Of a stretch of 29,472 bases of DNA, positions 1 through 29,472 are shown in pieces; position 1 is the first letter of the stretch, and the number at the start of each line of letters is the position of its first letter. Below the pieces are notes generated by a model that saw only the letters and a program-made list of their open reading frames with translations, was not told the origin of the DNA and ran no database searches. Made by a program: the position numbers and the translations under genes. Source of the DNA: Streptomyces roseochromogenus subsp. oscitans DS 12.976 (GTDB taxonomy: Bacteria > Actinomycetota > Actinomycetes > Streptomycetales > Streptomycetaceae); the NCBI RefSeq assembly GCF_000497445.1, contig NZ_CM002285.1, positions 3,668,512-3,697,983 of the forward strand. The letters run 5' to 3'.

Positions 1-45
1 GACGGCTCCGCAGCCCCTTACCAGACGCCCGAGACGGGGCCGCCT

Positions 46-77
46 TTGACACCCGATAAGGGACGATCTTTTAGCGT
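46..77 (+). promoter_or_regulatory. possible promoter of the methyltransferase gene
   Basis: A perfect TTGACA -35 hexamer lies at 46-51. The -10 is unclear: TTTTAG at 69-74 gives a 17-nt spacer and TAGCGT at 72-77 gives 20. The stretch is AT-richer than its surroundings. It lies upstream of both possible starts (104 and 197) of the next gene. The -35 is seen directly; the pairing with a -10 is an inference. Confidence 0.35.
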
Positions 78-196
78 TTTCATCGTTTTGTACGACTGCT
101 CGCATGGTGCCGGATCCTCCCAGCCCGGGGTCCGGCCCCCGGGCCGACACCGCCGCCGGAAGGCGCACGATCCACCGACTGGCCCACAATGGCCCG

Positions 197-1441
197 GTGA
201 ACGACCTCGCCCTGCTCCTCACCCCCGAAGGCCGTGCCCTCCTCGACGAGGTCCGCGACACCGCCCCGGCGGACGAACTCGCCGTCGCCACCCGGCTGCG
301 CCGTGACCACCCCGCCGAGCTGGTGTCGGCCGCGCTCGGCCAGGCCCGGCTGCGGCAGCGGGCGGCGGCGAAGTTCACCGCGGCGGACGCGGGGCGGATG
401 TTCTTCACGCCGAACGGGGTCGAGCAGTCGACGCGGGCCACCGTGGCCGGCTACCGCGCGGAGCGGTTCAAGAGCCTCGGTGTGACCTCCGTGGCCGACC
501 TGTGCTGCGGGATCGGCGGGGACGCGATCGCGCTCGCCCGGGCCGGGATCCGGGTGCTCGCCGTGGACCGGGATCCGCTGACGGCGGCCGTGGCGCGGGC
601 GAACGCCGAGGCGCTGGGACTGGACGAGCTGATCGAGGTGCGGGAGGCGGACGTCACGGAGGTGGACACGGGCGGCTACGACGCCGTGTTCGTCGACCCC
701 GCCCGGCGCGGCGGACGGTCAGGAGGGGCCGCGCGACGGGGGTCCCCCCAGGCTTTCGGCGCTGGGGGAGCGTCGATGAGGGGCGGTGGCCGGGCGACGG
801 GCGGGCGGATCTTCGACCCGGAGGCCTACTCCCCGCCGCTGTCCTGGGCGATCGAGGCCGCCCGCAGGGCACCGCACGCGGCGCTGAAGGTGGCGCCCGG
901 CATTCCGCACGAGGCCGTGCCCGCCGACGCCGAGGCCGAGTGGGTTTCGGACGGCGGGGACGTGAAGGAGGCGGTGCTGTGGTTCGGGACCGGGGCGGGC
1001 GCCGTACGCGCCACGCTGCTGCCCGGGCCGCGCACGCTCCTCGGCAAGCGGCTGCCCGATCCCGCGGTCCGGCCCGTGGGGCGGTATCTGTACGAGCCCG
1101 ACGGCGCCGTCATCCGCGCCCATCTGGTCGCCGAGGTGGCCGAGGAGGTCGGCGGCGGGCTGGTCGACGCGACCATCGCGTACGTCACCGCCGACGAGCT
1201 GCGGCCCACCCGGTACGCCTCCGCCTACGAGATCACCGACCAACTCCCCTTCAACGTCAAGAAGTTGAAGGCCCTGCTGCGGGAGCGCGAGGTCGGCACG
1301 CTGACCGTGAAGAAGCGCGGGTCGGCCGTCGAGCCGGAGGAGCTGCGGAGGAAGGTCAAACCGCAGGGGCCGAATGCGGCGACCGTGTTCCTCACCCGGG
1401 TCGCCGGGGCACCGACGATGCTCGTGGGGCGGCCGGCCTAG
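197..1441 (+). CDS. class I SAM-dependent methyltransferase with THUMP-like C-terminal domain
   Basis: Predicted SAM-binding methyltransferase with a Rossmann core. The glycine-rich SAM loop reads DLCCGIGGDA, followed by an acidic residue at the end of the second strand (AVDRDP) and by FVDPARRGGR, which sits where nucleic-acid methyltransferases carry their DPP(R)-type catalytic motif. The last ~80 residues (from about YASAYEITDQLPFN) resemble the THUMP_like domain that follows this core in actinobacteria. The substrate is unknown; RNA is a guess from the domain pairing. I chose GTG 197 because the conserved part begins NDLALLLTPEG; ATG 104 is an alternative that would add 31 poorly conserved-looking residues. 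Directly after DPARRGGR there are about 30 Gly/Ala/Arg/Ser-rich residues that do not look like the family and coincide with a palindromic repeat (see the repeat feature). The stop codon overlaps that of the convergent sigma-factor gene. Confidence 0.8.
   Translation: MNDLALLLTPEGRALLDEVRDTAPADELAVATRLRRDHPAELVSAALGQARLRQRAAAKFTAADAGRMFFTPNGVEQSTRATVAGYRAERFKSLGVTSVADLCCGIGGDAIALARAGIRVLAVDRDPLTAAVARANAEALGLDELIEVREADVTEVDTGGYDAVFVDPARRGGRSGGAARRGSPQAFGAGGASMRGGGRATGGRIFDPEAYSPPLSWAIEAARRAPHAALKVAPGIPHEAVPADAEAEWVSDGGDVKEAVLWFGTGAGAVRATLLPGPRTLLGKRLPDPAVRPVGRYLYEPDGAVIRAHLVAEVAEEVGGGLVDATIAYVTADELRPTRYASAYEITDQLPFNVKKLKALLREREVGTLTVKKRGSAVEPEELRRKVKPQGPNAATVFLTRVAGAPTMLVGRPA
738..770. repeat. 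small palindromic repeat inserted in frame in the methyltransferase gene
   Basis: GGGGGTCCCCCC (738-749) is followed by a spacer and CTGGGGGAG (762-770), so C-rich and G-rich arms can form a hairpin with a short loop. It lies inside an open reading frame, right after the DPARRGGR motif. The flanking codons also read as low-complexity Gly/Ala/Arg. A second element with the same outer sequence (CCCCCC...GGGGGAGCG) is at 3461-3477 in the LCP gene remnant. I see a hairpin and a shared sequence; that it is a mobile or dispersed repeat is an inference. Confidence 0.55.
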
Positions 1442-2781
1442 GGCCTGTCCGGCATCTGCGTCGCCCGGCGCAGCAGCAGTTCGCGCTCCTTCTCGTTGCG
1501 CGTCAGGCCGGCCGCTCGCTCGAACTCCGCTCGCGCCTCCGTAGTACGCCCGAGCCGGGCCAGCAGGTCGGCTCGGACGCTGGGCAGCAGGTGGTAGTCG
1601 CGCAGGGCCGGTTCGGCGGTCAGGGCGTCCACCAGCTTGAGGCCCTCGGCCGGGCCGTCGGCCATCGCCACGGCGACCGCGCGGTTCAGTTCGACCACCG
1701 GGGACGGGGCTCGGGCGGCCAGCAGGCCGTACAGGGTGGCGATGGCGCGCCAGTCGGTCTCCTCGTAGGCGTGGGCATGCGCGTGGCACGCGGCGATGGC
1801 CGCCTGGAGGGCGTACGGGCCCGGGGCCCCGGTCGCCGTGGCGTCGGCGCGGTCGAGGGCGCGGATGCCGCGGGCGATCAGCATGCGGTTCCAGCGGCGG
1901 CGGTTCTGGTCCTTGAGGAGGACGGGCGCGCCGTCGGGGCCGGTGCGGGCGGCCGTGCGGGACGCCTGGAACTCCAGCAGCGAGGTCAGGCCGTGCACCT
2001 CCGGTTCCTTGGGCATCAGCGCGGACAGGACGCGGGCCAGGCGCAGCGCGTCCTCGCACAGGCCGGGGCGCAGCAGGTCGTCGCCGGTGGTCACCGCGTA
2101 CCCCTCGTTGAAGATCAGGTAGATGACGTCCAGGACGGAGCCGAGACGGGCCTCGCGGTCGGGGCCGTAGGGCACCTCGAAGGCGACGTTCTGCTTCGCC
2201 AGGGTGCGTTTGGCGCGGACGATGCGCTGGGCGATCGTCGGCTCCGGGACCAGGTAGGCACGCGCGATCTCGGCCGTGGTCAGACCGCCGAGCAGGCGCA
2301 GGGTGAGCGCGGTGCGGGCCTCGGCGGACAGCACCGGGTGGCAGGTGGTGAAGACGAGCCGGAGCAGGTCGTCGTCGATGTCGTCCGGGCCGGCGGGCGC
2401 GTCGTACGCGGGCGGGGCCGACCGCGAGAGGTCCCGGCCGATCTCCTGCAGCTTGCGGGCGTAGGTCTCGCGGCGCCGGATCAGGTCGACGGCTCGGTGC
2501 CGGGCGGTGGCCATGAGCCAGGCGCCGGGGTTGTCGGGCACGCCGTCGCGGGGCCACCGCTCCAGGGCGGCGACCAGCGCGTCCTGGGCCAGTTCCTCGG
2601 CGATGCCGATGTCCCGGACGATCCGGGCGACACCGGCGACGACCCGGGGCGACTCCAGGCGGAAGACGGTCTCGATGGCGTGCGCCGCGGCGGAGCCGGG
2701 GATGCCGGGCCGCGCTGGGGTGGGCTGTGGTTCCACAGCCCACCATGCAACACCCCCGGCGGCCACGGGGCCAGCGCCCAC
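1438..2781 (-). CDS. ECF42-type RNA polymerase sigma factor with C-terminal TPR-like extension
   Basis: Extracytoplasmic-function sigma factor, 447 residues against about 200 for a minimal ECF factor. Region 2 (about residues 35-105) contains LAQDALVAALERWP and ends in ATARHRAVDLIRRR, which contacts the -10. Region 4 (about 145-205) has an HTH around GLTTAEIARAYLVPEPTIAQ for the -35. The remaining ~230 residues, starting near DVIYLIFNEGY, are the helical extension typical of group ECF42 (DUF6596/TPR-like), which is needed for activity in this group. The GTG at 2781 sits 10 nt after the stop of the DGPF gene, so the two are probably co-transcribed and coupled. An internal GTG at 2736 (VEPQPTPARPG) is another possible start. 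The genetic link with a DGPF/YCII protein instead of an anti-sigma factor supports the group call. No anti-sigma factor is visible nearby. Confidence 0.87.
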   Translation of the reverse strand: MGAGPVAAGGVAWWAVEPQPTPARPGIPGSAAAHAIETVFRLESPRVVAGVARIVRDIGIAEELAQDALVAALERWPRDGVPDNPGAWLMATARHRAVDLIRRRETYARKLQEIGRDLSRSAPPAYDAPAGPDDIDDDLLRLVFTTCHPVLSAEARTALTLRLLGGLTTAEIARAYLVPEPTIAQRIVRAKRTLAKQNVAFEVPYGPDREARLGSVLDVIYLIFNEGYAVTTGDDLLRPGLCEDALRLARVLSALMPKEPEVHGLTSLLEFQASRTAARTGPDGAPVLLKDQNRRRWNRMLIARGIRALDRADATATGAPGPYALQAAIAACHAHAHAYEETDWRAIATLYGLLAARAPSPVVELNRAVAVAMADGPAEGLKLVDALTAEPALRDYHLLPSVRADLLARLGRTTEARAEFERAAGLTRNEKERELLLRRATQMPDRP

Positions 2782-2791
2782 CGGACGAGGC

Positions 2792-3148
2792 CTAGCCCTC
2801 GGCGATCTCCCGGACCTCGCAGCTCACAGTCCAGTAGTCCTCGTGGACCTGGAGGAACCGCTTGGCCCACTCCAGCGCCTCGGCCTTGTCCTTGCACTGC
2901 ATGATCGCGTAGCCGCCGATGACCTCCTTGGACTCGGTGAAGGGCCCGTCGGTGACGGAGATCTTGCCGCCCTGCCAGCGCACCGTGGTGCCCTGCGCGG
3001 ACGGCGTCAGCCCGGCGGTGTCGAGCATCACGCCCGCCTTGGTGACCTCCTCGATCAGCCGGCCCATCCGCTGCATCAGCTCCTCGCTGGGCCCCTCGGC
3101 GGGGGCGGAGGACTCGTCGATGTGCACGATCGACAGATAGCGGGGCAT
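2792..3148 (-). CDS. DGPF/YCII-domain protein, partner of the ECF42 sigma factor
   Basis: Small 118-residue protein of the YCII-related superfamily with a dimeric alpha/beta ferredoxin-like fold. The DGPF signature occurs literally in VTDGPFTESKEVIGGYAI (about residues 66-83). The N-terminus MPRYLSIVHIDE and the segment ALEWAKRFLQVHEDYWTVSCEVREI are typical of the family. Proteins of this type are the usual neighbours and target genes of ECF42 sigma factors; their biochemical role is unknown. The ATG at 3148 is preceded by a good ribosome-binding site (GGAG, 6 nt upstream). It is transcribed ahead of the sigma gene, and an ECF42-like promoter lies 55 nt upstream, so I expect it to be under the control of the downstream sigma factor. 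Confidence 0.87.
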   Translation of the reverse strand: MPRYLSIVHIDESSAPAEGPSEELMQRMGRLIEEVTKAGVMLDTAGLTPSAQGTTVRWQGGKISVTDGPFTESKEVIGGYAIMQCKDKAEALEWAKRFLQVHEDYWTVSCEVREIAEG

Positions 3149-3202
3149 GGTGACTCCTTCGGTGGGGGCGGCGGGGCCGTTCCCGGCCGCTCACCCCATG
3201 CG

Positions 3203-3229
3203 TCGAACGGCGGACACCGGGATCGACAC
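3203..3229 (-). promoter_or_regulatory. ECF42-type promoter for the DGPF-sigma operon
   Basis: On the minus strand TGTCGA (3229-3224) is followed after exactly 17 nt by CGAC (3206-3203), ending 54 nt before the DGPF start codon. TGTCGA in the -35 region with CGA(C/T) in the -10 region is the reported ECF42 recognition pattern. The match suggests that the sigma factor transcribes its own operon. The match is seen directly; function is inferred. Confidence 0.65.
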
Positions 3230-3271
3230 CCTCGCGAGAAATTCCCGCGGATTTTTTCCGGCCGGCTCCGG

Positions 3272-3780
3272 TCAGCGCAGGGACGCCCACAGCTCGCTCG
3301 CCGCGGGCTCCTTCGCGGTCACCCGGTTGGGGTCGGAGGGCGTCGCCTATGCCGTGCCGGGTGCGGGCGAGGGCCTGCTTGCCGTCGAGGTGATGGGGGC
3401 CGGCGGCCAGGTCCAGATGGCTCTTGTCGTCGTGGATGTCCTGGCCGGTGGTGACCGTGACCCCCCGGTGGGGGAGCGCCCACGGACGGGCGGGTGACGA
3501 GGGTGTCGCGCGGGATGCTGACGACGGTGGCCTTCGTACGGCCCGCGCCGATGTGCACGACCATCGCCGTGTCCGAGCGGGCGCCGGAGCTGTCGCCGCC
3601 GCCCAGCTCCTTGTCGGCCTTGCCGCCGCGCCCGTCCGAGCCGAGGACCAGGATGTTCAGGGACCCGGTCGGCAGCGCGTTGTCGATGTCGACGCTCCTG
3701 ATGTCGTGGTCCAGATGCCAGTACACCCAGCCCACGGCGCCCGTGCCCAGCACCAGGGCGCCTGCCAGGCTCGGTTTGCT
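3272..3780 (-). pseudogene. decayed LytR-CpsA-Psr (LCP) family gene
   Basis: Three pieces of an LCP protein lie in order on the minus strand but in three different frames. Piece 1 (about 3780-3490) reads VGWVYWHLDHDI, then LNILVLGSDGRGG and TVVSIPRDTLVTRP, the start of the LCP catalytic domain. Piece 2 (about 3467-3345) reads VTVTTGQDIHDD, SHLDLAAGPHHLDGKQALA and RTRHGIGD, from the end of the domain. Piece 3 (about 3345-3272) reads DPNRVTAKEPAASELWASLR followed by a stop, the usual C-terminus. About 60-80 codons are missing at each junction, and the N-terminal cytoplasmic part is also lost. Intact LCP enzymes transfer wall teichoic or other glycopolymers to peptidoglycan; this copy cannot. 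A C6/G5 hairpin lies exactly at the first junction. It begins 10 nt after the xylanase stop. Confidence 0.75.
3461..3477. repeat. short palindromic element at the LCP pseudogene junction
   Basis: CCCCCC, a 3-nt loop (GGT) and GGGGG, followed by AGCG. It matches the outer parts of the element at 744-772 (CCCCCC ... GGGGGAGCG) but lacks the longer loop. It lies where the first frame of the LCP pseudogene breaks off, so it may mark the original insertion or the deletion point. Confidence 0.5.
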
Positions 3781-3790
3781 TCGGAAATTC

Positions 3791-4819
3791 TCATCCCAGC
3801 GCCTGGGCGATGCCGTAGTACGCCGGTTTCGGCCGGTAGTTCTCGTCGTACGGGGTCGCCGCCCCGTAGCCCGGGAAGGTGCCCGGCACCCAGGAGTCGG
3901 CGTCGGTGAAGCCCCACACCGTGACGTTCACACAGCGGGCGACCGCCGTGCACGCGGCCACCACGGATGCGAAGTCGGCCTTCTGCTGGGCGAGTTTCGT
4001 ACGGTCGGCGGGCAGTTGCATACGGACGTCCAGCTCGGTGATCGCCACGTCCACGCCGAGGCCGGCGAAGCGCTGGATGTTCTGCCGGAGCGTGCTCGGC
4101 ACCTGGCCGAGGATCAGATGTGCCTGCAGGCCGACGCCGCCGATCGGGACGCCCCGCGCCTTGAGGGACTTGACCAGGTTGTACAGGGCGTCGGACTTCG
4201 CGTTCACGCCCTCGGCGTTGTAGTCGTTGATGTACAGCCTGGCGTTCGGGTCGGCCGCGTGGGCCCAGGTCAGGGCACTGGCGATATAGCCGGAGCCGAG
4301 GCCCTTGTACCAGAGGGTCGAGCGGTAGCTGCCGTCGTCGTTGAAGGGTTCGTTGACCACGTCCCAGGCGGCGATCCTGCCCTTGTAGCGGCCGACTTCG
4401 GTGCTGATGTGGTTCTGGAGCAGGCTGCCGAGCTGGGCGGACGTCCAGCTGCCGTTCGTCAGCCAGCTGGGGTTCTGGCTGTACCAGACCAGGGTGTGGC
4501 CCCGCACCTGCTGGTGGTGGGCCTGGGCGAAAGCCACGATCTGGTCGGCCTCGGTCCAGTCGAAGCTGCCCCGGGTCGGCTCGACGGTCCCCCACTTCAT
4601 GGCGTTGCCGGGGGTCAGCGAGCTGAACTGGGCTCCGGCGATGTCGCCGTAGGTTCCGGTGAGCTTGGAGCCGGTGACGGCGGTGCCGATGAGCTTGCCC
4701 TTCGCCGCCGCGAGGTCGCGCAGCGGGGTGTCGGCGGCATGCGCCGCGGGCGCGGTGAACAGGAGCGCGGCGCCGGTCACGAGCGAAGCGAGGGATAAGC
4801 CGGTTCTCAGAGATCTCAC
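3791..4819 (-). CDS. secreted GH10 endo-1,4-beta-xylanase
   Basis: Hydrolyses internal beta-1,4 bonds of xylan outside the cell. 342 residues: a signal peptide of about 28 residues (VRSLRTGLSLASL... ending APAAHA-AD) and a single GH10 barrel. Catalytic acid/base is Glu157 in WDVVNEPF and the nucleophile is Glu262 in TELDVRM. Other GH10 marks are GNAMKWGTVEP, RGHTLVWYSQNP, LYINDYN, GVGLQAHL and VTVWGFTDADSWVPG. No carbohydrate-binding module or linker follows, so it is a catalytic-domain-only xylanase. I chose GTG 4819 because GGAGG lies 8 nt upstream and the signal peptide starts there; longer open frame upstream has no signal character. A 13-bp palindrome just upstream and the next LacI-type gene suggest substrate-controlled expression together with the GH3 gene. 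Confidence 0.93.
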   Translation of the reverse strand: MRSLRTGLSLASLVTGAALLFTAPAAHAADTPLRDLAAAKGKLIGTAVTGSKLTGTYGDIAGAQFSSLTPGNAMKWGTVEPTRGSFDWTEADQIVAFAQAHHQQVRGHTLVWYSQNPSWLTNGSWTSAQLGSLLQNHISTEVGRYKGRIAAWDVVNEPFNDDGSYRSTLWYKGLGSGYIASALTWAHAADPNARLYINDYNAEGVNAKSDALYNLVKSLKARGVPIGGVGLQAHLILGQVPSTLRQNIQRFAGLGVDVAITELDVRMQLPADRTKLAQQKADFASVVAACTAVARCVNVTVWGFTDADSWVPGTFPGYGAATPYDENYRPKPAYYGIAQALG

Positions 4820-4830
4820 TGTGGGTGCCT

Positions 4831-4843
4831 CCGAAAGTTTCGG
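4831..4843. promoter_or_regulatory. palindromic operator candidate upstream of the xylanase gene
   Basis: CCGAAAGTTTCGG is a perfect 13-bp palindrome about a central G, placed 11 nt upstream of the xylanase start and touching its ribosome-binding site. GAAAnTTTC-type palindromes have been reported upstream of Streptomyces xylanase genes. The adjacent LacI-type protein is the obvious candidate binder (inference). Confidence 0.55.
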
Positions 4844-4902
4844 TTGGATGACCGACTGGCTTCGGAGCAGTGTGGGGTGGTCCTCGGCCCCCGTCAATAC
4901 AC

Positions 4903-5937
4903 CTACCGCCGGAGCGCCGGAGACACGTCCGTGCTCGACCGCACCACCAGGCTGGTCGCCAGCTCCACCCGGGTCGCCCGCTCCTCCCGCTCGGCCCCCA
5001 GCTCCAGCACCAGCCGGGCCGCCGCCTCGGCCATCTCGGTCAGCGGCTGCCGTACGGTCGTCAGCGGCGGGCCGACCCAGCGGGCCACCGGCAGATCGTC
5101 GAAGCCGACCACGCTGAGGTCCTCCGGGATGCGCAGGCCCAGCTCGCGGGCGGCCTCGTACAGGCCGAGCGCCTGGAGGTCGTTGCCCGCGAAGACGGCC
5201 GTCGGCCGGTCGGGGCGGCCGAGCAGCTCCAGGCCCAGGCGGTAGCCGGAGTCGTGGTGGAAGTCGCCGGCGGCGACGAGCGAGGGGTCGGCGGGCAGGC
5301 CGGCCGTCTCCAGCGCGGCGCGGTAGCCGTCGATCCGGGCCCGGCTGCACATCATCCGGGACGGGCCGCTGATCGCGCCGATCCGGGTGTGGCCGAGTTC
5401 CAGCAGATGGCGGGTGGCGGCCAGCCCGCCCTGCCAGTTGGTGGCACCGATGGACGGCACATCCGGGCCCGGGTCGCCGGCCGGGTCCATCACCACGAAC
5501 GGGATGGAGCGGCTGGTCAGCAGCGCCCGCTGGGGCTCGTCGAGCCCGGACAGCACCAGCACCACGCCGTGCGGGCGGCGCGCGGCCACCTGGTCGGCCC
5601 AGGTCCGGCCCGGGGTGAGCCGGCCGGCCGACTCGGACAGTACGACGCTCAGCCCGGCCGCCCGGGCCACGTTCTCCACGCCCCGGATGACCTCCAGCGC
5701 CCAGGCGCTCTCCAGCTCGTGGAAGACCAGGTCGATCAGCGGCGAGCGGGACGCCTCGGCGCGGCGGCGCCGGTAGCCGTGGGCGCGCAGCAGCTCCTCG
5801 ACCCGGGTACGGGTCGCCGGGGCGACATCGGCGCGGCCGTTGAGGACCTTCGAAACAGTCGGAGCCGACACCCCGGCCTCACGGGCGATCTCGGCGAGGG
5901 TCGCCGTCTGCGTCTCTGCGGGCTTCGAAGGCTTCAT
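4903..5937 (-). CDS. LacI-family transcriptional repressor, probably of xylan utilisation
   Basis: 344-residue one-domain-pair LacI regulator. The N-terminal HTH (about residues 13-35) reads LAEIAREAGVSAPTVSKVLN, followed by the hinge segment RTRVEELLRAHGYRRR. The periplasmic-binding-protein-like sensor domain follows, with IDLVFHELESAWALEVIRG, ...HTRIGAISGP, TAVFAGNDLQALGLYEAA and the end DLSVVGFDDLPVARW plus TTVRQPLTEM. It probably binds a xylo-oligosaccharide or related sugar as inducer; the specificity cannot be read from sequence. It sits between the co-directional xylanase and the divergent GH3 gene. The ATG at 5937 is chosen because the conserved HTH begins 13 residues later; no strong ribosome-binding site is seen. 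The 164-bp divergent gap to the GH3 gene holds a promoter and operator-like TTCGAA repeats. Confidence 0.9.
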   Translation of the reverse strand: MKPSKPAETQTATLAEIAREAGVSAPTVSKVLNGRADVAPATRTRVEELLRAHGYRRRRAEASRSPLIDLVFHELESAWALEVIRGVENVARAAGLSVVLSESAGRLTPGRTWADQVAARRPHGVVLVLSGLDEPQRALLTSRSIPFVVMDPAGDPGPDVPSIGATNWQGGLAATRHLLELGHTRIGAISGPSRMMCSRARIDGYRAALETAGLPADPSLVAAGDFHHDSGYRLGLELLGRPDRPTAVFAGNDLQALGLYEAARELGLRIPEDLSVVGFDDLPVARWVGPPLTTVRQPLTEMAEAAARLVLELGAEREERATRVELATSLVVRSSTDVSPALRR

Positions 5938-5965
5938 GCGGGCGATCGTATCCCCGCCGCACCCC

Positions 5966-5994
5966 TTGACGAAGGCCCGTATGCGCCATAGGTT
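5966..5994 (+). promoter_or_regulatory. sigma70-type promoter of the GH3 gene
   Basis: TTGACG (5966-5971), 17-nt spacer, TAGGTT (5989-5994). Transcription would begin near 6001, inside the TTCGAA repeat region, about 100 nt before the GH3 start. The close fit to the housekeeping consensus and the overlap with operator-like repeats suggest repression by steric block. Confidence 0.65.
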
Positions 5995-5997
5995 CCC

Positions 5998-6028
5998 GGA
6001 ACATTCGAGAATCACTTCGAAACATTCG
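5998..6028. promoter_or_regulatory. operator-like repeats between the LacI and GH3 genes
   Basis: GGAACATTCG (5998-6007) and GAAACATTCG (6019-6028) are direct copies 21 bp apart, that is two helical turns. The second is part of CGAAACATTCG, an imperfect palindrome with TTCGAA at 6016-6021. They lie just downstream of the -10 box of the GH3 promoter. Binding by the divergent LacI-type protein is an inference. Confidence 0.5.
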
Positions 6029-6101
6029 CGCAGAGCAGAGCACAACAGAGCATCGAGCATCGCAGAGTCAGGCAGACCCGGCAAAGTCAGACGGGAGTTC
6101 C

Positions 6102-8411
6102 ATGACCATCGCTCCTTGGCGCGACCCCGCCCTGCCCGCCGACGCCCGCGTGGCCGATCTGCTCGCCCGGATGACCCTGGAGGAGAAGGCCGCCCAGCTG
6201 TACGGCGTGTGGGTGGGCGCCGCCACGGACGGCGACGCGGTCGCTCCGCTGCAGCGTGAGATGACCACCGGCCATGACTGGGACGAGCTGGTCTCACTCG
6301 GCCTCGGCCAGCTGACCCGCTCCTTCGGCACCGCTCCCGTGGACCCGGCCCTCGGTGCGCGGGCCCTGGCCCGCGCCCAGCGCCGGATCGCCGCGGCCGG
6401 CCGCTTCGGCATCCCGGCCATGGCCCACGAGGAGTGCCTGGCCGGCTTCACCGCCTGGCGCGCGACGGCGTACCCGGTGCCACTCGCCTGGGGCGCCGCC
6501 TTCGACCCGGCGCTGGTCGAGGAGATGGGCCGGCGCATCGGCCGCGACCTGCGCGCGGTCGGCGTCCACCAGGGCCTCGCGCCGGTCCTGGACGTGGTCC
6601 GCGACCCGCGCTGGGGGCGGGTCGAGGAGACGATCGGCGAGGACCCGTACCTGGTCGGCACCATCGGCACGGCGTACGTACGCGGTCTGGAGTCGGCCGG
6701 GGTCGTCGCCACGCTCAAGCACTTCGCCGGGTACGCGTCCTCGGCCGGCGCCCGGAACCTGGCCCCGGTCCGGGCGGGCGTACGGGAGTTCGCGGACATC
6801 ACCCTTCCCCCCTTCGAGATGGCGGTGCGCGAGGGCGGGGCCCGTTCGGTGATGGCGGCCTACACCGAGACCGACGGCGTACCCGCCGCCGCCGATCCGC
6901 TCCTGCTGACCGAACTGCTGCGCGAGGAGTGGGGTTTCACCGGCACGGTGGTCGCGGACTACTTCGGCATCGGCTTCCTGGAGACCCTGCACCGGGTCGC
7001 GGCCGACGAGGCGGAGGCGGCACATCTGGCGCTGGCCGCGGGCATCGACGTCGAACTGCCGACCCCGAAGTGCTACGGCACCCCGCTCGTCACGGCCGTA
7101 CGCCGGGGCCGGATCCCTCAGGCGCTGGTGGACCGGGCGGCCCGGCGCGTCCTGACGCAGAAGTGCGAGCTGGGCCTGCTGGACCCGGGCTGGCGGCCGG
7201 AGCCGGCGGGCCCGGCCGACCTGGACTCGCCGGAGAACCGCGCCCTGGCCCGGCGCCTGGCGGAGGAGTCGGTGATTCTGCTGGACAACCCGGACGGCCT
7301 TCTCCCCCTCGCCCCGGATGCCCGGATCGCGGTCGTGGGCCCGCGCGCGGCGGACCCGCTCGCCCTGCTCGGCTGCTACTCCTTCCCCGCCCACGTCCTC
7401 ACCCACCACCCCGAGGTCCCGCTCGGCATCGAGATCCCCACGCTGCTGGACGCACTGCGCGCCGAACTCCCGGACGCCAAGGTCACGTTCACTTCGGGGT
7501 GCGGAGTCCGCGACCCGGACACCGCCGGCTTCGCGGAGGCGGTGGCCCGGGCGGCGGAGGCCGACGTGTGCGTGGCGGTGCTCGGCGACCGGGCGGGCCT
7601 GTTCGGCCGGGGCACATCGGGCGAGGGCTGCGATGCGGCGGACCTCCAACTGCCCGGTGTACAGGCCGAGTTGCTGGACACGATCGTAGCGGTCGGCGTC
7701 CCGGTGATACTCGTGCTGCTGACCGGCCGGCCGTATGCGCTGGGCCGCTGGCACGGCCGGCTCGGCGCGGTCGTCCAGGCCTTCTTCCCCGGCGAGGAGG
7801 GCGGCCCGGCGGTGGCCGGGGTGCTGTCCGGACGGGTGAACCCCTCCGGACGCCTCCCGGTGAGCGTGCCGCGCGCGCCCGGCGGCCAGCCCTGGACGTA
7901 TCTCCAGCCCCTGCTGGGCCTGGCCGGAGAGGTCAGCAGCCTGGACCCGACCCCGCTGTACCCGTTCGGGCACGGCCGCTCGTACACGACGTTCGCCTGG
8001 GAGGACGTCCGCGGCCCCGGGCCCGAGATCCCGACGGACGGCTCCTGCGACCTCTCCCTGACCGTGCGCAACACCGGTGAGCGCGCGGGCGCCGAGGTCG
8101 TCCAGCTGTATCTGCACGACCCGGTGGCGAGCGTGACCCGGCCCGACGTACGGCTGATCGGGTACCAGCGCATCACGCTCTCCCCCGGCGAGTCCCGCCG
8201 GCTGACCTTCCGCTTCCACGCCGACCTGTCCGCCTTCACGGACCGTACGGGGGCCCGGCTGGTGGAGCCGGGCGCGCTGGAGCTGCGGCTGGCCGCGTCG
8301 AGCACGGACGTACGGCACACGGTCCGGCTCCGGCTGACCGGGCCGGTACGGGTGGTGGGCGCGGACCGGCGGCTGCGGTGCGCCGTGGAGGTGTCCCGGG
8401 GAACCGGTTGA
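6102..8411 (+). CDS. GH3 beta-xylosidase/beta-glucosidase
   Basis: 769-residue glycoside hydrolase family 3 enzyme without signal peptide, so probably cytoplasmic and acting on imported xylo-oligosaccharides. The first domain (about 15-345) has DPRWGRVEETIGEDPYLVG, KHFAGY (Lys206-His207) and the nucleophile Asp286 in GTVVADYFGI. The second alpha/beta domain (about 375-600) begins with AEESVILLDNPDGLLPL and ends with GRLPVSVPR. A fibronectin-III-like domain follows (about 655-755), with NTGERAGAEVVQLYLHDP. Its neighbours, a GH10 xylanase and a LacI-type repressor, favour beta-xylosidase over beta-glucosidase, but the sequence does not decide it. GGGAG lies 4 nt before the ATG. Most likely controlled by the divergent repressor. 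Confidence 0.92.
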   Translation: MTIAPWRDPALPADARVADLLARMTLEEKAAQLYGVWVGAATDGDAVAPLQREMTTGHDWDELVSLGLGQLTRSFGTAPVDPALGARALARAQRRIAAAGRFGIPAMAHEECLAGFTAWRATAYPVPLAWGAAFDPALVEEMGRRIGRDLRAVGVHQGLAPVLDVVRDPRWGRVEETIGEDPYLVGTIGTAYVRGLESAGVVATLKHFAGYASSAGARNLAPVRAGVREFADITLPPFEMAVREGGARSVMAAYTETDGVPAAADPLLLTELLREEWGFTGTVVADYFGIGFLETLHRVAADEAEAAHLALAAGIDVELPTPKCYGTPLVTAVRRGRIPQALVDRAARRVLTQKCELGLLDPGWRPEPAGPADLDSPENRALARRLAEESVILLDNPDGLLPLAPDARIAVVGPRAADPLALLGCYSFPAHVLTHHPEVPLGIEIPTLLDALRAELPDAKVTFTSGCGVRDPDTAGFAEAVARAAEADVCVAVLGDRAGLFGRGTSGEGCDAADLQLPGVQAELLDTIVAVGVPVILVLLTGRPYALGRWHGRLGAVVQAFFPGEEGGPAVAGVLSGRVNPSGRLPVSVPRAPGGQPWTYLQPLLGLAGEVSSLDPTPLYPFGHGRSYTTFAWEDVRGPGPEIPTDGSCDLSLTVRNTGERAGAEVVQLYLHDPVASVTRPDVRLIGYQRITLSPGESRRLTFRFHADLSAFTDRTGARLVEPGALELRLAASSTDVRHTVRLRLTGPVRVVGADRRLRCAVEVSRGTG

Positions 8412-8508
8412 ACGGCGGGGGCCGGGTGGAACGTATTGAGCCACGGCGGAAGCACAACCAGCCCCTTTCCGCAAGACCTCTGACACGGGCGTTCAGGATC
8501 GTTTCAGG

Positions 8509-8537
8509 TTGCCCCTGGCAGGGTCGGGCCGTAATTG
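8509..8537 (+). promoter_or_regulatory. promoter candidate of the DUF347 gene
   Basis: TTGCCC (8509-8514), 17-nt spacer, TAATTG (8532-8537). The expected transcription start is near 8544, leaving a leader of about 25 nt that contains the AGGAG ribosome-binding site. The rest of the gap from 8412 holds nothing I can identify. Confidence 0.45.
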
Positions 8538-8566
8538 ACCACCCCCCACACCCGGCAGGAGCCCCT

Positions 8567-9445
8567 TTGCCGACGACGAAGTCCGTCATGAAGAAGCTGC
8601 CCGAGGTCACCCTCGCGTTCTGGATCATGAAGATCGCGGCGACGACCCTGGGCGAGACCGCCGGCGACCTGTTCGCCCAGACCCTCAAACTCGGCTACTT
8701 CCTCACCACCGTCGCCCTGTTCCTGGTCTTCGTGGTGACGCTGGTGGTCCAGCTGCGTTCCTCGCGCTACAACCCGTTCTTCTACTGGACCGTGATCCTG
8801 TCGACCTCCATGGCCGGCACCACGATGTCCGACTTCATGAACCGCGACGCCAGCGCGAAGTTCCTCTCGAACGGCGCGACCCGGCTCGGCTGGGGCCCAC
8901 AGGGCCTCGGCCTCGGCTACCCGGAGGGCGCCGCGATCCTGATCTCGATCCTGCTGCTGATCTTCCTCGGCTGGAAGCTGAGCGGGATGACCTTCCAGAT
9001 CACCGAGATCGTCACCTTCCGGGGCGAGGCCCTGTTCTGGGCGGCGATCCTCGTCTCCAACACCCTCGGCACCTCGATGGGCGACTTCCTGTCCGACAGC
9101 TCGGGCCTCGGCTATCTGGGCGGTGCGTCCCTGGTGACCGGCGTCCTGCTGGTCCTGGTCGCCCTGATGAAGGTCCCGGTGGTGCCGAACGTCCTCCTGT
9201 TCTGGATCGCGTTCGTGCTGACCCGTCCGCTGGGCGCCACGGCCGGTGACTTCCTGACCAAGCCGGTCGCCAAGGGCGGTCTGAATCTGGGGACGCTCGG
9301 TTCCTCGGTGGTGCTGCTCGCGGTGCTGTTCGGTCTGATGGCGTACGCGCAGCTCAAGGAGCGGCGGGTGGCGACCGCTTCGGAGTTCGCGGGTCCCGGG
9401 GCGGAGGCCGAGGCGGTCCAGCCGCAGCGCGCCGGTCACCGGTAA
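8567..9445 (+). CDS. DUF347-repeat multi-pass membrane protein (COG4705)
   Basis: About 292 residues and roughly eight hydrophobic segments arranged as four internal repeats. Each repeat carries a small-residue/Asp signature: ETAGDLF, TTMSDFM, TSMGDFL and ATAGDFLTKP, spaced about 65-70 residues apart. These are the marks of the DUF347 family of membrane-anchored proteins. Function is unknown; the buried Asp in each repeat suggests transport or cation binding, but this is speculation. I chose TTG 8567 because AGGAG lies 5 nt before it; the internal ATG at 8588 (MKKLPEVTLAFW) is the alternative. The tail after the last helix is short and hydrophilic. It is monocistronic, with its own promoter candidate and a strong terminator immediately after the stop. 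Confidence 0.85.
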   Translation: MPTTKSVMKKLPEVTLAFWIMKIAATTLGETAGDLFAQTLKLGYFLTTVALFLVFVVTLVVQLRSSRYNPFFYWTVILSTSMAGTTMSDFMNRDASAKFLSNGATRLGWGPQGLGLGYPEGAAILISILLLIFLGWKLSGMTFQITEIVTFRGEALFWAAILVSNTLGTSMGDFLSDSSGLGYLGGASLVTGVLLVLVALMKVPVVPNVLLFWIAFVLTRPLGATAGDFLTKPVAKGGLNLGTLGSSVVLLAVLFGLMAYAQLKERRVATASEFAGPGAEAEAVQPQRAGHR

Positions 9446-9449
9446 CGGC

Positions 9450-9481
9450 GAAACCCGCCCCGGACAACCGGGGCGGGTTTC
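9450..9481. terminator. strong hairpin terminator, probably bidirectional
   Basis: A perfect 14-bp stem: GAAACCCGCCCCGG (9450-9463), loop ACAA, CCGGGGCGGGTTTC (9468-9481). It starts 5 nt after the stop of the DUF347 gene and ends 4 nt before the 3' end of the opposing tRNA-like gene, so it can end transcription from both sides. The symmetric A/T ends supply a short T run in each direction. Confidence 0.85.
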
Positions 9482-9484
9482 GAG

Positions 9485-9557
9485 TGGAGCGCCGGGCAGG
9501 CCTTGCACCTGCATCTCCCCGCAGGAAGCGGGACGTCTTTCCTTGGACCACCAACGC
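9485..9557 (-). tRNA. non-canonical tRNA-Gly(UCC)-like gene
   Basis: On the minus strand 73 nt fold as a complete cloverleaf. Acceptor stem GCGTTGG/CCGGCGC has 7 pairs (two T-G), with U73 and an encoded CCA. U8, G9; D arm GTC/GAC (3 pairs) with A14, A15, G18, G19, A21; G26. Anticodon stem TCCCG/CGGGG and 7-nt loop CTTCCTG give U33 and anticodon UCC. The variable loop AGAT allows an A15-U48 pair. T stem GCAGG/CCTGC has a 7-nt loop TGCAAGG with T54, C56, A58 and the G53-C61 pair. Glycine identity elements of bacteria (C35, C36, U73, first three acceptor pairs) are all present. Odd: G55 in place of the universal U55, G60, U37 in place of a purine, and C32/G38 able to pair and shrink the anticodon loop. 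It may be a non-decoding glycine donor, for example for peptidoglycan, or a pseudo-tRNA. Confidence 0.72.
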
Positions 9558-9611
9558 ACCGCGATCCGGCCGGTTTTCCGTTTCCGGGTTCCTGCCGTTC
9601 GCTGTGTGATG

Positions 9612-9641
9612 ATCATAGCGCAGTTCGGCCGGACACCTCAA
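9612..9641 (-). promoter_or_regulatory. promoter candidate of the tRNA-Gly-like gene
   Basis: On the minus strand TTGAGG (9641-9636), 18-nt spacer, TATGAT (9617-9612). Transcription would start near 9605 and give a leader of about 48 nt before the tRNA. The -35 box overlaps the stop codon of the small gene downstream of tsaD. An own promoter argues that the tRNA-like gene is expressed and not just a relic. Confidence 0.55.
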
Positions 9642-9901
9642 CTTCCGTCGCCGGCCACCGCCTCGAACCGCCAGCGGTGCACGGCCCGGGTCACCAACTC
9701 GCTGGTGGGTTCGGGCAGTTCGGGCAGTTCGGCGTCGTACGACGCGTCCCACCACGTGATGACCAGCACCCGGTCCTGCGGCGCCCGGAAGGTCTCGCGG
9801 CGCAGCGGCTCGGCGGCCAGCGGCTGTTCCCGCACCCAGGCGAGCAGCTCCTCGCCCCGGCCCGCGGCCGCCCGGGCCTCCCACATCAGCGCGACGGTCA
9901 C
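9638..9901 (-). CDS. small conserved protein, ABM-like fold, coupled to tsaD
   Basis: 87-residue protein of unknown function. The pattern [27 protein letters not shown]..., then [18 protein letters not shown], resembles dimeric alpha/beta barrel proteins of the antibiotic-biosynthesis-monooxygenase type, but the similarity is weak and no catalytic residues can be assigned. The GTG start overlaps the tsaD stop in the sequence GTGA, so translation is coupled and it is the last protein gene of the tsaB-rimI-tsaD operon. Codon use is the same as that of its neighbours. The stop codon lies inside the -35 box of the tRNA-like gene. Confidence 0.7.
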
Positions 9902-10986
9902 GAGTACAGGTTCTCCTTGCTGACCTCGTGCACATGGTCGTGGTTGCCGGGGACGTGCGGGTCGGTGACCGGCAGGGAGGAGTCGGCCGACAGGTCCCAG
10001 CTGGAGGCGGAGCGGCCCCGGGCGACCATCTCAGCGCCCAGCGCGGCGACCATCGCGCCGTTGTCCGTGCACAGCTTGGGGCGCGGGACGCGGAGTTCGA
10101 TGCCCGCCGCCTCGCAGCGGTGCCGGGCCAGCTCGCGCAGGCGCGAGTTCGCGGCCACACCGCCGCCGATCATCAGGTGCTCGACGCCCTCGTCCTTGCA
10201 GGCGCGGACGGCCTTGCGGGTCAGCACGTCGACGACGGCCTCCTGGAAGGACGCGGCCACATCGCGGACCGGGACCTCCTCGCCGGCCGCGCGCCTGGCC
10301 TCGATCCAGCGGGCCACGGCCGTCTTCAGACCGGAGAAGGAGAAGTCGTACGCCGGATCGCGGGGGCCGGTCAGGCCGCGCGGGAAGGCGATCGCCTCCG
10401 GGTCGCCCTCACGCGCGTACCGGTCGATGACCGGGCCGCCGGGGAAGCCCAGGTTCAGTACCCGGGCAATCTTGTCGAAGGCCTCGCCGGCCGCGTCGTC
10501 GATGGTCGCGCCCAACGGCCGGACGTCGGAGGTGATGTCCTCCGACAGCAGCAGGGAGGAGTGGCCGCCGGACACCAGCAGGGCCATGGTCGGCTCGGGC
10601 AGCGGGCCGTGCTCCAGCTGGTCGACGCAGATGTGCGAGGCGAGGTGGTTGACGCCGTAGAGGGGCTTGCCGAGGGCGTAGGCGTACGCTTTGGCCGCCG
10701 AGACACCGACGAGGAGGGCGCCCGCGAGGCCGGGACCCGCGGTCACGGCGATGCCGTCGAGGTCTTTCGCCGAGACGCCCGCCTCCTTCAGCGCGCGGTC
10801 GATGGTGGGGACCATCGCCTCCAGGTGGGCGCGGGAGGCCACCTCCGGGACGACGCCGCCGAAGCGGGCGTGCTCGTCGACGCTGGAGGCGACGGCGTCC
10901 GCCAGCAGGGTGGTGCCACGGACGACGCCGACACCGGTCTCGTCGCAGGAGGTCTCGATGCCGAGGACGAGAGGTTCGTCAGCCAT
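9898..10986 (-). CDS. tsaD: tRNA N6-adenosine threonylcarbamoyltransferase TsaD
   Basis: Catalytic subunit that transfers the threonylcarbamoyl group from TC-AMP to A37 of ANN-decoding tRNAs, giving t6A; it acts with TsaB and TsaE. 362 residues of the ASKHA fold. Seen motifs: [13 protein letters not shown] at the N-terminus, the metal-binding His114 and His118 in [47 protein letters not shown], and [12 protein letters not shown] near the end with [10 protein letters not shown]. The length is normal plus a ~20-residue polar tail. The ATG overlaps the end of rimI by 8 nt (ATGGCTGA), so it is translationally coupled in the order tsaB-rimI-tsaD. Confident assignment. Confidence 0.96.
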
Positions 10987-11506
10987 GGTTCTTCTCTTCG
11001 GTTGCTTCTGCGGTTGCTTCTGCGGTTGCTTCTTCGGTGGCTTGGCCGGTGGTCAGACGCATGACCAGGGCGTCCACGTTGCCCGGCTGGTAGTAGCCGC
11101 GGCGGAACCCGATGGGCTCGAAGCCGTAGCGCTCGTAGAGCTTCTGGGCGCGGACGTTGTCGACCCGGCACTCCAGCAGCACCTCGTGGCACTCGAACGC
11201 GGTCGCCGCGCGCAGCAGCTCGGCCAGCAGCCGTCCGCCGAGGCCGGTGCCCTGGACGTCGCGGGCGACGGCGATGGTCTGCACATCGGCCTGTTCGCCG
11301 GAGGAGGCGAGGCCCGCGTACCCGACGATCCGGCCGGTCTCCTCGTGGGCCACCAGATAGCGGCGGGTCGCGTCGGCGCCCCGGGCGTGGGCCAGCTCGG
11401 ACCAGAACATGCCCCGCGACCAGGCGTCCTCGGGGAACAGGTCCCTCTCCAGCTCCAGGACCGGGTCGATGTCCCACCAGCGCATCTCGCGCATTCGTAC
11501 GGTCAC
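10979..11506 (-). CDS. rimI: GNAT N-acetyltransferase, RimI type
   Basis: Acetyl-CoA-dependent N-alpha-acetyltransferase; the E. coli enzyme acetylates ribosomal protein S18, but the target in actinobacteria is broader or unknown. 175 residues with the GNAT core: [34 protein letters not shown], the acetyl-CoA loop [17 protein letters not shown], and [20 protein letters not shown] with the usual YxxxGF end. The GTG start overlaps the tsaB stop (GTGA). The C-terminal tail is made of Ala-Thr-Glu repeats encoded by a 12-bp tandem repeat and is not part of the fold. Position between tsaB and tsaD is a common arrangement in bacteria. Confidence 0.93.
11000..11035. repeat. 12-bp tandem repeat in the 3' end of rimI
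   Basis: GGTTGCTTCTGC (11000-11011) is repeated exactly at 11012-11023 and with one change at 11024-11035; a more diverged fourth unit follows. On the coding strand each unit encodes a four-residue Ala-Glu-Ala-Thr block, so gain or loss of units keeps the frame. Confidence 0.85.
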
Positions 11507-12159
11507 TTCGGGGTGACCACCTTGTAGTTCTTGGGGACCTGGGCGTCCGGGCGGCGCAGATACAGCGGCCGGGGGGCCGGCAGCTCCTCGCCGGCGGCCA
11601 GCCTCTCGACGGCCAGCGAGGCGAGGGCGGCGGCGGAGACGTGCTCGGGCTCGTGGACGCTCGGGAACGTGTCCGGGTAGAGGAGCGCGCCCGCACCCAC
11701 CGCCGGGAGGCCCGCCACCCGCTCGGCGATGTCGGCCGGCCGGTCCACGGCGGGGCCGGTCAGCCGGGTGCGGGAGTCGGCGTACGTCGCCCAGTAGACC
11801 TCCTTGCGCCGGGCGTCGGTCGCCACGACGAAGGGGCCCTTCTCGATGTCGGCGGCATAGGCGAGGCCGTCCAGCGTGCACAGACCGTGCACCGGAACCC
11901 CGAGCGCGAGGCCGAAGGTGTCGGCCGTCATCAGGCCGACGCGCAGGCCGGTGTAGGGGCCGGGGCCGATGCCGACGACGATGCCGGTGACGGCGTCCAG
12001 TCTGAGTCCGGCCTCGGCGAGCACACGGTCCACGGCCGGCAGCAGCAGCTCTCCGTGCCGGCGCGCGTCCACCTGACTCGACGAGGCGACGACGTCCGTA
12101 CCGTCGTGCAGCGCGACGGTGACGGCGGGTGTTGCGGTATCCAGAGCGAGCAAGAGCAC
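11503..12159 (-). CDS. tsaB: tRNA t6A biosynthesis protein TsaB
   Basis: Scaffold partner that binds TsaD and TsaE in the t6A complex; it has the ASKHA fold without catalytic activity. 218 residues. N-terminus LLALDTATPAVTVAL, then HGELLLPAVDRVLAEAG, and the signature GIGPGPYTGLRVGLMTA (about residues 63-80). It ends with a proline/arginine-rich segment PRPLYLRRPDAQVP, as usual in this family. GTG 12159 lacks a ribosome-binding site, but TAGGCT lies 6 nt before it, so the mRNA is probably leaderless. First gene of the tsaB-rimI-tsaD operon; all junctions overlap. Confidence 0.94.
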   Translation of the reverse strand: MLLLALDTATPAVTVALHDGTDVVASSSQVDARRHGELLLPAVDRVLAEAGLRLDAVTGIVVGIGPGPYTGLRVGLMTADTFGLALGVPVHGLCTLDGLAYAADIEKGPFVVATDARRKEVYWATYADSRTRLTGPAVDRPADIAERVAGLPAVGAGALLYPDTFPSVHEPEHVSAAALASLAVERLAAGEELPAPRPLYLRRPDAQVPKNYKVVTPK

Positions 12160-12165
12160 GCGAAC

Positions 12166-12171
12166 AGCCTA
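12166..12171 (-). promoter_or_regulatory. -10 box of a leaderless tsaB transcript
   Basis: TAGGCT on the minus strand, separated by 6 nt from the GTG of tsaB, so the first transcribed base would be the first base of the start codon. There is no clear -35 and no ribosome-binding site. The same hexamer occurs in the same place before acpS and glmS. Confidence 0.5.
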
Positions 12172-12292
12172 CGGCGCCAACGGCTCACGCATCGCCGTCC
12201 GGGTCGTACGGTCACCGACTGCTACGGTCTGTACGAACTACGACATATCACATGAGACAGTACGAAACGGTACGAGGCAGAGGTGAGCGCAC

Positions 12293-12853
12293 GTGGCAGG
12301 GACCAGCTCGGGAATCGTGGCCGGCCTCACCGCGGCGGCCCTCGGCGCCGTCGGCTTCCTCGCCTACCAGGCCCGGGCGACCGTACCGGCGGGCCTGGGC
12401 GACAGGCCCGGGGCGAGCGCGTCCCCCTCGACGAGCGCCACGAGCACGCCCAGCTACGACCCCACCTCGACGGCCCTGCCGAGCGGAACCGGTGTGGGTG
12501 AACGGGTCGTGTACTCGCTGGACGCCAACCGGGTCTGGCTGGTCGGCCGCACGAACCAGCTGGAGCGCACCTTCAAGGTCTCCCCGGGCAGCGTGGACCC
12601 GTCGCCGGGCACCTACTGGGTCACGTCCCGCTCGAACGCGATCACCGGCACCGACGGCACCCCCATCGAGCATGTCGTGCGGTTCACCGAGGTGGACGGG
12701 CTGGCGGTCGGCTTCAGCGCGGCGGTGGGCAGCGCGGTGCGCTCCGCGGGCGACCCGGTGGTGCGGACCGGGGGGATCCGGGAGACGCGGGTGGACGGCG
12801 AGGCGATGTGGGACTTCGCGACGATCGGGGTGCGGGTGATGGTGATCCGTTAA
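12293..12853 (+). CDS. membrane-anchored L,D-transpeptidase-like protein lacking catalytic residues
   Basis: 186 residues: a hydrophobic segment at about 5-25 (SGIVAGLTAAALGAVGFLAY), a Ser/Thr/Pro-rich linker to about residue 65, then a compact domain. The domain runs VVYSLDANRVWLVGRTNQL, then FKVSPGSVDPSPGTYWVTSR, PIEHVVRFTEV and a final block TGGIRETRVDGEAMWDFATI plus GVRVMVI. This strand pattern and the ending match the YkuD (L,D-transpeptidase) fold, but the place of the SHGC motif reads TGGI and the upstream catalytic His is absent. It may bind peptidoglycan or act as a scaffold; enzymatic activity is not expected. GTG 12293 has GAGGTGAG about 5 nt upstream. The divergent gap to tsaB contains several TACGA repeats. 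Confidence 0.75.
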   Translation: MAGTSSGIVAGLTAAALGAVGFLAYQARATVPAGLGDRPGASASPSTSATSTPSYDPTSTALPSGTGVGERVVYSLDANRVWLVGRTNQLERTFKVSPGSVDPSPGTYWVTSRSNAITGTDGTPIEHVVRFTEVDGLAVGFSAAVGSAVRSAGDPVVRTGGIRETRVDGEAMWDFATIGVRVMVIR

Positions 12854-13044
12854 GCGGCTTCGCGGGGGTGCCGTGCGGGGTCGCCGGTCGGGTGCGGCGC
12901 CGTTGCGGCGGGTCGCGCCCCCGCATGTTCGACACCGTCCCGCGCTTCTTCGGGGCGCTGCGGGGGCCGGGAAACCGCCTCCGCCGCCGCGCACGCCGCC
13001 AGCAGGTCGCGCATGGAGACGCCGGTGGGGCTGGGTGCGGGCAT
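12850..13044 (-). CDS. small protein of unknown function
   Basis: 64 residues. Residues 10-25 read SMRDLLAACAAAEAVS, an amphipathic helix with a single Cys; the rest is Pro/Arg/Ala-rich and probably disordered. No signal peptide or membrane segment is seen. The gene is supported by an AGGAGG ribosome-binding site 6 nt before the ATG and by a perfect 9+9 palindrome 29 nt upstream of the start. The stop codon shares the sequence TTAA with that of the convergent transpeptidase-like gene. I recall similar MRDLLAACAAA proteins from other Streptomyces, but know no function. A role linked to metal limitation would be an inference from the palindrome only. Confidence 0.6.
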   Translation of the reverse strand: MPAPSPTGVSMRDLLAACAAAEAVSRPPQRPEEARDGVEHAGARPAATAPHPTGDPARHPREAA

Positions 13045-13072
13045 GGGCGCCTCCTGTGGTGCGGGGGCGGGA

Positions 13073-13094
13073 GTAGTTAGGTACGCCTAACTAC
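13073..13094. promoter_or_regulatory. iron-box-like palindrome upstream of the small gene
   Basis: GTAGTTAGG, spacer TACG, CCTAACTAC: a perfect inverted repeat with 9-bp arms, in the 5' region of the 64-residue gene. The TTAGG/CCTAA half-sites match those of DtxR/IdeR/DmdR operators, but their spacing is 4 bp against 9 bp in the classical 19-bp box. Aligned from 13077, 12 of 19 positions agree with the consensus by eye. Confidence 0.6.
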
Positions 13095-13155
13095 CGACTG
13101 GATACCATGTGACCACGCACGGGACGTCCTGCGCAATATGTTGCCGACGGCCTGT

Positions 13156-13215
13156 CGGAATCTTGATTCGGATACCTGATGCGGAATCTTGATACCGGCA
13201 TACCGGAATCTTGAT
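13156..13215. repeat. three direct 12-bp repeats
   Basis: CGGAATCTTGAT occurs exactly at 13156-13167, 13182-13193 and 13204-13215 (steps of 26 and 22 bp). Between them GATACC recurs three times. The block is AT-richer than the surroundings. It lies between the tsaE stop and the promoter region of the 64-residue gene. It could be a regulator-binding array or a processing site; no known family is recognised. Confidence 0.7.
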
Positions 13216-13228
13216 ACGGCGGCAGCGC

Positions 13229-13741
13229 TCAGGCGGTGAGCGACTCCAGGCCGGCCTCGGCCCAGCGCTCCCCCAGCCCGCTGAGCGTCACGTGCCGTAC
13301 CTCGTCCGTGGTGTCCCCGACGGCGCGGTGGATGACGACCTGGAGGCGGTCCTCGGTCAGTTCCTCGACCTTGCCCTCGCCCCACTCCACGACGATCACC
13401 GACTCGGGCAGCGAGACATCGAGGTCCAGGTCCTCCATCTCGTCCAGCCCGCCGCCGAGCCGGTAGGCGTCGACGTGCACGAGGGGCGGGCCGTCGCCGA
13501 GGGAGGGGTGCACCCGGGCGATCACGAAGGTCGGCGAGGTGACCGCGCCGCGCACGCCGAGGCCCTCGCCGAGCCCGCGGGTCAGCGTGGTCTTGCCTGC
13601 GCCCAGCTCACCGCTGAGCATCACCAGGTCGCCCGCGCGCAGCAGCTTGGCCAGCGTGCGGCCCAGCTCGCGCATCTGCTCGGGCGAGGTGATCGTCAGC
13701 CGGGTCTCAGCGGGGTCCTGCGGTGCTGCTGGTGCTTCCAT
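13229..13741 (-). CDS. tsaE: tRNA t6A biosynthesis ATPase TsaE
   Basis: P-loop ATPase that drives turnover of the TsaB-TsaD t6A complex. About 170 residues. Walker A SGELGAGKTT (about 43-52), then TRGLGEGLGV and TSPTFVIA, the sensor segment LVHVDAYRL, and the aromatic/acidic VIVVEWGEGKVEEL near the Walker B partner strand. Length and motif order are standard. The ATG at 13741 is preferred; it overlaps the end of the hydrolase gene by 35 nt, so translation is coupled to it. It is encoded apart from tsaB/tsaD, downstream of alr and the hydrolase, a common order in actinobacteria. Confidence 0.94.
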   Translation of the reverse strand: MEAPAAPQDPAETRLTITSPEQMRELGRTLAKLLRAGDLVMLSGELGAGKTTLTRGLGEGLGVRGAVTSPTFVIARVHPSLGDGPPLVHVDAYRLGGGLDEMEDLDLDVSLPESVIVVEWGEGKVEELTEDRLQVVIHRAVGDTTDEVRHVTLSGLGERWAEAGLESLTA

Positions 13742-14966
13742 AGCCCATAACCGTAGCCCCTGCGGGCACGGCACCCGCGCGAGTGAGCAGGTCGGCGAGG
13801 CGGTCGGTGACCACTTCGGGGTGTTCCAGCATCACCAGGTGCCCCGCGTCCGGGACGAGCACCAGCTCGGCGTCGGGCAACAGGTCGGCTATGGCCTCGC
13901 TGTGCTCGCTGGGCGTGACCAGGTCCCGGACGCCGGCCAGCACCAGCACCGGCATGTCCCGGAAGCAGGCGAGCGCCTCGGTCTTGTCGTGGTCGGTGAA
14001 GGCCGGGTAGAACTCGGCGACCACGTCGATCGGCGTGGACTCGATCATCCGCTCGGCGAACCGCTCGACGGCCGGGTCGACGTCCCGGCCCGCGAACGAG
14101 TACCGCTTGATGATCCCGGCGAACAGATCGGCGGTGGCCCGGCGGCCCTTCTCGACCAGCTCCGCCTGCTGTCCGAGCGCCTTCAGCACGCCGGGCAGGA
14201 TCCGGCGCACCGCGTTGACGCCGGCCAGCGGCAGCCCGAAGTTGACCTCGCCGAGCCGTCCGGACGACGTACCGACCAAGGCGGTGGCGACGACCCGGTC
14301 CCGGATCAGCTCGGGGTACTGGGCGGCGAGGGCCATCATGGTCATGCCGCCCATCGAGTGCCCGACCAGCACGATCGGCCCGTCCGGTACGGCGGCGTCG
14401 AGGACGGCCTTCAGATCGCGGCCGAGCTGGTCGATGGTGACCGGCACCCGGTCCCGGGTCTGGGCCATGCCCCGCCCGGACCGGCCGTGGCTGCGCTGGT
14501 CCCAGTGCACGGTCCGGACGACCCCGCGCAGGGCGGCCCGCTGGAAGTGCCAGGAGTCCTGGTTGAGGCAGTAGCCGTGGCTGAAGACGACGGTGACCGG
14601 GGCGGGCGCCTTACGGCCGAACAGCCTCCGCCTGCGCGGGGAGACGTTCGGGCCCGGGTCGGGCTCGGCATCGTCGACCTCGTAGTACAGCTCGGTGCCG
14701 TCGTCGGCCTGCGCCTTGCCCGGGGTGCCGCGCAGGGTGCCGTAGGGGCCCGCGGAGTCCAGTGCCAGCCGGGCCTTTCTGCGCATGCCCCGGCCCACCG
14801 TCATCCGCTCGATGGCGACGCCGGCCGCCGCGCCCGCGGCGAGCACGCCTATCGCGGTACCGGCGATGCCGGTCGCCCTGCGCCAGCTGCCGGCCGCCCC
14901 CGCGGCGGAGGCGGCGGCCGCCGAGGCGACGACGTCCGCCACGACCTCCGCACTGCTCTCGCTCAC
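13707..14966 (-). CDS. alpha/beta-fold hydrolase with N-terminal membrane segment
   Basis: 419-residue serine hydrolase of unknown substrate. An Ala/Gly-rich hydrophobic segment (about residues 33-52, ATGIAGTAIGVLAAGAAAG) may anchor it to the membrane. The catalytic domain starts near residue 120 with VTVVFSHGYCLNQDSWHF (oxyanion region), then WDQRSHGRSG, the nucleophile elbow VGHSMGG with Ser204, an acidic residue in LAGVRDLVTP and the catalytic His in PDAGHLVMLEHPE. GTG 14966 has GAGGAG 6 nt upstream and was preferred to an in-frame start at 15050. It lies between alr and tsaE on the same strand, an order often seen in actinobacteria. Lipase or esterase activity is possible but not shown by the sequence. 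Confidence 0.9.
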   Translation of the reverse strand: MSESSAEVVADVVASAAAASAAGAAGSWRRATGIAGTAIGVLAAGAAAGVAIERMTVGRGMRRKARLALDSAGPYGTLRGTPGKAQADDGTELYYEVDDAEPDPGPNVSPRRRRLFGRKAPAPVTVVFSHGYCLNQDSWHFQRAALRGVVRTVHWDQRSHGRSGRGMAQTRDRVPVTIDQLGRDLKAVLDAAVPDGPIVLVGHSMGGMTMMALAAQYPELIRDRVVATALVGTSSGRLGEVNFGLPLAGVNAVRRILPGVLKALGQQAELVEKGRRATADLFAGIIKRYSFAGRDVDPAVERFAERMIESTPIDVVAEFYPAFTDHDKTEALACFRDMPVLVLAGVRDLVTPSEHSEAIADLLPDAELVLVPDAGHLVMLEHPEVVTDRLADLLTRAGAVPAGATVMGYGSTSSTAGPR

Positions 14967-15111
14967 GTACCGCTCCTCTTCGCCGTACTGCAGTTCCCCT
15001 GGGTTTCGCCTGGGTGGTGAAACGGATGAATCCGATGGTGCCGGGTGCAACGGGCGTCGCAGGTGGGTCTGCGACGGGTGTCACAGGTGAGCCGGGTCGC
15101 TCTCGAACGGC

Positions 15112-16281
15112 TTACCCGAGTTCTTTCCCGTTCACATAGACGCGAGGAACCCGGGTCCCGATGCGTGTGACGATTTCGTACGCGATCGTGCCGCAGGCCT
15201 GCGCCCAGTCCTCGGCGGTGGGCTCACCGCGGTCGCCGGGCCCGAACAGCACGGCCTCGCTTCCCACCGCGGGCTCGTCCCCGCCGAGGTCCACCACGAA
15301 CTGGTCCATCGCGACCCGCCCGGCGACCGTCCGCCACTTGCCGTCGACCAGCACCGGGCCGGTGCCGGAGGCGTGCCGCGGGATGCCGTCCGCGTAGCCG
15401 ACCGGGACGAGACCGAGGGTGGTCTCGCCGGGTGTGACGTAGTGGTGGCCGTAGCTGACGCCGTGGCCGCGCGGGGCGCGCTTGACCAGGGCCAGCGAGG
15501 CGCGGAGCGTCATCACCGGGCGCAGCCCGAAGTCGGCCGGCGTGCCCAGCTCGGGGCTGGGCGAGATGCCGTACATGGCGATGCCGGTGCGGACGAGGTC
15601 GAAGTGGGTCTCGGGGAGGGTGAGTGCGGCGGGCGAGTTGGCGATGTGCCGCACCTCGGGCCGCACGCCCTGCTCCTCGGCGTACGCCAGCATCTCCCGG
15701 AAACGCTCCAGCTGGGCGGCGATGGAGGGATGCCCGGGCTCGTCGGCGCAGGCGAAGTGCGACCACAGCCCGGTGATCCGGACCAGCCCCTCGGCCTCGG
15801 CGCGCAGGGCCGCGGCGACCAGTTCCGCCCAGTCGGGGCCGGGCTGGCAGCCGTTGCGGCCGAGCCCGGTGTCCGCCTTGAGCTGCACCCGCGCGACGCG
15901 GCCGGCCTCGCGGGCCGCAGCGACGGCCTCCCGCAGGGCCCACATCCCGCTCAGGGACATGTCGAGGCCGGCCTCGATCGCCTGCCGCCAGGGGCCGCCC
16001 GGCACCCACAGCCAGCACAGGATCCGGCCCGGCAGCCCGGCCGCGCGCAGTGCCAGGGCTTCCTCGGGGGTGGCGGTGCCGAGCCAGGTCGCGCCCGCGG
16101 CGAGGGCCGCGCGGGCGCACGGCACGGCCCCATGGCCGTAGCCGTCGGACTTGACCACGGCCATCAGGGCCGCGCCGGGCGTACGGGCGCGCAGGGCGCG
16201 CACATTGGCCCGCAGGGCGCCCAGATCGATCTCGGCGCGGGCGCGCAGGGGGGCGGTCGGCACAGTCGCAGTCTCACTCAT
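15112..16281 (-). CDS. alr: alanine racemase
   Basis: PLP-dependent interconversion of L- and D-alanine, which supplies D-Ala-D-Ala for peptidoglycan. 389 residues, fold type III. The PLP lysine is Lys44 in AVVKSDGYGHG; the second catalytic base is Tyr277 in HGVSYGHHY. Other family blocks are QLKADTGLGRNG, GLWSHFACADEP, RHIANSPAAL, DLVRTGIAMYG, VGYADGIPR and GRVAMDQFVVDLG. The N-terminus is normal in length; GGGGGCG precedes the ATG closely. It is located between the L,D-transpeptidase and hydrolase genes, in a cell-wall-related context. Confidence 0.96.
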   Translation of the reverse strand: MSETATVPTAPLRARAEIDLGALRANVRALRARTPGAALMAVVKSDGYGHGAVPCARAALAAGATWLGTATPEEALALRAAGLPGRILCWLWVPGGPWRQAIEAGLDMSLSGMWALREAVAAAREAGRVARVQLKADTGLGRNGCQPGPDWAELVAAALRAEAEGLVRITGLWSHFACADEPGHPSIAAQLERFREMLAYAEEQGVRPEVRHIANSPAALTLPETHFDLVRTGIAMYGISPSPELGTPADFGLRPVMTLRASLALVKRAPRGHGVSYGHHYVTPGETTLGLVPVGYADGIPRHASGTGPVLVDGKWRTVAGRVAMDQFVVDLGGDEPAVGSEAVLFGPGDRGEPTAEDWAQACGTIAYEIVTRIGTRVPRVYVNGKELG

Positions 16282-16327
16282 CGCGCCCCCAGTCTCTCAG
16301 AGGGCCCCGCGGGCCCCGGTCGCAGTC

Positions 16328-17227
16328 TCAGCTACCCGGCCGCTTCCCCCACACGTAGACGTGGTCGCCCTTCTTCAGCACGTCCCACAGCTTGCGCGCG
16401 TCCTTGAGCTTCATGTTGACGCAGCCGTAGGAGCCGACCGTGGTGTAGATGCTGCCGTAGACGGCGTGGAATGCCTCGCCGCCGTCGAAGAACTGGGCGT
16501 ACGGCATGGGCTCGTCGTACAGGGTCGACACGTGGTTCTTGTGCCGCCAGTAGACGGTGTGCCAGCCCTTGCGGGTGAGATGCCCCGTGCGCCCGCTCCG
16601 CATGGGCACCGGCCCGAACACCACCTTGGAGTCCTCCTGGACCCAGGTGAGCTGGCGGTCCAGATCGACACAGGCGACCTTGTACGACCGGACGGGACAC
16701 TTCTTGGCGGCGTTCGGGTCCTTCTTCGCCCCGATGAGCATCATCGTCGACCAGGTGATGGGCCCGGCGAACCCGCTGGCGGGCTTGATCTTGTGCTTGG
16801 TCTGGAAGGCACGGATCGCCTCGCAGTCGGCGGCCGACTGCTTTCCGTCGGCCTTCAGCTTCAGCCAGCGCTCCACCTGCCGCTGATAGGGCCCGGTCTT
16901 CTTGCTGCAGCTCACCTTGGAGACGGCGTCGTCGAGCGGCACGTACTCGATGAGGTCGTACGCCCCCGGCGCCGCTTCCTTCGGCTCCACGGCGTCCTCC
17001 GCCTCGGTCGGCGTGTACACCGTCGGCGGCAACGCCTCATCGGGCGTGTCGATCTGCCAGGGCTGACCGGGCCCGGGAGCGACACCGGGGACCAGGTCGA
17101 GTTCGGGGGCGGGGGCGGGGGCGGGCGGCGCGGGAGCGCCGGCCGCTGCGTTTGCGGTCGAGGGCAGGGCTGTCACAGCGGCGAGCAGCACCGCGGCGGC
17201 CCGGGACGCGATTCGTCTGCTGATCAT
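16328..17227 (-). CDS. secreted L,D-transpeptidase (YkuD) with PG-binding-like domain
   Basis: Forms 3-3 crosslinks in peptidoglycan outside the membrane. About 299 residues: signal peptide MISRRIASRAAAVLLAAVTA... ending near ANAAAG, a Pro/Ala linker, a peptidoglycan-binding-like helical domain (about 90-165, QRQVERWLKLKADG then CEAIRAFQTKHKI), and the YkuD domain from about 178. The catalytic Cys269 is in GSYGCVNM, with His in EAFHAVYGS upstream; the usual SHGC is SYGC here, a variant I believe occurs in actinobacterial homologues. GDHVYVWG closes the domain. The ATG at 17227 has no ribosome-binding site; TTG 17239 (GGAG 7 nt upstream) would add four residues. It lies between nnrD and alr on the same strand, after a 168-bp gap holding a repeat copy. 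Confidence 0.88.
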   Translation of the reverse strand: MISRRIASRAAAVLLAAVTALPSTANAAAGAPAPPAPAPAPELDLVPGVAPGPGQPWQIDTPDEALPPTVYTPTEAEDAVEPKEAAPGAYDLIEYVPLDDAVSKVSCSKKTGPYQRQVERWLKLKADGKQSAADCEAIRAFQTKHKIKPASGFAGPITWSTMMLIGAKKDPNAAKKCPVRSYKVACVDLDRQLTWVQEDSKVVFGPVPMRSGRTGHLTRKGWHTVYWRHKNHVSTLYDEPMPYAQFFDGGEAFHAVYGSIYTTVGSYGCVNMKLKDARKLWDVLKKGDHVYVWGKRPGS

Positions 17228-17311
17228 GCAATCAGCCAAACGTGCGGCTCCGCCGGATCAGTGGTGCCGCGCGGGACAGTCACCCGAGGGGTGCAGTCGT
17301 TCGCCTGCGGC

Positions 17312-17381
17312 GCCGTCGTGGCTGGTCGTGCCCGCGCGGCGGAGCCGCATATCGGCACAGCCCCGCGCCCCTTGGGGAACT
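17312..17381 (-). repeat. dispersed intergenic repeat, copy A
   Basis: Read on the minus strand it runs from TTCCCCAAGGGGCGCGGGG through CTGTGCCGATATGCGGCTCC to GGGCACGACCAGCCACGACG. The same order of blocks is found at 23899-23965 on the plus strand. It fills the gap between nnrD and the L,D-transpeptidase gene and can form CCCCAAGGGG and GCGGCTCCGCCGC hairpins, so it may act as an attenuating or processing element. Confidence 0.7.
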
Positions 17382-17395
17382 GCAGTGCCGTCGGC

Positions 17396-18832
17396 TCAGT
17401 CGTGCACGTCCCTCCACGCCTGAGGGATCCGCGCGGCCACGTCATGCGCCCCCACCGGCGCCCCGTCCGCCGCGAACCGCCCGGCCAGCCCGTGCAGATA
17501 CGCCGCCACGCTCCCCGCGTCCCGCGCCGGCAGCCCCGCCGCCAGCAAGGACCCCGCGAGCCCCGACAACACGTCCCCGCTCCCCGCCGTAGCCAGCCAA
17601 GGGGTCCCCGTGGCGTTGACCCGCACGGCCCCGCCCCCCGCGTCGGCGACCAGCGTCGTGGACCCCTTCAGCAGCACCGTCGCCCGGTACACCGCCGCCA
17701 GCTCCCGCACCGCGGCCAGCCGGGCCTGTTCGACCTCCTCCCGCCGCACTCCCAGCAGCGCGGCCGCCTCCCCGGCATGAGGGGTCATCAGCGTCGGTGC
17801 CGTACGCCCGCGCACCGCGTCCCGCTCGGCGAGCCGCAGCCCGTCCGCGTCGAGGAGCACCGGCACGTCCGTGTCCAGCACCTCGGCCACGGTCACCGCG
17901 TCGTCCCCGGCGCCCGGTCCGGCCACCCAGGCCTGTACGCGCCCCGCCTTCGCCGGTCCCCGATCGGACACGAGGGTCTCCGGGAAGCGGGCGATGACCG
18001 CCTCCGCGGCGGGCCCGACGTACCGTACGGCCCCGGCCCCGCCGCGCAGCGCCCCGGAGACGGCGAGCACGGCGGCGCCCGGATAGCGCGCGGATCCGGC
18101 GGCGATGCCCACGACTCCGCGCCGGTACTTGTCGCTCTCCGCGGCCGGCACGGGCAACAGCCGTGCCACGTCGGCGTGTTGGAGGGCCTGCAGCTCACCC
18201 TCGGCGGGCAGTTCCAGACCGATGCCGACGAGCCGGACGACCCCGGCGTACTCCCGCGCCGGGTCGATCAGCAGTCCGGGCTTGTAGGTGCCGAAGGTGA
18301 CGGTGAGGTCGGCCCGGATCGCGGCGCCCCGCACCTGACCGGTGTCGGCCTCGATCCCGCTGGGCAGGTCCACGGCGACCACGGCGGCACGGGACCGTGC
18401 CACGACCCCGGCCAAGGCCTCGGCCTCGGGTCGCAGCCCGCCCTTGCCACCGATCCCGACGATCCCGTCCACGACGAGATCAGCCGACTCGATGAGCCCC
18501 TCGGCGGAATCGGCCGGGGCAGGGCCGACCGTGCCGCCCGCCCGGCGCAGCGCGCCCAGCCCTCCGGCGTGCGCCCGCTCCGGCGCGAGCAGTACGGCCG
18601 TGACCCCGGCCCCCCGACGCGCCAGCCGCGCCCCCGCGTACAGCGCGTCACCGCCGTTGTCGCCGCTGCCGACGAGCAGCACCACCCGGCTGCCGTACAC
18701 CCGGCCGAGCAACTCGGCGCAGGCGGCGGCCAGCCCCGCCGCGGCCCGTTGCATCAGCGCGCCCTCCGGCAGCCGTGCCATCAGGGCCCGTTCGGCCGCC
18801 CGCACCGTCTCCACGCTGTACGCACTACGCAT
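17396..18832 (-). CDS. nnrD: bifunctional NAD(P)H-hydrate epimerase / ADP-dependent dehydratase
   Basis: Repairs damaged NAD(P)HX: the N-terminal domain epimerises R- and S-NAD(P)HX, and the C-terminal domain dehydrates S-NAD(P)HX with ADP. About 478 residues. The YjeF_N part (1-215) has VVLLVGSGDNGGDALYAGAR, DLVVDGIVGIGG and VVAVDLPSGIEADTGQV. The YjeF_C part (about 225-478, ribokinase-like) has KYRRGVVGIAAGS, WVAGPGAGDD, LLDADGL, TLMTPHAGEAAALLG and NATGTPWLATAGSGDVLSG, whose Asp is catalytic. The fused order matches E. coli Nnr. ATG 18832 was chosen at the conserved MRSAYSVETVRAAE; a longer upstream reading is less likely. It lies 46 nt downstream of acpS and is probably co-transcribed. 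Confidence 0.94.
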   Translation of the reverse strand: MRSAYSVETVRAAERALMARLPEGALMQRAAAGLAAACAELLGRVYGSRVVLLVGSGDNGGDALYAGARLARRGAGVTAVLLAPERAHAGGLGALRRAGGTVGPAPADSAEGLIESADLVVDGIVGIGGKGGLRPEAEALAGVVARSRAAVVAVDLPSGIEADTGQVRGAAIRADLTVTFGTYKPGLLIDPAREYAGVVRLVGIGLELPAEGELQALQHADVARLLPVPAAESDKYRRGVVGIAAGSARYPGAAVLAVSGALRGGAGAVRYVGPAAEAVIARFPETLVSDRGPAKAGRVQAWVAGPGAGDDAVTVAEVLDTDVPVLLDADGLRLAERDAVRGRTAPTLMTPHAGEAAALLGVRREEVEQARLAAVRELAAVYRATVLLKGSTTLVADAGGGAVRVNATGTPWLATAGSGDVLSGLAGSLLAAGLPARDAGSVAAYLHGLAGRFAADGAPVGAHDVAARIPQAWRDVHD

Positions 18833-18878
18833 GGCACCGAGTCTGCCCCGTACCCCCCACCGCCCACACCCCGAGCGC

Positions 18879-19250
18879 TCAGCCCTCGGCCACCACCACG
18901 GCCGAGGCGATCCCCGCGTCATGGCTGAGTGAGACGTGCCAGGACCGTACGCCCAGTTCGGCAGCCCGGGCGGCCACGGTGCCCGTCACCCGCAGGCGCG
19001 GCTGTCCGCTGTCCTCGACGAGCACCTCGGCGTCGGTCCAGTGCAGGCCGGGCGGTGCGCCCAAGGCCTTCGCCAGCGCCTCCTTGGCCGCGAACCGGGC
19101 CGCGAGCGAGGCGATCCCGCGCCGCTCCCCGCTGGGCAGCAACAGCTCCCGCTCCACGAACAGCCGCTCGGCCATGCCGGGCGTCCGCTCCAACGACGCG
19201 CGAAACCGGTCGATCTCGGCGACGTCGATCCCCACTCCGATGATGCTCAT
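18879..19250 (-). CDS. acpS: holo-[acyl-carrier-protein] synthase
   Basis: Transfers the 4'-phosphopantetheine arm of CoA to the serine of acyl carrier proteins in fatty-acid (and in Streptomyces type II polyketide) synthesis. 123 residues, the usual AcpS size. Diagnostic motifs: [14 protein letters not shown] at the N-terminus with the metal-binding Asp, [17 protein letters not shown] with the second metal ligand Glu, and [17 protein letters not shown] at the end. The ATG at 19250 has no ribosome-binding site, but TAGGCT lies 7 nt upstream, so the transcript is probably leaderless. It is divergent from the SDR gene. Confidence 0.95.
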
Positions 19251-19257
19251 GCCGGGC

Positions 19258-19263
19258 AGCCTA
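19258..19263 (-). promoter_or_regulatory. -10 box of a leaderless acpS transcript
   Basis: TAGGCT on the minus strand, 7 nt before the ATG, and no ribosome-binding site. Same hexamer and spacing as before glmS. No convincing -35 box is visible. Confidence 0.5.
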
Positions 19264-19319
19264 CGGTCGCTTCCCGTCCGCCTGCCGAAATCCCGCTGCC
19301 GGACCCGGCACGTGCCGTC

Positions 19320-19325
19320 TACGCT
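19320..19325 (+). promoter_or_regulatory. -10 box of a leaderless SDR transcript
   Basis: TACGCT, then 6 nt, then the ATG of the SDR gene. No ribosome-binding site is present, so translation from the 5' end is likely. It lies 56 bp from the acpS -10 box on the opposite strand, making a compact divergent promoter pair. Confidence 0.45.
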
Positions 19326-19331
19326 CCGTCC

Positions 19332-20111
19332 ATGACGTCCCAGGCCTACCTCTCCGACCTGTTCTCGCTGGACGGCCGTGTCGCCGTGGTGACCGGAGGC
19401 AGCTCCGGCATCGGCCGGGCCATCGCCGGAGCGCTCGCGCGGGCCGGCGCGAGGGTGGTGGTCGTGGCCCGCGGCAAGGAACAACTGGAGCAAACCGTCG
19501 GCGAGTTGACCGGCGCCGGTTGCACGGCCGCGTGGGTCGCGGGCGATCTCGGCACGCGTGACGGCGTGCGCGCGGCGGCCGAGGAGGCGGCCGGTGTCTT
19601 CGGCGAGCCCGACATCCTCGTCAACTCCGCGGGGATCAACCTGCGGCCGCCGCTGGGCGAGCTGGGCGAGGACGTGTGGGACACCACCATGGCCGTGAAC
19701 CTGGAAGCCCCCTTCCTGCTGGGGCAGCGGTTCGGGCCCGGCATGGCGGAGCGCGGCTTCGGCCGGATCATCCACATCACCTCCCAGCAGGCCCACCGCG
19801 CGTTCGTGCAGAGCGGGGCCTACGGCGTCTCCAAGGGCGCGCTGGAGGCGCTGGCCCGTTCGCAGGCCGAGGCCTGGTCGCCGTACGGCGTCACCGTCAA
19901 CACCCTGGTGCCGGGCTTCGTGATGACCCCGCTCAACCAGCGGCTGTCCAGTGACCCCCAGAAGGTGGCGGCGCTGGCCGCGCGCACGTTGACCGGCCGC
20001 AACGGCCTCGCCGAGGACTTCGAGGGCGCGGCCGTCTTTCTCGCCGGCCGCGCCTCCGCCTATGTCACCGGCCAGTCGATCTTCGTCGACGGCGGCTTCT
20101 CCGTGCACTGA
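19332..20111 (+). CDS. short-chain dehydrogenase/reductase
   Basis: NAD(P)-dependent classical SDR of 259 residues, closest in feel to gluconate 5-dehydrogenase/3-oxoacyl reductase types; the substrate is not known. Cofactor loop TGGSSGIG (21-28), LVNSAGIN with Asn98, catalytic Ser151 in IHITSQQ, Tyr164 and Lys168 in YGVSK, followed by [13 protein letters not shown] and the C-terminal [13 protein letters not shown]. The Arg/Gly composition after the second strand ([10 protein letters not shown]) suggests NADPH preference, an inference. The start at ATG 19332 agrees with the conserved N-terminus and with a -10 box 6 nt upstream. It is convergent with glmS, with only 12 bp between the stops. 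Confidence 0.92.
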
Positions 20112-20123
20112 GCCGGGTGCGGC

Positions 20124-21971
20124 CTACTCGACCGTCACCGACTTCGCCAGGTTGCGGGGCTGGTCCACGTCGTTGCCGCGGGCGGTGGCCAGCTCGCAGG
20201 CGAAGACCTGCAGCGGGACGGTCGCCACCAGCGGCTGCAGCAGGGTCGGGGTGGCCGGGATGCGGATCAGGTGGTCGGCGTAGGGGGCGACCGCCTCGTC
20301 GCCCTCCTCCGCGATCACGATGGTGCGCGCCCCGCGGGCCCTGATCTCCTGGATGTTGGAGACGATCTTGTCGTGCAGGACCGAGCGGCCGCGCGGGGAC
20401 GGTACGACGATCACCACCGGCACGTCCTCCTCGATCAGCGCGATCGGGCCGTGCTTCAGCTCGCCCGCCGCGAAGCCCTCGGCGTGCATATAGGCGAGTT
20501 CCTTGAGCTTCAGGGCGCCTTCGAGGGCGACCGGGTAGCCCACGTGCCGGCCGAGGAACAGCACCGTGTTCTTCAAGGCCAGGGTCCGCGCGAGAGCCCG
20601 TACCGGCTCCATCGTCTCCAGGACCCGATCGACCTCCTCCGAGATCCGGGAGAGGTCCTTGATGACGGCCTGGATCTCGTCGCCCCACTTGGTGCCGCGC
20701 ACCTGACCCAGGTACAAGGCCACCAGATAGCAGGCCACCAGCTGGGTCAGGAACGCCTTGGTGGAAGCCACGGCGACCTCCGGGCCCGCGTGGGTGTACA
20801 GCACCGCGTCCGACTCGCGCGGGATCGTCGAGCCGTTGGTGTTGCAGATGGCCAGCACCTTGGAGCCCTGCTCACGGGCGTGCCGCAGCGCCATCAGGGT
20901 GTCCATGGTCTCGCCGGACTGGGAGATGGCGATCACCAGGGAGCGGCCGTCCAGGATCGGGTCCCGGTAGCGGAACTCGCTGGCCAGCTCCACCTCGCAC
21001 GGGATGCGCGTCCAGTGCTCGATGGCGTACTTGGCGATCAGGCCGGCGTGGAAGGCCGTACCGCAGGCGACGATGACGACCTTGTCGATCTCGCGCAGCT
21101 CGGACGGGGAGATGCGGACCTCGTCCAGGGTGAGCGAGCCGGACGGGTCGATCCGGCCCAGCAGTGTGTCGGCTACCGCCTTGGGCTGCTCGGCGATCTC
21201 CTTGAGCATGAAGTAGTCGTAGCCGCCCTTCTCGGCGGCGGAGGCGTCCCAGTCCACGTGGTAGCTGTGCACCTCGGCCGGGCGGCCGTCGAAGCCGGTC
21301 ACCGTGACGCCGTCCCTGCGCAGCTCCACGACCTGGTCCTGGCCCAGTTCGATCGCCGAGCGGGTGTGGGCGATGAACGCGGCGACGTCGGACGCCAGGA
21401 ACGCCTCGCCCTCGCCGACACCGACCACGAGCGGCGAGTTGCGGCGCGCACCCACGACCACATCCGGTTCGTCGGCGTGCACCGCGACCAGCGTGAACGC
21501 GCCCTCCAGCCGCCGGCACACCAGCCGCATGGCCTCCGCCAGGTCGGCGGTGGCCGAGAACTCCTCGCCGAGCAGATGGGCGACGACCTCGGTGTCGGTC
21601 TCGGAGGTCAACTCATGGCCCCGCTCGGCCAGTTCGGTCCGCAGCACCGCGAAGTTCTCGATGATGCCGTTGTGGACGACGGCAACCCGGCCCGCGTTGT
21701 CGAGATGCGGGTGGGCGTTGCCGTCGGTGGGGCCGCCGTGCGTGGCCCAGCGCGTGTGGCCGATGCCGGTCGCGCCCGTCGGCAGCGGCCGTTCGACCAG
21801 TTCCTTCTCCAGGTTGACGAGTTTCCCGGCCTTCTTGGCCGAGGCCAGTCCGCCGTCGGCGAGGACGGCGACGCCCGCCGAGTCATATCCCCGGTACTCC
21901 AGCCGCTTCAGCCCTGCCATCACGACATCGAGCGCCGACTGCGACCCTACGTATCCCACGATTCCGCACAT
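20124..21971 (-). CDS. glmS: glutamine-fructose-6-phosphate aminotransferase (isomerizing)
   Basis: Makes glucosamine-6-phosphate from fructose-6-phosphate and glutamine, the first step to UDP-GlcNAc. 615 residues. The N-terminal glutaminase domain begins MCGIVGYVG with the nucleophile Cys2, then RLEYRGYDSAG, GHTRWATHG and VVHNGIIENF. Two SIS domains follow: the first with IVACGTAFHAGLIAKY and ISQSGETMDT, the second with LFLGRHVGYPVALEGALKLKE and AEGFAAGELKHGPIALIEE. The C-terminus NLAKSVTVE is standard. The ATG at 21971 has no ribosome-binding site but TAGGCT 7 nt before it. No glmS ribozyme is seen, as expected outside Firmicutes. It works with glmM, encoded 2 kb away. Confidence 0.96.
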   Translation of the reverse strand: MCGIVGYVGSQSALDVVMAGLKRLEYRGYDSAGVAVLADGGLASAKKAGKLVNLEKELVERPLPTGATGIGHTRWATHGGPTDGNAHPHLDNAGRVAVVHNGIIENFAVLRTELAERGHELTSETDTEVVAHLLGEEFSATADLAEAMRLVCRRLEGAFTLVAVHADEPDVVVGARRNSPLVVGVGEGEAFLASDVAAFIAHTRSAIELGQDQVVELRRDGVTVTGFDGRPAEVHSYHVDWDASAAEKGGYDYFMLKEIAEQPKAVADTLLGRIDPSGSLTLDEVRISPSELREIDKVVIVACGTAFHAGLIAKYAIEHWTRIPCEVELASEFRYRDPILDGRSLVIAISQSGETMDTLMALRHAREQGSKVLAICNTNGSTIPRESDAVLYTHAGPEVAVASTKAFLTQLVACYLVALYLGQVRGTKWGDEIQAVIKDLSRISEEVDRVLETMEPVRALARTLALKNTVLFLGRHVGYPVALEGALKLKELAYMHAEGFAAGELKHGPIALIEEDVPVVIVVPSPRGRSVLHDKIVSNIQEIRARGARTIVIAEEGDEAVAPYADHLIRIPATPTLLQPLVATVPLQVFACELATARGNDVDQPRNLAKSVTVE

Positions 21972-21978
21972 GAGCCGC

Positions 21979-21984
21979 AGCCTA
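21979..21984 (-). promoter_or_regulatory. -10 box of a leaderless glmS transcript
   Basis: TAGGCT on the minus strand, 7 nt before the ATG of glmS. A weak GTTTTC hexamer lies 17 nt further upstream as a possible -35. No ribosome-binding site is present between them and the start. Confidence 0.5.
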
Positions 21985-22009
21985 CGACCCGCTCGGCGCC
22001 AGAAAACGC

Positions 22010-22277
22010 TTCCGCCTGCCCGGATTCGGAAATTCCCACAGCCATACGAACGGCGAACACGGCCGTACGGTCGCCGAAGGTGCAGTGCTCCGCGGCCCCG
22101 TCCGCCGCCGGCCGAGGGCCGCCCCGATCCACGTACCGGCCGGGACACCGAGCGCAGAACACGGTGAGCGCCGCGAGCAGCGCCGTCCGCGATCGACCGG
22201 AGCACACCGACGATCACTAAGCCGTCGGTCTGTACGGCGAAGGCGGCGACCGTCAGCGCGTAGAGCTGAAGGGACAC
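22010..22277 (-). pseudogene. decayed N-terminal fragment of an MFS-type transporter
   Basis: From GTG 22277 the minus strand reads VSLQLYALTVAAFAVQTDGL and then VIVGVLRSIAD, the first membrane helix and loop typical of drug-efflux MFS proteins (usually ...DxxVVxGxLPxIAxDL). After that the reading becomes Arg/Gly-rich. In a second frame LLAALTVFCARCPG may be a further piece. The rest of a ~400-residue transporter is absent before glmS. It faces the TetR-like gene, the usual layout of a regulator and its efflux pump. The call rests on a short stretch and is tentative. Confidence 0.35.
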
Positions 22278-22338
22278 CGGAAGGAGGAGAACGACGACGA
22301 GGAAGAGGAGGAGAGGATGGCGGTCACCCCACCCGCCC

Positions 22339-22860
22339 ATGCCGAGGCCCGCCGGCCCCGAACGCCGCCGCGAGGCGACCGACGCCGTGATCGAGCAGCT
22401 CGCCCGCACCGGCATCGGCTCCTTCCCGCTGCGCACGCCGGCCGAGGGGCTGGGGCGGAGCGCTGGACGAGCGGCAGCACGCGGCGCCGCGCGCCACCAC
22501 CGGCCGGCCGACCGCGCGGTCCCGGTCAGCGAGGTCGTCCGCTCCGCCTGGCACCGCGACCTCAGCCCCGGCGAACTCGACATGACCCGGCTCATCCGGG
22601 AGACCGAGGGCCTCGCGGCGGCCGGCCGGCTCACCCTCCCGCACCCCGGCCTCGTGCGCGGCCGCGCCGAGTCCGTCGCCCCCCGCCTGGTCCACCGCGG
22701 CCTGTCCGGCGCAGCCGCCCTGACCTGCGCCACCCTCCTCAACACCGCCTTCTCCAGCCTCCAGGCCGACCTGCTGATCACCGGCGGCCACGAGCGCGGC
22801 GAAGCGGCATCGGACGCCCTGTGCGCCTGGGTCGACGCCCAGGTGACCGCAGCCGCGTGA
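22339..22860 (+). pseudogene. TetR-family regulator, probably decayed
   Basis: The open frame gives 173 residues. The start MPRPAGPERRREATDAVIEQ, followed by LARTGIGSFPLRTPAEGLGRS, fits the first two helices of a TetR HTH. The end SPGELDMTRLIRETEGLAAA... TLLNTAFSSLQADLLITGG... LCAWVDAQ fits a TetR ligand domain. The middle (about 44-70) is Arg/Ala/His-rich and the recognition helix is missing; in another frame this stretch reads ALDERQHAAPRATTG, like the start of the TetR ligand domain. This suggests a deletion followed by a second, compensating frameshift. Third-position GC is high in this frame at both ends. No ribosome-binding site precedes the ATG. It is divergent from the MFS fragment. 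A functional protein of another kind cannot be fully excluded. Confidence 0.5.
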
Positions 22861-22875
22861 CGGACCCCACCCACC

Positions 22876-22893
22876 ACGGAGTTCAAACTCCGT
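22876..22893. promoter_or_regulatory. 18-bp inverted repeat upstream of coaA
   Basis: ACGGAGTT, spacer CA, AACTCCGT: perfect 8-bp arms, 15 nt after the TetR-like stop and 12 nt before the coaA GTG. It has the size of a TetR-type operator and could also be a transcript-end hairpin. An AT-rich stretch (TTAACAAT) follows directly and may be the -10 of coaA. Confidence 0.6.
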
Positions 22894-22905
22894 TAACAAT
22901 GGAAT

Positions 22906-23895
22906 GTGATCTCATCGGTCTCCTCGATGCCCCGGAGCGCTCACCGGCACAGGCCGGAGGCGACTCCCTACGTCGACCTCACCCGCGCCGAGTGGAGCGC
23001 GCTGCGCGACAAGACGCCGCTGCCGCTCACCGCCGAGGAGGTGGAGAAGCTGCGCGGTCTGGGCGATGTGATCGACCTGGACGAGGTGCGGGACATCTAC
23101 CTCCCGCTCTCCCGGCTCCTCAACCTCTACGTGGGCGCCACGAACGGCCTCAGAGGCGCCCTGAACACCTTCCTCGGCGAGCAGGGCTCCCAGTCCGGCA
23201 CCCCGTTCGTCATAGGCGTCGCCGGCTCGGTGGCCGTCGGAAAGTCCACGGTCGCCCGTCTCCTGCAGGCCCTGCTCTCCCGCTGGCCGGAACACCCGCG
23301 CGTGGAACTGGTCACGACGGACGGATTCCTCCTGCCCACCAAGGAGTTGGAGGCCCGCGGCCTGATGTCGCGGAAAGGATTCCCCGAGTCCTACGACCGC
23401 CGGGCCCTCACCCGTTTCGTCGCCGACATCAAGGCGGGGAAGGACGAGGTCACGGCCCCCGTCTACTCCCACCTCATCTACGACATCGTGCCGGACAGGA
23501 AGCTCACGGTCCGCCGCCCCGACATCCTGATCGTCGAGGGCCTCAACGTCCTGCAGCCCGCCCTGCCCGGCAAGGACGGCCGCACCCGGGTCGGCCTCGC
23601 CGACTACTTCGACTTCAGCGTGTACGTCGACGCGAGCGCCGAGGACATCGAACGCTGGTACCTCAACCGCTTCAAGAAGCTGCGCCAGACCGCCTTCCAG
23701 AACCCGGACTCGTACTTCCGCAAGTACACCCAGGTCTCCGAGGAGGAGGCCCTCGACTACGCCCGGACCCTCTGGCGCACCATCAACAAGCCCAACCTGA
23801 CCGAGAACATCGCGCCCACCCGAGGCCGAGCCACCCTCATCGTCCGCAAGGGCCAGGACCACAAGGTCCAGCGCCTGAGGCTACGCAAGCTGTAA
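22906..23895 (+). CDS. coaA: pantothenate kinase, type I
   Basis: ATP-dependent phosphorylation of pantothenate, the committed and CoA-inhibited step of CoA synthesis. 329 residues. Family blocks: [11 protein letters not shown] near the N-terminus, P-loop [12 protein letters not shown] (104-115), [55 protein letters not shown] and [10 protein letters not shown], ending [19 protein letters not shown]. The first start, GTG 22906, has only a weak ribosome-binding site; ATG 22927 ([10 protein letters not shown]) is a good alternative and would drop seven residues. It supplies CoA that acpS later uses. Convergent with glmM; a dispersed repeat lies between them. Confidence 0.94.
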
Positions 23896-23898
23896 CTA

Positions 23899-23989
23899 CC
23901 CAGGGGCGCGGGGCTGTGTCCGATATGCGGCCCCGCCGCGTGGGCGTGACAGGCCACGACGAACCAGCGCCCCGCGACGCACAGCCCCG
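23899..23989 (+). repeat. dispersed intergenic repeat, copy B, with large inverted repeat
   Basis: It carries the same blocks as 17312-17381: AGGGGCGCGGGGCTGTG, CCGATATGCGGC, CCGCCGCG and GGCCACGACG. It also has 10-bp inverted ends, CGGGGCTGTG (23909-23918) and CACAGCCCCG (23980-23989), that can close a 61-nt loop. It lies between the convergent coaA and glmM genes and could serve as a bidirectional terminator. Confidence 0.7.
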
Positions 23990-24007
23990 GCAACCCGAAC
24001 CCGGATC

Positions 24008-25366
24008 TCAGCCCAACGCCGACTTCACGGCATCGGCCAGCCGCCCGGCCACCGACCGAGCCTGCTCGATATCCGCGGCCTCGACCATCACGCGCACCAA
24101 CGGCTCGGTACCCGAGGGACGGAGCAACACCCGCCCGGTCTCCCCCAGTTCACGCTCAGCCTCAGCAACAGCGGCAGCCACGTCGGCAGACGTACGCACA
24201 CGCGACTTGTCCACATCCGGCACATTGATCAGCACCTGCGGCAGCCGCTCCATCACCGAGGCGAGCTCCCGCAGCGAACGTCCGGTCTCCGCGACCCGAG
24301 CGGCGAGCAGCAGCCCGGTCAGCGTGCCGTCACCGGTCGTCGCGTGATCGAGAATGATCACGTGCCCGGACTGCTCACCGCCCAGGGCGAACCCGTGCTC
24401 CTTCATCTCCTCGAGCACATACCGGTCCCCGACGGCCGTCTGCACCAGCCGGATCCCGGCCCGCTCCATCGCCAGCTTGAACCCGAGGTTGGACATCACG
24501 GTGGCCACCACCGTGTCCGCCCGCAGCGCGGACCGCTCCCGCATGGCCAGCGCCAGCACCGAGAGGATCTGGTCGCCGTCGATCTCCTCGCCGGCGTGGT
24601 CCACGGCCAGACAGCGGTCGGCGTCGCCGTCGTGCGCGATACCGAAGTCCGCGCGGTGCTCGACGACCGCGGCTTTCAGCCGGCCGAGGTGGGTCGAGCC
24701 GCACCCGTCGTTGATGTTGAGCCCGTCCGGCGCCGCGCCGATCGTGACGACCTCGGCGCCCGCCCGGGAGAACGCCTCCGGCGAGACCCCCGAGGCCGCG
24801 CCGTGCGCTTCGTCCAGGACGATCTTCAGTCCGTCCAGCCGGTTGGGCAGGACGGACAGCAGGTGGCCGACGTACTGTTCGAAGCCCTCGTCGTACGACC
24901 GTACGCGCCCCACACCGGCGCCCGTCGGCCGCTCCCACGGCTCGCCGTGCCGGTGGGACTCGTACACCGCCTCGATCTTGTCCTCCAGCTCGTCGGCGAG
25001 CTTGTGGCCGCCGCGGGCGAAGAACTTGATGCCGTTGTCCGGCATGGCGTTGTGGCTGGCGGAGAGCATCACGCCCAGGTCGGCGCCGAGCGCGCCGGTC
25101 AGGAAGGCCACGGCGGGGGTCGGCAGCACACCGACGGTCAGGACGTCCACGCCGGCACTCGCGAGGCCGGCGACCACGGCCGCCTCCAGGAACTCCCCGG
25201 ACGCCCGCGGGTCCCGTCCGACCACCGCCTTCGGCCGGTGGCCCGCGAAGGTGCCCGCCTCGGCGAGCACGTGGGCCGCCGCAACGGACAGGCCGAGCGC
25301 CATCTCGGCCGTCAGGTCCGCGTTGGCGATACCGCGCACGCCGTCCGTACCGAAGAGTCGTCCCAC
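24008..25366 (-). CDS. glmM: phosphoglucosamine mutase
   Basis: Converts glucosamine-6-phosphate to glucosamine-1-phosphate, the step after GlmS. 452 residues with the four-domain alpha-D-phosphohexomutase fold. N-terminus [13 protein letters not shown]; the phosphoserine is Ser104 in [15 protein letters not shown]; the metal-binding loop is DGDADRC; the sugar loop is EQSGHVI; the phosphate-binding loop near the end is [15 protein letters not shown] 25366 is preceded by AGGAGG 4 nt upstream, a clear start. It lies downstream of rplM-rpsI but behind their terminator, with its own candidate promoter. Confidence 0.96.
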
Positions 25367-25403
25367 TTGTCCTCCTGAGGAAACATCCGCTCACACAAGC
25401 CTT

Positions 25404-25432
25404 TGAGCGTCTGAGCGTCTTGTGTCGTTATA
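25404..25432 (-). promoter_or_regulatory. promoter candidate and tandem 8-mers in the glmM leader
   Basis: TATAAC on the minus strand (25432-25427) is a fair -10; no good -35 is seen. Just downstream, on the plus strand, TGAGCGTC is repeated in tandem (25404-25411 and 25412-25419), inside the ~55-nt leader of glmM. Confidence 0.4.
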
Positions 25433-25455
25433 CGCCCTGGGCTGGGATAAACGAG

Positions 25456-25490
25456 CGCCCCGACGGCACACGTGGCGTGCCGCCGGGGCG
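25456..25490. terminator. hairpin terminator after rpsI
   Basis: CGCCCCG, one mismatch, CGGCAC (25456-25469), loop of 7, GTGCCG, one mismatch, CGGGGCG (25477-25490). It lies 27 nt after the rpsI stop in the direction of transcription and is followed on the minus strand by CGTTTAT. It separates the ribosomal operon from glmM. Confidence 0.8.
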
Positions 25491-25517
25491 TTCGGAGTAC
25501 GAGCAGGCAGCTGCTGT

Positions 25518-26033
25518 TTAGCGCTTGCTGTACTGCGGGGCCTTGCGGGCCTTCTTCAGACCGGCCTTCTTCCGCTCGACCGCGCGGTCGTCGCGGCGCA
25601 GGAAGCCGGCCTTCTTCAGCGGGCCACGGTTGTTGTCGACGTCGGCCTCGTTCAGCGCGCGGGCGACACCGAGACGGAGCGCACCGGCCTGGCCGGAGAC
25701 ACCGCCACCGGCGATGCGGGCGATGACGTCGTAACGACCCTCGAGCTCAAGCACCTTGAAGGGCTCGTTGACTTCCTGCTGGTGCACCTTGTTCGGGAAG
25801 TAGTCCTCAAGGGTGCGACCGTTGATCTTCCACTTGCCGGTGCCCGGGACGATCCGGACACGGGCGATGGCGTTCTTGCGGCGGCCCAGGCCGGCGGCGG
25901 GCTGGGGCTCACCGAAGCGCGAGGCGAGGGACTCGGAGGTGTACTCACCCTCCACCGGAACCTCGGACTCGGTGGTGTAGCTCTCGATGTCTTCGATCTC
26001 TTCGATCGGCTGCTCGGCAGTGGTCTCGGCCAC
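25518..26033 (-). CDS. rpsI: 30S ribosomal protein S9
   Basis: Small-subunit protein whose C-terminal tail reaches the P-site tRNA. 171 residues; the core starts near [17 protein letters not shown] and ends with the universal KAPQYSKR. About 50 N-terminal residues (acidic, [20 protein letters not shown]) are extra compared with E. coli S9 (130 residues), as is usual in actinobacteria. GTG 26033 has GAGGAG 4 nt upstream. Downstream of rplM with a 42-nt gap, in the widely conserved rplM-rpsI operon. Confidence 0.97.
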
Positions 26034-26075
26034 GATTCTCCTCAGATTCTCTTCAGTCTTAGGGGGTGGCCGGAC

Positions 26076-26519
26076 TTACTGCGCGACCTGGGTGATCTCG
26101 AACGGAACCGGCTGCTGGGCAGCGTGGGGGTGGTTCTCGCCGCGGTAGACCTTCAGCTTGGAGAGCATCTGACGGCCCAGGGTGTTCTTGGGGAGCATGC
26201 CCTTGACGGCCTTCTCGATGGCCTTCTCGGGGTTCTTGTCCAGCAGCTCGTCGTAGCGGACGGAGCGCAGACCACCCGGGTAGCCGGAGTGGCGGTACGC
26301 CATCTTCTGGGTCCGCTTGTTGCCGGACAGGTGCACCTTGTCCGCGTTGATGATGATGACGAAGTCACCAGCGTCGACGTGGGGGGCGTAGATCGGCTTG
26401 TGCTTGCCCCGGAGGAGGGTCGCTGCGGTGGTGGCGAGACGGCCCAGGACAATGTCCTGAGCGTCGATGACGTGCCACTGGCGCGTCACATCGCCGGGCT
26501 TGGGGCTGTACGTACGCAC
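26076..26519 (-). CDS. rplM: 50S ribosomal protein L13
   Basis: Early-assembling large-subunit protein. 147 residues, the normal size. Seen blocks: [74 protein letters not shown] and [19 protein letters not shown] 26519 is preceded by GAAGG about 9 nt upstream. A housekeeping promoter lies about 180 nt upstream, so the mRNA has a long leader, which may serve autoregulation. First gene of rplM-rpsI. Confidence 0.97.
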
Positions 26520-26690
26520 GGTTCGTAGCCTTCGCTTCGAGTGAATGGTCCTGAACAGGTCACCGAAACGATCACGACAGCCTTGACCGCACCGCGGTGA
26601 CGCAAACCGCGTGCTGGTCGCTGGTCATCGGCCCGGCGGACCGGTGTAAGGGCCCGTCCCGTGAGAATGAGCAAGCCAATACACAACGAA
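26520..26690 (-). promoter_or_regulatory. long 5' leader of rplM
   Basis: About 170 nt between the predicted transcription start near 26689 and the rplM GTG hold no reading frame I trust. The leader contains CGCGGT and ACCGCG arms able to form a 6-bp hairpin with a 7-nt loop. Ribosomal-protein leaders are often autoregulatory; I do not recognise a known motif here. Confidence 0.4.
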
Positions 26691-26695
26691 GAAGC

Positions 26696-26725
26696 AGAAT
26701 ACCTGGGCGCCCCCGGACGGGTCAA
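26696..26725 (-). promoter_or_regulatory. housekeeping promoter of rplM-rpsI
   Basis: On the minus strand TTGACC (26725-26720), 18-nt spacer, TATTCT (26701-26696). It is a close fit to the HrdB consensus, in the right place for the ribosomal operon. Confidence 0.7.
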
Positions 26726-26804
26726 AACGGCGCCCTCCCCGCTCACACCGGCGGACAAACACGGCATGCCGCCGCACGCGCCCCGGCACCCTGCGTGCCC
26801 CGTC

Positions 26805-26810
26805 TAAGAT
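26805..26810 (+). promoter_or_regulatory. -10 box of a leaderless transcript
   Basis: TAAGAT followed by 7 nt and then the ATG at 26818. An in-frame ATG at 26809 overlaps the box and is therefore unlikely to be the start. No ribosome-binding site is present. Confidence 0.5.
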
Positions 26811-26817
26811 GCGCCCC

Positions 26818-27693
26818 ATGAGTTACGGGCAGGGGGGACCCCAGTCTCAGTGGGATCCCTGGAAACCGCATTCCCAGCAGCCCTGGAGCAGCGGCGACGA
26901 CGGGACCCCGGACTGGGCCGCGCTCGCCGAGGCCTCGGAGTCCCGGAACAAGCGCCGCAAGCTGCTGTTCATAGGCGGTGGCGCGGTCGCGACGGTCGCG
27001 ATAGGCACCGCGGTCGCCATGGCCGTCGTCTCGGCGAACAGCGGCAACAGCGCGAACGGCACCCCCACCAACCTGCCCGCCAGCGCCTCCGTGCCGAGCG
27101 GCTCGGCCACGCCGTCCTTCGCCCCCACCAGCGCCCCGCCGCCGCTGAACCCCAAGGACTTCATCTCCAGCGCCAAGAAGGACACCGCCCCGCTCAACGC
27201 GGACAGCCTGTTCCCGGGCACGCAGCTGACCATGGGTGACACGGTGTACAAGAAGGGCGCCACGGCCGACACCACGCAGTGCGCCACCGCCGCGGGCGGC
27301 ACCCTGCCGAAGATCCTCGACGCCAACCGCTGCACCCGCCTGATCCGCGCGACCTACACCAACGGCGGCGGGATCGCGATCACCGTCGGCGTCGCCGTCT
27401 TCGACGACCAGGCCCAGGCCGCGAAGGTCAAGGCGCAGGCCGCCAAGAAGGCCGTGGTGCGCTCCCTGCCCGGCAACGGCGTCAAGAACTTCTGCGACGC
27501 CGCGGTCTGCCTGACCACCACGAACGCCGTCGGCCGCTATGTCTACTTCACGACCGGCGGCTTCCTCGACGGCAAGGACGTCACCAACAAGGACACGAAG
27601 GTCTTCCGCGTCGGCGACGACCTGCAGCAGTTCACCTTCAACCAGATCATCCGCCGCGGCCAGGCCCAGGCGTCCGCGGCGGCGAACCGGTAG
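26818..27693 (+). CDS. single-pass membrane protein of unknown function
   Basis: 291 residues. A cytoplasmic N-terminus rich in Gln/Trp/Pro/Gly (about 1-45) ends with the basic stop KRRK. One membrane helix follows (about 49-71, LLFIGGGAVATVAIGTAVAM), then a Ser/Thr/Pro-rich linker (72-110) and an extracellular domain (about 112-285). That domain contains three or four Cys (DTTQCATAAGG, ANRCTRLIRATY, NFCDAAVCLTT), which probably form disulphides, and the segment TLPKILDANRCTRLIRATYT. I do not recognise the family; similar proteins are common in Streptomyces. The start is fixed by a -10 box 7 nt upstream. It is convergent with truA; the stops are 1 nt apart. Confidence 0.82.
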   Translation: MSYGQGGPQSQWDPWKPHSQQPWSSGDDGTPDWAALAEASESRNKRRKLLFIGGGAVATVAIGTAVAMAVVSANSGNSANGTPTNLPASASVPSGSATPSFAPTSAPPPLNPKDFISSAKKDTAPLNADSLFPGTQLTMGDTVYKKGATADTTQCATAAGGTLPKILDANRCTRLIRATYTNGGGIAITVGVAVFDDQAQAAKVKAQAAKKAVVRSLPGNGVKNFCDAAVCLTTTNAVGRYVYFTTGGFLDGKDVTNKDTKVFRVGDDLQQFTFNQIIRRGQAQASAAANR

Positions 27694-27694
27694 C

Positions 27695-28549
27695 TCAGCA
27701 GCACCCCGCCGACGGAAGCGAGCGCTTGTTCCGCGCCTCCTTGTTGCGCGCTGCGAGCAGCTCGTCGGCGGGGTAGCCGACCTCCTCCAGGGTCAGCCCG
27801 TGCGGCCGTACGACATGCACGGCGGAGTCCCGCACCCCCGCGGCCAGCACCTTCCCGGGCCACTCCGGGCCGCGGTGCCCGTCTCCGACGAACAGCAGCG
27901 CCCCGATCAGCGAGCGCACCATGTTGTGGCAGAAGGCGTCGGCCCGGACGGTCGCGGTGATGATCCCGTCGGCGCCCTTTTCGAGGCTCAGCTCCTGCAG
28001 CGTCCGGATGGTGGTGGCCCCCTCCCGCTTCTTGCAGTAGGCCGCGAAGTCGTGCTCCCCCAGCAGCTGCCGGGCGGCCTCGTTCATGGCGTCCACGTCG
28101 AGCGGCCAGTCGTGCCAGAGGACGTGGTTGCGAAGCAGCGGGTCCACGCCCCCGGGGTTGTCGGTGACCCGGTAGGCGTACCGGCGCCAGATCGCCGAGA
28201 AACGGGCATTGAAGCCGCTCGGCGCCTCGCGGAGAGCCCACACCCGCACGTCCCGGTCCAGGCGTCCGGCGAGCCGCTTGAGCAACTTCTCGTGGTGCTC
28301 CCGCCAGACCCCCTCGGGCAGGTCCACATGCGCCACCTGCCCACGCGCGTGCACCCCGGCATCGGTCCGCCCGGCGACGGTCAGCTCGTACGTCTCCCGG
28401 GACCGCGTGACGGTGCGCAGGGCGTCCTCGATCTCCCCCTGCACGGTGCGCCGCCCTCCGGCCTGCTTGGCCCATCCGGAGAACTCGGTCCCGTCGTAGG
28501 AAAGGTCAAGACGGACACGCACGTAACCGGGCTGTACTTCGTCACTCAC
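27695..28549 (-). CDS. truA: tRNA pseudouridine(38-40) synthase TruA
   Basis: Isomerises uridine to pseudouridine at positions 38-40 of the anticodon stem-loop. 284 residues. The N-terminal block is [17 protein letters not shown]; the catalytic aspartate is Asp63 in [15 protein letters not shown]; other marks are [24 protein letters not shown], and [19 protein letters not shown], where the RNA-binding residues sit. GTG 28549 has GAGGA 8 nt upstream. It follows rplQ in the conserved rpoA-rplQ-truA order, but a hairpin terminator lies between. The C-terminal tail is short and ends SAGCC. Confidence 0.95.
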
Positions 28550-28591
28550 GTAGGAATCCTCTCAGGGCGGAGCCGGTGCGAAGAAACGCGA

Positions 28592-28623
28592 AAGCGGGCC
28601 CGCCCCGGAGGGCGAACCCGCTT
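28592..28623. terminator. hairpin terminator after rplQ
   Basis: AAGCGGG, a 2-nt internal loop, CGCCC, loop CGGA, GGGCG, 2 nt, CCCGCTT. On the minus strand it is followed by TTTCGCGTTTC, a T-rich tail. It lies 19 nt after the rplQ stop and should end the rpoA operon, with possible read-through to truA. Confidence 0.8.
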
Positions 28624-28641
28624 CCCGCGTCAGGCAGAGCC

Positions 28642-29136
28642 TCAGGCTTCCTTCGACTCCTCGGCAGCGGCCTCCTCGGCCGGAGCCTCGGTGGTCTCCG
28701 CAGCCTTGGCCTCCTCGGCCTCCTTGACCGCACGCTTGGTGGCGGCCTCGGCCTCACCGGTCGCCTGCTGGGCAACCGTCAGCGCCTCGACCAGCTCGAT
28801 GACGGCCATGGGCGCGTTGTCGCCACGGCGGTTACCGATCTTGGTGATGCGGGTGTAGCCACCCGGACGGTTCTCGTACCGCGGGCCGATCTCGGTGAAG
28901 AGCGTGTGGACGACGCCCTTGTCCGTGATGACCTGGAGCACCTGACGGCGGTTGTGAAGGTCGCCCTTCTTCGCCTTGGTGATCAGACGCTCGGCGTACG
29001 GGCGCAGGCGGCGGGCCTTCGCCTCGGTGGTGGTGATACGGCCGTGCTCGAAGAGCGCCTTCGCGAGGTTCGCGAGGAGCAGCTTCTCGTGCGCGGCGCT
29101 GCCGCCCAGACGGGCACCCTTGGTGGGCTTCGGCAT
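28642..29136 (-). CDS. rplQ: 50S ribosomal protein L17
   Basis: Large-subunit protein near the exit tunnel. 164 residues; the core (1-120) has [58 protein letters not shown] and [20 protein letters not shown]. The last ~35 residues form an Ala/Glu-rich extension common in actinobacteria and absent from E. coli L17 (127 residues). ATG 29136 has AGGAGAA upstream. It follows rpoA after a 117-nt gap. Confidence 0.97.
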
Positions 29137-29253
29137 TGTTCTTCTCCTGTGTGTCTGCCCCGGCCGTGTCAGGTACCGGGGTCAGTATCCGAGCAGACGG
29201 TTGTCTGTCGGAGATCCGGGGTCCGCTGACGCGAACCCCGGAGGCTGTGGAGA

Positions 29254-29472
29254 TCAGTACTGCTCGGTCTCCACGAAACCCGCGTCCGCGTCGTCGTCGG
29301 CGCCGAAGGCGTCCGCGGCGGCGGTCGGGTCGAATCCGGGCGGGCTGTCCTTGAGAGCCAGGCCCATGCCGGCCAGCTTCGCCTTGACCTCGTCGATGGA
29401 CTTCGCACCGAAGTTACGGATGTCCAGGAGGTCCGCCTCGGAACGGGCGACGAGCTCACCCACCGAGTGGAT
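29254..29472 (-). CDS. rpoA: RNA polymerase alpha subunit, C-terminal part (partial)
   Basis: The window ends inside this gene; only the last 72 codons are present. They encode the end of the alpha C-terminal domain: [40 protein letters not shown] and an acidic tail ending VETEQY. This domain binds UP elements and activators. Gene order rpoA-rplQ is universal in this group. The 5' part lies beyond 29472. Confidence 0.95.

Follow-up and report, generated by a model that had tools for sequence, protein, structure and literature searches.

Why a Streptomyces chromosome should carry a glycine tRNA gene that departs from the canonical ones at many positions is the question raised by the stretch of DNA analysed here (29,472 nucleotides of Streptomyces roseochromogenus subsp. 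oscitans DS 12.976, referred to below as the window). Canonical tRNA-Gly genes with UCC, CCC and GCC anticodons are present elsewhere in the genome, and the window gene is therefore not needed for reading glycine codons. An earlier note on the window had proposed that the gene makes a glycine donor that is charged but escapes translation, possibly dedicated to cell-wall synthesis. A literature search limited to open-access papers returned no report of the gene, and the available excerpts of PMC8269248, PMC3937824 and PMC4307249 hold no mention of it.

The window tRNA gene and its flanks

ARAGORN called a tRNA-Gly(tcc) at 9485-9557 on the minus strand, the sole tRNA gene within the window. Rfam model RF00005, when applied to 9557-9488, was covered in full at 37.3 bits (gathering threshold, 29), a score that ranks 68th of the 69 Rfam tRNA matches in the genome; a fast Rfam scan of the whole window did not have the gene among its matches. 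The features of the locus are as follows.

8378..9445, plus strand: gene for a DUF347 protein (PF03988), convergent to the tRNA
9449..9482, minus strand: perfect G+C-rich terminator-like hairpin, directly 3′ of the tRNA
9485..9557, minus strand: non-canonical tRNA-Gly(UCC) gene with encoded CCA (ARAGORN; Rfam RF00005)
9558..9605, minus strand: foldable 5′ leader, between the likely (inferred) transcription start and the tRNA
9612..9641, minus strand: promoter-like site TTGAGG-18-TATGAT from a motif scan, ending 54 bases before the tRNA
9638..9901, minus strand: 87-residue open reading frame upstream of the tRNA, on the same strand, with no Pfam match
9898..10986, minus strand: tsaD (TIGR03723, 422.9 bits)

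The gene has a cloverleaf and the glycine identity elements G1-C72, C2-G71, U73, C35 and C36, and the oddities listed in the earlier note were all confirmed. The T-loop is TGCAAGG, with G at positions 55 and 60. The non-proteinogenic tRNA-Gly species of staphylococci carry a GUGC T-loop. The anticodon loop, CTTCCTG, has seven bases, a U at position 37 and a C32 and G38 that can pair; the D stem is reduced to three pairs, with C13 and A22 unpaired, and the acceptor stem contains two U-G pairs (U4-G69 and U5-G68). The window gene thus lacks both the purine 37 and the TTC T-loop by which an elongator tRNA is recognized, and among the 52 distinct tRNAs that ARAGORN called in the genome it alone has a pyrimidine at position 37, a T-loop other than TTC, or G60. 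Its folding energy is not exceptional (z −1.06, with 29 of 200 shuffles equally good), and chance was therefore excluded instead by comparison of copies from other places, to which we refer as family 1.

The sequences flanking these copies differ from each other while the tRNA body is conserved, yet signals of the same kind recur on both sides. The promoter scan found one site in the window, with 0.0 (sd 0.2) expected in shuffles. In 200 aligned upstream regions the −10 region recurs together with the bases that follow it, and the −35 region is hardly visible; the common sequence is TG.GCTA...T, then GATCTTGAGC. The alignment required the A and T of the −10 element, while the TG and the G at −5, −4 and −2 were left free, and bases downstream of the −10 element contributed to the alignment score. 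The 38-nucleotide leader of 201 copies had a mean folding energy of −15.3 kcal/mol, compared with −10.2 kcal/mol in mononucleotide shuffles, and was below the shuffle mean in 96.5% of them. For the 55 nucleotides after the tRNA the corresponding values were −35.0 and −18.9 kcal/mol, and all 201 copies were lower; a scan for T-runs listed no terminator at the 9449..9482 hairpin. With the tsaD spot left out, 63 places remain; the nearest gene upstream has the orientation of the tRNA in 49 of them, and the nearest one downstream has the opposite orientation in 44. Judged by sequence, promoter-like site, leader, tRNA and hairpin together make the window gene an autonomous unit. A tRNA pseudogene was considered and rejected on the grounds that the stems are intact in 200 of 202 copies and that the promoter-like and hairpin signals recur.

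Features kept and lost among 202 copies

The 202 copies of family 1 include 115 that came from a pattern fixing parts of the D and T loops; counts for the other 87, which did not, are given alongside. The body has the length of the window body in 180 copies, of which 133 are at least 95% identical to it (lowest value, 89%). The acceptor stem is fully paired in 200 copies, all five pairs of the anticodon stem form in 200 copies while its sequence changes, and 201 copies retain G18 and G19; the arms of two copies could not be parsed. The earlier note had looked to an alignment across Streptomyces for a conserved cloverleaf with compensatory changes. The conserved body and paired stem changes were indeed observed: among 25 distinct bodies 97.8% of the stem cells are paired, and in 14 cells both partners have changed, compared with 3.7 in shuffles. 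The covariation is, however, only modest, because three pairs show such double changes and 31 of 500 shuffles reach that number. The encoded CCA of the window gene, also pointed out in the earlier note, proved not to be general, being present in 80 of the 202 copies.

The determinants of glycine identity (G1-C72, C2-G71, G3-C70, U73 and the CC of the anticodon; PMC9976931) are almost invariant. The three acceptor pairs are found in 201 of the 202 copies, and U73 and the CC in all of them; outside the pattern, the identity pairs and the CC are present in 87 of 87. The CC persists even where the rest of the anticodon does not. Six-base anticodon loops occur in 20 copies (10 of the 87 outside the pattern), and in one group of these, with the loops CAACCG, CAGCCG and CATCCG, base 34 varies while the CC is constant. 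It seems, as far as the base counts go, that the anticodon arm of family 1 is kept mainly for its synthetase. One identity feature goes the other way: the GlyRS of Thermus uses U16 as well (PMC9976931), and U16 is missing from the short D loop of family 1.

A second set of positions has been altered. G51-C63 and G49-U65 are strong EF-Tu pairs (PMC4052509), and each of the three canonical tRNA-Gly isoacceptors of the genome has both. In family 1, A51-U63 stands in place of G51-C63 in 199 of 202 copies (86 of 87 outside the pattern), and the window gene has G49-C65 in place of G49-U65. One could envision that the gene is simply a weak extra decoder of GGA and GGG, since all 180 copies with seven-base loops have the UCC anticodon and U33. 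We consider this quite improbable. A pyrimidine occupies position 37 in 179 of those 180 loops (77 of 77 outside the pattern), as opposed to one of the 52 tRNAs of the genome; pairing of C32 with G38 can shrink the loop to five bases; the EF-Tu pairs are lost; and a body one base shorter was found in 12 of the 93 copies of the genus-wide scan described below, in 8 of the 54 carrying genomes, where all 10 of the 12 that were fetched and read have six-base loops. Loops of six bases, or with a pyrimidine at 37, are expected to spoil decoding.

With synthetase identity kept and both EF-Tu binding and decoding apparently weakened, the simplest use for such an RNA is as a charged donor outside the ribosome. 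The housekeeping GlyRS would charge the family-1 tRNA, EF-Tu would bind the Gly-tRNA poorly, and the glycine would pass to a non-ribosomal user, which would be FemX, the ligase of peptidoglycan, or else the FemX-like enzymes that serve secondary metabolism. That the product of the window gene is a glycine tRNA charged yet withheld from translation for such a user is a reading on which we are evenly divided, and to this extent the proposal of the earlier note that the tRNA escapes translation is upheld, as an interpretation of the bases kept and lost. The greater similarity of the gene to other odd tRNA-Gly genes (64-73% identity) than to canonical ones (54-56%) argues for it. Against it are the UCC and U33 of the 180 seven-base loops, with which weak reading of GGA is possible; the retention of G18 and G19, unlike the staphylococcal tRNAs; the missing U16; the modest covariation; and, as detailed below, a lack of any shared neighbour beyond syntenic spots and of any link to FemAB number.

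An alternative is that the RNA has the shape of a tRNA but works without being charged, or serves as a decoy or regulator, for example by binding GlyRS, a tRNA-modifying toxin or mRNAs. Decoding has been lost in some genomes, as such a role would allow; the bases that identify Gly-tRNA to the TacT toxin, G71 and U73 (PMC9976931), are retained; and the tRNAOther of Bacillus cereus provides a precedent (PMC3399842). A decoy would not need such strict keeping of the identity bases and the loop CC, however, and pairing between the D loop and the anticodon loop, which we tried as a candidate interaction, was rejected when its complementarity proved to be broken in the six-base variants. We think that this alternative is unlikely.

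Distribution of the gene and a universal relative

BLAST and a covariance model of family 1 (R1) agreed on which 54 of the 101 Streptomyces genomes hold the family, with 93 copies at 64 bits or more, the window copy included. One of the 93 (G070:C253, 64.6 bits) is of an intermediate kind. More than one copy is present in 20 genomes, with up to six in one, and both chromosome ends are among the locations. The R1 scan matched 62 genomes in all, and the eight beyond the 54 hold only weaker, different tRNAs. Thirteen of the 14 matches between 41 and 52 bits were read and comprised a tRNA called family 3 (described below), a third odd kind (G012, G023) and a degraded family-1 copy (G022); most matches of 41-46 bits are family 3. 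In a class-wide sample of 197 genomes from 76 genera, R1 matched 23, of which 16 were Streptomyces; the seven others scored 49 bits or less, and the five that were read (G110 and G140 being left out) are ordinary tRNAs. Among 200 Streptomycetaceae genomes, 43 matched, 38 of Streptomyces and five of two other genera, and two of these five are intermediates. A pattern scan of named genomes gave at least 120 stretches and listed at least 80 genomes, those listed being all Streptomyces except one Actinacidiphila. Family 1 also occurs on 70 plasmid records (68 of Streptomyces and 2 of Streptantibioticus) at 136 places, eight of them on one Streptomyces clavuligerus plasmid. It had no match in 50,697 phage records and, by exact pattern, was absent from IMG/VR viral contigs. 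Family 1 is accessory, being scattered and multi-copy. On a Streptomyces mangrovisoli contig (L218), some 3.3 kb hold three copies, which are separated by predicted genes.

The neighbourhoods of the copies are mostly unrelated between places. When the 54 nearest upstream and 52 nearest downstream genes were compared with Pfam, no family matched more than three of them, and an all-against-all blastp of 417 open reading frames near copies returned recurrent genes mostly at one syntenic spot, that of tsaD; other recurrent frames were found at four loci at most, at scattered distances. The tsaD spot is the main recurrent location of the tRNA (8 of 101 Streptomyces genomes), and the end of the 87-residue frame precedes the tRNA there in other genomes too; DNA of the DUF347 gene sits elsewhere in several genomes. 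In the six other genomes compared at this spot, identity is 83-90% at the end of the flanking gene and 97-100% over the tRNA, a difference that points to purifying selection on the tRNA. A clean empty site at tsaD was sought and rejected, as the DNA downstream is diverged or different in relatives that lack the gene. The earlier note had also drawn on cell-wall genes nearby: alr, glmS and glmM do lie in the window, but their association with the tRNA is weakened by its presence at this spot in just 8 of 101 genomes. The glmS frame (20124-22877, minus strand) encodes 917 residues, the first 302 of which precede the GlmS model; the start is probably further in, or else the protein has an N-terminal extension. 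An L17 ribosomal protein leader (RF03132, 69.5 bits) was also observed at 29155-29211 on the minus strand.

The multiplicity of copies in unrelated places and on plasmids, with copies in one genome resembling each other (e.g. G036, G055 and G061), could suggest a tRNA-derived selfish element or a relic carried on plasmids and chromosome arms. The degraded copy (L356, G022:C53), in which the 5′ part has been replaced by unrelated sequence, would fit such an origin and indicates that family-1 copies do die. The conserved body, intact stems and recurring promoter-like and hairpin signals, together with the lack of a shared flank and of a target duplication at tsaD, the one spot compared, make us regard this explanation as very unlikely.

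A second non-canonical tRNA-Gly(UCC), family 3, lies in the same genome (G000:C1:4925469-4925397, minus strand), where ARAGORN made no call; annotations may thus hide such genes. It has the acceptor strand GCGGGTG, A18, an ordinary seven-base anticodon loop and the T arm GCAGTGTGCAATYCCTGT, which contains an extra base and GTGC. A covariance model of family 3 (R2) matched 101 of 101 Streptomyces genomes at 94-107 bits, with two or three copies in some genomes; all further matches were at 71 bits or below. In all 25 copies read, which were found by a pattern fixing part of the T arm, family 3 lies 40-192 bases before tRNA-Gly(GCC) and has no encoded CCA. Loci L012, L063 and L377 are among those that carry it. 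In the Streptomycetaceae sample it occurs in 132 of 200 genomes (64 of them Streptomyces) and 15 of 17 genera; the 20 listed of the 68 genomes without it comprise 3 of genus g86, 16 of g89 and 1 of g91. Our guess is that g86 and g89 are Kitasatospora and Streptacidiphilus, hydrolysates of which contain both diaminopimelate isomers (PMC6113628). Among the matches listed for 296 genomes of the phylum, the best outside Streptomyces scored 74.7 bits; 11 of the 18 such loci listed are tRNA-Gly genes, all with ordinary TTC loops.

The window gene is 64-65% identical to family 3, 70-73% to intermediates (G357, G070) and 54-56% to canonical tRNA-Gly, and these identity values suggest that it descended through odd tRNA-Gly forms. 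The intermediates (L334 in G357, L339 in G070:C253 and L333 in G335) have loops CTTCCGG or CTTCCTG and a TGC T-loop in two cases, TTC in one. The third odd tRNA-Gly (L341 in G012:C101; L342 and L365 in G023) carries a C at position 33, where U is almost universal; its anticodon loops read CCTCCGG and CCCCCAG, and its T-loop is the usual TTC.

Possible glycine users and known systems

Known users of Gly-tRNA in Streptomyces include FemX and VanK (PMC4052509) and the FemX-like enzymes DhpK and Orf11 (PMC12945691). FemX is the user invoked if family 1 is a dedicated donor for the glycine of the Streptomyces peptidoglycan bridge. The A51-U63 change in the T stem is that of the staphylococcal tRNA-Gly proposed to serve the bridge (PMC4052509), FemAB-family proteins (the family of FemX) are encoded in every one of the 101 genomes, and family 1 shows a nominal excess in genomes with at least three of them (13 of 16; Fisher p 0.027). 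Nevertheless, family 1 is present in only 54 of those 101 genomes, and FemAB number is not associated with it across them (Mann-Whitney p 0.30). Larger genomes carry family 1 more often (p 2e-5), and when genome size is included in a logistic model, the coefficient for FemAB falls slightly below zero (−0.23, without a p value). A universal alternative, family 3, also exists. We therefore hold a dedication of the window gene to the bridge, the part of the earlier proposal that fared worst, to be rather unlikely. Copy numbers of FemAB and GlyRS were likewise rejected as pointers to a partner, with no FemAB association and a single N-terminal GlyRS match per genome in all 101; a fourth GlyRS piece was observed in G007, G043, G056 and G089.

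Family 3, universal among the Streptomyces genomes sampled, is the better cell-wall candidate and likely the housekeeping glycine donor. The preferred reading, a charged glycine donor outside translation, would then place family 1 beside it as an accessory booster that is gained, multiplied and lost. A broader interpretation is that Streptomycetaceae possess a translation-excluded tRNA-Gly system of two layers. One would be the gene found almost universally next to tRNA-Gly(GCC), the other a booster family, scattered and multi-copy, which in some lineages would have given up decoding while keeping the features read by GlyRS; between them they would supply the chemistry of the wall and of antibiotics with a Gly-tRNA pool of its own. 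We advance this tentatively, as somewhat short of an even chance. The two families bear on the supply of glycine for peptidoglycan and for FemX-like antibiotic enzymes, and the presence in Streptomyces of one odd tRNA-Gly that is universal and another that varies in copy number leaves the question open to plain deletions.

Several known systems invite comparison. Units of the tRNA arrays on giant linear plasmids of actinomycetes, to which an anti-defence role is ascribed putatively (PMC12803027), also place tRNA genes on linear plasmids. Family 1 differs from the arrays in comprising a single kind of tRNA, which stands by itself in the window, and in having no match in the phage records, and a phage or plasmid tRNA array was rejected on the basis of the lone gene and the absence of phage or IMG/VR matches. 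The tRNAOther of B. cereus is a tRNA-like RNA that stands outside translation and is linked to the cell envelope (PMC3399842), and the putative role of family 1 outside translation resembles it; tRNAOther is part of larger RNAs, whereas family 1 consists of many copies of a short, self-contained unit. Closer at hand, family 3 shares with the window gene A51-U63, the glycine identity elements, the GCAG, GTGCAA and CCTG of the T arm and 64% identity overall, and differs in its core locus beside tRNA-Gly(GCC), A18, extra T-arm base and ordinary anticodon loop.

The non-proteinogenic tRNA-Gly isoacceptors of Staphylococcus aureus have A51-U63 for G51-C63 and a replaced G49-U65 (PMC4052509, citing Giannouli et al. 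2009). Like them, the window gene coexists with canonical isoacceptors and has both strong EF-Tu pairs replaced, here by G49-C65 and A51-U63. Unlike them, family 1 has anticodon loops that are shortened or can be closed, it is scattered, multi-copy and accessory and occurs also on plasmids, and it keeps G18 and G19, which in the staphylococcal tRNAs are changed to UU or CU. On account of this retained GG, we liken family 1 to the staphylococcal tRNA-Gly in its manner of working and do not count it as a member of that group.
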